In this document: positions 1 to 64,000 of the stretch, piece by piece
Layout: the number at the start of each line of letters is the position of its first letter
How positions within the stretch are numbered: position 1 is the stretch's first letter
Program-made: the position numbers and the translations under genes
Notes under the pieces: generated by a model
What the model was told of the DNA's origin: nothing
The model's input: the letters and a program-made list of their open reading frames with translations, nothing else
Databases searched by the model: none
Assembly (NCBI RefSeq): GCF_008704395.1
Contig: NZ_CP023695.1
Span: 3,100,001-3,164,000 of the forward strand
Source: Streptomyces alboniger
GTDB taxonomy: Bacteria > Actinomycetota > Actinomycetes > Streptomycetales > Streptomycetaceae
DNA length: 64,000 nucleotides
Direction: 5' to 3'

Positions 1-272
1 TCAGCGGCCAACGCCCCCTGTACTGGGTGGCCCGCCACATCGCCAACACCGCCTTCGACGACCTGGCGCGCCTGGCCGAGCGCACCCCCCTCCGCGCGAA
101 CGGCCACCGCCCCACGGTCCACCGCATCGGCCACTACCAGCCGCACCCCGAGGCCTACGAGGTCTTCGCCCGCATCGCGACAGGCCCGAGACTGCGCGCA
201 CTGGCTTTCCGCCTGGCTCTCGGCCCGGACCGGAAATGGCGCTGCACAGCGGTGGAAATGGAAAGGACCTGA
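1..272 (+). CDS. Rv3235-family protein, C-terminal part (5' end outside window)
   Basis: The open frame enters from the left edge (first full codon at position 3) and stops at 270-272, leaving 89 residues. The visible part runs SGQRPLYWVARHIANTAFDD, then a basic stretch, and ends in a short beta-rich tail with a conserved-looking W-R-C-T-A-V-E motif. This matches what I recall of the small actinobacterial Rv3235/DUF6459 family, which lies next to secA in Streptomyces and mycobacteria. Function is unknown. It converges on secA across a strong hairpin. The family call rests on pattern memory and synteny. Confidence 0.7.
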   Translation, partial: SGQRPLYWVARHIANTAFDDLARLAERTPLRANGHRPTVHRIGHYQPHPEAYEVFARIATGPRLRALAFRLALGPDRKWRCTAVEMERT

Positions 273-283
273 ACCGAAAAAAA

Positions 284-327
284 CCTGAGCCGAAGGGGCC
301 GGGGAATCCCGGCCCCTCCCACTCAGG
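284..327. terminator. Bidirectional terminator between the Rv3235-family gene and secA
   Basis: A long inverted repeat lies between two convergent genes. The inner arms AGGGGCCGGG and CCCGGCCCCT flank a 4-nt loop, and outer CCTGAG/CTCAGG arms extend the stem. An A-run precedes it on the plus strand, giving a U-run for secA transcripts read from the other side. Confidence 0.75.
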
Positions 328-388
328 TCACGGACGAGGCAGCTCGGCCCAAGCCGAGGCCCGCCCCATCAGAGCGACAGCGACAACG

Positions 389-3244
389 TCACTTCTTGCG
401 CCGCCGCCCCCCGCCCTTCTGGGCCTTGCGCCGCTCCGCGCGGGTCATGCCGTCCGCCTCGGACCGCACTCCGGAGCCGTCCGTGGTGAAGTCGCCCTCA
501 TCCACGCCGCCCTCGGCGTTGGGCGCCTGGAAGTGCAGCCGGTCGGGCCGCTGCGGAGCCTCAAGGCCCTTGGCGCGGATCTCGGGCCGCGCCTGGGCCC
601 CGCCGCCCGCACCGGCCGGGACCGCGTCCTGCACGCCGTCCTTGGTGAGCGAGGCGGCACGCGCCCCGTCCTCGACCGGGACCTCCTCGACCTGCTGCTC
701 GACCTGGACCTCCAGGTTGAACAGGTAGCCGACGGACTCCTCCTTGATGCCGTCCATCATGGCGTTGAACATGTCGAAGCCCTCGCGCTGGTACTCGACC
801 AGCGGGTCCTTCTGCGCCATGGCGCGGAGGCCGATGCCCTCCTGGAGGTAGTCCATCTCGTAGAGGTGCTCACGCCACTTGCGGTCGAGCACCGACAGGA
901 CGACCCGGCGCTCCAGCTCACGCATGATCTCGGAGCCGAGCTGCTCCTCGCGCGCCGCGTACTGCTCGTGGATGTCGTCCTTGATGGACTCGGAGATGAA
1001 CTCGGCGGTGAGGCCCGCGCGGTCACCCGCCGTGTCCTCCAGCTCCTCGATGGTGACCTTGACGGGGTAGAGCTGCTTGAAGGCGCTCCACAGCCGGTCC
1101 AGGTCCCACTCCTCGGCGAAGCCCTCGGCGGTCTCGGCGGCGATGTACGCGTCGATGGTGTCGTCCATGAAGTGCGCGATCTGCTCGTGCAGGTCCTCAC
1201 CCTCCAGGACGCGGCGACGCTCTCCGTAGATGACCTCGCGCTGGCGGTTGAGGACCTCGTCGTACTTCAGGACGTTCTTACGGGTCTCGAAGTTCTGCTG
1301 CTCGACCTGCGACTGGGCGGAGGCGATCGCGCGCGTGACCATCTTGTTCTCGATCGGCACGTCGTCCGGGACGTTGGCCATCGACATCACGCGCTCGACC
1401 ATCTGCGCCTTGAACAGACGCATCAGGTCGTCGCCCAGCGACAGGTAGAACCGCGACTCGCCCGGGTCGCCCTGACGGCCGGAACGACCACGCAGCTGGT
1501 TGTCGATACGACGCGACTCGTGCCGCTCCGTGCCGAGGACGTAGAGCCCGCCCAGGGCCTTGACCTCCTCGAACTCCTGCTTGACGGCCCGCTCGGCCTT
1601 CTCCAGGGCGGCGGGCAGCGCCGCGGCCCACTCCTCGACGTGCTCGACGGGGTCGAGGCCGCGCTGGCGCAGCTCCGCCTCGGCGAGGTCGTCGGGGTTG
1701 CCGCCGAGCTTGATGTCGGTGCCTCGTCCGGCCATGTTCGTGGCGACGGTGACGGCGCCCTTGCGGCCGGCCTGGGCGACGATGGTCGCCTCACGGTCGT
1801 GCTGCTTGGCGTTGAGCACCTCGTGCTGGATGCCCCGCTTGGACAGCTGCTGCGAGAGGTACTCCGACTTCTCCACGGAAGTGGTGCCGACGAGGATCGG
1901 CTGCCCCTTCTCGTGCTTCTCCGCGATGTCGTCGACGACGGCGGCGAACTTCGCGACCTCGGTGCGGTAGATCAGGTCGGACTGGTCGGCGCGGACCATC
2001 GGCCGGTTCGTCGGGATCGGCACGACGCCCAGCTTGTAGATCTGGTGGAACTCGGCGGCCTCGGTCATGGCCGTACCGGTCATGCCGGACAGGCCGCTGT
2101 CGTAGCCGTCGCGCTTGTAGAGGCGGAAGAAGTTCTGGAGGGTGATCGTCGCGAGCGTCTGGTTCTCGTCCTTGATGTCCACCCCTTCCTTCGCCTCGAT
2201 CGCCTGGTGCATGCCCTCGTTGTAGCGGCGGCCGGCGAGGATGCGGCCGGTGTGCTCGTCGACGATCATGACTTCGCCGTCGATGACGACGTAGTCCTTG
2301 TCCTTCTTGAAGAGTTCCTTGGCCTTGATGGCGTTGTTGAGGTAGCCCACCAGGGGCGTGTTCACCGACTCGTAGAGGTTGTCGATGCCGAGCCAGTCCT
2401 CGACCTTGCTCACGCCGGACTCATGGATGCCCACGGTCCGCTTCTTCTCGTCGACCTCGTAGTCCCCGGTCTCCTCGAGGCCTTTGAGGGGGTTGCCGGG
2501 CTCACCCTTGGTGAGGCGGGTGACGAGCTTGGCGAAGTCGCCGTACCACTTGGTGGCCTGGTCGGCGGGGCCGGAGATGATCAGCGGCGTACGGGCCTCG
2601 TCAACCAGGATCGAGTCGACCTCGTCGACGATCGCGAAGTTGTGGCCGCGCTGCACCAGCTCGTCCTGCGACCACGCCATGTTGTCGCGGAGGTAGTCGA
2701 AGCCGAATTCGTTGTTCGTGCCGTACGTGATGTCGCAGTTGTACTGCTCACGGCGCTGGGCCGGCGTCATGTTGGCCAGGATGCAGCCGACGCTCAGGCC
2801 CAGGAACTTGTGGACGCGGCCCATCATCTCGGAGTCGCGCTCGGCCAGGTAGTCGTTGACCGTGATCAGGTGGACGCCCTTGCCGGACAGGGCGTTCAGA
2901 TAAGCGGGCAGGGTGCCGACGAGGGTCTTGCCCTCACCGGTCTTCATCTCGGCCACATAACCCATGTGCAGCGCGGCGCCGCCCATCATCTGGACGTCGT
3001 AGTGGCGCTGGCCCAGGACGCGCTTGGCGGCCTCACGGACCGTCGCGAAGGCCTCGGGCAGGAGGTCGTCGAGCGTCTCGCCGTCGGCGTAACGCTCCTT
3101 GTACTCCTGGGTCAGCGCGCGCAGCTCGGCGTCGGAGAGGCTGACGAAGTCCTCTTCGATGGAGTTGACCTGGTCCGCGATGCGGTGCAGCTTGCGCAGG
3201 ATCTTGCCTTCGCCTGCACGCATGATCTTCGAGAGGACGGACAC
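389..3244 (-). CDS. secA: Preprotein translocase ATPase SecA
   Basis: SecA is the motor that drives unfolded preproteins through SecYEG at the membrane. The 951-residue protein has the usual order: N-terminal DEAD-like NBD1 with Walker A KTGEGKT (residues 101-107) and the [13 protein letters not shown] segment, the preprotein cross-linking domain, NBD2 with GTDIKLGG and [13 protein letters not shown], then the helical wing and scaffold. The C-terminus ends in a Lys/Arg tail (GGGRRRKK) and lacks the Cys-rich zinc/SecB-binding motif of enterobacterial SecA, as expected in actinobacteria. The start is GTG at 3244, ten bases after an AAGGAG ribosome-binding site. It is divergent from the GNAT gene, with 225 bp between them. 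Confidence 0.98.
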
Positions 3245-3469
3245 GGGGGTTGGTCTCCTTGCCGGTCGGGCCTGGCATGGTCGGTTTTACTCGTAGGGCA
3301 ACGGTCATCGTATGCGAGGACCCGGCTGCGCCGGGAGGTCTGCCATGAGGTCAACGGGCGAGGGGCGCCGAAGGTGCCGGGTTGTGCCCCTGAGTGCTCC
3401 GTGAGCAGTGATCAGGAAGGGCCGGTAAAAACCCTGGCCCCCAGGACGGCACCCCCGCATCATCGCTTG

Positions 3470-4042
3470 ATGGAGCCCGTCACACTCACCACCGAACGCC
3501 TGAACCTGCGCGCCTTCACACCCGAGGACGTCGACGAGGTCTACGAGGCCTGCCAGGACCCCGAGATCCAGCGCTGGACCACGATCCCCTCGCCGTACGC
3601 GCGCGTGGACGCCGAGAACTTCGTCGGCCGCATGGTCCCGGACGGCTGGCGCAACGACCGGGAGTACACCTTCGCCGTACGCCCCCGGGGCGGCGGCCCC
3701 CTGATCGCGGCCACCAGCCTGCACCACCCGCGCTCGGGCACCTGGGAGGTCGGCTACTGGACGGCCAAGGAGCACCGGGGCCGCGGCTATATGACGGAGG
3801 CCGTGCTCGGCCTCGCCCGCTGGGCCTTCACGGACCTGCGCTGCCCCCGGCTCGAATGGCGCGCGGAGATCGGCAACACCGGGTCGCGGGCGGTCGTGGA
3901 GAAGGCCGGTTTCACCGTCGAGGGCGTGCTCCGCTCGAGCCTGCTGAACAAGGGCACGCTCCGGGACGGCTGGGTGGGCGCCCTGCTCCCCTCGGACATC
4001 GCCATGCCGTCCCCGCAGCCGTACCTGCCCGCGAAAACCTGA
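3470..4042 (+). CDS. GNAT-family N-acetyltransferase (RimJ/RimL type)
   Basis: A protein of 190 residues with the GNAT fold typical of RimJ/RimL-like acetyltransferases. It starts with LTTERLNLRAFTPEDVDEV, has EVGYWTAKEHRGRGYMTEAV (the acetyl-CoA pyrophosphate loop, here R-G-R-G-Y) near residues 93-112, and the IGNTGSRAVVEKAGF signature near residue 140. It would transfer acetyl from acetyl-CoA to an amine, perhaps a protein N-terminus or a small molecule; the substrate cannot be read from sequence. The ATG at 3470 lacks a clear Shine-Dalgarno sequence. The frame is open far upstream, but that stretch is the complement of secA and has no homology. Confidence 0.9.
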   Translation: MEPVTLTTERLNLRAFTPEDVDEVYEACQDPEIQRWTTIPSPYARVDAENFVGRMVPDGWRNDREYTFAVRPRGGGPLIAATSLHHPRSGTWEVGYWTAKEHRGRGYMTEAVLGLARWAFTDLRCPRLEWRAEIGNTGSRAVVEKAGFTVEGVLRSSLLNKGTLRDGWVGALLPSDIAMPSPQPYLPAKT

Positions 4043-4111
4043 GGCTCAGCACGCCGCCGAAACCCTCCCTGGCCGGGTGGGATATCCCACCCGACTGTCA
4101 GTGCCTCCCCC

Positions 4112-4127
4112 TATCGTTTCGACCATG
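4112..4127 (+). promoter_or_regulatory. -10 box for a leaderless start of the AlkX-like gene
   Basis: TATCGT at 4112-4117 lies seven bases before the ATG at 4125, so transcription would begin at the start codon. No Shine-Dalgarno sequence precedes the ATG, which fits a leaderless mRNA. Confidence 0.5.
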
Positions 4128-5297
4128 ACGAGCCTGCCGCGCCCCGCCACCGAACTCTCCGCCGACGACGCCCGGCGCATCGCGCTGCGCGCCCAGGGCT
4201 TCCTCGGTGCCCCGGACCGCAAGTCCGGCGTGCGGGGCGTCCTGCGGCACCTCGGCGCGGTCCAGCTCGACACGATCTCGGTCCTGGCCCGCTCGCACGA
4301 ACTCATTCCGTACGCGCGTCTGGGCCCCGTGGGCCGCGACACGGTCGAGGCGGCGTACTGGACCCGGACCCACGCGTTCGAGTACTGGTCGCACGCCGCG
4401 TGCATCCTGCCCGTCGAGGAGTGGCCCCACTTCGCCTTCCGCCGCCGCGCCTACCGCTCCCGCCCGCACTGGCACCACGACCTGCCCGACGGCGCGTACG
4501 ACCAGGTCATCAAGCAGCTGCGCGCCGAAGGCCCGCTGACCGCCACGGAGTTGGGCGGCGCGAAGAACAAGGGCGAGTGGTGGGACTGGTCCGAGTCGAA
4601 GATCGCCGTCGAGCGCGCGCTGATGTACGGCGAGGTGGTGTGCACGGAGCGCCGTTCCTGGAAGCGGGTGTACGACCTGGCGGAGCGCGCGATCCCGGAA
4701 GCGCTGCTGCACGACGACCTGAGCGACGCGGAGTGCCTGCGCCGCCTGGTGCGCCTGGCCGGTGAGGCGCTGGGCGTCGGCACCCGCGCGGACATCGCCG
4801 ACTACCACCGTCTCAAGGGCGAGCAGTTCGACGCGGTGGTCGCGGACTCGGGCCTGGTGCCGGTGACCGTCCAGGGCTGGTCCAAGCCCGCCTGGGCGGA
4901 CCCGAAGGCCCTGGAGTCGGCGCCCCGCGGCCGGCATCGCACGACACTGCTCTCGCCGTTCGACTCCCTCATCTGGGAGCGGGCGCGCACGGAGCGGATC
5001 TTCGGCTTCACCCACCGCCTGGAGGCGTACGTGCCCAAGCCGAAGCGGATACACGGCTATTTCGCGATGCCCCTGCTCGCGGGCGGCAGGCTCCTCGGCC
5101 GGGTCGACCCCGCGCGCGAGGGCTCCACCCTGGTGGCCAAGCAGGTCTCCCTCGACACCCCGAAGGCGGTCGAGCCGATGGCTCAGGCGCTGGTGGAGGC
5201 GGCGTCCTGGGTCGGCAGCGATTCCGTACGGGTGGAGCGGGTCGACCGCCCGGAGCTGACCGCACCGCTGATCGCCGCGGTCCGCCAACGGATCTGA
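4125..5297 (+). CDS. Winged-helix DNA glycosylase, YcaQ/AlkX type
   Basis: A 390-residue member of the HTH_42 (AlkZ/YcaQ) superfamily: tandem winged helices and a beta-barrel that excise alkylated bases or unhook interstrand crosslinks. The catalytic motif reads GAVQLDTI, with Q47-L-D49. This is the QxD form described for the YcaQ/AlkX branch, not the QxQ form of AlkZ, the self-resistance enzyme for azinomycin. Further conserved pieces are FEYWSHAACILP and LLSPFDSLIWERARTERIFGF. The length is normal. I chose the ATG at 4125 because a TATCGT box sits at leaderless spacing. The subfamily reading points to general alkylation repair rather than cluster-linked self-resistance. Confidence 0.88.
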   Translation: MTSLPRPATELSADDARRIALRAQGFLGAPDRKSGVRGVLRHLGAVQLDTISVLARSHELIPYARLGPVGRDTVEAAYWTRTHAFEYWSHAACILPVEEWPHFAFRRRAYRSRPHWHHDLPDGAYDQVIKQLRAEGPLTATELGGAKNKGEWWDWSESKIAVERALMYGEVVCTERRSWKRVYDLAERAIPEALLHDDLSDAECLRRLVRLAGEALGVGTRADIADYHRLKGEQFDAVVADSGLVPVTVQGWSKPAWADPKALESAPRGRHRTTLLSPFDSLIWERARTERIFGFTHRLEAYVPKPKRIHGYFAMPLLAGGRLLGRVDPAREGSTLVAKQVSLDTPKAVEPMAQALVEAASWVGSDSVRVERVDRPELTAPLIAAVRQRI

Positions 5298-5317
5298 ACG
5301 GATCCGGAGGAGACCGG

Positions 5318-6061
5318 CTAGCGGATCTCGAGGATCTTCTCCCGCATCGCGTAGACCACGGCCTCCATCCTGGAATGCAGCTGCAGCTTCTCCAGGATGT
5401 TGCGCACGTGGTTCTTCACGGTGTTCTCGGAGATGAACAACTCCTTGGCGATATCGCGGTTGTTCATCCCGGTGGCGACCAGTTTCAGCACTTCGAGCTC
5501 GCGATCCGTCAGCCGGGGCGCGGGCACGAGTCTGCGCTCGTCGGTGCGCTGGATCATCGATTTGAACTCCGTGAGGAGCTTCGATGCCATGGAGGGGCTG
5601 ATCTGGGACTGCCCGTCTGCGACCGCGCGAATCGCGGTGGCCACCTCGTCCGTGGAGATCTCCTTGAGGAGATAACCGGTGGCACCCGCCTTGATCGCGT
5701 CGTAGAGGTCGGCCTCCTCATCGCTTATGGTCAACATGATGATCTTGGCGCTGGGTGCCACCTCCTTGATGGAGGTGCACGCCTCGATGCCGCCGCGTTT
5801 CGGCATGCGTACGTCCATGAGCACGATGTCGGGCAGCAGATCGGCGGCCTTGTCCACCGCCTCGGCGCCGTCGCCCGCCTCGCCGACGACCTGGATGTCC
5901 TCCTCGGCGGCGAGGACGATCTCCAGGCCGCGGCGGAAGAGGGCGTGGTCATCCACCACAAGGACCCTGATGGGCTCCTTGCGCGGGGCGCTCGCGTCCG
6001 TGCCGATGCCGATGCCGTCCCCGGCACCTTCGTGACGCATCGGTCCGAAGCTGTCCGCCAT
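5318..6061 (-). CDS. NarL/FixJ-type response regulator (orphan)
   Basis: A 247-residue two-component response regulator. The receiver domain (about residues 30-150) carries the acidic pair VVDDH, the phospho-acceptor Asp at residue 83 (DIVLMDVRMP) and the K in GYLLKE. A LuxR-type helix-turn-helix follows at about 180-240 (LTDRELEVLKLVATGMNNRD, then a TVKNHVRNILEKL recognition helix). A roughly 28-residue unstructured N-terminal extension precedes the receiver. The ATG at 6061 follows GGGAGG. No histidine kinase gene adjoins it, so its partner is unknown. It lies just downstream of hpf on the same strand with a 193-bp gap, so it may be separately transcribed. Confidence 0.93.
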   Translation of the reverse strand: MADSFGPMRHEGAGDGIGIGTDASAPRKEPIRVLVVDDHALFRRGLEIVLAAEEDIQVVGEAGDGAEAVDKAADLLPDIVLMDVRMPKRGGIEACTSIKEVAPSAKIIMLTISDEEADLYDAIKAGATGYLLKEISTDEVATAIRAVADGQSQISPSMASKLLTEFKSMIQRTDERRLVPAPRLTDRELEVLKLVATGMNNRDIAKELFISENTVKNHVRNILEKLQLHSRMEAVVYAMREKILEIR

Positions 6062-6254
6062 CGTTCCTCCCCCATGAAGGCCGTGGCCTGTTGTGCCTCT
6101 GCTGCGCCAACCCGAGGCGGCAGCACGCCGGTTGGCCGGCCCGCCCATGATTTCATGCCCGGCGCCCGCGCGGTGCGCGCACTGGTCGCACGAGGGTGCC
6201 CCTGGGGGCGCACAGAGCGCTCCAGGGGCACCACCACGGCGGTCGGGTGCGGTG

Positions 6255-6947
6255 TCAGCCGCCGAGAGCCCCGCCTCCGCCGCCCGTCTCGACCTGGGCG
6301 ACCATCGGGTCGGTGTTGAGGCGGATGACGCCGTAGTCGTATGCGTGCCGTCGGTAGACGACGCTCGGTTCCTTGGTTTCGGAGTCGACGAACAAGTAGA
6401 AGTCGTGTCCGACCAGTTCCATCTCGTAGAGCGCCTGGTCGAGCGACATGGGTGCCGCGACGTGCGTCTTCTCGCGGACCACGAGGGGGCCTTCGCCCTG
6501 GATCTCCAGCGAGCCGATCCTCTTGACCGGCACGCCCTCGGGCTCTTCGTCGCGTACGACGGTGCCGTCTCCGTTGAGCGTCGCGGCGTCCGGGACCCGC
6601 TCGGCGACCTCGGCGGCGGAAAGCCTGCCGGTGCCGCGCCGGTTGTGGCGCTTTTCGTGCTGCTTGCGCAGCCGGGCGTCCAGCTTGGCCGTGGCCAGGT
6701 CGAGCGCCGCGTACGGATCGGCTGCCGAGGCTTCCGCTCGGATCACGGGTCCGCGTCCGCGGAGGGTGATCTCCACACGGTCGGAACGGTCGGCCTGCCG
6801 CGGGTTGGTTTCCTTGGACACCTCGACGTCGAGGCTGATCACCTTGCCGTCGAGCCTCTGGATCTTGTCCAGCTTCAGCTTCTCGGCCACGTGCTTGCGG
6901 AACCGCTCGGGCACCTCGGTCTTGCGGCCCTTGACGACGATGTCCAC
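6255..6947 (-). CDS. hpf: Long-form ribosome hibernation promoting factor
   Basis: A 230-residue long HPF that dimerises 70S ribosomes into inactive 100S particles in dormancy or starvation. The N-terminal S30AE domain (about 1-105) starts VDIVVKGRKTEVPERFRKHV. A basic, variable linker follows (KQHEKRHNRRGTG), and the C-terminal dimerisation domain (about 170-225) contains IGSLEI, PMSLDQALYEMELVGHDFYLF and VVYRRHAYDYGVI. I set the start at GTG 6947, which gives the usual family length and has GGAG upstream. The frame stays open to 7175, but that extension is low-complexity Gly/Arg and not conserved in type. Confidence 0.95.
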   Translation of the reverse strand: MDIVVKGRKTEVPERFRKHVAEKLKLDKIQRLDGKVISLDVEVSKETNPRQADRSDRVEITLRGRGPVIRAEASAADPYAALDLATAKLDARLRKQHEKRHNRRGTGRLSAAEVAERVPDAATLNGDGTVVRDEEPEGVPVKRIGSLEIQGEGPLVVREKTHVAAPMSLDQALYEMELVGHDFYLFVDSETKEPSVVYRRHAYDYGVIRLNTDPMVAQVETGGGGGALGG

Positions 6948-7280
6948 GCAGAACTCCGTTCCCGGATTGCTCCGCTTCGGTGGCGGAGCATCTCCCTTTT
7001 GCACCAGACCCCGGTGACTCCCGGGGCCTCGGACTCGGTGACTTCCACCTCCTCCTCCCCCGTGGGCGAGATCTCCACCCCACCGGCCCGGGTGATTGCG
7101 GAAACTCACGAATCCGCACCCACCGGCGGCGACCGGCATTCCGATATGCGAGGTGCGGCGTTCGCCATTCCTCACAACCGAACATATCTCGCCCGGGCGG
7201 ATGTCGTCACCCTCTACTGCGGCATACCTCCATTCGGGTGTATCCGACCTCTCATCACCTGCAACGATGCAAGTTCTCCA
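6948..7280 (-). promoter_or_regulatory. hpf upstream region with a 5'-UTR hairpin (6969-6989)
   Basis: A gene-free stretch of 333 bp between comFC and hpf. GCTCCGC at 6969-6975 and GCGGAGC at 6983-6989 form a 7-bp stem with a 7-nt loop just upstream of the hpf ribosome-binding site. Several TANNNT-like -10 boxes can be picked (for example around 7190-7230 on the minus strand) but none has a convincing -35. It could therefore hold alternative-sigma promoters, which would suit a dormancy gene. That last point is inference. Confidence 0.45.
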
Positions 7281-8126
7281 TCAGTTCCGGTTTATTTCGA
7301 AAGAATCCGGCGACGCCGCGACAACGGCAGCACAGATCGCGTTCTCACGGCCCAATACCGCCCTTCGCGCGACGCCCGTTCCCGGATCCCGCACGGCATC
7401 CGCTCGCGCACTACTTTCCATGTGTATGTCACGTACCGCACGCGCGGCCTCCGCCAAAGAGGCGCCCGTGGTCATCAGGTCATCCACGACCACGATCCGG
7501 CCGCCGTCCGCGAGCAGTCGGCGGCCCCCGGCGCTCACCTCGAGGGCACCCGCCAGATTGGCCTGCCGCTGCCGGGAGTCGAGCCCCGACTGGTCGGCCA
7601 CCACGCGCCGTTGACGCAGCACCGCGAGCACGCGCGCCGGGATCCCCCTTTGCCGCAGCTCACCCGCCGCGGCGAGCGCGATCCGCCGCGCCGGGTCATG
7701 ACCACGCGCCCGCACAGAGGCGCGCGCCGACGGCACGGGGACGAGCGACAACGGCACCGCACGCCCCTGTGAGCCGCCGTGTGTGCCGACTACCCACGAT
7801 CGCGCACCCCTATCACCCCGCCCGCCACTTTCGCCCCGCAGACCGGCGCGCACGGCTTCGGCAAGCGCCACCCCCAGGGGACCGGCAAGCCCCAGGGCGC
7901 CACGCTCCTTGTGCGCGAGCAGCACGGCCCGCACGGCATCCTCGTACGCCGCCGCGGCGTGCACGACCGGCAGCCCCCACGGCTCAGGCACCGGCCGCAC
8001 CCGGCGCGGCGCGGCGCCGCACAGGGCCGCGCGGCACTCGGCGCAGAGCACCGCGCGAGGCCTCCCGCAGCCTCCGCACTCAGCCGGCAGCACCAGGTCG
8101 GTCAGGTCCCGCCACCACCCCCGCAT
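7281..8126 (-). CDS. ComF-family protein (phosphoribosyltransferase fold)
   Basis: A 281-residue ComFC-like protein. The N-terminus carries a CxxC zinc knuckle pair (ECGGCGRPRAVLCAEC). The C-terminal half is a type I phosphoribosyltransferase fold with the PRPP-binding signature RIVVVDDLMTTGASL near residue 225 and ARGHDPARRIA before it. In naturally competent bacteria ComFC helps import single-stranded DNA; in Streptomyces its role is unclear. The ATG at 8126 gives the usual family length. Upstream in-frame GTG codons are possible alternatives. It follows lpqB on the same strand with a 158-bp gap containing direct repeats. Confidence 0.88.
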   Translation of the reverse strand: MRGWWRDLTDLVLPAECGGCGRPRAVLCAECRAALCGAAPRRVRPVPEPWGLPVVHAAAAYEDAVRAVLLAHKERGALGLAGPLGVALAEAVRAGLRGESGGRGDRGARSWVVGTHGGSQGRAVPLSLVPVPSARASVRARGHDPARRIALAAAGELRQRGIPARVLAVLRQRRVVADQSGLDSRQRQANLAGALEVSAGGRRLLADGGRIVVVDDLMTTGASLAEAARAVRDIHMESSARADAVRDPGTGVARRAVLGRENAICAAVVAASPDSFEINRN

Positions 8127-8203
8127 GCCCCCACTGTGCCAAGACGGGACCCGCGCGACCACCCCTGTGGATAACCCTCTGTGGACGGTGGGCCGCTGGA
8201 CGA

Positions 8204-8268
8204 GGGGCCACCGGACGGCGACGCCGCTGCACAGCGGGGCCGCCCGGCAGCGGGGCCACCGGACGGCG
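8204..8268. repeat. Two 17-bp direct repeats upstream of comFC
   Basis: GGGGCCACCGGACGGCG occurs at 8204-8220 and again, identically, at 8252-8268, a 48-bp period, in the gap between lpqB and comFC. No further copy was noticed nearby. It may be a local duplication or a protein-binding pair. Confidence 0.6.
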
Positions 8269-8284
8269 CGAAAGGGAGACGGGC

Positions 8285-10144
8285 TCACCCCGGATAGACC
8301 GGAGCCGACCCCTCCTTCACCACGGTCTGCCACTGCGACCCCGCCGGCAGCCGCACGATCCCGTCGTCCGAATGCGCCACCAGCGGCTGCTGCTCGCTCT
8401 CGGACGCCGCGATCTCCTTGACGCCCGTAAGACCCGGCAGCGCCGCGCGCGAGAGCACCGACCCGTCGCACTGGACGTACCGCATCTGCTGCACCCCGCC
8501 GGACTCGCGCCCGACCACCACGAGGCGGCTGCCACCCGCCCACGACATGGCCGTGACCTCCTCCATCCGCGGCGCCGCCTGCGTGGGATCGAGTACCGAG
8601 ATCGTGGGCCGCTCGCCCTCACCGCGCTCCACCCGGCCGATCCACAGCGACGTCTTGCCGTCCTTGCCCTCCACCAGCAGCGCGATGCGTACGCCGTCGG
8701 CCGACACCCGCACCGCCTCGATACGACCGTCGAGACCGGGCACCTCGACCTGGACCGGTTCGCCCTCGCCCTTGCCGAGCCAGAGCAGCCGCGGCCGCTT
8801 CGGATCCCGGTCGGCCACCCACAGGTCGCCCCTGCCGTCCCAACTGGGCGTGGAGAGACGGTCCTCCTCCGCCGTGGCCCTGCTGCGCACCTGCGCCTTG
8901 CCGAGCGTGTCCTCCAGGACCAGCGACCCCGTGTACAGCGCCTTGCCGTCCCGCGACACCCCGGCCGCGCGCTTCTCGTCCCGCGAGACCGCCGCCGAGC
9001 GCAGCGGCTGGTCACCCGTGCCGAGGATGCCGTTAACCGGCGCCGGATTCGCGTTGCTCCCGGCGTTGGCCGGCATCCGGACCAGCCGGTGCTTCTCGTC
9101 GATGAAGTACTGGTAGTCGGGCCTGTCCGCGCTGCGATGCGCCGCGACGCTCTCGGCGTGACTCTGGCTCAGGACACAGAGCATCGAACCGTTGGAACGC
9201 TGCAACGTCACCTGCTCGACCCCCGAAGGCGTCAAGTCCTGCAATGTGAAGAGCAGTTGCGCCGCCATCTCCCGGCACCGCGTCTGGCTGGCGTCATCGG
9301 CCTGGCTGTTCAGCTGCACGGTCAGCCGGTTCTGGTCGTCCGGCGCCAGCGACTTGCCGGGATCCTTGAGCCGCGTGCCACTGCGGAACCTCGAATCCAC
9401 CACCTGGTCCAGCCAGTTGGTCGGCCCCTCCAGCAGCGCCTTCACCGTCTCCGTCAGCGGTTCGATGCGCTGACGTATGTAGATGGGGTCGGCGACGAGC
9501 CCCCTCGGGCCGTTCGCACCCGTGCCCGACGGCCCGGCGAAGTAGTACTTGTTGACGGAACGGTAGATGCGCTGGAAGTCCGACTGGCCGAGCACCACGC
9601 CCGGCGGCGGCTTGTCGATCCGCCACTCCTTCCGGCCCGGCCCTCCCACCTGGCTCAGATGCACGAACTGGCTGTAGGACGCCGCCGCGGGCCGGTACGC
9701 GTGCTGTTTGTCCACCGTCGCGACCTGCTGGCCGGTCAGGGAGAAGCGGCGGCTGCCGTCGGCGTCGTTACCCGCGTTGCCCGCGTCCGTGTTCGGGCCG
9801 TCCGCGAGCACCGTCGTGGACCCCTCCGGATCCCAGTCCTTCGACGCCTCCTTGGTCAGATACTTGCGCGCCATCGCGAACTGCGGATCATCGCTGGTCA
9901 GCGCCTCAAGGAAGCCCTGCACGATCTCCACGGGCAGCGCGCCCTCGCGGGGCGGCATCGCGTAGACCCGGACCTGCGACTGCGAGTCGGGCCGCTGCGA
10001 GGCGTCGACCGACTCCAGGTTCCCGCTGTCGGGCATCGAGGCACAGCCGGCCAGGAGCGCCCCGCAACCGCCCAGCAGCAGCCCCTTGCGCAGCGGGCGC
10101 CCACGGCGCACACGACGGCCTCGCCTCTCCCGGTCAGCGCCCAC
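8285..10144 (-). CDS. lpqB: Lipoprotein LpqB (MtrAB accessory)
   Basis: A 619-residue lipoprotein that in actinobacteria interacts with the sensor domain of MtrB and tunes MtrA phosphorylation. The N-terminus has an Arg-rich n-region, then a hydrophobic stretch ending in the lipobox LAGC, followed by ASMPDSG. The GerMN domain lies in the middle (about 180-340), and a beta-propeller-like C-terminal region follows with repeated W-D/G-G-x-L-W pieces. The GTG start at 10144 follows a purine-rich ribosome-binding site and overlaps the mtrB stop by 11 bases, consistent with translational coupling in the mtrA-mtrB-lpqB operon. Confidence 0.95.
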   Translation of the reverse strand: MGADRERRGRRVRRGRPLRKGLLLGGCGALLAGCASMPDSGNLESVDASQRPDSQSQVRVYAMPPREGALPVEIVQGFLEALTSDDPQFAMARKYLTKEASKDWDPEGSTTVLADGPNTDAGNAGNDADGSRRFSLTGQQVATVDKQHAYRPAAASYSQFVHLSQVGGPGRKEWRIDKPPPGVVLGQSDFQRIYRSVNKYYFAGPSGTGANGPRGLVADPIYIRQRIEPLTETVKALLEGPTNWLDQVVDSRFRSGTRLKDPGKSLAPDDQNRLTVQLNSQADDASQTRCREMAAQLLFTLQDLTPSGVEQVTLQRSNGSMLCVLSQSHAESVAAHRSADRPDYQYFIDEKHRLVRMPANAGSNANPAPVNGILGTGDQPLRSAAVSRDEKRAAGVSRDGKALYTGSLVLEDTLGKAQVRSRATAEEDRLSTPSWDGRGDLWVADRDPKRPRLLWLGKGEGEPVQVEVPGLDGRIEAVRVSADGVRIALLVEGKDGKTSLWIGRVERGEGERPTISVLDPTQAAPRMEEVTAMSWAGGSRLVVVGRESGGVQQMRYVQCDGSVLSRAALPGLTGVKEIAASESEQQPLVAHSDDGIVRLPAGSQWQTVVKEGSAPVYPG

Positions 10145-12272
10145 GAGTACTCTCCCCTTCCCTCGCCGAACCCGCACCGGCCTCACCCGCACCGGCCTCA
10201 CCCGCAGGATCCGGACGCGACTCCAGCGGCTGTGACTCCTGAGGCTGCTCCTCGTCCGGCGACCGGCGCGACACGACCCGCGCCCCGTTTCCGGGCAACG
10301 CCGTCAGGTCCACGGCCCCGGCCTGCGCGAGCCGGGGCGCTATCGGCCCCTTCGCCGGTACGGGCGGCGGCACCCTTCCGAACGCCCCGGCCGCCCCGGA
10401 GATCCCGGACGCCCCGGACCCCCCGGACGGCTGCGCCGGCACGGTCGCCAGCTTGTTCGAGCCGCCGAGCGGAAGCCCCGCGTCGTTCAGCCCGCGGTGG
10501 CGCCGCGAGTCATCGGGCTCCAGCGGTATCGGCGAACCCCGCAGCGGCTCGTCCGCCGTCCTCGGCAACGTAAGCCTGAACTGCGAGCCGCCCCCCGGCT
10601 CACCCCACGCCTGAAGCCACCCGCCGTGCAACCGCGCATCCTCCAGAGCGATGGAGAGCCCGAGCCCCGTACCACCGGTGGTACGCGCGCGTGCCGGATC
10701 CGCCCGCCAGAAGCGGCTGAACACCCGGGTCGCCTCGCCCGGCTTGAGTCCCACACCGTAGTCACGCACCGCGACCGCCACCGCGCCGCCCGCGGCGGCG
10801 AGCCGCACCACGACGTCCTTGCCCTCACCGTGCTCCACGGCGTTGACCACGAGGTTGCGCAGCACCCGCTCCACCCGCCGGGCATCAGCCTCGGCGACCA
10901 CGGGCTGCTGGTCCCCCACGACCCGTATGTGCGTTCCCTTGCGCTCGGCGAGCATCTCCGCGCCCCCGACCACCCTGCGCACGACCTCACGGAGGTCTAT
11001 CGGCTCCGCCTCCAGCGCGGCCGCCCCCGCGTCGAACCTACTGATCTCCAGCAGATCCGCGAGCAGCGACTCGAAGCGGTCCAGCTGATCGGCGAGCAAC
11101 TCCGCCGACCGCGCGGTCACCGGATCGAAGTCCACCCGCGCCTCATGAATCACATCGGCAGCCATCCGCACAGTCGTCAACGGCGTACGCAGCTCATGCG
11201 ACACGTCCGACACGAACCGCCGCTGCATCCGCGACAGCTCCTCCAGCTGCTGGATCTTCAACTGGAGATTCTGCGCCATCTTGTTGAAGGCCTCACCGAG
11301 CCGCGCGATGTCGTCCTCCCCGGTCACCTTCATACGTTCCTGAAGGCGTCCGGCGGACAACCGCTCGGCGATGCCCGCTGCCATACGCACGGGCGTGACC
11401 ACCTGGCGCACCACCAGCCAGGCGATGGCCCCGAGGAGCACCACCACGAAGAGCCCGGCGGTCGCGAGAGTGGTCCTGACCAGGTTGAGGGACTCCTCCT
11501 CCTGCGTCAGCGGAAAGAGGTAATAGAGCTGGTACGGCTCACCGTTGAGGTCGTTGAGCCGCTTGCCGATCACCAGGCCCGGCTGCGCCTCACGCCCGTC
11601 GTCGTAAACGATGCGCGTATTGGCCTGGAGGACCTCCGTGCCCTTGTCGACCCGCCCGCGCAGCTCCTCCGGCACGCTCAGGATCGGCTCCACCCCGCCC
11701 GAGGCCCGCGAACCGCGCACGCTTCCCGCGTCACTCGTGGAGGTCAGCGTCACCACCGCGAACGCGTTCTGCCCGCCGCTGGACAACTGCTCGACGAGAT
11801 CGGACATCCACACGGCGGCATTCCGCCCGTCGACCGTGCTGCCGTCAGGCCCCTGGCCCTGCCCCTGTCCCTGCTCGGTGCTCTGCCGCGCCGCGTTCAC
11901 ACTGTCCTGAGCGGCCCGGAAACCCCCGTCGGCCTGGCTCTGCGACGCCTTCACCTTGGCCTTGAGCAGGCCGTTGTTGACCGAACTCAGCACGGCGAAG
12001 CCCAGCATCAGGACCACGCCGAGCGACATCAACAGGGTCGTGACGACGACCTTCAGCTGGATGTTGCGCCGCCACAGCCTTACGGCGGGCAGCAGCGGAC
12101 GGCGCACCCAGCGCACGAAGAGCCGCAGCACCGGGCTGCCCTGCACGCCGCCCTGCAACAGCAGCCCGCCGTCGGCGAGCCGCCCGAACCGCGACGCGCG
12201 CCGCGCCGGTCCAGTCCGCCCCGAACGAGCCCCCGGACCGCCGGGCGCCGAGGAGGAACTGTCCCGGGACAC
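10134..12272 (-). CDS. mtrB: Sensor histidine kinase MtrB
   Basis: A 712-residue membrane kinase partnered with MtrA. Two transmembrane segments (about 72-98 and 269-290) bracket an extracellular sensor domain. HAMP, dimerisation/H-box (FVSDVSHELRTPL, His about 359), N-box (NLVVNAVEHGEG), G1 (DYGVGL) and G2 (GGTGLGLSIA) follow. A long Pro/Ala/Gly-rich C-terminal tail after the ATPase domain includes a short repeated GEAGA segment. I chose GTG at 12272, two bases from the mtrA stop. An in-frame ATG at 12302 would add ten residues and overlap mtrA. Confidence 0.95.
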   Translation of the reverse strand: MSRDSSSSAPGGPGARSGRTGPARRASRFGRLADGGLLLQGGVQGSPVLRLFVRWVRRPLLPAVRLWRRNIQLKVVVTTLLMSLGVVLMLGFAVLSSVNNGLLKAKVKASQSQADGGFRAAQDSVNAARQSTEQGQGQGQGPDGSTVDGRNAAVWMSDLVEQLSSGGQNAFAVVTLTSTSDAGSVRGSRASGGVEPILSVPEELRGRVDKGTEVLQANTRIVYDDGREAQPGLVIGKRLNDLNGEPYQLYYLFPLTQEEESLNLVRTTLATAGLFVVVLLGAIAWLVVRQVVTPVRMAAGIAERLSAGRLQERMKVTGEDDIARLGEAFNKMAQNLQLKIQQLEELSRMQRRFVSDVSHELRTPLTTVRMAADVIHEARVDFDPVTARSAELLADQLDRFESLLADLLEISRFDAGAAALEAEPIDLREVVRRVVGGAEMLAERKGTHIRVVGDQQPVVAEADARRVERVLRNLVVNAVEHGEGKDVVVRLAAAGGAVAVAVRDYGVGLKPGEATRVFSRFWRADPARARTTGGTGLGLSIALEDARLHGGWLQAWGEPGGGSQFRLTLPRTADEPLRGSPIPLEPDDSRRHRGLNDAGLPLGGSNKLATVPAQPSGGSGASGISGAAGAFGRVPPPVPAKGPIAPRLAQAGAVDLTALPGNGARVVSRRSPDEEQPQESQPLESRPDPAGEAGAGEAGAGSAREGESTRGR

Positions 12273-12273
12273 G

Positions 12274-12963
12274 TCAGCTCGGTCCGGCCTTGTAACCGAC
12301 ACCCCGGACGGTCACCACGATCTCCGGCCGCTCCGGGTCCCGCTCGACCTTGGAACGCAGCCGCTGGACGTGCACGTTCACCAGTCGGGTGTCCGCCGCG
12401 TGCCGATAGCCCCAGACCTGCTCGAGCAGCACCTCACGCGTGAACACCTGCCACGGCTTGCGCGCCAGCGCCACCAGCAGATCGAACTCCAGCGGCGTCA
12501 GCGCGATCGACTGCCCGTCCCGCTTCACGGAATGCCCCGCCACATCGATGACCAGGTCACCTATGGCGAGCTGCTCCGGCGCGGGCTCCTCCGACCTCCG
12601 CAGCCGCGCCCTGATCCGGGCCACCAGCTCCTTCGGCTTGAACGGCTTGACGATGTAGTCGTCCGCCCCCGACTCCAGACCGACCACCACATCCACGGTG
12701 TCGCTCTTGGCGGTGAGCATGACGATCGGCACCCCGGACTCCGCCCTGATCAGGCGGCACACCTCGATGCCATCCCGCCCCGGCAGCATCAAGTCGAGCA
12801 GCACAAGATCCGGCTTGGCCTCCCGGAAAGCGGCCAGCGCCTTGTCGCCATCAGCTACGAACGACGGCTCAAAACCTTCACCACGCAGCACAATCCCGAG
12901 CATCTCGGCCAGTGCGGTGTCGTCGTCGACGACAAGGACTCGTCCCTTCATGCCTGACATCAT
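12274..12963 (-). CDS. mtrA: Response regulator MtrA
   Basis: A 229-residue OmpR-family regulator controlling development, antibiotic production and wall genes in Streptomyces. The receiver has VVDDD at the start, phospho-acceptor Asp57 (LVLLDLMLPG), switch Thr in MLTAKSD and Lys in IVKPFKP. The winged-helix DNA-binding domain (about 135-226) contains LTPLEFDLLVALARKP and RLVNVHVQRLRSKVE. Three in-frame ATGs (12963, 12960 and 12951) are possible starts. It is first in the mtrA-mtrB-lpqB transcription order; its stop and the mtrB start are almost contiguous. Confidence 0.97.
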   Translation of the reverse strand: MMSGMKGRVLVVDDDTALAEMLGIVLRGEGFEPSFVADGDKALAAFREAKPDLVLLDLMLPGRDGIEVCRLIRAESGVPIVMLTAKSDTVDVVVGLESGADDYIVKPFKPKELVARIRARLRRSEEPAPEQLAIGDLVIDVAGHSVKRDGQSIALTPLEFDLLVALARKPWQVFTREVLLEQVWGYRHAADTRLVNVHVQRLRSKVERDPERPEIVVTVRGVGYKAGPS

Positions 12964-13282
12964 CCCATTCTCGTAACAGTGACAGGGGCGCTGGTGAGTG
13001 AGGTCACTGGCCTGTGACGATAGTCGTATCAGGCCATCACTCTGCGCCGATCGGCCGCTGCGGACCTCACATGAAGGTCATCCGACCAGCCCGGTAACGG
13101 ACGCTGCGCGGGATCACCCATGACACTTCGGCCGCGCGGGACCACCCGTCACACATCAGTCCGAGACGCCCACCGACATCCCCCGCGGCCCGAAAACCCC
13201 GGTCGCCACGCCGACCACGCCAAGCACGGCGACCACAAAGCAAGCCTGCTTACGCCTGCGCCATCAACCGATGGGTACGCCC
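12964..13282 (-). promoter_or_regulatory. mtrA promoter region with an operator-like palindrome
   Basis: No protein gene is evident in these 319 bp. On the minus strand TATCGT (13017-13022) is a plausible -10 box for mtrA. Immediately downstream GTCAC (13003-13007) and GTGAC (13014-13018) form an inverted repeat with a 6-bp spacer, at the expected transcription start. Nearer the gene, GTCAC and GTTAC occur in tandem six bases apart. MtrA is known to bind GTnAC-like repeats, so autoregulation is possible. A short weak ORF (13156-13236, 26 codons, GTG start) is also present and is discussed under findings. Confidence 0.45.
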
Positions 13283-13293
13283 TCAACCGATGG
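13256..13293. repeat. 19-bp tandem duplication over the mtnA stop codon
   Basis: Units 13256-13274 and 13275-13293 are adjacent and match at 16 of 19 positions. The second unit contains the last codons and the stop of mtnA; the first lies just downstream and repeats the stop. Confidence 0.7.
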
Positions 13294-14440
13294 TGACCTG
13301 CCGCGACCTGGCACACAGCTCGGCCAGCCCCTCCGCCGTCACCGGCGACAGCACCCCCTCCTCCGTCACGATCGCCGTCACCAGCTCCGGAGGCGTCACA
13401 TCGAACGCGGGGTTGTACGCCTGCGTCCCCAGCGGCGCCACCGGAATACCGCCTCCCGCCTCCATCCCGATCACCGGCACATGCGGCGCGGTGACCTCCG
13501 TCACCTCGTGCCCGGCCCGCTGCTCCACCTCGATGGACGCACCGTCCGGCGTCTCCGGGTCCACGGTCGTCACCGGCGCCACCACGATGAACGGCACATG
13601 GTGATACCGCGCGAGCACCGCGAGCGGATAGCTCCCCACCTTGTTCGCCACCGACCCGTCGGCCGCGATGCGGTCGGCACCGATCAGCACGGCATCCACC
13701 TCCCCCGCCGCGAACAACGAACCCGCCGCGTTGTCCGTGAGCAGCGTGTACGCCATACCGTTCCGCGCCGCCTCGTACGCGGTGAGCCTGGCCCCCTGCA
13801 ACAGCGGCCGCGTCTCGTCCACCCACAGCCTGCGCAGGCTCCCCGCCCGATGCGCCCTGAGAGCCACCGCGAACGCCGTGCCCTCCCCGCCCGAGACCAG
13901 CGCCCCGGTATTGCAGTGCGTCAGGATCCGGTGCCCACCCCCCGGCAGCATTTCGTCGAGCAGTGCCAGACCGTGCGCCGCCATCCGGGCGCTCGCCTTG
14001 GCGTCCTCGGCATGCAGAGCCCGCGCCGCCTCCAGCGCGGCGCCCGCCGCCCGCTCGGGACCGGCCCCGCCCGCCATCGCGGTGCGGTACGCCGCCTGGG
14101 CCCGCCGCGCGCCGTACGCGAGATTGACCGCGGTGGGCCGCGCCCCCGCCAACGCGTCCGCCGCCTCGTCCACATCGAACCCACGGGCAGCGGCGAGCGC
14201 GACGCCGTACGCCCCCGCGATGCCCAGAAGCGGTGCCCCGCGCACCGCGAGCGTGCGGATCGCCTCCACCAGAGCCGGTGCGTCGGTGCACACCAGCTCG
14301 ATCTCCTCGCCCGGCAGCCTGGTCTGGTCGAGGAGGACCAGCACGGGGCCTTCAGGTGGGTCGTCCCAGCGGATCGCGGGGATCGCCGGGATCCCGGTCG
14401 GCCGTATGTCCTCGCTCGATTGCGCGTACTGATCAGCCAT
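13283..14440 (-). CDS. mtnA: S-methyl-5-thioribose-1-phosphate isomerase
   Basis: A 385-residue enzyme of the methionine salvage pathway. It isomerises methylthioribose-1-phosphate to methylthioribulose-1-phosphate. The fold is that of the eIF2B-alpha-like family. Visible signatures: VRGAPLLGIAGAYGVAL (near 66-82), ILTHCNTGAL with the catalytic Cys, and GADRIAADGSVANKVGSY (near 255-272) with the catalytic Asp. The length is normal. The ATG at 14440 is divergent from the membrane-protein operon. I see no other methionine salvage gene in the window. Confidence 0.95.
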   Translation of the reverse strand: MADQYAQSSEDIRPTGIPAIPAIRWDDPPEGPVLVLLDQTRLPGEEIELVCTDAPALVEAIRTLAVRGAPLLGIAGAYGVALAAARGFDVDEAADALAGARPTAVNLAYGARRAQAAYRTAMAGGAGPERAAGAALEAARALHAEDAKASARMAAHGLALLDEMLPGGGHRILTHCNTGALVSGGEGTAFAVALRAHRAGSLRRLWVDETRPLLQGARLTAYEAARNGMAYTLLTDNAAGSLFAAGEVDAVLIGADRIAADGSVANKVGSYPLAVLARYHHVPFIVVAPVTTVDPETPDGASIEVEQRAGHEVTEVTAPHVPVIGMEAGGGIPVAPLGTQAYNPAFDVTPPELVTAIVTEEGVLSPVTAEGLAELCARSRQVTIG

Positions 14441-14580
14441 CCGCCCAGTCTGCCCCGTACCCGGCGGACAATTGAAGGTGTCCCACCTCTACGGCACCCG
14501 GTCACCCGACCGGTACCCCGTGGCACGATGGCTGGCAACCTGCCGCCGCACCCGCGGACGGGCACCGTGAAGGAGCGACG

Positions 14581-15891
14581 ATGAACGACACTCCGGGCTG
14601 GGCTTCGCCCGGATCCGCCCCCTCCGACGGACAGGACTCCGGCAAGCCGGACGCCGCCGAGCCCGCGGACGACGGCCGGCAGAGCGGCCCGTCCAAGTGG
14701 TCCAAGGAGCAGCCGCCGCCCGCCCAGTGGTCCCCGCCCAGCGACCCGGGCCCGGGCCGGACCCCGCCTCCGCCACCCCCGCCGCCCGGCCAGGGCGGCG
14801 GCTGGGGCTGGGGCAACCAACCCCCGGGCGGCCCCGGCGGCCCAGCGGGCCCCGGCCCCGGCGGCGGCTACCCCGGCTGGGGCGCCTGGCAGGGCCCCCC
14901 GCCCGCCGCCAAACCCGGCGTCATCCCGCTCCGCCCGCTCGGCGTAGGCGAGATCCTCGACGGCGCCGTGTCCACGATGCGCGCCCACTGGCGCACGGTC
15001 CTCGGCATCTCCCTGACCGTGGCCGTGCTCACGGAGATCGTCGTCGTCCTCCTCCAGGGCCTCGTCCTGAGCGAATCCGCCGACACCGACGCACTCGACG
15101 ACCCGAGCGCGACCGTCGGCGAGCTGACCCGCGCCATGGGCGACGCCATGCTGAACTCCGGAGTGGTCCTCGTGATCACCCTGCTCGGCACGATCGTCGC
15201 CACGGCCCTGCTCACGATGGTCACCAGCCGCGCGGTGCTCGGTAAGTCGGTTACCACCGCCGAAGCCTGGCGGGACTCCCGTCCCCAGCTCGCGAAACTG
15301 TTCGGCCTGACCCTGCTCATCCCGGTCATCGCCATCGCGATCGTCGCCGTCGGCATCCTGCCCGGCGTGCTGATCGCGCTGTCCGGCCCCTCCGACGCCG
15401 GGGCGAGCCTCGCCGCACTCGGCGGCCTCGCCGCGGGCGTCGCCGCCATCTGGGTCGTGGTCCGCCTCTCCCTCGCCTCCCCCGCGCTCATGCTGGAGAA
15501 GCAGGGCGTCAAGAAGTCCCTGACCCGCTCCGCCAAGCTGGTCCGCGGCTCCTGGTGGCGGGTCTTCGGCATCCAGCTGCTCGCCACCGTCATCGCCAAC
15601 GTCGTGGCGTCGATCATCGTCATCCCGTTCACCTTCATCGCCGGCGCTCTCAGCGGCGAAGGCGTCAGCGGCTTCCTCAACGGCACCGGCGAGCTGGGCT
15701 GGACGTTCCTGATCGTCAGCGGCGTCGGCTCCGTCATCGGCTCCACTCTGACGTTCCCGATCACGGCCGGAGTCACCGTGCTCCTCTACATCGACCAGCG
15801 GATCCGGCGCGAGGCCCTCGACCTCGAACTCACCCGCGCCGCCGGCACCCCCGGCCAGGGCACCACCCCGCCCGGTACCCCGGGGAGCTGA
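14581..15891 (+). CDS. Polytopic membrane protein with Pro/Gly-rich N-terminus
   Basis: A 436-residue protein. Residues 1-115 are disordered and rich in Pro, Gly and Trp (a run of eight prolines, then Gly-Trp-Gly-Trp and GGYPGWG repeats). The rest, from about residue 120, has about six hydrophobic segments, with PLRPLGVGEILDGAVSTMRAHWRTVLGIS at the start and a C-terminal LLYIDQRIRREALDLEL motif. This pattern is the actinobacterial DUF7847/GDPD-membrane-domain-like family of unknown function. It heads a five-gene operon; its TGA at 15889-15891 is followed four bases later by the GTG of the next gene. Membrane location is clear; role is not. Confidence 0.85.
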   Translation: MNDTPGWASPGSAPSDGQDSGKPDAAEPADDGRQSGPSKWSKEQPPPAQWSPPSDPGPGRTPPPPPPPPGQGGGWGWGNQPPGGPGGPAGPGPGGGYPGWGAWQGPPPAAKPGVIPLRPLGVGEILDGAVSTMRAHWRTVLGISLTVAVLTEIVVVLLQGLVLSESADTDALDDPSATVGELTRAMGDAMLNSGVVLVITLLGTIVATALLTMVTSRAVLGKSVTTAEAWRDSRPQLAKLFGLTLLIPVIAIAIVAVGILPGVLIALSGPSDAGASLAALGGLAAGVAAIWVVVRLSLASPALMLEKQGVKKSLTRSAKLVRGSWWRVFGIQLLATVIANVVASIIVIPFTFIAGALSGEGVSGFLNGTGELGWTFLIVSGVGSVIGSTLTFPITAGVTVLLYIDQRIRREALDLELTRAAGTPGQGTTPPGTPGS

Positions 15892-15895
15892 TGCG

Positions 15896-16621
15896 GTGAC
15901 CGCGGCGGGGGCAGTGCTCATGGGGCTCGGAGCGGCACCGCTCCTGCCGCGCACCGGGGACGACCCACCGGTGACGATCCCGCGCGTCCCCGGCCGCGAA
16001 GCGGCCGAGCGCGAACTGTCCAAGCCGATGTACCACGAGAACGACCCGAGCCTCCTCCACCGCGCCCTGAACGCCTTCTGGAACTGGGTCGACGACCTGT
16101 TCTCCGCCGCCGCGGGGGCCACCCCGGGCGGCGGATTCGGCCTCCTCGTCATCGTCCTCGCGGTCGTGGCCCTGGGCGCCGCCCTCTGGTGGCGCCTGGG
16201 CACCCCGCACCGCACCCCCGCCTCCGCACCGCTCCTCTTCGACGACCGCCCCCGCAACGCCGCCGAACACCGCGCCGCCGCCGAGGCCCACGCCGCCCAG
16301 GGCCACTGGACCCAAGCCGTCCAGGAACGCATGCGCGCCATCGTCCGCGCCCTGGAGGAACGCGCACTCCTGGACCCCCGCCCCGGCCGCACCGCCGACG
16401 AAGCCGCAGCGGAAGCAGGCCGCACCCTCCCCGCGCACACCCGCCGACTCCGCTCCGCCGCCCACGAGTTCGACGACGTCACATACGGCGGCCGCACCGC
16501 CGACCAACCCGCGTACCGCCGCCTGACCGAGCTGGACCGGGATCTCGAACGCGCCAAGCCGAACCTGACCAGCACCCCCCACACCACCGCGAGCAGCAGC
16601 TCCCAGGGAGCCGCCGAATGA
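15896..16621 (+). CDS. DUF4129 domain protein
   Basis: A 241-residue protein starting at GTG 15896. It has an N-terminal hydrophobic stretch, an acidic/aromatic segment (NDPSLLHRALNAFWNWVDDL), one strong transmembrane helix (about 80-100, LLVIVLAVVALGAALWW), then a cytoplasmic DUF4129 region (AAEHRAAAEAHAAQGHWTQA, RTADEAAAEAG, AHEFDDVTYGGRTAD). DUF4129 commonly occurs at the C-terminus of transglutaminase-like proteins next to MoxR and DUF58; here it stands alone, without a transglutaminase domain. The stop overlaps the next ATG (ATGA), so translation is probably coupled. Confidence 0.88.
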   Translation: MTAAGAVLMGLGAAPLLPRTGDDPPVTIPRVPGREAAERELSKPMYHENDPSLLHRALNAFWNWVDDLFSAAAGATPGGGFGLLVIVLAVVALGAALWWRLGTPHRTPASAPLLFDDRPRNAAEHRAAAEAHAAQGHWTQAVQERMRAIVRALEERALLDPRPGRTADEAAAEAGRTLPAHTRRLRSAAHEFDDVTYGGRTADQPAYRRLTELDRDLERAKPNLTSTPHTTASSSSQGAAE

Positions 16622-17867
16622 CCGGCTCCACCCGCCCGGCCGAGCCACCCCAGCCGGCCGCACCCACCACCCCGCGGCAGCCGGACAACACCGCCCCCCT
16701 CTCTACGTCGGTCTCCCCGACGCCCCGCCAACTCTGGACCCGCTCCCGGGGCATCGCCCTCGCCCTGGTCACCCTGCTGGCAGCGGCCGTCGCCATCGCC
16801 GCAATCCGCTCCGGCGCCCAGCACGGCCGCCTCGACCCCCGCTCCACCGACCCCTACGGCAGCCGAGCCGTCGCCGAACTCCTCGCCGACCACGGCATAT
16901 CCACACGCGTGGTCACCACCACCGAAGAGGCCCGAACCGCGGCCGGCCCCGACACGACCCTCCTGGTGACCAACCCCGACCTGCTCACCGACGGCCAGCA
17001 CACTCGCCTCCACACCGCCACCAAGAACTCCGGGGGCCGCACCGTCCTCGTCACCCCCGGCGCCCCGTCGATCGATGCCCTCGCCCCCGGGCTCACCGCG
17101 AGCGACACCCCCAGCGCACAATCCACCCTCTCTCCCGGCTGCTCCCTCCCAGCCGCCCGCCGAGCGGGCACCGCCGACATGGGCGGCATCCGCTACGACA
17201 CCCTCGCCCCCAACGCCGAGGCCTGCTACCTCAGCGACGGCCTCCCCAGCCTCCTGCATCTCCCCGCCCCCCGCGGAAAGGGCGACACCGTCGTCCTCGG
17301 TGCCCCCGACATCCTCTACAACGACCGCCTGGACAAGCACGGCAACGCCTCACTCGCCCTCCAACTCCTCGGCACCCGACCCCACGTGGTCTGGTACCTC
17401 CCCTCCCTCTCCGACGACCGGGCGGCCGACTCCGAACCCCGCGGCTTCTTCGACCTGGTCCCCTCCGGCTGGCGTTGGGGCACCCTGCAACTCGCCATCG
17501 CCGCCGTGCTCGCCGCACTGTGGCGCGCCCGCCGCCTGGGCCCCCTCGTCACCGAACGCCTCCCCGTGGCCATCCGCGCCTCAGAAACCGTCGAAGGCCG
17601 TGCCCGCCTCTATCGCAGAGCGAACGCCCGCGACCGCGCGGCCACCGCCCTGCGCACCGCCACCCGCACCCGCCTCGCCCCCCTCGTCGGCGTCTCCCCC
17701 GCCCAGGCGCACGCACCCGAGACCCTGATCCCCGCACTGTCCACGCGACTTCGCACCCCCGGCCAAGACCCGCTCCCCCTCCTCTTCGGGCCGCCCCCGG
17801 GCAGCGACGCAGCGCTCATCGCCCTAGCCGACCAACTCGACGCCCTCGAAAGTGAGGTACGCCACTC

Positions 17868-17871
<4 letters not shown>
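16618..17871 (+). CDS. DUF4350 domain protein
   Basis: A 417-residue protein. A disordered N-terminus leads to a transmembrane helix (about 45-65). An extracytoplasmic DUF4350 domain follows (RSTDPYGSRAVAELLADHGI, then TTLLVTNPDLLT, and GGRTVLVTPG), a Rossmann-like module similar to substrate-binding or ABC-associated domains. A second helix near residue 290 (WGTLQLAIAAVLAALWRARRLGP) and a basic cytoplasmic tail (ASETVEGRARLYRRANARDR) close the protein. It overlaps both neighbours by four bases (ATGA). Its partners suggest a MoxR-assisted envelope complex; the substrate is unknown. Confidence 0.88.
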
Positions 17872-18856
<985 letters not shown>

Positions 18857-18857
<1 letters not shown>

Positions 18858-20167
18858 TGGCCCTCACCGGTCGCGCCGCCCTCCTGGCGGCACTGGGCAC
18901 CCTCCCCGTAGGCCTCTGGGACCCCAGCTGGACAGGCGTCCTCGCCGTCAACGCTCCCCTGGCCCTGGCCTGCGCCTGCGACTTCGCGCTGGCCGCCCCG
19001 GTACGCCGCCTCGCCCTGACCCGCTCCGGCGACACTTCCGTGCGCCTCGGGGAAACCGCCGATGTCGAGCTGACCGTCACCAACCCCTCGGGGCGCCCCC
19101 TGCGCGCCGACCTCCGCGACGCCTGGCCACCCAGCAGCTGGCAGCCCGGCACCGAAGTGGCCGCGTCCCGCCAGAGTCTCGCGATCCCGGCCGGCGAACG
19201 CCGCCGCCTCACCACTCACCTGCGCCCCACCCGGCGCGGCGACCACCGGTCGGATCGCGTGACGATCCGCTCGTACGGCCCTCTACGCCTCTTCGCCCGC
19301 CAGGGCACCCACAGAGCCCCCTGGACCGTACGTGTCCTGCCGCCCTTCACCAGCCGGAAGCACCTCCCCTCCAAACTGGCCCGCCTACGCGAACTCGACG
19401 GCCGTACAAGCGTGCTCACGCGCGGCCAGGGCACCGAGTTCGACAGCCTCCGCGACTATGTCCCCGGTGACGACACCCGCTCCATCGACTGGCGCGCCAC
19501 GGCCCGCCAGTCCACCGTCGCGATCCGCACCTGGCGCCCGGAGCGCGACCGGCACATCCTCCTGGTCCTCGACACGGGCCGCACGTCGGCCGGCCGAGTG
19601 GGCGACACCCCCCGCCTCGACGCCTCCATGGACGCCGCGCTGCTCCTCGCCGCCCTCGCCTCCCGCGCCGGCGACCGCGTGGACCTTCTTGCCTACGATC
19701 GTCGAGTACGGGCCCTCGTCCAGGGCCGCTCAGCCGGCGACGTCCTTCCCTCCCTGGTCAACGCTTTGGCCATGCTGGAGCCCGAACTCATCGAGACGGA
19801 CGCCCGGGGCCTGACCTCCGCGGCCCTGCGGACAGCACCTCGCGGTTCCCTGATCGTGCTGCTGACGAGCCTCGACCCGGCCCCCATCGAAGAGGGCTTG
19901 CTTCCCGTACTTTCGCGGCTCACGAAGAGCCACAAAGTCCTGCTCGCATCGGTCGCCGACCCCCAACTCGAAGAAATGGCGAATGCCCGCGGCACAGCAG
20001 AAGCGGTCTACGACGCGGCAGCAGCCACCCAAGCCCAATCCGAACGACACCGCATAGCGGAGCACCTCACCCGGCGCGGCGTCACGGTAGTGGACGCAAC
20101 TCCGAACAACCTGGCACCTGCTCTGGCCGACGCCTACCTCTCCCTGAAGGCAGCCGGCCGCCTTTAA
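18857..20167 (+). CDS. DUF58 domain protein (vWA-like, MoxR partner)
   Basis: A 436-residue protein starting at ATG 18857, overlapping the moxR stop by one base. The N-terminus has one or two hydrophobic helices (about 5-45), then a beta-rich region. The DUF58 motif follows (RGQGTEFDSLRDYVPGDD, then RSIDWRATAR, near 195-220) and a von Willebrand A-like half (LLVLDTGRTSAGR, then ASMDAALLLAALAS and LLAYDRRVRALV). DUF58 proteins act with MoxR ATPases at the membrane. It is last in the operon and is followed by a strong terminator shared with the rRNA operon. Confidence 0.93.
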
Positions 20168-20206
20168 GGAAAAGGAGACAAAGGGGGCCTGGGGCCAAAA
20201 CGCAAA

Positions 20207-20247
20207 AAAGCCTCAGGCCCTGGACAATGTCCAGGGCCTGAGGCTTT
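20207..20247. terminator. Perfect bidirectional terminator between DUF58 gene and rRNA operon
   Basis: AAAGCCTCAGGCCCTGGAC (20207-20225) and its exact complement (20229-20247) flank a 3-nt loop. A-rich and T-rich flanks give a U-tail in both directions, so it can end the DUF58 operon and the rRNA operon. Confidence 0.9.
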
Positions 20248-20257
20248 ATCAAATTTA

Positions 20258-20376
20258 GTTCGGCGGCGTCCTACTCTCCCACAGGGTCCCCCCTGCAGTA
20301 CCATCGGCGCTATGAGGCTTAGCTTCCGGGTTCGGAATGTAACCGGGCGTTTCCCTCATGCTATGACCACCGAAAC
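20258..20376 (-). rRNA. rrf: 5S ribosomal RNA
   Basis: On the minus strand the sequence begins GTTTCGGTGGTCATAGC and ends GGACGCCGCCGAAC, the typical Streptomyces 5S termini, with CCGAACCCGGAAGCTAAG in the loop region. About 119 nt; ends may be off by one to three bases. Confidence 0.95.
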
Positions 20377-20460
20377 ACTATGAAACTGTCAACCGCACCG
20401 CACGTGACCATGTACGGGGTTGTTCGTGGTTTCAGAACCAACACAGTGGACGCGAGCAAC

Positions 20461-25433
<4,973 letters not shown>

Positions 25434-26003
25434 GTTCTCCCGTAATCGGGATGACACCACGAGAGCGGAACGGTCGGGAGGAATAATCCCGTCCGTTCAC
25501 AGCGTCCTCGCTGTGTTTCTTCAAAGGAACCGCGTCCCAGCTGATGCTGGAGACGGGGTTATCAACATATCTGGCGTTGACTTTTGGCACGCTGTTGAGT
25601 TCTCAAGGAACGGACGCTTCCTTTGTACTCACCCGCAGAACATTCTCTGGGGCTTCCCTCCGGGCGCTTCCCTTCGGTATTTCGTGTTTCCAACCTTACC
25701 AGATCCGTTTTCCGTTCCGTTTCCGGTTCGGATTTCATTTCCGGTGGCCGTTGGAGGGCCTTTGCCTTTCGGCTGATCCGACTTTATCAGAAGCTTTCGG
25801 CCGGACTTACCGGCTTCAGTTTCGATTAATCGGGGGGCGGCTTCTCTATTTGATGTGATTCGAGAAGCAAGCAGACTTTAACCGCCGCCGCTGGACTTGT
25901 CCAGTTCTAGGCAACTGTTCGAATCTACCTCCCCAGTCCTTCCGTGTCAACGGTTTTTCCGGGGCGAAGAGGAGACTAGCAGCTCTGGAGGGCCCTACGC
26001 ACA
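25434..26003 (-). promoter_or_regulatory. rRNA operon leader and promoter region
   Basis: A 570-bp gene-free region upstream of 16S. On the minus strand TTGACA (25945-25950) and TAGATT (25922-25927) are separated by exactly 17 bp, a near-perfect vegetative-sigma promoter. Further downstream a leader boxA-like TCCTTGAGAACT lies at 25598-25609, followed by a conserved-looking ACAGCGTGCCAAAAGTCAAC. Other possible -10 boxes (a TAAAGT near 25790, a TAAGGT near 25697) suggest extra promoters, as known for Streptomyces rrn operons, but their -35 regions are weak. Confidence 0.85.
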
Positions 26004-27011
26004 TCACGCTGCGGTGGGGGCGGAGGCGCTGCGGTCGGTCAGGTCCAGGTCGCCCGTTTCACCCGCACGGGCCGCCCTGCCGCCCAGGACGTAGACGTAC
26101 GCGAGGAACGCCAGCTCGGCGGCGATTCCGATGGCGATGCGGGCCCAGGTCGGCAGGCCCGACGGGGTCACGAAGCCTTCGATGGCGCCCGACACGAACA
26201 GGACCAGGGCCAGGCCTATCGCCATGCCGAGGGCCGCGCGGCCCTCCTCCGCCAGGGCCGTGCGGCGGGTGCGTGGGCCCGGGTCGATGACGGTCCAGCC
26301 GAGGCGCAGGCCTGTGCCGGCGGCTACGAAGACTGCCGTCAGTTCCAGAAGGCCGTGCGGGAGGACCAGGCCGAGGAAGGTGTCGAGACGGCCCGCCGAG
26401 GACATCAGGCCGATGCCCACCCCGAGGTTGAGCATGTTCTGGAAGAGGATCCAGATGACCGGGAAGCAGAGGAAGGCTCCCAGGACGAGGCACATCGCGG
26501 CGGCTTGGGCGTTGTTCGTCCACACCTGGGCCGCGAAGGACGCCGCGGGGTGGCTGGAGTAGTACGACTCGTACTGACCGCCCGGCCGGGTGAGCTCGCG
26601 CAGTTCGCTGGGGGCTGCGATCGAGGACTGCACTTCGGGGTGGGTGGCGATCCACCAGCCGATGACTGCCGCGAGGGCCGTCGAGAGCAGTGCCGTGGGG
26701 ACCCACCAGCGGCGGGAGCGGTAGACCGCTGCCGGGAAGCCGTGGGCGAGGAAACGCGTCACGTCTCTCCAGGAGGCGCGGCGTGTGCCTGTCACGGCGC
26801 TACGCGCGCGTGCCACGAGGTGCGTCAGGCGTCCGGTGAGCTGGGGGTCCGGTGCGCTGGACTGGATCAGGGAGAGGTGGGTGGCGGTGCGTTGGTAGAG
26901 GGTGACGAGTTCGTCGGCCTCGGCGCCGGTGAGGCGGCGTTGGCGGCGCAGCAGGGCTTCCAGTCGGTCCCACTCGGCTCGGTGGGCGGACACGAAGACG
27001 TCGAGGTCCAT
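26004..27011 (-). CDS. SpoIIM-family (stage II sporulation protein M) membrane protein
   Basis: A 335-residue polytopic protein. A cytoplasmic N-terminal helical region (MDLDVFVSAHRAEWDRLEALL, LTGAEADELVTLYQRTATHLS) precedes about five to six membrane helices. Conserved features: FVSGAIEGFVTPS near residue 290, and NLGVGIGLMSSAGRLDTFLGLVLPHGLLELTAVFVAAGTG near 205-245. SpoIIM in Bacillus is part of the engulfment machinery. In actinobacteria the family commonly pairs with RDD proteins, MoxR and DUF58, and its role is unknown. It is divergent from the RDD gene, with an 88-bp shared promoter region. Confidence 0.92.
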   Translation of the reverse strand: MDLDVFVSAHRAEWDRLEALLRRQRRLTGAEADELVTLYQRTATHLSLIQSSAPDPQLTGRLTHLVARARSAVTGTRRASWRDVTRFLAHGFPAAVYRSRRWWVPTALLSTALAAVIGWWIATHPEVQSSIAAPSELRELTRPGGQYESYYSSHPAASFAAQVWTNNAQAAAMCLVLGAFLCFPVIWILFQNMLNLGVGIGLMSSAGRLDTFLGLVLPHGLLELTAVFVAAGTGLRLGWTVIDPGPRTRRTALAEEGRAALGMAIGLALVLFVSGAIEGFVTPSGLPTWARIAIGIAAELAFLAYVYVLGGRAARAGETGDLDLTDRSASAPTAA

Positions 27012-27099
27012 CGGGGAGCTGCTCCTCGTACTGCGGCGCGTGGCTGCTCAGCTTGGCAGACTGGCGAGTCCTACGGCAGGGCAGGGAAGGGCGGCGGGC

Positions 27100-27990
27100 G
27101 TGAGTGAGCTAGTGACGGGTGAGGCGGTGGCGCTGGAGTTGCGTCCCGCGAAGCTGCCGAGCCGGGCGCTGGCCCTGCTGATCGACATGGCCGTGGCGTG
27201 GGCGGTCTATATCGCGGTGACGGTCGGGATCGTCGCTTCGACCTCGTCGTTGGACGACGCCGCGGCCGCCGCGGTCGCGGTCGCCGGCTTCGTACTCATC
27301 CTGGTCGGTGGTCCGATCGCGGTGGAGACGCTCAGTCATGGGCGGTCGTTGGGGAAACTGGCGTGCGGGCTGCGGGTGGTGCGGGACGACGGGGGGCCTA
27401 TTCGCTTCCGGCACGCGCTGGTGCGGGGGGCCGTCGGGGTCGTCGAGATTCTGATGACGTTCGGGGTGGTGGCGTGCGTCGCGTCGCTGGTGTCGGCGCG
27501 TGGGCGGCGGCTCGGGGATGTGTTCGCGGGCACGTTGGTCGTACGCGAGCGGGTGCCCACGGGGCGGACGGCGTTCGTGCCTCCGCCGCCGCCCTGGTTG
27601 ATGGGGCGGTTCGCCGGGCTGGATCTGTCCGGTGTCCCTGAGGGGCTGTGGCTGGCGATTCGCCAGTACCTGACGCGGATGGGGCAGTTGGATCCGCAGG
27701 TGGGCTGGGCGATGGCGGAGCGGCTTGCCGGTGATCTGGCGGAGCGGACGGGGGCTCCTGCGCCGCAGGGTGTTCCGCCGGCCGCGTATCTGGCCGCTGT
27801 CGTGCATGAGCGGCAGGCGCGGGATGCGCGGAAGGCATTCGGCGGGGAGGCGGGCTCTGCCGTGCCTGGGTCGGGGTCCAGCGATCCCGCTGCCAGTGCC
27901 GGTGCCGTGCCGCGGCCCGTGCCGCCGTCGGGCGGGCGCGGAGGTGATGAGGCCGCGCCTCCTGGCACGGGGTTCGTGCCGCCTGCCTGA
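27100..27990 (+). CDS. RDD-family membrane protein
   Basis: A 296-residue protein starting at GTG 27100 (GTG AGT GAG CTA). The RDD domain (about 12-155) shows LPSRALALLIDMAVAWAVY in helix 1, GRSLGKLACGLRVVRDDG (the family's R-D motif) and RRLGDVFAGTLVVRER. The C-terminal half is cytoplasmic and helical (MGQLDPQVGWAMAERLAGDL), ending in a Gly/Pro-rich tail. RDD proteins can act as Na+/H+ antiporters in some bacteria; in actinobacteria they usually accompany SpoIIM and MoxR/DUF58 clusters. That link is split here by the rRNA operon. Confidence 0.93.
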   Translation: MSELVTGEAVALELRPAKLPSRALALLIDMAVAWAVYIAVTVGIVASTSSLDDAAAAAVAVAGFVLILVGGPIAVETLSHGRSLGKLACGLRVVRDDGGPIRFRHALVRGAVGVVEILMTFGVVACVASLVSARGRRLGDVFAGTLVVRERVPTGRTAFVPPPPPWLMGRFAGLDLSGVPEGLWLAIRQYLTRMGQLDPQVGWAMAERLAGDLAERTGAPAPQGVPPAAYLAAVVHERQARDARKAFGGEAGSAVPGSGSSDPAASAGAVPRPVPPSGGRGGDEAAPPGTGFVPPA

Positions 27991-28003
27991 GCGGGCGCGG
28001 GCG

Positions 28004-28618
28004 TCAGGCGAAGGCCGACGGTGGGGTTTCGAGGTGCTCCAGCTCCATGCCGGGGGCCGCGAGGACGACGTCGCCGGTGATGTGGACCGCGTGCTGTTCG
28101 CCGGTGTCCAGGGCTGTGACCTGGTATTCGTCCACGGTCAGCGGGCCGTTGTCAGTGGCGTGTGCTTCTCTTTTCAGCAGGGCCCAGGACTGGTCGAGAG
28201 TGCGGGGGGCGAGGACCGGGTCCGTGAAGGCGACCAGGCGGATTCGGGTCGCGGGGGCAGCGGGGGTCAGGCGCAGCAGCCGGGCCGTCGCGATGAGGAA
28301 GGCGGGGGATGCGCCGGTGAAGGCGTGGGCGGGCGCGTTGTCTTCGGTGGCATGGGCTCCGGTGGGGTCGGTGCGGACCCAGGTCACGCCGTTGAGGGCG
28401 GCGGCGCGGACCTGCCAGTCCCCCGCGTGCAGTTCGAGGCGGATGGGGCGGCCGTGGTCGTCGACCGCGAGGTCGACGGAGCCTGCGGGGGTGCCGGAGG
28501 GGGAGGCGCGTTGGGAGACGTAGCGCCAGCCGGAGGGGCCGGGTGCGCAGTGGAAGTGTTCTTCGCCGAGGGGGGTGCGATCGTGCGGATCATGGAGCGA
28601 ATATCGGCCGCGGGGCAT
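28004..28618 (-). CDS. Conserved hypothetical protein (204 aa)
   Basis: I do not recognise a defined domain. The soluble-looking 204-residue protein starts MPRGRYSLHDPHDRTPLGEE and has a beta-rich middle (GSVDLAVDDHGRPIRLELHA, then WQVRAAALNGVTWVRTDP). The second part, HAFTGASPAFLIATARLLRL, leads into alternating hydrophobic strands, and the protein ends in a short acidic tail. The beta pattern with D-x-G-R-P-x-R-L-E-L resembles the DUF1089/glycolipid-binding fold, but only weakly. GC content and codon use look native. It is convergent with the RDD gene (13 bp apart) and lies downstream of ahcY terminators. Confidence 0.7.
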   Translation of the reverse strand: MPRGRYSLHDPHDRTPLGEEHFHCAPGPSGWRYVSQRASPSGTPAGSVDLAVDDHGRPIRLELHAGDWQVRAAALNGVTWVRTDPTGAHATEDNAPAHAFTGASPAFLIATARLLRLTPAAPATRIRLVAFTDPVLAPRTLDQSWALLKREAHATDNGPLTVDEYQVTALDTGEQHAVHITGDVVLAAPGMELEHLETPPSAFA

Positions 28619-28649
28619 GGGCTTGGGTCCTCGGGTCAGTACCTGCGGT

Positions 28650-28724
28650 GAGCGGTGGGGTCGGTCCGGACCGGCCCCACCGCTCCCAAAGGGGCAGGCC
28701 CCCGCCGCGGGGGCGAGGGCCTGC
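28650..28724 (-). terminator. Two consecutive hairpins downstream of ahcY
   Basis: The palindrome at 28650-28685 has 18-bp arms centred on CCGG, with one G-T wobble. A second hairpin has GCAGGCCC (28694-28701) against GGGCCTGC (28717-28724). Both lie between the ahcY stop and the next minus-strand gene, so they probably form a double intrinsic terminator without a clear U-tract, as is common in Streptomyces. Confidence 0.75.
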
Positions 28725-28756
28725 TGAGGTGGGGCTGACCGGTGGCCGGCCGGCTG

Positions 28757-30214
<1,458 letters not shown>

Positions 30215-30663
30215 GAGTGAGCTGCTCCTCGTGGGGTTGGTCGAGGGTGGGCATGGCTGACCTGCGGCGTCGGGTACAAGGGTGCACCCACGCGCGCAGC
30301 GCAGTCCGTCGGAGGCCCTCTCTCCCTCGGCCGGTCCACGCCTCTGTCCGCGCGCGGGCCGCCCGACCGCCATCAGCAGCGACGTCTGGCTCAGTCATCC
30401 AAGCTACACCGGTCGGCCCAGCGAACCCCAGCCCGCCTCCGGCCACCGGCAGGCCACGGGGAGGCGATGGGGAGGCGATGGGGGAGGTGACGGGGATGCG
30501 ATGGAGTCCGGCGGACAGGGCAGCAGACCCGGACGACAGGGGACCTTCGCTCTTTTGATCCTGTGCCGACTGCTCTTTTGATCCTGTGCCGACGTGTTGC
30601 AGGATGCCTTGGGATCGGGAACATTTGCGCGATCTCGGTTGGCAAAGGCGTGAGGAGATCCAG
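30215..30663. promoter_or_regulatory. Divergent ahcY / PTS intergenic region
   Basis: 449 bp. For ahcY (minus) a possible -10 TAGCTT sits at 30401-30406 without a good -35, implying a leader of about 180 nt. For the PTS gene (plus) the region ends with a 23-bp tandem repeat (30549-30593), a possible 19-codon upstream ORF (GTG 30594 to TGA 30653), and a GAGGAG ribosome-binding site (30652-30657) six bases before GTG 30664. Confidence 0.5.
30549..30593. repeat. Tandem 22-bp repeat upstream of the PTS gene
   Basis: Two identical copies of a unit that begins GCTCTTTTGATCCTG and ends GTGCCGAC, at 30549-30570 and 30572-30593, with a 1-bp spacer (period 23). They lie 71 bp before the PTS start codon, where an operator or activator site would be. 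Confidence 0.85.
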
Positions 30664-32775
<2,112 letters not shown>

Positions 32776-32795
32776 CCGGCGATCCGCTTCCGTCG

Positions 32796-32863
32796 TACGT
32801 CGACGGGCCCCGCACCAGCGTCGATGGGGCCCCGCACCAGCAAGGTGCGGGGCCCCATCGACG
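32796..32863. terminator. Convergent terminator with a duplicated 5' arm
   Basis: A perfect 20-bp stem (32819-32838 with 32844-32863, 5-nt loop) lies between the convergent PTS and CDF genes. A partial copy of the left arm (CGTCGACGGGCCCCGCACC, about 32798-32816) sits just upstream and could pair with the same right arm. Confidence 0.85.
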
Positions 32864-32888
32864 TACGTACGCGGCTACGGGAGCAAGG

Positions 32889-33848
32889 TCAGTGGCCGCC
32901 GGGCGACTTGCCCGGGTTGGTGCCCTCGGCTGCCGCCGCCTCACTGAAGATGTCCGGTTCGAGGTAGATCACGCGGGCGATCGGGACGGCGGCGCGGATG
33001 CGGTCCTCGGCGGCGTTGATCGCGGCGGCGATCTCGGTGGCCGTGTCGTCGTGCTGGACGGCGACCTTGGCGGCGACGAGGAGTTCCTCGGGGCCGAGGT
33101 GGAGCGTGCGCATGTGGATGACCTTGGTGACGGTGTCGCCGTCGACCAGGGCCTTCTCGATCTTCGTGACCTCTTCGGTGCCCGCGGCCTCGCCCAGCAG
33201 GAGGGACTTGGTCTCCGCGGCGAGGATGATCGCGATCGCGATGAGCAGTACGCCGATGCAGAGCGTGCCGATGCCGTCCCAGACGCCGTCACCGGTGGCC
33301 AGGGCGATGCTGACGCCGCCGAGGGCGAGGACCAGGCCGACCAGCGCGCCGAGGTCCTCCAGGAGGACGACCGGCAGCTCGGGGGCCTTCGCGCGGCGGA
33401 CGAACTGCGTCCAGGAGAGGTTGCCGCGCAGGAGGTTGGACTCCTTGATGGCGGTGCGGAAGGAGAAGCTCTCCGCGATGATCGCGAACACCAGGACCCC
33501 GACGGGCCAGTACCAGTGCTCGATCTCGTGCGGGTCCTTGATCTTCTCGTAGCCCTCGTAGATCGCGAACATGCCGCCGACCGAGAAGAGGACGATCGAG
33601 ACGAGGAAGGCGTAGATGTAGCGCTCGCGGCCGTAGCCGAAGGGGTGCTGCGGGGTCGCCTCGCGCTGGGCCTTCTTGCCTCCGACGAGCAGCAGCCCCT
33701 GGTTGCCGGAGTCGGCCAGCGAGTGGACGCTCTCGGCGAGCATCGATGAGGAGCCGCTGAAGATGAACGCGACGAACTTCGCCACCGCGATCGCGAGGTT
33801 CGCGGCGAGTGCCGCGACAATCGCCTTTGTTCCGCCTGACGCGCTCAT
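32889..33848 (-). CDS. Cation diffusion facilitator family transporter
   Basis: A 319-residue CDF protein with six predicted membrane helices (about 8-230) and a cytoplasmic C-terminal metal-binding domain (about 235-305, VTKIEKALVDGDTVTKVIHM and HLGPEELLVAAKVAV). The metal-site helix 2 reads SVHSLADSGNQ (HxxxD). Helix 5 reads LLEDLGALVGL, where the usual HxxxD is replaced by E-D, as in the SLC30A9-like branch. It probably exports a divalent metal such as Zn2+ or Mn2+ by proton exchange; the metal cannot be told from sequence. It is last in the minus-strand mannose gene run. Confidence 0.92.
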   Translation of the reverse strand: MSASGGTKAIVAALAANLAIAVAKFVAFIFSGSSSMLAESVHSLADSGNQGLLLVGGKKAQREATPQHPFGYGRERYIYAFLVSIVLFSVGGMFAIYEGYEKIKDPHEIEHWYWPVGVLVFAIIAESFSFRTAIKESNLLRGNLSWTQFVRRAKAPELPVVLLEDLGALVGLVLALGGVSIALATGDGVWDGIGTLCIGVLLIAIAIILAAETKSLLLGEAAGTEEVTKIEKALVDGDTVTKVIHMRTLHLGPEELLVAAKVAVQHDDTATEIAAAINAAEDRIRAAVPIARVIYLEPDIFSEAAAAEGTNPGKSPGGH

Positions 33849-33959
33849 AAGTGCCCGGGGTCCCTTCGCCTTCGAATGTGCTCGGCCATCGCCGGCGGGC
33901 TGTGCTTTGCCCGCCCTTTGCGGTGGGTCATTGTTGCAGCACGGGAGGGTGCCGCCGTG

Positions 33960-35111
33960 TCAGGCCACCACAGTGGCCCGGAAAACCGTGCCCACTCCGG
34001 ACACTTCGACTCCTTCTCCCGCGGGGACGAATGCGGACTGGCCGGGCGTCAGGGGCAGTTCGCCCGCGCGGACCGAGCCCGCGGTGCAGAGCAGGATCTG
34101 CGGGGTGGTGGCGGTGAGGTCGTGCGGGGCCGCGCCCTCGGGCAGTACGAAGCGGGAGAGGCGGAACTCGTCGATCGGGGTTTCGTAGACCTCTTCACCC
34201 GTGGGCGCCGCCTCGGGGCGCAGGACGCCGGGGTCGGTCGCCTCGAAGCGGACCACGCGCAGGAGTTCGGGTACGTCGACGTGTTTGGGGGTCAGGCCGC
34301 AGCGCAGGACGTTGTCGGAGTTGGCCATGATCTCGACGCCGAGGCCGTCGAGGTAGGCGTGCGGGACGCCCGCGCCGAGGAACAGGGCCTCGCCGGGCTG
34401 GAGCCGTACGTGGTTGAGGAGCATCGCCGCGATGACGCCCGGGTCGCCGGGGTAGTGGTGGGCGATGCCCGCGTACGGGGCGTAGACGCCGCCGAGGCGC
34501 TGGGCGGCGGCTGTGAACTCGGTGACCGTCTCGGCCATCTGTTCGGGGTCGGCGCTCAGTACGGCCGTCAGGACCTCGCGCAGGGCGGCGTCCTCGGGGT
34601 GGGCGCGCAGCAGGTCGACGTACGGCTTGAGGGAGTCGACGCCGAGGGCGTCCAGGAGGTCGGCGGTCTCACCGGGGGCGCGGAAACCGCACAGGCCGTC
34701 GAACGGCGTGAGGGCGCAGATCAGTTCGGGCTTGTGGTTGGCGTCCTTGTAGTTGCGGTTCGGGGCGTCGACGGGGACGCCGCGGCGCTCCTCGTCCGCG
34801 TACCCCTCCTTGGCCTGCGCGAGGTCGGGGTGCACCTGGAGGGAGAGCGGCGCGCCCGCGGCGAGGATCTTGAGGAGGAAGGGCAGGCGCGGGCCGAACC
34901 TGTCGACCGCCGCCGGGCCCAGCTCGCGCTCCGGGTCCGCCTCGATGACCTCGTTCAGCGCGCCGCGGTCGGTGCGCGAGGGCGCGCCCGGGTGGGCGCC
35001 CATCCACATCTCGGCCTGCGGATCGCCGCTCGGCTCGACGCCCAGGAGTTCCGCGATGGCGGTGGTGGAGCCCCAGGCGTAGGGGCGGACGGTGTTGGTG
35101 AGGCGGTCCAC
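33960..35111 (-). CDS. manA: Mannose-6-phosphate isomerase, class I
   Basis: A 383-residue type I phosphomannose isomerase that interconverts fructose-6-phosphate and mannose-6-phosphate, the entry to GDP-mannose. Zinc ligands are visible: LSLQVHPD (Gln and His, about 90-97), ANHKPELICAL (Glu) and FLGAGVPHAYLDG (His). YAWGS near the start is also typical. Start GTG 35111 behind GGGAGAG. It follows the SIS-domain gene by 76 bp. Together with ManB and the pyrophosphorylase at 51.6-52.6 kb it can supply GDP-mannose for protein O-mannosylation and glycolipids. Confidence 0.96.
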   Translation of the reverse strand: MDRLTNTVRPYAWGSTTAIAELLGVEPSGDPQAEMWMGAHPGAPSRTDRGALNEVIEADPERELGPAAVDRFGPRLPFLLKILAAGAPLSLQVHPDLAQAKEGYADEERRGVPVDAPNRNYKDANHKPELICALTPFDGLCGFRAPGETADLLDALGVDSLKPYVDLLRAHPEDAALREVLTAVLSADPEQMAETVTEFTAAAQRLGGVYAPYAGIAHHYPGDPGVIAAMLLNHVRLQPGEALFLGAGVPHAYLDGLGVEIMANSDNVLRCGLTPKHVDVPELLRVVRFEATDPGVLRPEAAPTGEEVYETPIDEFRLSRFVLPEGAAPHDLTATTPQILLCTAGSVRAGELPLTPGQSAFVPAGEGVEVSGVGTVFRATVVA

Positions 35112-35187
35112 GGAGGGGCTCTCCCTTACTGCGTACGCGAATGCTGAACTGCCGCCGGTTCGGCCGGCGGGGCTGTGACCTGCGGGG

Positions 35188-36396
35188 TCATGATCGGTCC
35201 CCCGAGGCGAGCGCCAGGTAAACGGCGGCGAAATCCGTGACGGCGATCAGCTCCGCGAGCGCTTCCAGTTCGTCGTCCGCCTCCGGTTCCAGCTCGCTCA
35301 GCGCGACGTCGTGGCCGTGCGCCAGTTCGCGGGCGGCGGGCGCAGCGGTGAGCCCTCCGGCGTCGACCGGGCGGTCGCGGAGCAGCACGACGCGCGCGCG
35401 GAGGGCGGCCGGGTCGTCGACGCGGTCGCGGAAGAAGTCGTCGGTGCCGTCGGTGTCCACGCCGCCCGCGGGGTTGCCCGCGAGGAGCGCGCCGTGGGCG
35501 GGCAGGGCCTCGGGAAGCTCGGAGGCGAGAGCGGCGTGCCCGGCCAGCTCGGCGAGGGTGGCGGCGAAGCGGCGGCCCGCGGCGCCCGCGGCACGGCCCT
35601 CGGTCCAGATCAGCGGGAACGCGTCGGCCAGCTCGGCGGCGAGCGTCTTGGCGGGGTTGCTGTAGGTGGCGATGGCCGGTCCGCAGCGTTCCGCCACGCG
35701 GTCGAGGCGGTCGGCGACCTTCTGGAGGGCGTCGACCGGGGCGGCGATCAGGCCGGTGCGGTCCAGGAGCACGAGGAGCGGGACGAGGAGGGCCCACAGG
35801 GTGCCGGGGGCGCCGGGCGCGGCCTCGTCCTCCACACGGCGCGCCTCGTACGAGCCGGAGTCGCGGTCGGCTTCGTCGTGCACGCCTTCGTACGCGCCGT
35901 AGGGCGAGGTGGCCAGGGGGACGGTGAGGCCGTGGCTGCCCTCCACGCTCTCGGCCAGGGGGGTGCGCGCGGGGGCGACGGCGACGACCGTGCAGCCGCG
36001 GCGGTACGCCTGTTCGGCGAGGAGCGTCAGGCCCGGTTCCGAGCCGTCCGGGGTGGCGATGAGCAGCAGGTCGACGGGGCCGACCCAGCCGGGGAGCGCC
36101 CAGCGCAGGGCGCCCGCGGCGGGGGCGACGCCGGTCGGCGCCAGCCGGACGACGGGGCAGCCGGCTCCCGCGAGCCCGTCGAGGAGGTCCGCCACGCAGA
36201 CCGCGGCGGTGCCGGGGCCCGCGATCAGGATGGCGCGGGGGCGGCCGTCGGGCTTGAGGTCCGTCAGCCCGGCCTCCGTGGCGTGCCGGACCGCGGTGCG
36301 GACGCGGGCGCCCGCTTCGGCCGCGCCGCGCAGCAGGCCGCGTCGGTCGGCGCGGGCCAGCGCCTCGGGGGCGTCGAGCAGCGACTCGTCGAGCAT
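35188..36396 (-). CDS. SIS-domain protein (PGI/PMI-like sugar isomerase family)
   Basis: A 402-residue protein with two sugar-isomerase (SIS) halves. The first has AILIAGPGTAAVCVADLLDG, WVGPVDLLLIATPDGSEPG and GCTVVAVAPARTPLAES. The second has CGPAIATYSNPAKTLAAELADAFPLIWTEG, which resembles the C-terminal domain of bifunctional phosphoglucose/phosphomannose isomerases. It may act on mannose or glucose phosphates, in keeping with manA and manB beside it. The nucleotide- or sugar-binding Ser/Thr cluster in the first half is less clear than in active enzymes, so activity should not be assumed. ATG 36396 follows GGAGG. Confidence 0.88.
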   Translation of the reverse strand: MLDESLLDAPEALARADRRGLLRGAAEAGARVRTAVRHATEAGLTDLKPDGRPRAILIAGPGTAAVCVADLLDGLAGAGCPVVRLAPTGVAPAAGALRWALPGWVGPVDLLLIATPDGSEPGLTLLAEQAYRRGCTVVAVAPARTPLAESVEGSHGLTVPLATSPYGAYEGVHDEADRDSGSYEARRVEDEAAPGAPGTLWALLVPLLVLLDRTGLIAAPVDALQKVADRLDRVAERCGPAIATYSNPAKTLAAELADAFPLIWTEGRAAGAAGRRFAATLAELAGHAALASELPEALPAHGALLAGNPAGGVDTDGTDDFFRDRVDDPAALRARVVLLRDRPVDAGGLTAAPAARELAHGHDVALSELEPEADDELEALAELIAVTDFAAVYLALASGDRS

Positions 36397-36456
36397 GGGG
36401 GTGAGGCCTCCGATTCGCCGTGCGCGGCTTGGCGCGCGCTGCTGGGTCGTGCCGGG

Positions 36457-36535
36457 GCGGGTGCCCCTGCGCGGGGTGTGCCTGCGGGGTGTCCCTGCTC
36501 GGGGTGCGCCACGCGGGGTGCCCCTGCGCGGGGGT
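36457..36535. repeat. Degenerate GCGGGGTG/CCCCTG repeats
   Basis: Four to five imperfect copies of a unit like GCGCGGGGTGCCCCTG with a variable 14-18 bp spacing fill the gap between the Trm112-like and SIS genes. No coding potential is apparent. The arms can also fold back on each other. Confidence 0.65.
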
Positions 36536-36544
36536 GCTCCACCG

Positions 36545-36721
36545 TTACGCGGGGCGGCGGGCCTCGTCGACCAGGAGTACGGGGATGCCGTCGCGGACCG
36601 GGTAGGCCAGGCCGCACTTCTTGGCGTCCGCCGTGCAGAGCAGCTCGGTGTCCGTCTCCTTGAGGGGGGCGTGGCAGGCCGGGCAGGCGAGGATCTCCAG
36701 GAGGCCGGCTTCGAGCGCCAT
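36545..36721 (-). CDS. Trm112-family zinc-ribbon protein
   Basis: A 58-residue protein. Four cysteines in [14 protein letters not shown] and [16 protein letters not shown] form a zinc ribbon, and the C-terminus has the family's [11 protein letters not shown]. Eukaryotic Trm112 activates several methyltransferases; bacterial homologues of the UPF0434/Trm112 family are often found in sugar or cell-wall operons, here between manB and the SIS gene. ATG 36721 is preceded by AAGGGA. The upstream in-frame extension to 36817 is low-complexity and unlikely. Confidence 0.92.
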
Positions 36722-36908
36722 GGGGTGGGTCCCTTCGAGCTGATGTGGTGAGGTTTTCCGAGCCAATGGGGTGCGGCTCGCGCGGTGCCGCGGTGGCGGT
36801 GTCCGGTGCTGCCACATCGCGGGCCGCGGCCTGGTCAGCCTACCTCCGCGCGGGGTGGGGCGCGGGGGGTGCGGGGAGGCCGGCGCCCCGCACCCCGGGC
36901 GGGCGGCG

Positions 36909-38273
36909 TCAGCCGCGGATGATGGCCAGGGCCTCGTCGCGGACCTTGGTCATCGTGGCCTCGTCCCGCGCCTCGACGTTCAGCCGCAGCAGGGGTTCGG
37001 TGTTGGAGGCGCGGACGTTGAACCACCAGTCGGCGGCGGTCACCGTCAGGCCGTCCAGCTCGTCCAGGGTGACCCCGTCCTGTGCCGCGTACGCCGTCTT
37101 GATCGCGGCCAGCCGGGCGGTCTGGTCGTCGACCGTGGAGTTGATCTCTCCGGAGCCGGCGTAACGGTCGTACTGGGCGACGAGTCCGGACAGCGGCCCG
37201 TCCTGCTCGCCGAGGGCGGCCAGGACGTGGAGGGCGGCGAGCATGCCCGTGTCCGCGTTCCAGAAGTCCTTGAAGTAGTAGTGCGCGGAGTGCTCGCCGC
37301 CGAAGATCGCGCCGGTCCTCGCCATCTCCGCCTTGATGAAGGAGTGGCCCACGCGCGTGCGCACGGGCGTGCCGCCGTTCTCCTTGACGACCTCCGGGAC
37401 CGACCAGGAGGTGATCAGGTTGTGGATGACCGTGCCGCTGCCGCCGTGCTTGGCCAGTTCGCGGGAGGCGACCAGGGCGGTGATGGCCGAGGGGGAGACC
37501 GGGTCGCCGTTCTCGTCGACCACGAAGCAGCGGTCCGCGTCGCCGTCGAAGGCGATGCCCAGGTCGGCGCCCTCGGCGCGCACGCGCTCCTGGAGGTCCA
37601 CGATGTTCGCCGGGTCCAGGGGGTTCGCCTCGTGGTTGGGGAAGGTGCCGTCCAGCTCGAAGTACATCGGCACCAGCTCCAGGGGCAGGCCCTCGAAGAC
37701 GGTGGGGACGGTGTGCCCGCCCATGCCGTTGCCCGCGTCCACCACGACCTTCAGGGGGCGGCTGGAAGTCAGGTCGACCAGGCCGCGCAGGTGCGCGGCG
37801 TAGTCGGTGAGGGTGTCGCGCCGGGTCAGCGCGCCCGCGCTCGCCGCGTCCTCGGGGGCGCCGTCGGCCAGCCAGCCCTCCACCAGGGCGCGGATCTCCG
37901 CGAGGCCGGTGTCCTGGCCCACCGGGGCGGCGCCCGCACGGCACATCTTGATGCCGTTGTACTGGGCGGGGTTGTGCGAGGCGGTGAACATCGCGCCCGG
38001 CAGGTCGAGCGCGCCCGAGGCGTAGTACAGCTGGTCCGTCGAGCAGAGCCCGATCTCCGTCACGTCCACGCCGCGCGCCGCCGCCCCGCGCGCGAAGGCC
38101 CGCGACAGGCCCGGCGACGAGGGGCGCATGTCATGCCCCACCACGATCGCGTCCGCCGCCGTGACCTGGGCGAAAGCCGCTCCGAACAGCTCGGCCAGCG
38201 ACTCGTCCCACTGATCCGGGACCACCCCGCGAACGTCGTACGCCTTCACGATCTGGGACAGATCAGCAGTCAC
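36909..38273 (-). CDS. manB: Phosphomannomutase
   Basis: A 454-residue alpha-D-phosphohexomutase that interconverts mannose-6-phosphate and mannose-1-phosphate. Four domain signatures are clear: the phospho-Ser loop [13 protein letters not shown] (about 99-111), the metal-binding DGDADRCF (about 243-250), the sugar-binding [13 protein letters not shown] (about 320-332) and the phosphate-binding [12 protein letters not shown] near 425. Start GTG 38273 has AGAGGG at seven bases. A TTG 18 bases further upstream keeps the frame but lacks a ribosome-binding site. The promoter region contains 14-bp tandem repeats. Confidence 0.96.
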
Positions 38274-38303
38274 GGCCAACCCTCTCTGCAAGCTCTGCGC
38301 GTT

Positions 38304-38353
38304 ACGTCGGTACGTCGGTCACCCCACGTCGGTCACCCCACGTCGGTCGTCCC
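38304..38353. repeat. 14-bp tandem repeats upstream of manB
   Basis: ACGTCGGTCACCCC at 38312-38325 and 38326-38339, a variant ACGTCGGTCGTCCC at 38340-38353, and a half unit ACGTCGGT at 38304-38311. They sit 31-80 bp upstream of the manB start codon, where they could be tandem operator sites. Confidence 0.8.
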
Positions 38354-38414
38354 AAACTACCCGCAACGACCGACAAGAAGCCGTCCGCGGCGGCACACGG
38401 TGACCGGTCGCCCG

Positions 38415-40031
38415 TCACGGCAGCATCCAGCCGAGGACGACCGTGCTCTGCCCCACCACGATCAGGCACATCACGAGGAGCAGTCCGAGGCTCCACGGCA
38501 GCACCTTGCGCAGCAGATCGCCCTCCTTGCCCGCGAGCCCGACGGCGGCGCACGCGATCGTCAGATTCTGCGGGGAGATCATCTTGCCGAGGACCCCGCC
38601 GGAGCTGTTGGCGGCGGCGAGCAGTTCCGGTGAGAGTCCGGACTGCTGAGCGGCCGTCACCTGGAGCGCGCCGAACAGGGCGTTGGCGGAGGTGTCGGAG
38701 CCGGACACCGCGACGCCGAACCAGCCGAGCACCGGCGACAGGAAGGCGAGGCCCGCTCCCGCGCCCGCCACGTAGTGCCCGATCGTGGCGGCCTGCCCGG
38801 AGAGGTTCATGACGTACGCGAGCGCCAGTACGGACGTCACGGTGAGAATCGCGAAGCGCAACTCGTGGACGGTGGCGGCCCATTCCCGCACCGCCACGCG
38901 CGCGTGCACCCCGAGGACCATGGCCGTGAGCACGCCGGCGAGCAGCACGAGCGTGCCGCCCGTCGACACGAGCGGCAGCGAGAAGACGTTGCCGCCGACC
39001 GGGTCCCCCGAAGGGTCGGCGACAGCGAGGAAGGGCCATTCGAAGGTGCGGGTGGCCTTCGCGAGAGTGTCCTTGACGGCCGGTATCTGCGCGAGGGAGA
39101 AGACGGCGACGATCAGGGCGTAGGGGGCGTAGGCGCGCAGCACCTCGGGGCGCGGGTCGTCCTGGTCGAGGTCGTCGCTGCGTACGCCGGTCAGGACCGC
39201 GGCGCGTACGGGCTCGGCGGCCGGTCTGCGCGCGTGCGGCACCGCCAGGAGGGCGCCCGCGCCCGCGAGGGCCGCCCCGATGTCGGCGAGCTGCGCGGAG
39301 ACGTAGTTGGAGGCCGCGAACTGGGCCGCGGCGAAGGCGAACCCGCATGCGACCGCGGGCACCCAGGTCTCGCGCAGCCCGCGCCGTCCGTCCACGAGGC
39401 CCACCAGGAGCAGCGGTACGACGAGGGCGAGCAGCGGGGTCTGGCGGCCGACGACCGTGGCGACGGTGTCCAGGGGGAGGCCGGTGACCTGAGCGAGCGT
39501 CACCACGGGTGTGCCCATGGCTCCGAAGGCGACGGGCGCGGTGTTGGCGACGAGGGCGACGACCGCGGCGCGCACCGGGTCGAAGCCGAGGGCGACGAGC
39601 ATGACCGAGCAGATCGCGACGGGCGCCCCGAATCCGGCGAGCGCCTCCAGGAGCGCCCCGAAACAGAAGGCGACGACGAGCGCCTGGACGCGGGGGTCGT
39701 CGGAGAGCCGCCCGAAGGAGCGGCGCAGGATGTCGAAGTGCCGGGTGCGGACCGTCATGCGGTACACCCACAGGGCGTTGACGACGATCCACAGGATGGG
39801 GAAGAGCCCGAAGAGGGCCCCTTGCGCGGCGCTGGACGCGGTCTGGCCGAGTGGCATGCCGTACGCCAGCCAGGCGACGAGGACGGCGACCGCGAGGCCG
39901 ATGAGCCCCGCCCTGTGCGCCTTCATGCGGACGGCGCCGAGGAGGACGAGGACGGTCAGAAGGGGCAGGGTCGCGGCGAGCGCGGAGAGGCCGAGCGAGT
40001 CGGCCACGGGCTCCAGTTGCTGCACGTACAC
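38415..40031 (-). CDS. L-lactate permease (LctP family)
   Basis: A 538-residue polytopic proton symporter for lactate or glycolate. Family signatures: FGALLEALAGFGAPVAI (near 120), ANTAPVAFGAMGTPVVTLAQ, LGWFGVAVSGSDTSANALFG (near 445) and NSSGGVLGKMISPQNLTIA. About 13 hydrophobic segments. GTG 40031 follows GGGAGG at six bases; an upstream extension to 40091 has no ribosome-binding site. It separates manB from DUF3499, which I recall as neighbours in other Streptomyces, so it may be an insertion. GC and codon use look native. Confidence 0.93.
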   Translation of the reverse strand: MYVQQLEPVADSLGLSALAATLPLLTVLVLLGAVRMKAHRAGLIGLAVAVLVAWLAYGMPLGQTASSAAQGALFGLFPILWIVVNALWVYRMTVRTRHFDILRRSFGRLSDDPRVQALVVAFCFGALLEALAGFGAPVAICSVMLVALGFDPVRAAVVALVANTAPVAFGAMGTPVVTLAQVTGLPLDTVATVVGRQTPLLALVVPLLLVGLVDGRRGLRETWVPAVACGFAFAAAQFAASNYVSAQLADIGAALAGAGALLAVPHARRPAAEPVRAAVLTGVRSDDLDQDDPRPEVLRAYAPYALIVAVFSLAQIPAVKDTLAKATRTFEWPFLAVADPSGDPVGGNVFSLPLVSTGGTLVLLAGVLTAMVLGVHARVAVREWAATVHELRFAILTVTSVLALAYVMNLSGQAATIGHYVAGAGAGLAFLSPVLGWFGVAVSGSDTSANALFGALQVTAAQQSGLSPELLAAANSSGGVLGKMISPQNLTIACAAVGLAGKEGDLLRKVLPWSLGLLLVMCLIVVGQSTVVLGWMLP

Positions 40032-40169
40032 GGAACGCCTCCCGGGCTGTGGGGTGGCGAAATCGTCGTGGCCTCGACGATCGGGCGTCAACGTGCGGAG
40101 CGGCGAAGATCCGGTGAAGGGGGCTCAGAAGTCCTGTGGAAGCTCAGCGGCCCAGTGGCCGCGGCCCGT

Positions 40170-40592
40170 TCAGGAGTCGGGAGAGCGCAGCACCCGGAGG
40201 TGGCCGCGGCGTGCGACCTCCATCGGGTCCGCCCTGCGGGCACCGCCGCCCGCCTCGGCCGCGCGCTCCTGCGGGCGGGCCGCCTCGCGCACGGCGTTGG
40301 CGAGCGCTTCGAGGTCGTCGCCCGAGGGGCGGGCCGGACCGGAGGCGTCGGCGAGCCGGACGACCTCCCAGCCGCGGGGCGCGGTCAGGCGCTCGGAGTG
40401 CTCGGCGCACAGGTCGTAGCAGTGGGGTTCGGCGTAGGTGGCGAGGGGGCCGAGAACCGCGGTCGAGTCGGCGTAGACGTACGTCAGCGTCGCGACGGCG
40501 GGACGGCCGCAAGCGGTGCGCGAACAGCGACGTACAGGGCTCACGACGTTGGACGGTACCGCACTCTTGAGCGGGCCGCGACGACTCCCCAT
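40170..40592 (-). CDS. DUF3499 family protein
   Basis: A 140-residue actinobacterial protein. The conserved core is SPVRRCSRTACGRPAVATLT, then YADSTAVLGPLATYAEPHCYDLCAEHSERLTAPRGWEVVRL. The cysteines and histidines (CxxxxC and HCYDLCAEH) suggest a zinc ribbon. Function is unknown. It is consistently found next to the small zincin-like gene, as here, divergent with 262 bp between. ATG 40592 chosen; an internal GTG (VVSPVRR) is an alternative. Confidence 0.92.
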   Translation of the reverse strand: MGSRRGPLKSAVPSNVVSPVRRCSRTACGRPAVATLTYVYADSTAVLGPLATYAEPHCYDLCAEHSERLTAPRGWEVVRLADASGPARPSGDDLEALANAVREAARPQERAAEAGGGARRADPMEVARRGHLRVLRSPDS

Positions 40593-40854
40593 GAGGTCAC
40601 TCCCCCGTGTCGTGCCGTGCTCCCCGAGCGAGTGGGGCGCGGGGGTGCGGTGTTGACCTGCGCAGACCCTGGTGACTGGAGGGGCGGGTGGTGTTGAATT
40701 CGGTCACCACATGGCGTGAATCACGTCATTTGGCGTCAGCTCGGCGGTCCGGGAGAGATACGAAATCGAGTCCAAGCCCGGCTGGATCGGTCAGGAAGCG
40801 ACATGCCGCGCACCGCACGGAAAGGGCGATCTCGGGGACTACGCTTCATCAGTG

Positions 40855-41307
40855 ATGGACGACCCCGTACAGCCCCGCTCCGCAGACCCGAGGCCCCGCC
40901 GCCGCGACCGCCACGGCCGGGGCATGCGCGGCCCCGTGGCGCCGCCCCAGGTACCGCTCTCCGCGAGCCGCGCGGAGGCGTTCACGGACCTCGTGCAGGA
41001 CTCCGTGGAGCGTCTTGAGCGCCGCTGGCCGCAGCTCGCGGAGGTCGACTTCCTGGTGCTCGAGGTGCCGCCCCTGGGTGGTCCCGACGGGGAGTGGCAG
41101 GACGAGGCGGTGCCGCTCGGCGGCTCCCTCCCGGCGTCCGAGGAGCGGCCCGCCCGAATCGTCGTCTACCGCCGGCCGGTGGAGATCCGCACCAAGGGGC
41201 GTGACGAGCGGGCCGCGCTGGTGCACGAGGTGGTCGTCGAGCAGGTCGCCGACCTGCTCGGCCTCTCCCCGGACTCGGTCGACCCGCGCTACGGCGACGA
41301 GGACTGA
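40855..41307 (+). CDS. Zincin-like metallopeptidase family protein with degenerate active site
   Basis: A 150-residue protein of the small zincin family (PF06262 type). It starts MDDPVQPRSADPRPRRRDRH, then the family core VPLSASRAEAFTDLVQDSVE, FLVLEVPP, ARIVVYRRPVEIR and the active-site segment ALVHEVVVEQVADLLGLS. Active members have HExxH; here the motif is H-E-V-V-V-E-Q, so the second zinc-ligand His is replaced by Val. Catalysis as a canonical metallopeptidase is therefore doubtful. A TACGCT box about eight bases upstream of the GTG-ATG pair allows a leaderless start. Confidence 0.88.
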   Translation: MDDPVQPRSADPRPRRRDRHGRGMRGPVAPPQVPLSASRAEAFTDLVQDSVERLERRWPQLAEVDFLVLEVPPLGGPDGEWQDEAVPLGGSLPASEERPARIVVYRRPVEIRTKGRDERAALVHEVVVEQVADLLGLSPDSVDPRYGDED

Positions 41308-41325
41308 CAGAGCCGACGGCGGCGC

Positions 41326-42822
41326 CTACTTCTGCAACACCGTCAGGTCCCGCTCCGCGTCCGGCACCGACACCGTCCCCCGGTCGTCCGGCAGCGTCTG
41401 GACCGTGAACATGGGGATGCCGTCCTCGGGCAGCGACAGCATCCGCGATCCGTAGACCTCGCCGCCGGACACGGGCTCCACGGTGAGGGCGTACGCGCCC
41501 TTGAGGCCGGCCGGTACCGGCGGCTTGGCGATCTCCAAGGTCGTGCCGCCCTTGACCGTGTACGTCTTCGCGGCCGGCGTGCCGCCCTCGGTGCCGGGCG
41601 AGGCGGTGACCTTCACCTTCGCCGTCCTGCCGGGGGCCACCAGGGAGAGCGTGGAGCCCTTGGCGCGGTTGTCGGCGACCGTCGCGCGCGTGCCCGCCGC
41701 GTTCGTCGCCGGGATGAACGCGGTCTCCTTGTCGCTGCCCTTGCCGCGGGTGACGCGCAGGGCGGCCACCACGGGCACCGCCTTGTCGGTCGGCGAGAGC
41801 AGCAGCGAACCGGCCTCCCCCTTGGTGATGTCACCCAGGTCCACGGCGGCGGTCATCCCGGCCTTGATGTGCAGGTTCTCGTGCCCGGCCGGGGTGATCG
41901 TGCCGGTCGGCGAGGCGAGCTGGAGCTTCACGTCGGCGTCCTCGGAGCCCGGCGCGAAGGCGACCAGGCGCACCGAGGTGGCGTCCTTCGGGATGCCGGG
42001 CAGGACGGCTTCGGCGGCCGGGTCGGCGGAGGCGGGCAGCCAGTCGCCGCCGAGCTTCTCGTCGGAGGACTGCACGGCGGCCGCGACCCGGCCGCTGCGC
42101 GCGGTCACGTGCATCGTGAGGTTCGTGTACTGCTTGTCGGCGAGCGTGGAGAGCAGCACCGGGACGCTGGAGTGCGGCTGGACCTGGATGGCATCGCCCA
42201 CCGGGGAGGTGACCTCGCCGTCCGGGCCGAAGAGTTCCACGTCGACGACGGCCGCGGAGTCGTCGGGGTTGGTCAGGTGGATGTAGTCGCTGCGGTCCTT
42301 GGCGGTGCTCGCGGCCGGGAACCAGAAGTCCGTGTCGGGCGCGGTGCAGTTGGTTCCCTGCGCGCCTCGGCCACTGCCCGCGGAGTACGTCGTGGTCTGC
42401 TGCACGGTCCAGCCCGGGGCGAGCGGGCCGTCGGCGGTGCCGATGAGCGCGGGCGCCTCGGCGCCGGACTCCTCGCCGCCGACCGCCTCACCGGGCTTGT
42501 TCTGGGTCAGGAAGGGCTTGGCCTCCTTGCCCTTGGCATCCTCCTGCGGAGCGTCCGTCAACTGCTTGGTCACGGGAAGCAGTTCCGCCTTGCCCGTGCC
42601 CCCGGCGCCGCCCGCCTTCGGGGTGAACGCGGTGTACGAGGTCTCCGCGAGGTCGGAGGCGCTGGGCACCGGGCAGAGCAGGCTGGTGCGTTCGACGGGC
42701 AGCCGCGCGGCGGATTTCGCCCGGTCGTCGCCCTTGTCGTCGGGGCCGCTGGTCGCGGCGTACCCGGTGACGGCGCCGAGCGCGACGACCACGGCGATCA
42801 GGGACTGGGTGGTGCGGTTCAC
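41326..42822 (-). CDS. DUF5719 family secreted or membrane-anchored protein
   Basis: A 498-residue protein starting at GTG 42822. An N-terminal hydrophobic helix (about 5-23, LIAVVVALGAVTGYAATS) looks like an uncleaved anchor or signal. The rest is extracytoplasmic and beta-rich, with motifs such as DFWFPAASTAKDRSDYIHLTNPDDSAAVVDV and IQVQPHSSVPVLLSTLADKQ. These immunoglobulin-like repeats are the DUF5719 pattern. Function is unknown. Its start overlaps the stop of the large glycosyltransferase by four bases (GTGA), so the two are probably co-translated and may act together in envelope glycan export. Confidence 0.88.
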   Translation of the reverse strand: MNRTTQSLIAVVVALGAVTGYAATSGPDDKGDDRAKSAARLPVERTSLLCPVPSASDLAETSYTAFTPKAGGAGGTGKAELLPVTKQLTDAPQEDAKGKEAKPFLTQNKPGEAVGGEESGAEAPALIGTADGPLAPGWTVQQTTTYSAGSGRGAQGTNCTAPDTDFWFPAASTAKDRSDYIHLTNPDDSAAVVDVELFGPDGEVTSPVGDAIQVQPHSSVPVLLSTLADKQYTNLTMHVTARSGRVAAAVQSSDEKLGGDWLPASADPAAEAVLPGIPKDATSVRLVAFAPGSEDADVKLQLASPTGTITPAGHENLHIKAGMTAAVDLGDITKGEAGSLLLSPTDKAVPVVAALRVTRGKGSDKETAFIPATNAAGTRATVADNRAKGSTLSLVAPGRTAKVKVTASPGTEGGTPAAKTYTVKGGTTLEIAKPPVPAGLKGAYALTVEPVSGGEVYGSRMLSLPEDGIPMFTVQTLPDDRGTVSVPDAERDLTVLQK

Positions 42823-45800
42823 TGCTGGCTCCCGTCGGGGCGCTCACTGTCGGTGCCGTGGGGCGGCCGCGGGGGCATCGGGGACTGCTGCCCGCCGTAC
42901 GGGTCCTCTCCGTAGGACTGGCCGTACTGCTGCCCGCCTCCGTAGGCGCCGCCCGCCCCGCCGTAGGAGGCGTACGGGTCGTACTGGCCGCCCTGGTAGG
43001 CGTCCGCCGGGTGGGACGGCTGTTCGTAGGAGCCGGGCGGGTACTGGTCGCCCTGGTACTGCTGCTCGCTGCCGTAGGTGCCCTGTTCGGTGCCCGCGTG
43101 GGCGGGTTCCTCCCACGCGCCGTACGACTGCTGCGGCGGGACGGCCGCCAGGGCCTCCTCCGAAGGAGGAGGCGGTACGTCCGTCTCCTGTGCGGCCTGC
43201 TCGCTCTGGGCCCGCAGCCTGCGCGCCCTGCGGCCCTCGCCCTCGACCGCCTGGGCCGGGATCGCTGGCTCATCGGGGAGGTCGTCGTCGACGTCGCGGC
43301 GCCGCCCGGGCAGCGCGAGCACCACGAGGACGACGGCGAGCGCGCCCTGCGCCCACAGCCAGGCGGTGTGGCCCACCGGGGTGTCGTATGTGACGTCCAG
43401 GCGGCCGCCCGACGCGGGCAGTTCGAAGCCCTGCGCCCAGCCGTCCAGCGTGGTGCGGGTCAGCGGGCGGCCGTCGAGGGTCGCCGTCCAGCCCGGGGCG
43501 GCGGAGTCCGCGAGCCGCAGCACACGGCCCGCGTCCCCCGAGGGGATCTTCGTGTGCAGCTCGACGGGGCCCGCGGCGACGGGCTCCGGGTCACCGGCCT
43601 TCGGGACGATGGCGGCGCGGGAGACCTGCCGGTCCACGCGCCACAGGGCGCTGCCGTCCTCCTGGCTGAGCCGGGTCAGTCCGGGGGTGGCGTCCAGCGT
43701 GCGGCTCATCTGGCGGGGGGCGCCCTCGCGTACGAGGACGTAACGCACCGCGTAGCCGCCGAGCTGATCGGCCTGGTCGGCGCCGGAGCCCGCGACGAGC
43801 CGGGCGACGATCTTGTCGAGCCTGCCGTCGGGGCCCGCCGACGCGGCCAGTTCGGCGTCGCCGAGCCGGGCGCCCGAGCCTCGTACGAGCGTGTAGGCGA
43901 CCTCGGCCGCCGACTCGCTGTCGAGGACGAGGGTGCGGGCCTGGTCCTGTGTGCCGCTCTCCTCGGCGACGAACGCGGGCACCTGCACCGGATCGCGCCG
44001 CTCCAGAGGGCCGTCGGCGCCGCGGACCATCCATCCGGCGGCGACGAGCAGCGGCCCGGCCGCCGCGGCGAGGGCGATGAGCGCGGCCACCGGCTGCCGC
44101 CAGCCGAAGCTCTGCTCGGCGACACGCGCGCGTGCCCCGTCGGCGCCGAGCGCGGCGGCGGCGAGGAGCGCGATGCCGTAGCCGAGGGTGGCGGGGCCCG
44201 CCCACGCCGAGCCGTTCGACAGGACGGCGAAGACCAGCGAGACCAGAGCGGCCGTCCACGCGGTGCGCACGGCCAGCTGTCGCTCGGTGCGCAGCAGGGC
44301 GCCGAGGGCGGCCAGGACGATGCCGACGAGCAGCAGTCCGTCCACGGTGCCGGGGCCGCCGGGGCTGGTGCCGAGCAGGTCGAGCGCGCTCGCGGAACCG
44401 GCGCCGAACTCCAGGCCCGCTTCCTTGAAGAAGCCGAAGGGCAGCAGCGTCAGCGACCACGGGGCGAGCATGAGCAGCGGCGTGCCGACGGCGGCGAGGA
44501 AGCGCGGTCCGTAGGCGGTGATGTCGCGGCGGCGCAGCACGAGGAGGGCGAGGCCGAGCACCAGGGCGATCGGCCAGACGACCGGCGTGAAGGCCGTGGC
44601 GAGGGTCAGCAGCAGTGCGTACGCCCACGTGGCGCGCCAGGTGCCGCGGGCGGTGCCGGAGGCCGTCAGACCGGCGGCCGCGGCGCCCGCGCGCGCGATG
44701 AGCGGCAGCAGGACCGCGAGGACGGCGGTGCCGATGCGGCCGCCGGCGAGCGCGCCGGTGGCGGCGGGCAGGAAGGCGTAGGCGACGGAGGCCCAGGCGC
44801 GCAGCAGGCGCGAGGTGACCAGCGGACGGGAGGCGAAGTACGCGGCGATGCCGGCCAGCGGCACGGAACCGACGAGCAGCACGGTGACGGCGAGCCCGGT
44901 GGAGCCGAACAGCAGGGTGGACAGTCCGGCGACGAGCGCGAGGTAGGGGGGCGCGGCCGCGGTGCCGCCGGTGCCGACGGGGTGCCAGCCGTCCACGTAA
45001 CGCGCCCACAGGCCCGAGGAGTCGGCGGGGGCGGGCAGCAGCGCGCCGCCCGCGAGCGCCCCGCTGCCGAGCAGGGCGCGGCAGGCGACGAGGGAGACGA
45101 ACAGGAGCACTACGAAGAGCATCGGTCCCGGTTTGCGGGCGATGCGCTTGAGGCGGGCGAACTGCTCGATCTCCAGGAAGTCGGCGTCGTCGCCGCCGGG
45201 TCCGGACTCGACGGCGCCGTGCCGTCCCGCGCCCGCGGGGGCCTCGGGGTCGGAGCGGCCGACGAGGCTGCCCGCGGCCTGTTCGACGGTGGCCCGCACG
45301 GTGGCGCCGGGCGGCGGGAACAGGGCCCGCATCTCCCCCGCGTCGAGCACTGACTTGCCGCGCTGTTTGCGAGCGGTGAGGATCCGCCCCGGCCGCAGCA
45401 GGGTGGCCAGGAGTCCGGCGATCTCGTCGAGGGCCTGTCCGGGCGCCTTGCCGACGAGATACGTGACGGTGCGCAGGAGCGTGCCGAGGACGAGTCGGAA
45501 GAGCACCCAGGGCAGCACGGCCGTGCGGGCGTTGACGAGCAGGGTGTAGGCGGCGCCCGCCTTGTCCACGCGGTGGGGCGAGGTCGACGTACGGCCGACG
45601 CAGTCGACGGTGCGGCGCTCGCGCGAGGACGCCTCCGCGTGCCGCACGACGGCGTCGGGGGCGACGAGGACGCGGTGTCCCGCGGCGTGCGCGCGCCAGC
45701 ACAGGTCGACGTCGTCGCGCATCAGCGGCAGGCGGCGGTCGAAGCCGGCGAGCTGTTCGTAGACGTCGCGGCGGATGAGCATTCCGGCGGTGGACACGGA

Positions 45801-46484
45801 GAGCACGGGCCGTACGTGGTCGTGCTGCCCCTGGTCCTGCTCGCGCCGGTCGAGGCCGGTCCAGCGGCGGCCGCTGTTGGCGATGGAGACGCCGACTTCG
45901 AGCAGCTGCCTGCGGTCGTACCAGCCGCGGAGCTTGGGGCCGACGACGGCGACGTCCTTGCCCAGCTCGTGTTCGTTCTCGACGGCGCGCAGCAGTTCGG
46001 CGAGGGCGTCGGGTTCGGGCGCGCAGTCGTCGTGGAGCAGCCACAGCCACTGCACGGGCTCGCCGTGCGGCAGGTCCGGCATGTCGTACGCGTCGTCGCG
46101 CCAGGACCGGCTCACCGGGTCCCAGCCGCTCGGGCGCTTCAGGTACGGCAGCTCTTCGGGGGTCGGCGTCCCGGCGCCGCGGACCGCCTCGTCGACGGCG
46201 GTGCCGAAGCCGGCGCGGCGGGCGAGGTGGAGTACGCGGTCGGGGCCGAGGGCCTCGGTGACCAGGCGGGCGGAGTCGTCCGCGCTGCCGGTGTCCGCGG
46301 CCACGGCCTGCTGTACGGGCCGCTCCTGGCCGAGCAGCCCCGCCAGGGCGTCGGGCAGCCAGCGGGCGCCGTCGTGGGAGACGAGGACGGCGGTCACGAC
46401 GTGCCGCGGGAACTCGGGCGGGCGGGTCGGGTCGAACCCGGCGGCAGCGTCGTTATGGGCTGCCGAATGGCTGTGCACGGACAT
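42819..46484 (-). CDS. Large GT2 glycosyltransferase with polytopic membrane domain
   Basis: A 1221-residue protein. Residues 1-300 form a GT-A family 2 glycosyltransferase (VTAVLVSHDGARWLPDALAG, WLLHDDCAPEPDALAEL, MRDDVDLCWRAHAAGHRVLV). A central region of about 12 membrane helices (440-820) follows, then an extracytoplasmic stretch. A final helix near 1085 (TAWLWAQGALAVVLVVLAL) precedes a disordered Tyr/Gly/Gln tail with YGGAGGAYGGGQQYGQSYG. The architecture suggests transfer of a sugar from a lipid or nucleotide donor to a wall polymer. The acceptor is unknown. It lies upstream of DUF5719 in the same operon. Confidence 0.92.
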   Translation of the reverse strand: MSVHSHSAAHNDAAAGFDPTRPPEFPRHVVTAVLVSHDGARWLPDALAGLLGQERPVQQAVAADTGSADDSARLVTEALGPDRVLHLARRAGFGTAVDEAVRGAGTPTPEELPYLKRPSGWDPVSRSWRDDAYDMPDLPHGEPVQWLWLLHDDCAPEPDALAELLRAVENEHELGKDVAVVGPKLRGWYDRRQLLEVGVSIANSGRRWTGLDRREQDQGQHDHVRPVLSVSTAGMLIRRDVYEQLAGFDRRLPLMRDDVDLCWRAHAAGHRVLVAPDAVVRHAEASSRERRTVDCVGRTSTSPHRVDKAGAAYTLLVNARTAVLPWVLFRLVLGTLLRTVTYLVGKAPGQALDEIAGLLATLLRPGRILTARKQRGKSVLDAGEMRALFPPPGATVRATVEQAAGSLVGRSDPEAPAGAGRHGAVESGPGGDDADFLEIEQFARLKRIARKPGPMLFVVLLFVSLVACRALLGSGALAGGALLPAPADSSGLWARYVDGWHPVGTGGTAAAPPYLALVAGLSTLLFGSTGLAVTVLLVGSVPLAGIAAYFASRPLVTSRLLRAWASVAYAFLPAATGALAGGRIGTAVLAVLLPLIARAGAAAAGLTASGTARGTWRATWAYALLLTLATAFTPVVWPIALVLGLALLVLRRRDITAYGPRFLAAVGTPLLMLAPWSLTLLPFGFFKEAGLEFGAGSASALDLLGTSPGGPGTVDGLLLVGIVLAALGALLRTERQLAVRTAWTAALVSLVFAVLSNGSAWAGPATLGYGIALLAAAALGADGARARVAEQSFGWRQPVAALIALAAAAGPLLVAAGWMVRGADGPLERRDPVQVPAFVAEESGTQDQARTLVLDSESAAEVAYTLVRGSGARLGDAELAASAGPDGRLDKIVARLVAGSGADQADQLGGYAVRYVLVREGAPRQMSRTLDATPGLTRLSQEDGSALWRVDRQVSRAAIVPKAGDPEPVAAGPVELHTKIPSGDAGRVLRLADSAAPGWTATLDGRPLTRTTLDGWAQGFELPASGGRLDVTYDTPVGHTAWLWAQGALAVVLVVLALPGRRRDVDDDLPDEPAIPAQAVEGEGRRARRLRAQSEQAAQETDVPPPPSEEALAAVPPQQSYGAWEEPAHAGTEQGTYGSEQQYQGDQYPPGSYEQPSHPADAYQGGQYDPYASYGGAGGAYGGGQQYGQSYGEDPYGGQQSPMPPRPPHGTDSERPDGSQQ

Positions 46485-46586
46485 CGAGGTACGGGCCCCG
46501 GTTCGATGGACTGTGGTGGACGCCTGCGCCCTGCGGGGGCGCCGGGGCGTCCTGGACGGGGCCCCACACTAACGGCTGGCACCAGG

Positions 46587-46627
46587 ACGGCCCGCCGCCT
46601 GTGGATGACCCACGGGCGACGGGCCGT
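46587..46627. terminator. Hairpin between whiB and the glycosyltransferase gene
   Basis: ACGGCCCG (46587-46594) pairs with CGGGCCGT (46620-46627), and the interior can pair further. It lies just downstream of whiB on the minus strand, so it could end the whiB transcript. Confidence 0.45.
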
Positions 46628-46694
46628 TCGTCGCGCATTGATTGGGGGAGATGTGTGCCGAATTGCGGCGGCACCTGCGCGGATGCGCTTCCGT

Positions 46695-46958
46695 TCACAC
46701 CGCTGCCTTCTTCAGTCGTCGGCGCTCACGCTCCGACAGGCCGCCCCAGATTCCGAAGCGTTCGTCATTGGCGAGCGCGTATTCGAGGCATTCGGAGCGG
46801 ACCTCACAGGCGAGGCAGACCTTCTTGGCCTCGCGCGTGGAGCCGCCCTTCTCGGGGAAGAAGGACTCGGGGTCGGTCTGGGCGCACAGCGCGCGCTCCT
46901 GCCAGCCGAGTTCCTCGTCCGCGTCCTCGACCAGCAGTTCCTGAACCAGCTCGGTCAT
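46695..46958 (-). CDS. whiB: WhiB, iron-sulfur transcription factor for sporulation
   Basis: An 87-residue Wbl protein whose sequence matches my memory of the S. coelicolor developmental regulator WhiB nearly residue for residue. Four cysteines (25, 48, 51, 57) bind the [4Fe-4S] cluster (ALCAQTDPESFFPEKGGS, KKVCLACEVRSEC). GIWGG lies at 69-73 and the basic tail RERRRLKKAAV follows. With WhiA it controls aerial-hypha septation genes. ATG 46958 follows GAGGGG; an in-frame extension to 47060 has no support. The promoter is about 75-100 bp upstream. Confidence 0.96.
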   Translation of the reverse strand: MTELVQELLVEDADEELGWQERALCAQTDPESFFPEKGGSTREAKKVCLACEVRSECLEYALANDERFGIWGGLSERERRRLKKAAV

Positions 46959-47324
46959 CTGCGCCCCTCGTCTGTCTGTGCGTCCCCGTGGTGCTGCCGT
47001 TACCGGTTTCGGCTGAACGACACGAGTGAAATTACAAGTGCGCCGATCCGGGCCAGTCAAGCCGAGATCTGCTATTGGGCCCCTTATTCACTCTGCGGAA
47101 CCAAGGCTATGCGGAAAGTGTTCAAATCGGCATAAACCATGACACCCATCGGCGACCCGCCGGCACTCCCCTCCAGGAGGCTCCGGAAGGGGCCACACCG
47201 GGAAGGACGTCGATGTTTGAGTGCCGGTTGCTGCGCCATGTGTCCCGTGAACCCGGTGCACAAACCTTTCGCCTGCCCGAACAACCGGATGAGGTGAAAG
47301 CTATCCCACATTTCGGACATTGAG
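46959..47324. promoter_or_regulatory. whiB leader and promoter; whiB-cdo intergenic region
   Basis: A gene-free stretch between divergent genes. On the minus strand TTGACT (47055-47060) and TGTAAT (47031-47036), 18 bp apart, form a good whiB promoter, with a leader of roughly 70 nt. Candidate frames on either strand across 47075-47323 lack family resemblance or ribosome-binding sites and I leave them out. The plus-strand promoter for the Cys-rich leader begins at the right-hand edge. Confidence 0.6.
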
Positions 47325-47353
47325 TTGACAGTGAAGGTGTAAGCAGGTGTTCT
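47325..47353 (+). promoter_or_regulatory. Promoter of the Cys-rich leader / cysteine dioxygenase transcript
   Basis: A perfect -35 TTGACA (47325-47330) is followed after exactly 17 bp by TGTTCT (47348-47353), which keeps the first and last T of a -10 box. Transcription would start about six to eight bases later, at or next to the ATG at 47361. Confidence 0.55.
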
Positions 47354-47360
47354 GGTGGGC

Positions 47361-47453
47361 ATGCTCGCGAACCTGGCTCTTTCGATGACCCGCACCAGCG
47401 GGTCCATCGGTGCTGCCCACGCGCGCTGTTGCTGTTCCTGCTCCAGCTGTTGA
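47361..47453 (+). CDS. Cys-rich leader peptide (candidate cysteine-responsive uORF)
   Basis: Reading ATG 47361 to TGA 47453 gives 30 residues: MLANLALSMTRTSGSIGAAH, then ARCCCSCSSC at the end. Five of the last eight codons are Cys, a rare amino acid, right before the stop. The promoter spacing suggests a leaderless start, though GGTGG could be a weak ribosome-binding site. Stem GCTCCAGCTG (47440-47449) pairs with CAGCTG-tc-GAGC (47461-47472), placing the stop codon in the loop. It lies 153 bp upstream of cysteine dioxygenase on the same strand. Polycysteine leaderless uORFs that attenuate downstream genes are known in mycobacteria; here the regulated gene would consume cysteine. Confidence 0.7.
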   Translation: MLANLALSMTRTSGSIGAAHARCCCSCSSC

Positions 47454-47606
47454 GTCCATCCAGCTGTCGAGCCGCTTTCCCCGCGTCACGCTTCCCCGCA
47501 TCACGCATCGCCGCCTGACCCGTCTTTCTCCGCTTTCTCCGCGTTCCCGCGCTCCACCCATCCCTCGCGACACCCCAGCACTCTTACGTTGAGGAACCAC
47601 CGCACG
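47454..47606 (+). promoter_or_regulatory. C-rich untranslated leader between the uORF and cysteine dioxygenase
   Basis: This stretch is strongly C- and T-rich and poor in G, with short repeats (TTTCTCCGC twice, CGCATCACGCATCGCCGC). An unstructured C-over-G segment of this kind is what Rho needs for loading, so termination here could depend on ribosome behaviour on the uORF. That is inference. Confidence 0.45.
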
Positions 47607-48122
47607 ATGAACAGCGACAGCGACCTCCAGATCGCCGGCGACATCCTCGAAGTCCCGCACCTCCTCCAGCCCGCCCGCGAGCACCCCGCCACCGTGGCCG
47701 AGTTCGTCGGCCTCGCCCGCGCCATCGCCGCCGACCGCTCCCAGTGGGAGCACCTCGTCCAGTACGACACCACCAGCCGCTGGTACCACCGCCTGCGCAC
47801 CGGACCCGGCTACGAGGTCTGGCTGCTCTCCTGGGTGCCCGGGCAGGGCAGCGGACTGCACGACCACGGCCGCTCCTCCGGCGTGCTCACCCTCCTGGAG
47901 GGCGAGTTGACCGAACGCACCGAGCGGGGCACGCGGGCTCTCACTGCGGGCGCGCAGCGCGTCTTCGCGCCGGGGTACGTCCACGAGGTCGTCAACGACT
48001 CCCTCGAACCGGCCGTCAGCCTGCACGTCTACTACCCCGGCCTGACCGAGATGCCGATGCACGCCGCCCGGTGCGCGGCCACCGTCGCGGACGGCGTCGC
48101 GGAGGATGTCGTAACCGCCTGA
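47607..48122 (+). CDS. Cysteine dioxygenase type I
   Basis: A 171-residue cupin that oxidises L-cysteine with O2 to cysteine sulfinate, the first step of cysteine breakdown. Iron ligands are in GSGLHDHGRSSGVLTLLEG (the two His of HxH, near 86 and 88) and GYVHEVVND (His near 137). SLHVYYPGL is also typical. The start is ATG 47607 with a GAGGAA about 12 bases upstream; spacing is loose. The upstream Cys-rich uORF suggests translation-linked control by cysteine supply. It precedes fbiA with 34 bp between. Confidence 0.93.
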   Translation: MNSDSDLQIAGDILEVPHLLQPAREHPATVAEFVGLARAIAADRSQWEHLVQYDTTSRWYHRLRTGPGYEVWLLSWVPGQGSGLHDHGRSSGVLTLLEGELTERTERGTRALTAGAQRVFAPGYVHEVVNDSLEPAVSLHVYYPGLTEMPMHAARCAATVADGVAEDVVTA

Positions 48123-48156
48123 CGCACTGTCGTACCCGCCTGACATGCTGGGGACC

Positions 48157-49113
48157 ATGCGCATTGTGGTTCTGGCCGGCGGCATCGGCGGCGCCCGTTT
48201 CCTCCGCGGGCTCAAGAAGGCCGCGCCCGACGCGGACATCACGGTCATCGGCAACACCGGTGACGACATTCACCTGTTCGGGCTGAAGGTCTGCCCCGAC
48301 CTGGACACCGTGATGTACACGCTCGGCGGCGGCATCAACGAGGAGCAGGGCTGGGGGCGTACGGACGAGACGTTCAAGGTCAAGGAAGAGCTCGCGGCCT
48401 ACGGCGTCGGGCCCGAGTGGTTCGGGCTCGGCGACCGGGACTTCGCCACGCACATCGTGCGGACGCAGATGCTGGGCGCCGGCTATCCGCTCAGCGCCGT
48501 CACCCAGGCGCTCTGCGAGCGCTGGCAGCCCGGGGTGCGGCTCATCCCCATGTCCGACGACCGCGTCGAGACGCACGTGGCCGTCACGGTCGACGGTGAG
48601 CAGAAAGCCGTGCACTTCCAGGAGTACTGGGTCCGGCTGCGCGCCTCCGTGGACGCGCACGCGATCGTGCCCGTCGGCGCCGAGCAGGCCAAGCCCGCGC
48701 CCGGCGTCCTCGAAGCCATCGCCGAGGCCGACGTCGTCCTCTTCCCGCCGTCCAACCCCGTGGTGAGCGTCGGCACCATCCTCGCCGTGCCCGGCATCCG
48801 CGAGGCGATCGCCGACGCGGACGTGCCGGTGGTCGGGCTCTCCCCCATCGTCGGCGACGCACCCGTCCGGGGCATGGCCGACAAGGTGCTCGCCGCCGTC
48901 GGCGTGGAGACCAGCGCCGCCGCCGTCGCCGAGCACTACGGCAGCGGACTGCTCGACGGATGGCTGGTCGACAGCGTCGACGCGGGCGTGGTGGAGCGCG
49001 TGGAGAGCGCCGGCATCCGCTGCCGGGCCATCCCGCTGATGATGACCGACGTCGACGCGGCGGCGGAGATGGCGCGGCAGGCGCTGGCGCTGGCCTCGGA
49101 GGTGCGGGCGTGA
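48157..49113 (+). CDS. fbiA: 2-phospho-L-lactate transferase (F420 biosynthesis)
   Basis: A 318-residue CofD/FbiA enzyme. It joins the riboflavin-derived Fo to a phospholactyl-type guanylyl donor to make F420-0 (or its dehydro form in actinobacteria). Signatures: [20 protein letters not shown] at the start, [20 protein letters not shown] and [19 protein letters not shown] chose ATG 48157 (GGGGA three to seven bases before). An ATG at 48145 in frame is an alternative. Its TGA overlaps the fbiB GTG by four bases. Confidence 0.95.
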
Positions 49114-50474
49114 CCTCGCCGGACGGCACGGGCCCGTCCTTCCGGGTGTGGGCCGTCCCCGGACTGCCCGAGGTGCGGGAGGGCGACGACCTCGCCAAGC
49201 TGATCGCCGCCGCCGAGCCGGGCCTCGCCGACGGGGACGTCCTGCTCGTCACGTCCAAGATCGTCAGCAAGGCCGAGGGGCGGATCGTCGAGGCGCACGA
49301 CCGCGAGGCGGCCATCGACGCGGAGACCGTACGGGTCGTCGCGCGGCGCGGGACCCTGCGGATCGTCGAGAACCGGCAGGGCCTCGTGATGGCCGCGGCC
49401 GGGGTCGACGCGTCGAACACGCCCTCCGGGACGGTGCTGCTGCTCCCGTCGGACCCCGACGCCTCGGCGCGTGCCGTGCGGGACGGGGTGCGGGACGCGC
49501 TGGGGGTCGAGGTGGGGGTCATCGTCACCGACACCTTCGGGCGGCCCTGGCGGGCCGGGCTCACCGATGTGGCCATCGGGGCGGCCGGCGTGCGGGTGCT
49601 GGACGATCTGCGGGGCGGTGTCGACGCGTACGGCAATCCGCTGAGCGCGACTGTCGTCGCCACGGCCGATGAGCTGGCCGCCGCGGGAGATCTCGTCAAG
49701 GGGAAGGCCGCGGGGCTGCCGGTCGCGGTGGTGCGGGGGCTCGCCCATGTGGTGGGCGGCGGCTCCGGCGGCTCCGACGGCTCCGACGGCTCCGACGGCT
49801 CCGGTGACTTTACGGACGTAGGGGCTCGGGCGCTGGTGCGCGGGGCGCGGGACGACATGTTCCGGCTCGGGACGTCCGAGGCGGTGCGGGAGGCCGTGGC
49901 GCTGCGGCGGACCGTGCGGGAGTTCACGGACGAGGAGGTCGACCCCGGGGCCGTGCGGCGTGCCGTCGCCGCGGCGGTCACCGCGCCCGCGCCCCATCAC
50001 ACGACTCCGTGGCGGTTCGTCCTGCTGGAGTCCGCGGAGGCGCGGGTCGAACTGCTGGACGCCATGCGGGACGCGTGGGTCGCGGATCTGCGGCGGGACG
50101 GAAAATCGGAGGAGGCCGTCGCCAAGCGGGTGCGGCGGGGGGACGTGTTGCGCGACGCGCCCTATCTGGTGGTGCCTTGCCTGGTGATGGACGGGGCCCA
50201 TACGTACGGGGACGAGCGGCGGGACGGGGCCGAGCGGGAGATGTTCGTGGTCGCGGCGGGCGCCGGTGTGCAGAACTTCCTGGTCGCTCTGGCCGGGGAG
50301 CGGCTCGGCTCCGCGTGGGTCTCGTCGACGATGTTCTGCCGCGATGTCGTGCGGGACGTTCTCGGACTGCCGCGGGAGTGGGATCCCATGGGGGCGGTGG
50401 CTGTGGGGCATCCGGCGGTTTCGCCTCCCGCTCGGGGCGTGCGGGATGTGGAGGGCTTTGTCACCGTCCGGTGA
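49110..50474 (+). CDS. fbiB: FbiB: F420 gamma-glutamyl ligase fused to FMN-binding reductase domain
   Basis: A 454-residue bifunctional protein. The N-terminal CofE domain (about 1-215) adds glutamates to F420-0 ([57 protein letters not shown]). The C-terminal nitroreductase-like FMN domain (about 255-454; [33 protein letters not shown]) reduces dehydro-F420-0. A Gly-Ser-Asp linker coded by nine-base repeats (49759-49803) joins them. GTG 49110 overlaps the fbiA stop (GTGA), indicating coupling. Confidence 0.96.
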
Positions 50475-50505
50475 GGGGGCGGGGTCGCCTTCTCGACGCG
50501 CCTGG

Positions 50506-51501
50506 TCAGAGTAGGGCGATGTCTGTTCTGCGCATGCGCGGGGCTCTGCGCGGTGGTGTGTGGCCGCTCAGGAGGATCAGGCGGGTGGCGCGGTGGCGCT
50601 GGCCCTCGTAGGGGGTCAGGAGGCTCAGCATCGCCTCGTCGTCCGCCTCGCGGTCGTTCGCCAGGGCGTGGCCGACGATGCCGGGGAGGTGGAGGTCGCC
50701 GACCGTGACCGCGTCCGGGGCGCCGTTGCTGCGCTGGACGGTCTCCGCCGAGGTCCAGGGGCCGATGCCGGGAATCAGTTCGAGGCGGGCCCGGGCTTGC
50801 ACGGGCTCCATCGCCGCCGCCTCCTCCAGACGGGCGGCCACCTTCGCCGCGCGCAGGATCGTCGACGCGCGCTTGTTGTCCACGCCCGCCTTGTGCCACT
50901 CCCAGGAGGGGATCAGGGACCAGGTGCGGGGGTCCGGCATCACGTACAGGTTCGGAGTGGGGCCGGGGGCCGGCTCGCCGTGGCCGCGGACCAGGAGGCG
51001 CCAGGCGCGGTAGGCCTCGTCCACCGTGACCTTCTGTTCCAGGATCGACGGGATCAGGGACTCAAGGACCAGGCCCGTGCGCGTCAGGCGCAGCCCCGGG
51101 CGGCGGCGGGCCGTCGCGGCGACGAGGCGGTGGCGGGGTACGAAGGCCGAGGGGTCGTCCGACGCGCCGAGGAGCGTCGGGAGGCGGTCGAGGAACCAGT
51201 CGGCTCCGGGGCCCCAGGCCTCCGCCTCCACCGTGCCGGAGCGCAGCGCCAGGCGGAGGGTGCCGGGGCCCTCCGGTGTGCGGCTCGCACGCCAGACCGA
51301 GCCGTCCGGGGTCGTACGGAAGGTGGGGTCCGCGGGGCCGCGCCGCAGGGGGCCGACGGTCACGCCGAGATCCAGCGGGAACGGCGGCTTCCACGTACGG
51401 GTGCGGACCGCCGTGGCCTGGCGGGGGACGCCCGCGGGTACGGCGGTTTCGCCACCGCGCACAGTGGTGCGAGTGGGGCGCGGGGCGAAACGGGACGACA
51501 T
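50506..51501 (-). CDS. DNA-3-methyladenine glycosylase, AlkA type (HhH-GPD)
   Basis: A 331-residue base-excision enzyme. The HhH-GPD core holds ILEQKVTVDEAYRAWRLLV, the hairpin LELIPGIGPWTSAETVQ (about 230-246) and the catalytic-Asp region AVTVGDLHLPGIVGHAL. An N-terminal AlkA-like domain with PLDLGVTVGPLRRGP precedes. It removes alkylated purines. A TACCCT box seven bases upstream of ATG 51501 supports a leaderless transcript. It converges with fbiB. It is the second alkylation-repair glycosylase in the window. Confidence 0.93.
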   Translation of the reverse strand: MSSRFAPRPTRTTVRGGETAVPAGVPRQATAVRTRTWKPPFPLDLGVTVGPLRRGPADPTFRTTPDGSVWRASRTPEGPGTLRLALRSGTVEAEAWGPGADWFLDRLPTLLGASDDPSAFVPRHRLVAATARRRPGLRLTRTGLVLESLIPSILEQKVTVDEAYRAWRLLVRGHGEPAPGPTPNLYVMPDPRTWSLIPSWEWHKAGVDNKRASTILRAAKVAARLEEAAAMEPVQARARLELIPGIGPWTSAETVQRSNGAPDAVTVGDLHLPGIVGHALANDREADDEAMLSLLTPYEGQRHRATRLILLSGHTPPRRAPRMRRTDIALL

Positions 51502-51550
51502 CTCTATGAGGGTAGGCGACGGCCGTCCTCGCCGGGGCGCTCAGCGGCTC

Positions 51551-52633
51551 TCACTGGTCCGAGGAGAAGCGGATGGCGCCCGGCGGGAGCGTGGCCCCGC
51601 ACCAGACGCGTGCGCCTTCGCGCAGTTCGTTGTCGGCGCCGACGCTCGCGCCGTCGCCGATCACCGCGCCCGAGAGCACCGCACGGGCCCCGACGCGGGC
51701 GCCCGAGCCGACGAACGAGTCGGTGATCACCGCGCCCGGTTCGACGACCGCGCCGGCCAGGACCGTGCTGCCGGAGATCCGCGCGCCCTCTCCGATACGG
51801 GCGTTCTCGCCGACGACCGTGCCGCCGGTGAGCTTGGCGCCCGGCGCGACGGAGGCGGTGGGCAGGGCCAGGCCCTCGCCGCGGCGCCCCGGGACCGCCG
51901 GGGAGGGCGCACGGCCGAGGACGAGGTCCGCCGAGCCGCGGACGAACGCCTGGGGCGTGCCCAGGTCGAGCCAGTACGTCGAGTCGACCATGCCCTGGAG
52001 GTGGGCCCCCGAGGAGAGCAGATCGGGGAACGTCTCGCGTTCGACCGAGACCGGGCGGCCCGCGGGGATCGTGTCGATGACCGAGCGGCGGAAGACGTAC
52101 GCGCCCGCGTTGATCTGGTCGGTGACGATCTCCTCGGGGGTCTGCGGCTTCTCCAGGAAGGCGGTGACCCGGCCGGTCGCGTCGGTGGGGACGAGGCCGA
52201 ACGCCCTCGGGTCCTCGACCCGGGTCAGGTGCAGCGAGACATCGGCGCCGGACGTCCGGTGGGTGTCGACCAGGGCGCGGATGTCCAGGCCGGTGAGGAT
52301 GTCGCCGTTGAAGATCAGGACGGGATCGTCGGGGCCCGAACGCAGGTGCGACGCCACATTGCGGATGGCGCCGCCCGTGCCCAGGGGCTCGGTCTCGGTG
52401 ACGTACTCGATGTGGAGGCCGAGGGCCGAGCCGTCGCCGAAGTACGGCTCGAAGACCTCGGCAAGGTAGGAGGTGGCGAGGACGATGTGTTCCACGCCCG
52501 CCGCGCGGGCCCGCGCCAGCTGGTGGGTGAGGAACGGGACGCCCGCCGCCGGAACCATCGGCTTGGGGGTGTGGACCGTGAGCGGTCGCAGCCGGGTTCC
52601 CTTGCCGCCGACCAGGAGGATCGCTTCTGTCAC
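51551..52633 (-). CDS. NDP-sugar pyrophosphorylase (mannose-1-phosphate guanylyltransferase-like)
   Basis: A 360-residue nucleotidyltransferase. The N-terminal Rossmann-like domain begins EAILLVGGKGTRLRPLTVHT (GGxGTRL signature), then PKPMVPAAGVPFL, VLIFNGDILTGLD and VTAFLEKPQTPEE. The C-terminal left-handed beta-helix (about 255-345) repeats hexapeptides such as GTVVGENARIGEGARI and is followed by RVWCGATLPPGAI. Given ManA and ManB nearby, GDP-mannose synthesis is likely. Glucose-1-phosphate thymidylyl- or guanylyltransferases share these motifs. GTG 52633 is the start. Confidence 0.9.
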   Translation of the reverse strand: MTEAILLVGGKGTRLRPLTVHTPKPMVPAAGVPFLTHQLARARAAGVEHIVLATSYLAEVFEPYFGDGSALGLHIEYVTETEPLGTGGAIRNVASHLRSGPDDPVLIFNGDILTGLDIRALVDTHRTSGADVSLHLTRVEDPRAFGLVPTDATGRVTAFLEKPQTPEEIVTDQINAGAYVFRRSVIDTIPAGRPVSVERETFPDLLSSGAHLQGMVDSTYWLDLGTPQAFVRGSADLVLGRAPSPAVPGRRGEGLALPTASVAPGAKLTGGTVVGENARIGEGARISGSTVLAGAVVEPGAVITDSFVGSGARVGARAVLSGAVIGDGASVGADNELREGARVWCGATLPPGAIRFSSDQ

Positions 52634-52729
52634 CTGTCGTCTCTGCTTCCTGCTGGGGCCGGCCGAACTTGAGTTTCGGCCGGCCAGTGTATGCAGACGG
52701 GTTTGCAGATCGTGCAGTGCGACCAGGGC

Positions 52730-54142
52730 TCAGCGGCCCTGCATGCGGGCCGACGAGGACCGGGCCTTGCCGAGCTTGTTGTACAGGCGGCTGCCGGGGC
52801 ACTCGGTGGCGAATCCGTCACGGTGCCCCGAGATCACCCTCAGCCGGACGTTCCTGCCTTTCTTGTACAGGTTGCCGCCGCCGGACTTCAGGTAGGTAGT
52901 ACCGCGCGGGTTGGCGCCGTACAGGCCGAGCTTCCACGCGGTGAGCCGGGCGATGGCGTTCACGGCGGCCTTCGGCGGGGTGGCGCGGCTGTACGTGCCG
53001 AGGACGGCAATGCCCATGCTCTTCGCGTTGAAACCGCGAGTGTGGGCCCCGAGGACCGGCTTGGCCACACCTCCGGCACGTCCTTCGTAGATGTTTCCGC
53101 ACCTGTCGACCGCGAAGTTGTACCCGAAGTCACGCCAGCCGCTGCTTCTCACGTGGTAGCGGTAGATGCTGCGCAGTACGGATCCCGACTGTGAGCAGCG
53201 GTAGTTGTTGCCGGACGCGCTGTGGTGCACGAAAGCGGCCTTCACGGTCTTCGTGTACGCGAAGTTCCGCTCGCGGATCCGCTCGTCGGCGCCCCAGCCC
53301 TTGCGCGTGATGATGCGCGGGCGCGGGCCGATGTAGGGCCGCGCCTTGCCGACGGCCTCGGAGCCGCCGCGGGCGGCGATCAGGTCCGCCTCCGTCCGGC
53401 GCTTGGTCAGCGCCGGGATCACGGCGGCGTCGAGCGGGGCCAGCTCCGCGTTGACGGCCGAGGCCGCGGCGGCCTCGGCGGTCATGGCGGTGGCGCGCGG
53501 CACCTCGGCCGGGCCGCCGCGCGGCGGGGGCTCGTCGCCCGGGTCGACGAGTTCGAGGCGCAGGCCCTTGGGGAGCAGGGAGCCGGTGGGGGCGCGGTCG
53601 GCGTGGCGGTCGGCCTCCGCGCGTACGCGGATCTCCACGCCGTCGGAGTCGCCGACCCACAGCGGCGCCGTGGAGCCGCGGACCTTGCCGGTGCCGCGTT
53701 CCAGGGTCCCCGGGTCGGCCGCGTGTTCGTGGTTGTGCGTCTCGACGTGCTGCCAGCCGGACCAGGTGCTGGTGCCGCTCGCGCGGGTGCGGACCTGGAC
53801 GGTGCCGTGCAGTTCGTCGGCCGGGTCGTCCCAGACGACGCCCACCAGCGAGAAGGGGCGGACGTCGCGCCGGGTCAGGCCCTGTTCGCGCTCCGCGGGG
53901 CCGGCGGAGCGGTCGGAGCCGAGGGGGGCGAGCGGCAGCGACTGGGTGCTGCCGGGGATCCCCTCCGCGCCGGGAGCCGCCGCGGCGACGGGAGCCTCCT
54001 TCGCGCTGGAGGCCGTCTTCACTCCGGGGGGTGCGGCCCGGGCTGTGGACGACGGCAGGGTGAGGGGCAGGGCCAGAGCGGCCGCGCAGGTGACGCCGAT
54101 CGAGGAAGTAAGGAATCCACGCATACGTCTGATGGTCGGCAT
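52730..54142 (-). CDS. Secreted PGRP-type N-acetylmuramoyl-L-alanine amidase
   Basis: A 470-residue secreted wall hydrolase. Signal peptide about 1-36 (MPTIRRMRGFLTSSIGVTCA, then a hydrophobic core and TARA-AP). A beta-rich middle domain with W-S-G-W-Q-H-V and RVRAEADRHADRA follows. The C-terminal PGRP/amidase_2 domain (about 275-455) carries zinc ligands in VHHSASGNN, GAHTRGFN and GHRDGFATECPGSRLY (His and Cys). TACGTT at 54147-54152 sits five bases before ATG 54142, so the mRNA could be leaderless. It splits the amide between muramic acid and the stem peptide, remodelling peptidoglycan. Confidence 0.93.
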   Translation of the reverse strand: MPTIRRMRGFLTSSIGVTCAAALALPLTLPSSTARAAPPGVKTASSAKEAPVAAAAPGAEGIPGSTQSLPLAPLGSDRSAGPAEREQGLTRRDVRPFSLVGVVWDDPADELHGTVQVRTRASGTSTWSGWQHVETHNHEHAADPGTLERGTGKVRGSTAPLWVGDSDGVEIRVRAEADRHADRAPTGSLLPKGLRLELVDPGDEPPPRGGPAEVPRATAMTAEAAAASAVNAELAPLDAAVIPALTKRRTEADLIAARGGSEAVGKARPYIGPRPRIITRKGWGADERIRERNFAYTKTVKAAFVHHSASGNNYRCSQSGSVLRSIYRYHVRSSGWRDFGYNFAVDRCGNIYEGRAGGVAKPVLGAHTRGFNAKSMGIAVLGTYSRATPPKAAVNAIARLTAWKLGLYGANPRGTTYLKSGGGNLYKKGRNVRLRVISGHRDGFATECPGSRLYNKLGKARSSSARMQGR

Positions 54143-54261
54143 AGCGGAACGTATCTGTCCATTGGGGAATTGACGGACCGTCGGCCCGGCGCGTTCGATC
54201 GGTGGCCCGCGCTTCCCCGCCACGCCGGGGGGCGCGCGGGTGCCCGCGTACGCTTGCGCCC

Positions 54262-55014
54262 GTGAACGCCAACGACCGCACCCCTGCCGACCTGCTGCGA
54301 TCCGCGCTCGCCTCGGATCCCGGCCGTCCCCTGGTGACCTTCTACGACGACGCCACGGGTGAACGCGTGGAATTGTCCGTCGCCACCTTCGCCAATTGGG
54401 TGGCCAAGACCGCCAATCTGCTCCAGGGCGATCTCTCCGCCGAGCCCGGCGACCGGGCCGTGCTGCTGTTGCCCGCGCACTGGCAGACGGCCGTGTGGCT
54501 GCTCGCCTGTTCGTCGGTGGGTGTGGTGGCGGACGTGGGCGGCGACCCCGCGTCGGCGGACCTCGTCGTCAGCGGGCCGGACACGCTCGACGCGGCGCGC
54601 GCGTGCTCCGGGGAGCGGGTCGCGCTCGCGCTGCGGCCGCTCGGGGGGCGCTTCCCTCAGACGCCGGACGGCTTCGCCGACTACGCCGTCGAGGTGCCCG
54701 GTCAGGGGGATCAGTTCGCTCCGTACGCGCCGGTGGATCCGGACGAGCCCGCCCTCGTGGTCGGCGGCGAGGAGCTGACGGGCTCGGAGGTGGTGGAGCG
54801 GGCCCGCGCCGATGCCGCGCGACTGGGCGTGGAGGCGGGGTCCCGGGTCCTCTCGGGGCAGTCGTACGAGGCCTGGGAGGGCCTGAGCCACGGTCTGTAC
54901 GGGGCGCTGGCGGTGGGCGGGTCCGTGGTGCTGTGCCGGCATCTTGAGCGGCTTGGCGAGGAGGGCCTGGAGAAGCGGGTCGTGGAGGAGCGGGTGTCCG
55001 TCACCGTGCGGTAG
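54262..55014 (+). CDS. TIGR03089 family protein
   Basis: A 250-residue actinobacterial protein with the N-terminal part of an AMP-binding (acyl-adenylate) fold: TPADLLRSALASDPGRPLVT, FYDDATGERVELSVATFANW, GDRAVLLLPAHWQTAVWLLA. The catalytic A3/A8 motifs of adenylating enzymes are absent, so it cannot be a normal ligase. Function is unknown. GTG 54262 is seven bases after TACGCT, again a leaderless arrangement. Its promoter region of 119 bp is shared with the divergent amidase. Confidence 0.88.
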   Translation: MNANDRTPADLLRSALASDPGRPLVTFYDDATGERVELSVATFANWVAKTANLLQGDLSAEPGDRAVLLLPAHWQTAVWLLACSSVGVVADVGGDPASADLVVSGPDTLDAARACSGERVALALRPLGGRFPQTPDGFADYAVEVPGQGDQFAPYAPVDPDEPALVVGGEELTGSEVVERARADAARLGVEAGSRVLSGQSYEAWEGLSHGLYGALAVGGSVVLCRHLERLGEEGLEKRVVEERVSVTVR

Positions 55015-55060
55015 GCCTCGCGGCGGGCGGCGGGGGATTTCAGGTGCGGGGCCGTTTGGG

Positions 55061-55257
55061 CTTGTCGCGCAGTTCCCCGCGCCCCTGAGGGGCGCCTCCC
55101 CGGCCGCACATCGCGTGCGTGCGTCGTGGCTTGGCGCGCAGTTCCCCGCGCCCCTACAGGGCGCTTGCTCTCCGCCGCACATCGCGTGCGGCTCCCTCGT
55201 GGCTGAGCGCGCCGTTCCCCGCGCCCCCTGCGGGGCGCCCCCTATGCGTACGTCGCC
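55061..55257. repeat. Three tandem copies of a Streptomyces GTTCCCCGCGCC palindromic repeat
   Basis: Each unit of about 60 bp holds GCGCAGTTCCCCGCGCCCCT (or a variant), a fold-back arm such as GAGGGGCGC, and, in the first two, a trailing GCACATCGCGTGCG. Copies start near 55061, 55130 and 55200, a period of about 70 bp. The element resembles a REP-like repeat I recall from many Streptomyces intergenic regions. No gene is evident in 55015-55366. Confidence 0.85.
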
Positions 55258-55366
55258 CGTTCGGCCTACGTGCGGTGCTGGTCCAGAGGCCCCTCGCGGC
55301 GTGGCGGGCCATGGTCGTAAGGGACGTATGAACGCACCGACGCAGCCATGAGGGGTGGACGCTCAC

Positions 55367-56602
55367 GTGACCGAGACCGCTGGGGCGCCTTCCGGGCCGG
55401 ATGAGGATCCGGGGCCGAAGGGTGCGTACGGGCCCGGGATGGGCGCGAGCCCCAGTGGGGTGGGTGCCGTGCGTCGCAGGCGGCGTTGGCTGCGCGGGCT
55501 GGCGATCGGGGTCGCCGTGGTGGTGCTCGCCGCGGGCGGCGCGGGATGGGCCGCGTACCAGAAGCTCAGCGGCAACATCACCAAGGACACCGACGCCGCC
55601 GCCGAGCTCTCGCGCTACGAGAAGGAGCGGCCGACCCCGCTGGTGCACGACGCGCAGAACATCCTGCTCATCGGCTCCGACACCCGCGCGGGACCGGCCA
55701 ACCGCAAGTACGGCAGGGACCCCGGCACCCAGCGCTCGGACACCACGATCCTGCTGCACCTGGCCGCCGACCGGCAGAGCGCGACCGCCGTGTCGATCCC
55801 CCGTGACCTGATGGTGGACATTCCCGGCTGCCGCAGGCCGGACGGCTCGCGGACGCGGGCCCAGTTCGCACAGTTCAACTGGGCGTTCGAGTTCGGCGGG
55901 ACGGCCTGCACGATCCGTACCGTCGAGAAGCTCACCGGAATCCGCGTCGACCACCACATGGTCGTGGACTTCGCGGGGTTCAAGGACATGGTCGACGCGG
56001 TCGACGGGGTGGAGGTGTGCCTCAAGGCCCCGATCGACGACGACGACGCCCACGTACGGCTCGCCCCTGGGCTGCGGACCCTCGACGGCGAACAGGCGCT
56101 CGGTTACGTACGCGCCCGCAAGAGCCTCGGCAACGGCAGCGACACCGAGCGGATGGACCGCCAGCAGGAGTTCCTCGGCGCGCTCGTCAACAAGGTGCAG
56201 AGCAATGACGTCCTGCTGAACCCGGCGAAGCTCTACCCCGTACTGGACGCGGCGACGTCCTCGCTGACGACCGACCCCGCCATCGCGAGCCTGCGCGGCC
56301 TGTACGAACTGGTGCGCGGCATGCGCAATATCCCCACGGAACGGGTGCAGTTCCTCACCGTCCCCCGGCAGTCGTACACCTACGACGCCAACCGCGACGA
56401 GCTGGTCGAACCGGCGGCGGAACAGCTCTTCACGCGCCTTCGCACCGACAGCCCCGTCTCGGTGGTCCCGGAAAAGCCCCGGAAACCGGCGCCGAGCCAG
56501 GAACAGGCGAGCAGCGACGGGAAACCCGACGACCCCTCGCATACGCCGTCACCCGCGCCGACATTCCGGGGCAACACGGCGGCGGAGACCGCCTGCGAGT
56601 AA
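55367..56602 (+). CDS. LCP (LytR-CpsA-Psr) family protein 1
   Basis: A 411-residue membrane-anchored ligase that attaches glycopolymers (teichoic or teichuronic type) to peptidoglycan. Basic cytoplasmic N-terminus (VRRRRRWLRG), single helix (about 43-64), then the LCP domain (about 100-290): NILLIGSDTRAGPAN, SDTTILLHLAADRQSATAVS, SIPRDLMVDIPGC (catalytic Arg), VDHHMVVDFAGFKDMVDAVDG and ALGYVRARKSLGNGSD. No LytR_C domain follows, only a disordered Ser/Pro tail. GTG 55367 has AGGGG at 11-12 bases. GTG 55355 is an alternative start. Confidence 0.93.
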   Translation: MTETAGAPSGPDEDPGPKGAYGPGMGASPSGVGAVRRRRRWLRGLAIGVAVVVLAAGGAGWAAYQKLSGNITKDTDAAAELSRYEKERPTPLVHDAQNILLIGSDTRAGPANRKYGRDPGTQRSDTTILLHLAADRQSATAVSIPRDLMVDIPGCRRPDGSRTRAQFAQFNWAFEFGGTACTIRTVEKLTGIRVDHHMVVDFAGFKDMVDAVDGVEVCLKAPIDDDDAHVRLAPGLRTLDGEQALGYVRARKSLGNGSDTERMDRQQEFLGALVNKVQSNDVLLNPAKLYPVLDAATSSLTTDPAIASLRGLYELVRGMRNIPTERVQFLTVPRQSYTYDANRDELVEPAAEQLFTRLRTDSPVSVVPEKPRKPAPSQEQASSDGKPDDPSHTPSPAPTFRGNTAAETACE

Positions 56603-56827
56603 AACGATCTTCAAGGCAAGGCCGCTTTCGACTAAGAAATAGGGCGGATTGCCCAGTTGTAGGGGAGTGGAATTTGTCACCGGCGTCGTCCGGCGCTGAA
56701 CTGGGCGGATAGTGTGAGCGATCCGGTGCGCCGGGCCCTCTCGGCCACGCACCGCTGGAACGACTGACCGAGCGCCTTCTTGAGGGGGTAAGGCGCCGCG
56801 TGGCCCCGACGGAGGACGCAAACAACC

Positions 56828-58582
56828 GTGGACGCGCAAGGCCGTGGGCGGGCGGAGAACATCGATCCCGCAGACCAGTGGGTGCTCAACCCGGACACCG
56901 GTGACTACGAACTGCGACTGAGCCCCTCCGCAGGGCAAGGACAGTCGACGGTGCCAGGACCCCGTAGGGCAGCTCCCCGTCAGGGTGGGCGAGGCCGCCC
57001 CACGCCGGGCCGCGACCGCGAACGCCCGCGACAGGGCGAGCGCGACGAGCGCCGCGAGGTGCCCGGGCAGCGCAGGCGCCGCGTCAAGGAGCCGGAGCCG
57101 GCCGCCGGCGGCGGCAGGCGCAAGCAGCGGCCGAAGAAGTCCAAGGGCAAGAAGGTCCTGGTGTGGACCGGCGGCTCGCTGGCGTTCCTGCTGGTCACGG
57201 GCTGCGTCGGTGGCTATCTCTACTACCAGCACCTCAACGACAACATCACGTCGATCAACGACGACGGCGCGGGCACCGGCGGCTTCAGCAAGGACCGGGC
57301 CATCAACATCCTGGTGGTCGGCACCGACAAGCGCAGCGGCAGCGGCAACAAGGGGTACGGCGACGAGGGCAGCCTCGGCCACGCGGACACCACGATCCTG
57401 CTGCATGTCTCCAAGGACCGTACGAACGCGACGGCGTTGAGCATCCCGCGCGACATGATCACGGACATTCCGGACTGCCCCACCACCATGAAGGACGGCA
57501 GCAAGAAGACCATCCCGGGCTCGACGAACGTCCGCTTCAACGAAAGCCTCGGCCAGAACGAGCGGACGCCGAGCTGCACGATGCGCACGGTCACGAAGAT
57601 CACCGGGATAAAGCTCGACCACTTCATGGTGGCCGACTTCAACGCGGTCAAGACGCTCTCCAGCGCGGTCGGCGGTGTGGAGGTCTGCCTCGCCAAGGAC
57701 ATCGACGACCCCAAGTCGCATCTGAAGCTGTCCAAGGGCACGCACACGATCGAGGGCGAGAAGGCGCTCGCGTTCGTGCGCACCCGGCACACGGTGGGCA
57801 ACGGCGGCGACTTGAGCCGCATCGCGCTCCAGCAGCAGTTCCTCAGCGCGCTGATGCGCAAGCTGAAGTCGAGCGACACCCTCACCAACCCGACGAAGAT
57901 GTTCTCCCTGGCGGAGGCCGGCACCAAGGCACTCACCGTCGACTCCACGATCGGGGACATCATGAAGCTCCGTGACCTCGGCATGGAGCTGGGCAAGCTC
58001 GACATGAAGAACCTGAGCTTCGCCACGCTGCCGGTCAAGGACAACCCCGCCGAGAAGACCCCCATCACGGTCGTGCCCGACCCGCCCAAGGCGGACCCGC
58101 TCTTCGCGATGCTGCGCGCCGACCAGTCGCTGACCGAGGTGAAGAAGAAGCAGAAGCGGGAGAAGGCCGCGGTGGCCGCCCGCCTCAAGGGTCCCAAGGC
58201 CGACGCCTCCGAGGTGCGGGTCGACATCTACAACGGCAGTGGCAAGACCGGCGCCGCTCAGACAACTCTCACGTGGCTACAGAACAATGAGGGCGTGCTC
58301 AAGTCCACCCAACTGGGGAACGCGCCCTCGGTCATCAAGAAGACGACGCTGGAGTACGGACCGGCCCAGGCGGACCAGGCCCGTCGGCTCGCCGACATCA
58401 TGGGGCTGCCCGCCTCCGCCCTGAAACCGGGCAAGAGCGAGAAGAACGCACAGGGACTCCCTGCCATGAAGCTGACGCTCGGCGGCGACTTCAAGGGCGC
58501 GGGCGTGCCCATCGCCCCGCCGAAGAAGGCGCCGGAGGGGATCCAGAAAGTCGAAGCCGACAAGACTGTGTGTGCCAAGTGA
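56828..58582 (+). CDS. LCP family protein 2 with LytR_C domain
   Basis: A 584-residue LCP ligase. A long charged N-terminus of about 108 residues ([20 protein letters not shown]) leads to a helix at about 109-131 and the LCP core (NILVVGTDKRSGSG, HADTTILLHVSKDRTNATAL, SIPRDMITDIPDC, DHFMVADFNAVKTLSSAVGG, ALAFVRTRHTVGNGGD). A C-terminal LytR_C domain starts EVRVDIYNGSGKTGAAQTTL (about 455-555). GTG 56828 follows GGAGG at about 12 bases. It is 225 bp after LCP 1. Expected outside face of the membrane. Confidence 0.95.
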   Translation: MDAQGRGRAENIDPADQWVLNPDTGDYELRLSPSAGQGQSTVPGPRRAAPRQGGRGRPTPGRDRERPRQGERDERREVPGQRRRRVKEPEPAAGGGRRKQRPKKSKGKKVLVWTGGSLAFLLVTGCVGGYLYYQHLNDNITSINDDGAGTGGFSKDRAINILVVGTDKRSGSGNKGYGDEGSLGHADTTILLHVSKDRTNATALSIPRDMITDIPDCPTTMKDGSKKTIPGSTNVRFNESLGQNERTPSCTMRTVTKITGIKLDHFMVADFNAVKTLSSAVGGVEVCLAKDIDDPKSHLKLSKGTHTIEGEKALAFVRTRHTVGNGGDLSRIALQQQFLSALMRKLKSSDTLTNPTKMFSLAEAGTKALTVDSTIGDIMKLRDLGMELGKLDMKNLSFATLPVKDNPAEKTPITVVPDPPKADPLFAMLRADQSLTEVKKKQKREKAAVAARLKGPKADASEVRVDIYNGSGKTGAAQTTLTWLQNNEGVLKSTQLGNAPSVIKKTTLEYGPAQADQARRLADIMGLPASALKPGKSEKNAQGLPAMKLTLGGDFKGAGVPIAPPKKAPEGIQKVEADKTVCAK

Positions 58583-58682
58583 CCTGAAGCGGTCGTTCTG
58601 CGTCTAACAACGCGCCAAGGACAAGACTCCAAGGCGTCGCGGAGCGGCCGCGGTTCGGGAATGGGGCGGGGAGGGGCTGGGG

Positions 58683-60398
58683 ATGAGGCAGAACAGCGTG
58701 CGTAAGGAGGGGGCGCGACAACGCGCCCCGCACGCAAGTGATCACGGCTGGGACGACGGCCCGCACGACGGCGGCCCGCGCCGGGGCCGCTCGCGCCAGG
58801 ACGACGCGCGCTCCGGGGAGCCCTCGGGCAGCGCAGGCACGCCCCCCAAGGACGGTGGACGGCCCCCCGGCCACCGGCGCAAGCGCGGCTCGGGCGGCGG
58901 TGGCGCACGGCCGCCGCGCCGCAAGCGCCGCGTCCTGCGCTGGTCGGCGACGATCCTGTCCGTACTGATACTTGGCACGGCCGGCGCCGGATACCTGTAC
59001 TACCAGCACCTCAACGGCAATCTGGAGACGGACGACCTGAACCTCGGCGAGCACCGGGCCCCCGAGCCCACGCCCAACGCCGCGGGACAGACGCCGCTGA
59101 ACATCCTGCTCATCGGGTCGGACGCGCGGGACTCCAAGGAGAACCAGAAGCTCGGCGGCGCCAAGAACACCTTCGGCTCGCCGCCGCTCGCGGACGTCCA
59201 GATGCTGCTGCACCTCTCGGCCGACCGCTCCAACATGTCGGTCGTCAGCATGCCGCGCGACACGCTGCTCCAGATCCCCAAGTGCACGGACCCCGACGAC
59301 GGCAGGGTCTACCCCGAGACCGGCCCGCGGTACATGACCAACGAGTCCCTGGGCCGCGGCGGCCCCGGCTGCACGGTCGCGACCTGGGAGAAGCTCACCA
59401 ACATCCACATCGACCACTTCATGATGGTCGACTTCTCGGGTGTGGTCTCCATGGCGGACGCCATCGGCGGCGTACCGGTCTGCGTGGACAAGAACATCCA
59501 CTCGCGCGACAGCCAGGGCCACGGCTCGGGCCTGAAGCTGAAGAAGGGCACCACGGAGGTCAAGGGCGAGCAGGCCCTCCAGTGGCTGCGCACCCGCTAC
59601 GGCTTCGAGGGCGGCACCGACATCAGCCGCGCCAAGGCGCAGCACATGTACATGAACGCGCTGGTCCGCAAGCTCCGCGAGAACACCGGCCTGACCAGCC
59701 CCAACCAGCTGCGCAAGCTCGCCGAGGAGGCGACGGACGCGCTGAAGGTCGACGACGGCCTCGGCACCATCAAGAAGCTGTACGACCTGGGCAACGAGCT
59801 CAAGAAGGTCCCGCCGAGCCGTACGACGATGACGACCATGCCGTTCGAGTACGTGGGCGCCCGCGTCATCCCCAAGCCCGGCGACGCCGAGCAGCTCTTC
59901 CGCCTCGTACGCGACGACATCCCGCTGGACGGAAAGGGCAGGAAGAAGCCCGCGAAGGAGAAGCTCTCGGACGATCCGGCGGCCGCCGACGACCAGATCG
60001 CCGTCCAGGTCCAGAACGGCACGCGGACCGCCACGGAACCCCCGACCTCCGGCCGGGCCAACACGGTGGCGCAGCTCCTCACCGGCAAGGGCTTCACGAA
60101 GGCGACGGCGGACACGACGACGGTGCTGACCGAGGGCAAGACCGTCATCCGCTACCCCAGCGCCGAGCTCGAGGGCGACGCCCAGCGGATCGCCAAGGCG
60201 CTGAAGCTGCCGCTCAGTTCCGTGAAGAAGTCCACGGACGTCTCCGGGGTGACGCTCGTCGTCGGCGCCGACTGGCGCGAGGGCGACGCCCCGCCGAAGC
60301 CGTCGAAGAAGGACGACAGGACGCCGGACTCGGCGGACGCGCTCAGCGGCTCCGACAAGAAGGCCTGCATGAAGGTGGACCCGGACTTCACCTGGTAG
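58683..60398 (+). CDS. LCP family protein 3 with LytR_C domain
   Basis: A 571-residue LCP ligase with the same plan: basic, Gly/Arg-rich N-terminus; helix at about 83-105 (ILSVLILGTAGAGYLYYQHL); LCP core with NILLIGSDARDSKENQKLGG, DVQMLLHLSADRSNMSVVSM, PRDTLLQIPKC, DHFMMVDFSGVVSMADAIGG and ALQWLRTRYGFEGGTD. The LytR_C region begins IAVQVQNGTRTATEPPTSGR near 438. In motif 2 the usual T is replaced (ADVQM instead of SDTTI). ATG 58683 follows a GGGGAGGGG tract. 100 bp after LCP 2. Confidence 0.95.
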   Translation: MRQNSVRKEGARQRAPHASDHGWDDGPHDGGPRRGRSRQDDARSGEPSGSAGTPPKDGGRPPGHRRKRGSGGGGARPPRRKRRVLRWSATILSVLILGTAGAGYLYYQHLNGNLETDDLNLGEHRAPEPTPNAAGQTPLNILLIGSDARDSKENQKLGGAKNTFGSPPLADVQMLLHLSADRSNMSVVSMPRDTLLQIPKCTDPDDGRVYPETGPRYMTNESLGRGGPGCTVATWEKLTNIHIDHFMMVDFSGVVSMADAIGGVPVCVDKNIHSRDSQGHGSGLKLKKGTTEVKGEQALQWLRTRYGFEGGTDISRAKAQHMYMNALVRKLRENTGLTSPNQLRKLAEEATDALKVDDGLGTIKKLYDLGNELKKVPPSRTTMTTMPFEYVGARVIPKPGDAEQLFRLVRDDIPLDGKGRKKPAKEKLSDDPAAADDQIAVQVQNGTRTATEPPTSGRANTVAQLLTGKGFTKATADTTTVLTEGKTVIRYPSAELEGDAQRIAKALKLPLSSVKKSTDVSGVTLVVGADWREGDAPPKPSKKDDRTPDSADALSGSDKKACMKVDPDFTW

Positions 60399-60420
60399 CC
60401 CCCCGCCGGCCCCCGAGGGT

Positions 60421-60444
60421 GGCCCCCCGCGCACGCGAGGGGCC
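60421..60444. terminator. Bidirectional hairpin between LCP 3 and the GT2 gene
   Basis: GGCCCCCCGCG and CGCGAGGGGCC pair over 10 of 11 positions with a 2-nt loop, between convergent genes only 48 bp apart. Confidence 0.7.
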
Positions 60445-60446
60445 GT

Positions 60447-61487
60447 TCAGGCCTGCTGGGTCTCCCCGAGGACCGCCGGGCGGCGCGAGGCGATGACCTT
60501 CCTGGCCAGCGAGCGCGGGCTGGTGAGGAAGCCCCAGCCCCACGACATGTGCATGGTCGCCAGCGCCACCGGGATCTGGAGGCGCGCCTTCAGCGGCAGG
60601 CCCTTACCCGCGGGGACGGACCCGGCCGCGATGGCCGCGAGATAGCCGCCGGGGATCACGAAGCCCCACGGCGTGAGCGCCGCGCCCACCACGACGCCGG
60701 CCGCGATCGCGCAGAGCGCGGTCGGCGGCGCGAGATAGCGGAGGTTGATGGAGCCCGCGTGGTAGCGGGCGACGACGTGGCGCCAGCGGCCGTAGTCCTT
60801 GTACTGCTTGGCGAGCGCCTTCACGCTCGGCCGCGGGCGGTAGGAGACCAGCAGGTCGGGCGAGAACCAGATCAGGCCGCCGGCCTCGCGGATGCGGAAG
60901 TTCAGCTCCCAGTCCTGGGCGCGGATGAACTCCTCGTTGTAGCCGCCCTGCTGCTCCAGGGCCTCACGGCGGAAGACGCCCAGATAGACCGTCTCGGCCT
61001 GCTGGGCCTCGCCGCCGGTATGGAAGGCGGCGTTGCCCACGCCGATCTTCGACGTCATGGCGGCGGCGACCGCGTGCTCCCAGTCGTTCTGGCCCTCGGC
61101 GTGCATGATGCCGCCGACGTTCATCGCGCCGGTCTCCTCCAGGAGGCGGACGGCGGTGGTGATGTAACCCGGCGAGAGCGCGGCGTGGCCGTCCACGCGG
61201 ACCACGATCGGGTGACGGGAGGCCTTGATCGCGGCGTTCAGTGCCGCCGGCGTACGTCCCGTCGGGTTCGGGACCGTGTGCACCCTCGGGTCTTCCCTGA
61301 CCAGCTCCGCGGCGATCTCGTCCGTGCGGTCGGTGGAGGGGCCGAGCGCGACGACGACCTCCATCTCACCCGCGTACTCCTGACGCAGGATCGCGTGGAC
61401 GGCCTCGCGCAGATGCCGCTCCTCGTTGAGGACGGGCATGATCACGGATACGGCGGGCGGCTGCGCCTCAGACTTCGCGTTCATCAC
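60447..61487 (-). CDS. GT2 family glycosyltransferase, membrane associated
   Basis: A 346-residue glycosyltransferase. The GT-A domain (about 10-235) starts VSVIMPVLNEERHLREAVHA, with GPSTDRTDEIAAEL, VRVDGHAALSPGYI (a D-G-H in place of the DxD) and a R-AQDWEL-NFRI motif. Two or three hydrophobic helices follow (about 250-290). It resembles ExoA-type succinoglycan transferases. It may add sugars to a wall or capsule polymer later attached by the LCP ligases beside it. On the minus strand TAACGT (61493-61498) puts the transcript start at GTG 61487; ATG 61484 is next. Confidence 0.9.
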   Translation of the reverse strand: MMNAKSEAQPPAVSVIMPVLNEERHLREAVHAILRQEYAGEMEVVVALGPSTDRTDEIAAELVREDPRVHTVPNPTGRTPAALNAAIKASRHPIVVRVDGHAALSPGYITTAVRLLEETGAMNVGGIMHAEGQNDWEHAVAAAMTSKIGVGNAAFHTGGEAQQAETVYLGVFRREALEQQGGYNEEFIRAQDWELNFRIREAGGLIWFSPDLLVSYRPRPSVKALAKQYKDYGRWRHVVARYHAGSINLRYLAPPTALCAIAAGVVVGAALTPWGFVIPGGYLAAIAAGSVPAGKGLPLKARLQIPVALATMHMSWGWGFLTSPRSLARKVIASRRPAVLGETQQA

Positions 61488-61635
61488 GCGTCACGTTACC
61501 GCGAATGGGGGACACGGGCGCGCGCCGTCCGGGTCGCTACCCCGGGCCGCATTTCGTATGGGCTTACGTTTCTCGGGTCCCCCAGGCCGCCGCCCACCCC
61601 CAGCCACAGCCCGTCTCCGCGGAGGTGTCCCCCAC

Positions 61636-63120
61636 GTGCCCACACCGCCCCGCTACCCCGCTCCCCCGCCGCGCCGCCCGCACCCGCAGGGCCGCAGGCC
61701 GCCCGCACGCCGGTCCGCAGGGCGGGGCAAGCGGCGGCCGCGCTGGGCGATGCGGGTGGCGATCACGTGCTCCGTGACGGTGCTCGCGGCGGCCGGGATC
61801 GGGCACACCGTGGTGACCAGCCTCGACACCGGCATCAAGCGGGTCGACGCCTTCAAGGACATGAAGAACCGGCCGGCGTCGGGCAACGGCATGAACGTCC
61901 TGCTCGTCGGCACCGACGGCCGCGACAGGATCACCCCCGAGGACAAGCAGAAGTACCGCCTCGGCGGCGCGCCCTGCCACTGCACGGACACGATCATGAT
62001 CGTGCACATCTCGGAGGACAGGGACCGCGCCAGCGTCGTGAGCCTGCCGCGGGACTCGTACGCCGATCTGCCCGCCCACACCGACCAGACCAGCGGCAAG
62101 CAGCACCGGGCGCACCCCAACAAGATCAACGCGGCGTACGCGGAGGGCGGGCCGAACCTCACGGTCCGGACCGTCGAGCACATGACGAAGGTCAAGATCG
62201 ACCACTATCTGGAGGTCGACTTCACCAGCTTCATCAAGACCGTCGACGTGCTCGGCGGCGTCGAGATCTGCACGGCCAAGCCGCTGAGGGACTCGCACAC
62301 GGGCCTCAACCTGGCGGTCGGCACGCACGCCATGAACGGCGGCGAGGCGCTTCAGTACGTACGTTCGCGGTATGTCGACGGGGCGTCCGACCTCGGCCGG
62401 ATGCAGCGCCAGCAGCGGTTCCTCGCGGCGCTCATCGCGAAGGCGACCAGCAGCGGAGTCCTGCTGAACCCGGTCAAGTTCCGCGACGTGACACTGACGC
62501 TGCTCGGCTCGGTCCGGGCGGACAAGGGCTTCGGGACGAGCGACATGCTGGACCTCGGGCGGGCGATGCGGGGCTTCTCGCCGTCGTCGTCGGAGTTCAC
62601 GACCGTGCCGCTGAGCGAGACGGGCCAGGTCCTGCCGGGCATCGGCTCGACGCTGAAGTGGCATCCGGAGAAGTCCGCGAAGCTCTTCAAGGCCCTGCGC
62701 GAGGACCGGCCGCTGGCGTCGCACCGCGTCAAATCCAAGTACACGCTGGTGGACGTCTCGCCGCAGCAGATCCGGGTGCAGGTGGAGAACGGCACGGGGA
62801 CGCCGGGGCTCGGCAAGCGCGTGGACGCGGAGCTGCGGGCCACCGGGTTCCGCACGACGGGCCTGCCGACGGACGTGCCGAACGCCCAGCGGGCCCCGGC
62901 GCCCCGGACCGTCGTCGCCTACGACCCGCGCTGGGACCGCTCCGCGACCTCCCTCGCGACCGCCCTGCCGGGCTGCGAGATGCGCAAGGTCGACCGGCTC
63001 GGGCCGACGCTGAAGGTCGTCGCGGGGACGGACTTCAAGGCGGTGCGGCCGGTGCGGGCGGAGGACGAGCTGCAAGGGGAGTTCGGAGCGGTCACGGGGG
63101 ATCAGGTGGTCTGTCCGTAG
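61636..63120 (+). CDS. LCP family protein 4 with LytR_C domain
   Basis: A 494-residue LCP ligase. Pro/Arg-rich N-terminus (VPTPPRYPAPPPRRPHPQGR), helix at about 38-58, LCP core: MNVLLVGTDGRDRITPEDK, CHCTDTIMIVHISEDRDRAS, VVSLPRDSYADLPAHTD, DHYLEVDFTSFIKTVDVLGG, ALQYVRSRYVDGASDLGRMQ. LytR_C domain from IRVQVENGTGTPGLGKRVDA (near 380). It is divergent from GT2. GTG 61636 with GGAGG at 10 bases is preferred over ATG 61558; the frame also stays open into GT2. Confidence 0.92.
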   Translation: MPTPPRYPAPPPRRPHPQGRRPPARRSAGRGKRRPRWAMRVAITCSVTVLAAAGIGHTVVTSLDTGIKRVDAFKDMKNRPASGNGMNVLLVGTDGRDRITPEDKQKYRLGGAPCHCTDTIMIVHISEDRDRASVVSLPRDSYADLPAHTDQTSGKQHRAHPNKINAAYAEGGPNLTVRTVEHMTKVKIDHYLEVDFTSFIKTVDVLGGVEICTAKPLRDSHTGLNLAVGTHAMNGGEALQYVRSRYVDGASDLGRMQRQQRFLAALIAKATSSGVLLNPVKFRDVTLTLLGSVRADKGFGTSDMLDLGRAMRGFSPSSSEFTTVPLSETGQVLPGIGSTLKWHPEKSAKLFKALREDRPLASHRVKSKYTLVDVSPQQIRVQVENGTGTPGLGKRVDAELRATGFRTTGLPTDVPNAQRAPAPRTVVAYDPRWDRSATSLATALPGCEMRKVDRLGPTLKVVAGTDFKAVRPVRAEDELQGEFGAVTGDQVVCP

Positions 63121-63126
63121 CCGCCG

Positions 63127-63669
63127 TCAGTCCTCACTCGGCTGCTGCGCCCGCAGTTCCTTGATGGCTCGGCGACGGGCCAGTCGATGCGTACGGCGAA
63201 TCTGCGCTTCCTTGAACCGCCGCTCGTTCCGTTCCGAGTCCGGGACGACCGGCGGGACCGTGCGGGGCTTGCCGTCCGCGTCGACGGCCGCGAAGACGAG
63301 GTAGGCCGAGCCGACCTGCTGCGCCGGCGTCGACTCGTTCCAGCGCTCGGCCATCACGCGTACGCCGATCTCCATAGACGTGCGCCCCGTCCAATTGCAC
63401 TGCGCGTGCACGTGGACGAGATCACCGACGCGGACCGGCTCCAGGAACACCATCTCGTCCATGGACGCCGTGACCGCCGGCCCGCCCGAATGCCGCCCCG
63501 CCACAGCCCCGGCCGCGTCGTCCACCAGCTTCATGACCACACCGCCGTGCACCGTCCCGAGAAGGTTGGTGTCACCCGCGGTCATGATGGTGCTCAACGT
63601 GGTGCGCGAGGCCGCGGTCGGCTTGCCGGGAAGCTCGTTCCCGGTCCCTATGGGGGCGTGATCTGTCAT
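63127..63669 (-). CDS. Hotdog-fold acyl-CoA thioesterase
   Basis: A 180-residue hexameric-type acyl-CoA thioesterase (BFIT/YciA-like). The signature is TAGDTNLLGTVHGGVVMKLVDDAAGAVA (near 30-57), with the catalytic Asp and the H-G-G turn, then SMDEMVFLEPVRVGDLVHVH and SAYLVFAAVDADGKPRTVPP. A charged Arg-rich C-terminal helix closes it (RRFKEAQIRRTHRLARRRAI). It hydrolyses acyl-CoA to free acid and CoA; chain preference is unknown. ATG 63669 is preceded by GGAGGG. The open frame to 63891 is not supported. It lies convergent with LCP 4. Confidence 0.93.
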   Translation of the reverse strand: MTDHAPIGTGNELPGKPTAASRTTLSTIMTAGDTNLLGTVHGGVVMKLVDDAAGAVAGRHSGGPAVTASMDEMVFLEPVRVGDLVHVHAQCNWTGRTSMEIGVRVMAERWNESTPAQQVGSAYLVFAAVDADGKPRTVPPVVPDSERNERRFKEAQIRRTHRLARRRAIKELRAQQPSED

Positions 63670-63798
63670 GCCCTCCACCTTATGTCGGACCTTTGAGCGA
63701 GCCCTCCCCGGCCGTTTTGCATCAGCTCTGCAACAGCCCTGGCCCGAATTCCCGACCGCCCTGTATGCCGCCCCGTCCGGCATAGCACACTGGGCCAC

Positions 63799-64000
63799 AT
63801 GAGCGATTGGCCAGACGATCAGGCGGGCGGCCGTGGTTACGGCCGCGGCAGCGGGAACCCCCAGCCCGACGGCGCCCGCGTGATGCGGCACGTCCAGCGC
63901 GGGGGGCCCGCCCGCCCCGCGGGGCCGCCGCCGGGCAACGTCCCGCAGCAGCCTTCGTACGACGACGGGTACGACGACGCGTACGGGAACGGGCAGCCGT
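63799..64000 (+). CDS. LCP family protein 5, N-terminal part (3' end outside window)
   Basis: ATG 63799 opens a frame that runs off the window: MSDWPDDQAGGRGYGRGSGN, then PDGARVMRHVQRGG and a Pro/Gly/Gln-rich stretch with QQPSYDDGYDDAYGNGQP. Only 67 codons are visible and no LCP domain is reached. I recall this N-terminus (a W-P start, a G-R-Y/G-Y-G-R-G-S motif, A-R-V-M-R and QQPSY) from a Streptomyces LCP protein of the same locus. A CATAGC box lies about 15 bases upstream. Identity is inferred from memory and context. Confidence 0.7.
   Translation, partial: MSDWPDDQAGGRGYGRGSGNPQPDGARVMRHVQRGGPARPAGPPPGNVPQQPSYDDGYDDAYGNGQP

Follow-up and report, generated by a model that had tools for sequence, protein, structure and literature searches.

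In Streptomyces, the run of cysteine codons that closes a short open reading frame (uORF) upstream of the cysteine dioxygenase gene, cdo, is complementary to the first codons of cdo, and this complementarity is the new element of the leader described here. The window, a 64,000-nucleotide stretch of Streptomyces alboniger DNA, carries cdo on the forward strand at positions 47607–48122. Its product belongs to the CDO_I family (Pfam PF05995, E 2.2e-21; best E against cysteine dioxygenases of the PDB 6.1e-10), an NCBIfam search with the same product gave no match, and whiB adjoins the gene. The conservation of the uORF, its bias towards TGT codons, the covarying hairpins P1 and P2, the helix with the cdo start and the co-expression data together make it very likely that the leader is a genuine attenuator, and the uORF itself can be regarded with high confidence as a putative Cys-codon-sensing leader.

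The polycysteine uORF and its conservation

The uORF (MLANLALSMTRTSGSIGAAHARCCCSCSSC, stop TGA) is unannotated and occupies positions 47361–47453 of the forward strand, with its ATG at 47361 and its stop codon at 47451–47453. Read directly from the sequence, it comprises 30 codons and ends in ARCCCSCSSC-stop, five of the final eight residues being cysteine; the features for which the first-pass annotation had singled out a Cys-rich ORF ahead of cysteine dioxygenase are all in place. Among the 599 ORFs of the window (ATG or GTG start, at least 15 codons, both strands), it is the only one with at least five cysteines in the final eight residues, and 60 Markov-resampled windows contained no such ORF. 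The observation is real and far from chance.

A cdo match at E ≤0.001 was found in 199 of 199 genomes (S. alboniger’s own and 198 congeners), a few of them only weak; the match at G080:C1:2695533-2696018 contains one in-frame TGA. Part of this set, 130 Streptomyces loci picked from the better-scoring cdo matches (30, 60 and 40 genomes), was fetched, and every locus has a counterpart of the uORF, namely a short reading frame whose end is rich in Cys (90/90 and 40/40, the rule in the 40-locus batch being at least three Cys within the final 12 residues). A Cys-rich uORF with at least three Cys in its final 12 residues is likewise present in 80/80 named Streptomyces records, a set that overlaps the 130 loci. 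An alignment across Streptomyces had been proposed in the first-pass annotation; in it, the Cys-codon end is kept, the leader beyond drifts and the hairpin at the stop codon covaries.

In other genera of the Streptomycetaceae, the uORF is present at 36 of 37 usable loci, the remaining one (L144) carrying a degraded uORF with two Cys. Forty such loci had been fetched, and three were set aside: L133 (cut to 78 nt), L152 (a second CDO, fetched on purpose) and L113, one of two CDO copies in its genome, which is without such a uORF and, if counted in, gives 36/38. Twenty more distant CDO loci, comprising 19 from other families of the class (drawn from 107 genomes outside Streptomyces with a CDO match) and L093, a second copy in a Streptomyces genome, gave no convincing uORF of the cdo-leader type. 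Some short ORFs were considered and not counted: the Cys-containing ORFs at L104 and L105 and the polyCys ORF at L108 overlap the CDO start as estimated, and the ORF at L107, with three Cys and a stop ~30 nt upstream of CDO, was not taken as a cdo leader.

A leaderless-type promoter

The predicted leader promoter spans positions 47325–47353 of the forward strand and consists of a −35 box, TTGACA (47325–47330), a 17-bp spacer and a −10-like hexamer, TGTTCT (47348–47353), beyond which the uORF ATG follows at 7 nt. This pair of hexamers, noted already in the first-pass annotation, is of the leaderless type, and its −35 box is conserved: TTGACA occurs at 129/130 Streptomyces loci and 35/36 loci of other genera, both exceptions reading TTGACT, and the end of the box lies 29–31 nt from the uORF ATG across both sets (130 and 36 loci), the Streptomyces distances being given as 30–31 nt. 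The Streptomyces loci have a fixed T at −8 and, in 99%, a C at −1, consistent with a transcript start at the A of the uORF ATG. A Shine-Dalgarno-like motif before this ATG (−16 to −4) was found at 0/130 Streptomyces loci and 1/36 loci of other genera. From the spacing of TTGACA and the absent Shine-Dalgarno motif we infer a leaderless start, the uORF being presumably translated from a transcript whose 5′ end coincides with its ATG. A scan for a stricter promoter consensus listed no promoter at the uORF, because the second position of its −10 hexamer must be A, and the hexamer here is TGTTCT.

About 25 nt 5′ of the −35 box, at 47285–47299, the element CCGGATGAGGTGAAA recurs in many Streptomyces loci, and a GGATCAGGTGAA-like sequence is its counterpart at a few loci of other genera; the element may be a regulator site or a piece of a divergent whiB promoter.

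Hairpins P1 and P2

P1, with the sequence GACCCGC-ACCA-GCGGGTC, lies within the uORF at 47387–47404 (forward strand) and shows compensatory changes. Counted for this specified structure on 49 chosen sequences, 78.6% of cells pair, compared with 72.1 ± 0.7 in shuffles, and 34 cells carry a double change, compared with 11.4 (0/500 shuffles reach either value); the covariation score is 0.251, against 0.141 shuffled and at most 0.123 when the structure is slid. The numbers of pairs with a double change and of further pair types show no excess over shuffles (159 and 454 of 500), and RNAalifold, run without a specified structure, found no pair in the mixed 49-sequence alignment. By the sequence counts given above, P1 covaries.

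P2 surrounds the uORF stop codon (47440–47472, forward strand). In the minimum-energy fold, positions 47440–47449 pair with 47461–47466 and 47469–47472, leaving a 2-nt bulge and placing the stop codon in the loop, which matches the 10-bp stem described in the first-pass annotation; a related hairpin covaries. That related hairpin belongs to a group of 83 loci (group A), 80 of which fitted the search pattern, the exceptions being L001, L004 and L010. In it, the first base of a Ser/Gly codon and its partner form A-U at 52 loci, G-C at 15, G-U at 1 and A-C at 4, these four classes making up the 72 rows in which A or G stands opposite T or C, and 8 further loci have other base combinations. The window’s P2 is a shifted version of the group A hairpin and lies outside this count. 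On the uORF side, at least seven changes were placed on the tree, with two independent pairs on supported branches, too few for testing. By folding energy, expressed as z scores against mononucleotide shuffles, the local stop region is barely more stable than its shuffles (mean −0.6 at 33 Streptomyces loci and −0.3 at 36 other loci); for the whole leader, the mean is −1.7 at 17 Streptomyces loci versus −0.4 at 18 others.

Pairing of the Cys-codon run with the cdo start

The Shine-Dalgarno sequence of cdo, GAGGAA, is located at 47591–47596 of the forward strand, and a similar motif occurs in most relatives displayed. The Cys-codon run of the uORF (CGCUGUUGCUGUUC, 47424–47437, forward strand) and the start-proximal segment of cdo (GAACAGCGACAGCG, 47609–47622, forward strand) are complementary over 14 contiguous pairs, one of them G-U, and are paired in the minimum-energy fold. 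A helix of 10–16 contiguous pairs (G-U allowed), mostly beginning at the G of the cdo start codon, is present at 79 of the 90 Streptomyces loci measured. By our reading, the minimum-energy fold keeps it in 10 of 11 loci displayed, the helix of L085 being interrupted. At 16 chosen Streptomyces loci, the Cys run pairs with its own cdo start at a mean of −23.0 kcal/mol, compared with −11.4 kcal/mol for cdo starts of other genera. Base +14 of cdo (A or G) tends to go with the uORF base that faces it (uORF T with cdo A 17, C with A 2, T with G 27, C with G 60; 106 loci), with a Fisher probability of 3e-6 that ignores phylogeny and rests on six changes.

Controls qualify this picture. Mechanical selection in the window gave 82 start regions, and in free duplex energy 65 of them equal or surpass the window’s own cdo start in binding its Cys tail, this number ranging from 7 to 82 of 82 among 26 sampled loci; by this measure, the cdo start does not stand out from other starts. 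Synonymous shuffles at 127 loci were as strong as the natural helix in a fraction of 0.25 when the uORF was recoded, 0.34 when its own codons were permuted and 0.12 when cdo was recoded, a modest excess. Cys tails of other genera pair with Streptomyces cdo starts at a mean of −17.2 kcal/mol, so the complementarity is partly generic to Cys codons. In other genera, 33 loci were compared, and the helix of a uORF with its own cdo (−12.1 kcal/mol) is no better than swapped combinations (−13.4 and −11.3 kcal/mol); helices of 8–11 pairs at the Shine-Dalgarno sequence or start occur at L114, L115, L116, L129, L130 and L131. This null result and the controls indicate that start sequestration is not the common denominator of the Streptomycetaceae. 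For Streptomyces, sequestration of the start by the Cys run is moderately probable on modelled folds; other genera retain the uORF, and its coupling to cdo must differ in part. At L135, L136 and L142 (genus g14), an 8-nt complement of the Cys run is found in ACAGAGGC, ~36 nt beyond the uORF stop, which suggests a different coupling structure with pairing elsewhere than at cdo.

The effect of a ribosome on the fold was modelled by masking a 32-nt footprint at 44 loci. With no ribosome on the transcript, the cdo start has a mean accessibility of 0.37, which rises to 0.52 with a ribosome at the first Cys codon, 0.58 in mid-run and 0.51 at the stop; it exceeds the ribosome-free value at 33/44 loci for the first Cys codon and at 40/44 for the stop. 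The first Cys codon and the stop are not separated by this masking (the former is higher in 22/44). Any ribosome upon the Cys run would thus open the cdo start, and dwell time would set the sign of regulation.

In one Streptomyces clade (L072, L076, L078, L083, L085, L087 and L088), CDO has a low-complexity N-terminal extension, and ATGAAC at the likely true start is retained together with an upstream CACAGC...GACTGACATCCGTCGAGG block; the extension at L080 is similar and shorter.

The leader between the uORF and cdo

From the uORF to cdo runs an untranslated C-rich, G-poor leader, delimited by base composition at 47454–47590 of the forward strand. Over 47454–47591, it contains 48% C and 18% G. 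When both strands of the window are divided into 2556 overlapping 138-nt pieces, only 3, which may include the leader itself, have an equal or higher C/G ratio. Across the 130 Streptomyces loci, mean composition is 47% C and 23% G, which bears out the C-rich, G-poor leader of the first-pass annotation as extreme for the window and general among relatives. Involvement of Rho is possible on this composition. No intrinsic terminator (hairpin and U run) was found within 46900–47700, and no Rfam covariance model matched at E up to 1 within 47000–47900. Beyond P2, the alignments viewed show little sequence conservation, and between the uORF stop and the anchored position in cdo lie anything from 72 to 271 nt. 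The window has an open frame all the way from the uORF stop to cdo; UGA readthrough from the uORF into cdo was nevertheless rejected, since in many relatives the distance from stop to cdo is not divisible by three (for example 128, 140, 146 and 161 nt).

Other cysteine leaders in the genome

Short Cys-containing leader ORFs precede four other S. alboniger genes or operons, namely the presumed cysI (by its place beside cysH), cysA (a two-domain rhodanese taken as such) and cysM (a cysteine-synthase-like gene taken as such, with its upstream partner), and a second CDO. All four match the NCBIfam family NF042934 (putative leader peptide) above its cut-off. The cdo uORF and a relative (L017) gave no leader match (NF042933, NF042934, NF042936) at E up to 10, in a search whose filters drop most matches above about 0.1, and the cdo uORF is without the R-H-x-D-L-C-R-like core found in the other four.

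The second CDO homologue (L195, G000:C1 about 5943200, minus strand) stands beside a rhodanese gene, and its leader ORF, MTDTDVRLWRRVHMDLVRYAGCVCHPSY, has a GTG start, belongs to the NF042934 family and has TTGACC upstream. ORFs of the R-H-x-D-L-x-R type are also found at L093, L108 and L152, before CDO homologues other than the orthologue of the window’s gene; at L094, such an ORF seems to overlap the CDO start. With leader-like ORFs at these non-orthologous genes, cysteine dioxygenases seem to have been linked to Cys leaders more than once.

Proposed mechanism and sign of regulation

In the proposed mechanism, the transcript would start at the uORF ATG, as the promoter implies, and ribosomes would translate the uORF, whose run of mostly TGT Cys codons would make elongation depend upon charged tRNA-Cys. 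Once the ribosome has left the run, the run would pair with the first cdo codons beside P2 and hide the start, a step taken from the computed fold, with occlusion itself as the presumed consequence. When Cys-tRNA is scarce, the ribosome would dwell on the run, the pairing would not form and cdo would be translated. The gene would in this way share one regulon of Cys-codon leaders with the second CDO and with cysI, cysA and cysM. As a whole, this combination of a Cys-codon leader, start sequestration and expression at low Cys-tRNA is the explanation towards which the evidence leans, at moderate confidence.

The sign is the point of departure from the first-pass annotation, which expected charged Cys-tRNA to switch cdo on: the Cys run faces the cdo start, for which the simplest mechanics is expression at low Cys-tRNA, and the presumed S. 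coelicolor orthologue rises with biosynthesis genes. That orthologue is SCO3035, taken as such because whiB is SCO3034 (PMC4255298) and adjoins cdo in the window. In wild-type S. coelicolor treated with H2O2, SCO3035 is raised 6.54-fold and SCO5772, termed a putative cysteine dioxygenase (PMC3087709), 8.0-fold, alongside cysI/H/D/N, cysA and cysM (PMC4991794). In Streptomyces strain KK, expression of both cdo genes stays low until 48 h and has risen by 96 h, cysD/NC/C/H are down at 24–48 h and up at 96 h, and cysM does not follow the cdo time course (PMC12763843). In feather medium, a Cys-rich substrate, cdo1 is 50-fold up (PMC7181669), a rise compatible with either sign; the cdo genes of KK and SCUT-3 are not assigned as orthologues of the window’s cdo. 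Expression of cdo when Cys-tRNA is low, the reverse of the earlier sign, is accordingly held to be somewhat the likelier model. Of the first-pass reading, the Cys uORF, the leaderless-type promoter, the covarying hairpin and the C-rich leader stand, and the sign is not supported. For the developmental link suggested there, the one feature noted is that whiB is the neighbour of cdo.

In the opposite scheme, that of the first-pass annotation, high cysteine would switch cdo on, a ribosome that has completed the uORF or dwells at its stop, as in E. coli tnaC, masking the stop hairpin or a Rho-loading site, and starvation would lead to Rho termination within the C-rich leader. It draws on the leader composition, extreme for the window and shared by the 130 loci, on the lack of a detected intrinsic terminator, on the stop codon lying within P2, on P1 being retained in other genera, where the start helix is not, and on the feather-medium response (PMC7181669). 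Against it, the leader past P2 is little conserved and variable in length, it would be untranslated under both states, and co-expression with cysteine-biosynthesis genes favours the other sign (PMC4991794, PMC12763843); the scheme thus appears unlikely.

Alternatively, the uORF could be translated and cdo be set mainly by transcription factors such as SenR, with the leader tuning basal output. The H2O2 response is credited to HbpS-SenS-SenR, SenR binds some of the regulated genes, NdgR binding is cited at cys genes and SCO3035 is merely one table row (PMC4991794); the mRNA rise of the sulfur genes may be transcriptional rather than leader-driven. Family-wide Cys codons and covarying RNA pairs are hard to explain without a regulatory role, and this alternative is judged quite improbable.

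Codon usage bears on whether the peptide itself could be the functional product. Across the 130 Streptomyces uORFs, TGT and TGC stand at 529:165, compared with 0:10 in five genes of the window, and the stop is TGA in all 130 (TGA 24 and TAG 12 among 36 loci of other genera). In one Cys codon, the first base is a U lying opposite a G of cdo, and a quick tree places at least 15 switches between T and C (Cys/Arg) there; for three further Cys codons, the first base changed 3, 6 and 2 times. These counts, which also speak for the helix with the cdo start, cover the 125 loci that could be clearly anchored; the rule for anchoring in itself constrains two of the compared codons, and a fourth uORF position, often not Cys, was excluded. 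A Cys-rich metal- or redox-binding small protein, which the conserved Cys-rich C terminus might suggest in place of a leader, is very improbable indeed given that Cys positions shift, one Cys codon repeatedly exchanges with Arg, TGT is strongly preferred and the RNA pairs covary.

Under the favoured mechanism of cdo expression at low Cys-tRNA, a cysteine-destroying enzyme would be made when cysteine is low, which is physiologically unexpected. One tentative and rather doubtful account is that the Streptomycetaceae keep cdo in the Cys-starvation response: stalled ribosomes would switch on cdo together with sulfate assimilation, and sulfite, made at the expense of a little cysteine and then exported, would cleave extracellular disulfides (cystine, keratin) for a net gain of cysteine. 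The cdo leader offers a direct test of whether a catabolic gene tracks surplus or starvation. Should cdo prove to be induced by starvation, what CDO does in Streptomyces (sulfite-driven disulfide cleavage, oxidative stress) needs rethinking, and a response to tRNA-Cys may account for part of the H2O2 induction of sulfur genes that is now credited to HbpS-SenS-SenR.

Comparison with known systems

Polycysteine leaderless uORFs acting as attenuators in mycobacteria were reportedly described by Canestrari et al. (2020). The mycobacterial ones are leaderless, as is predicted for the cdo uORF, and like it they are conserved, have a Cys run near the stop and precede a sulfur gene (PMC9094748, PMC13236596, PMC4633059, PMC9031893). 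In the translation attenuation set out in PMC13236596, the uORF pairs with downstream sequence and a stalled ribosome would break the pairing. The cdo leader differs from the mycobacterial type in that it targets a cysteine-degrading gene, its Cys codons lie opposite the opening codons of the gene that follows and it is accompanied by two covarying hairpins. It also stands apart from the NCBIfam models of Cys leader peptides, matching neither the Cys-rich NF042933 and NF042936 (Ms5788A, Ms4527A) nor NF042934.

The Cys leaders predicted by Seliverstov et al. (2005) resemble the cdo leader in their Cys-codon runs near the stop, pyrimidine-rich spacer and lack of an obvious terminator, and possible Rho-dependent attenuation was predicted for them (PMC1262725). 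Those predictions cover cbs in B. longum and, in Mycobacterium and P. acnes, cys operons; the portion of PMC1262725 consulted names neither Streptomyces cys leaders nor cysteine dioxygenase. Among the matches listed from the open-access literature, a scope that leaves most subscription papers outside, none reports a Cys uORF for Streptomyces cysteine dioxygenase.

In trp-type attenuators, an intrinsic terminator is used, unlike the cdo leader, which is without one in 46900–47700. The E. coli tnaC-tnaAB operon is similar in having a leader peptide before an amino-acid-degrading gene and a Rho-prone spacer. TnaC senses free tryptophan through nascent-chain arrest at its stop codon, and the cdo leader differs in showing no sign of such arrest. 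If true, the proposed mechanism would place an amino-acid-degrading gene under attenuation with the sign usual for biosynthesis, and cysteine sensing by ribosomes would reach beyond sulfur acquisition in mycobacteria to a gene for cysteine breakdown throughout an antibiotic-producing family.
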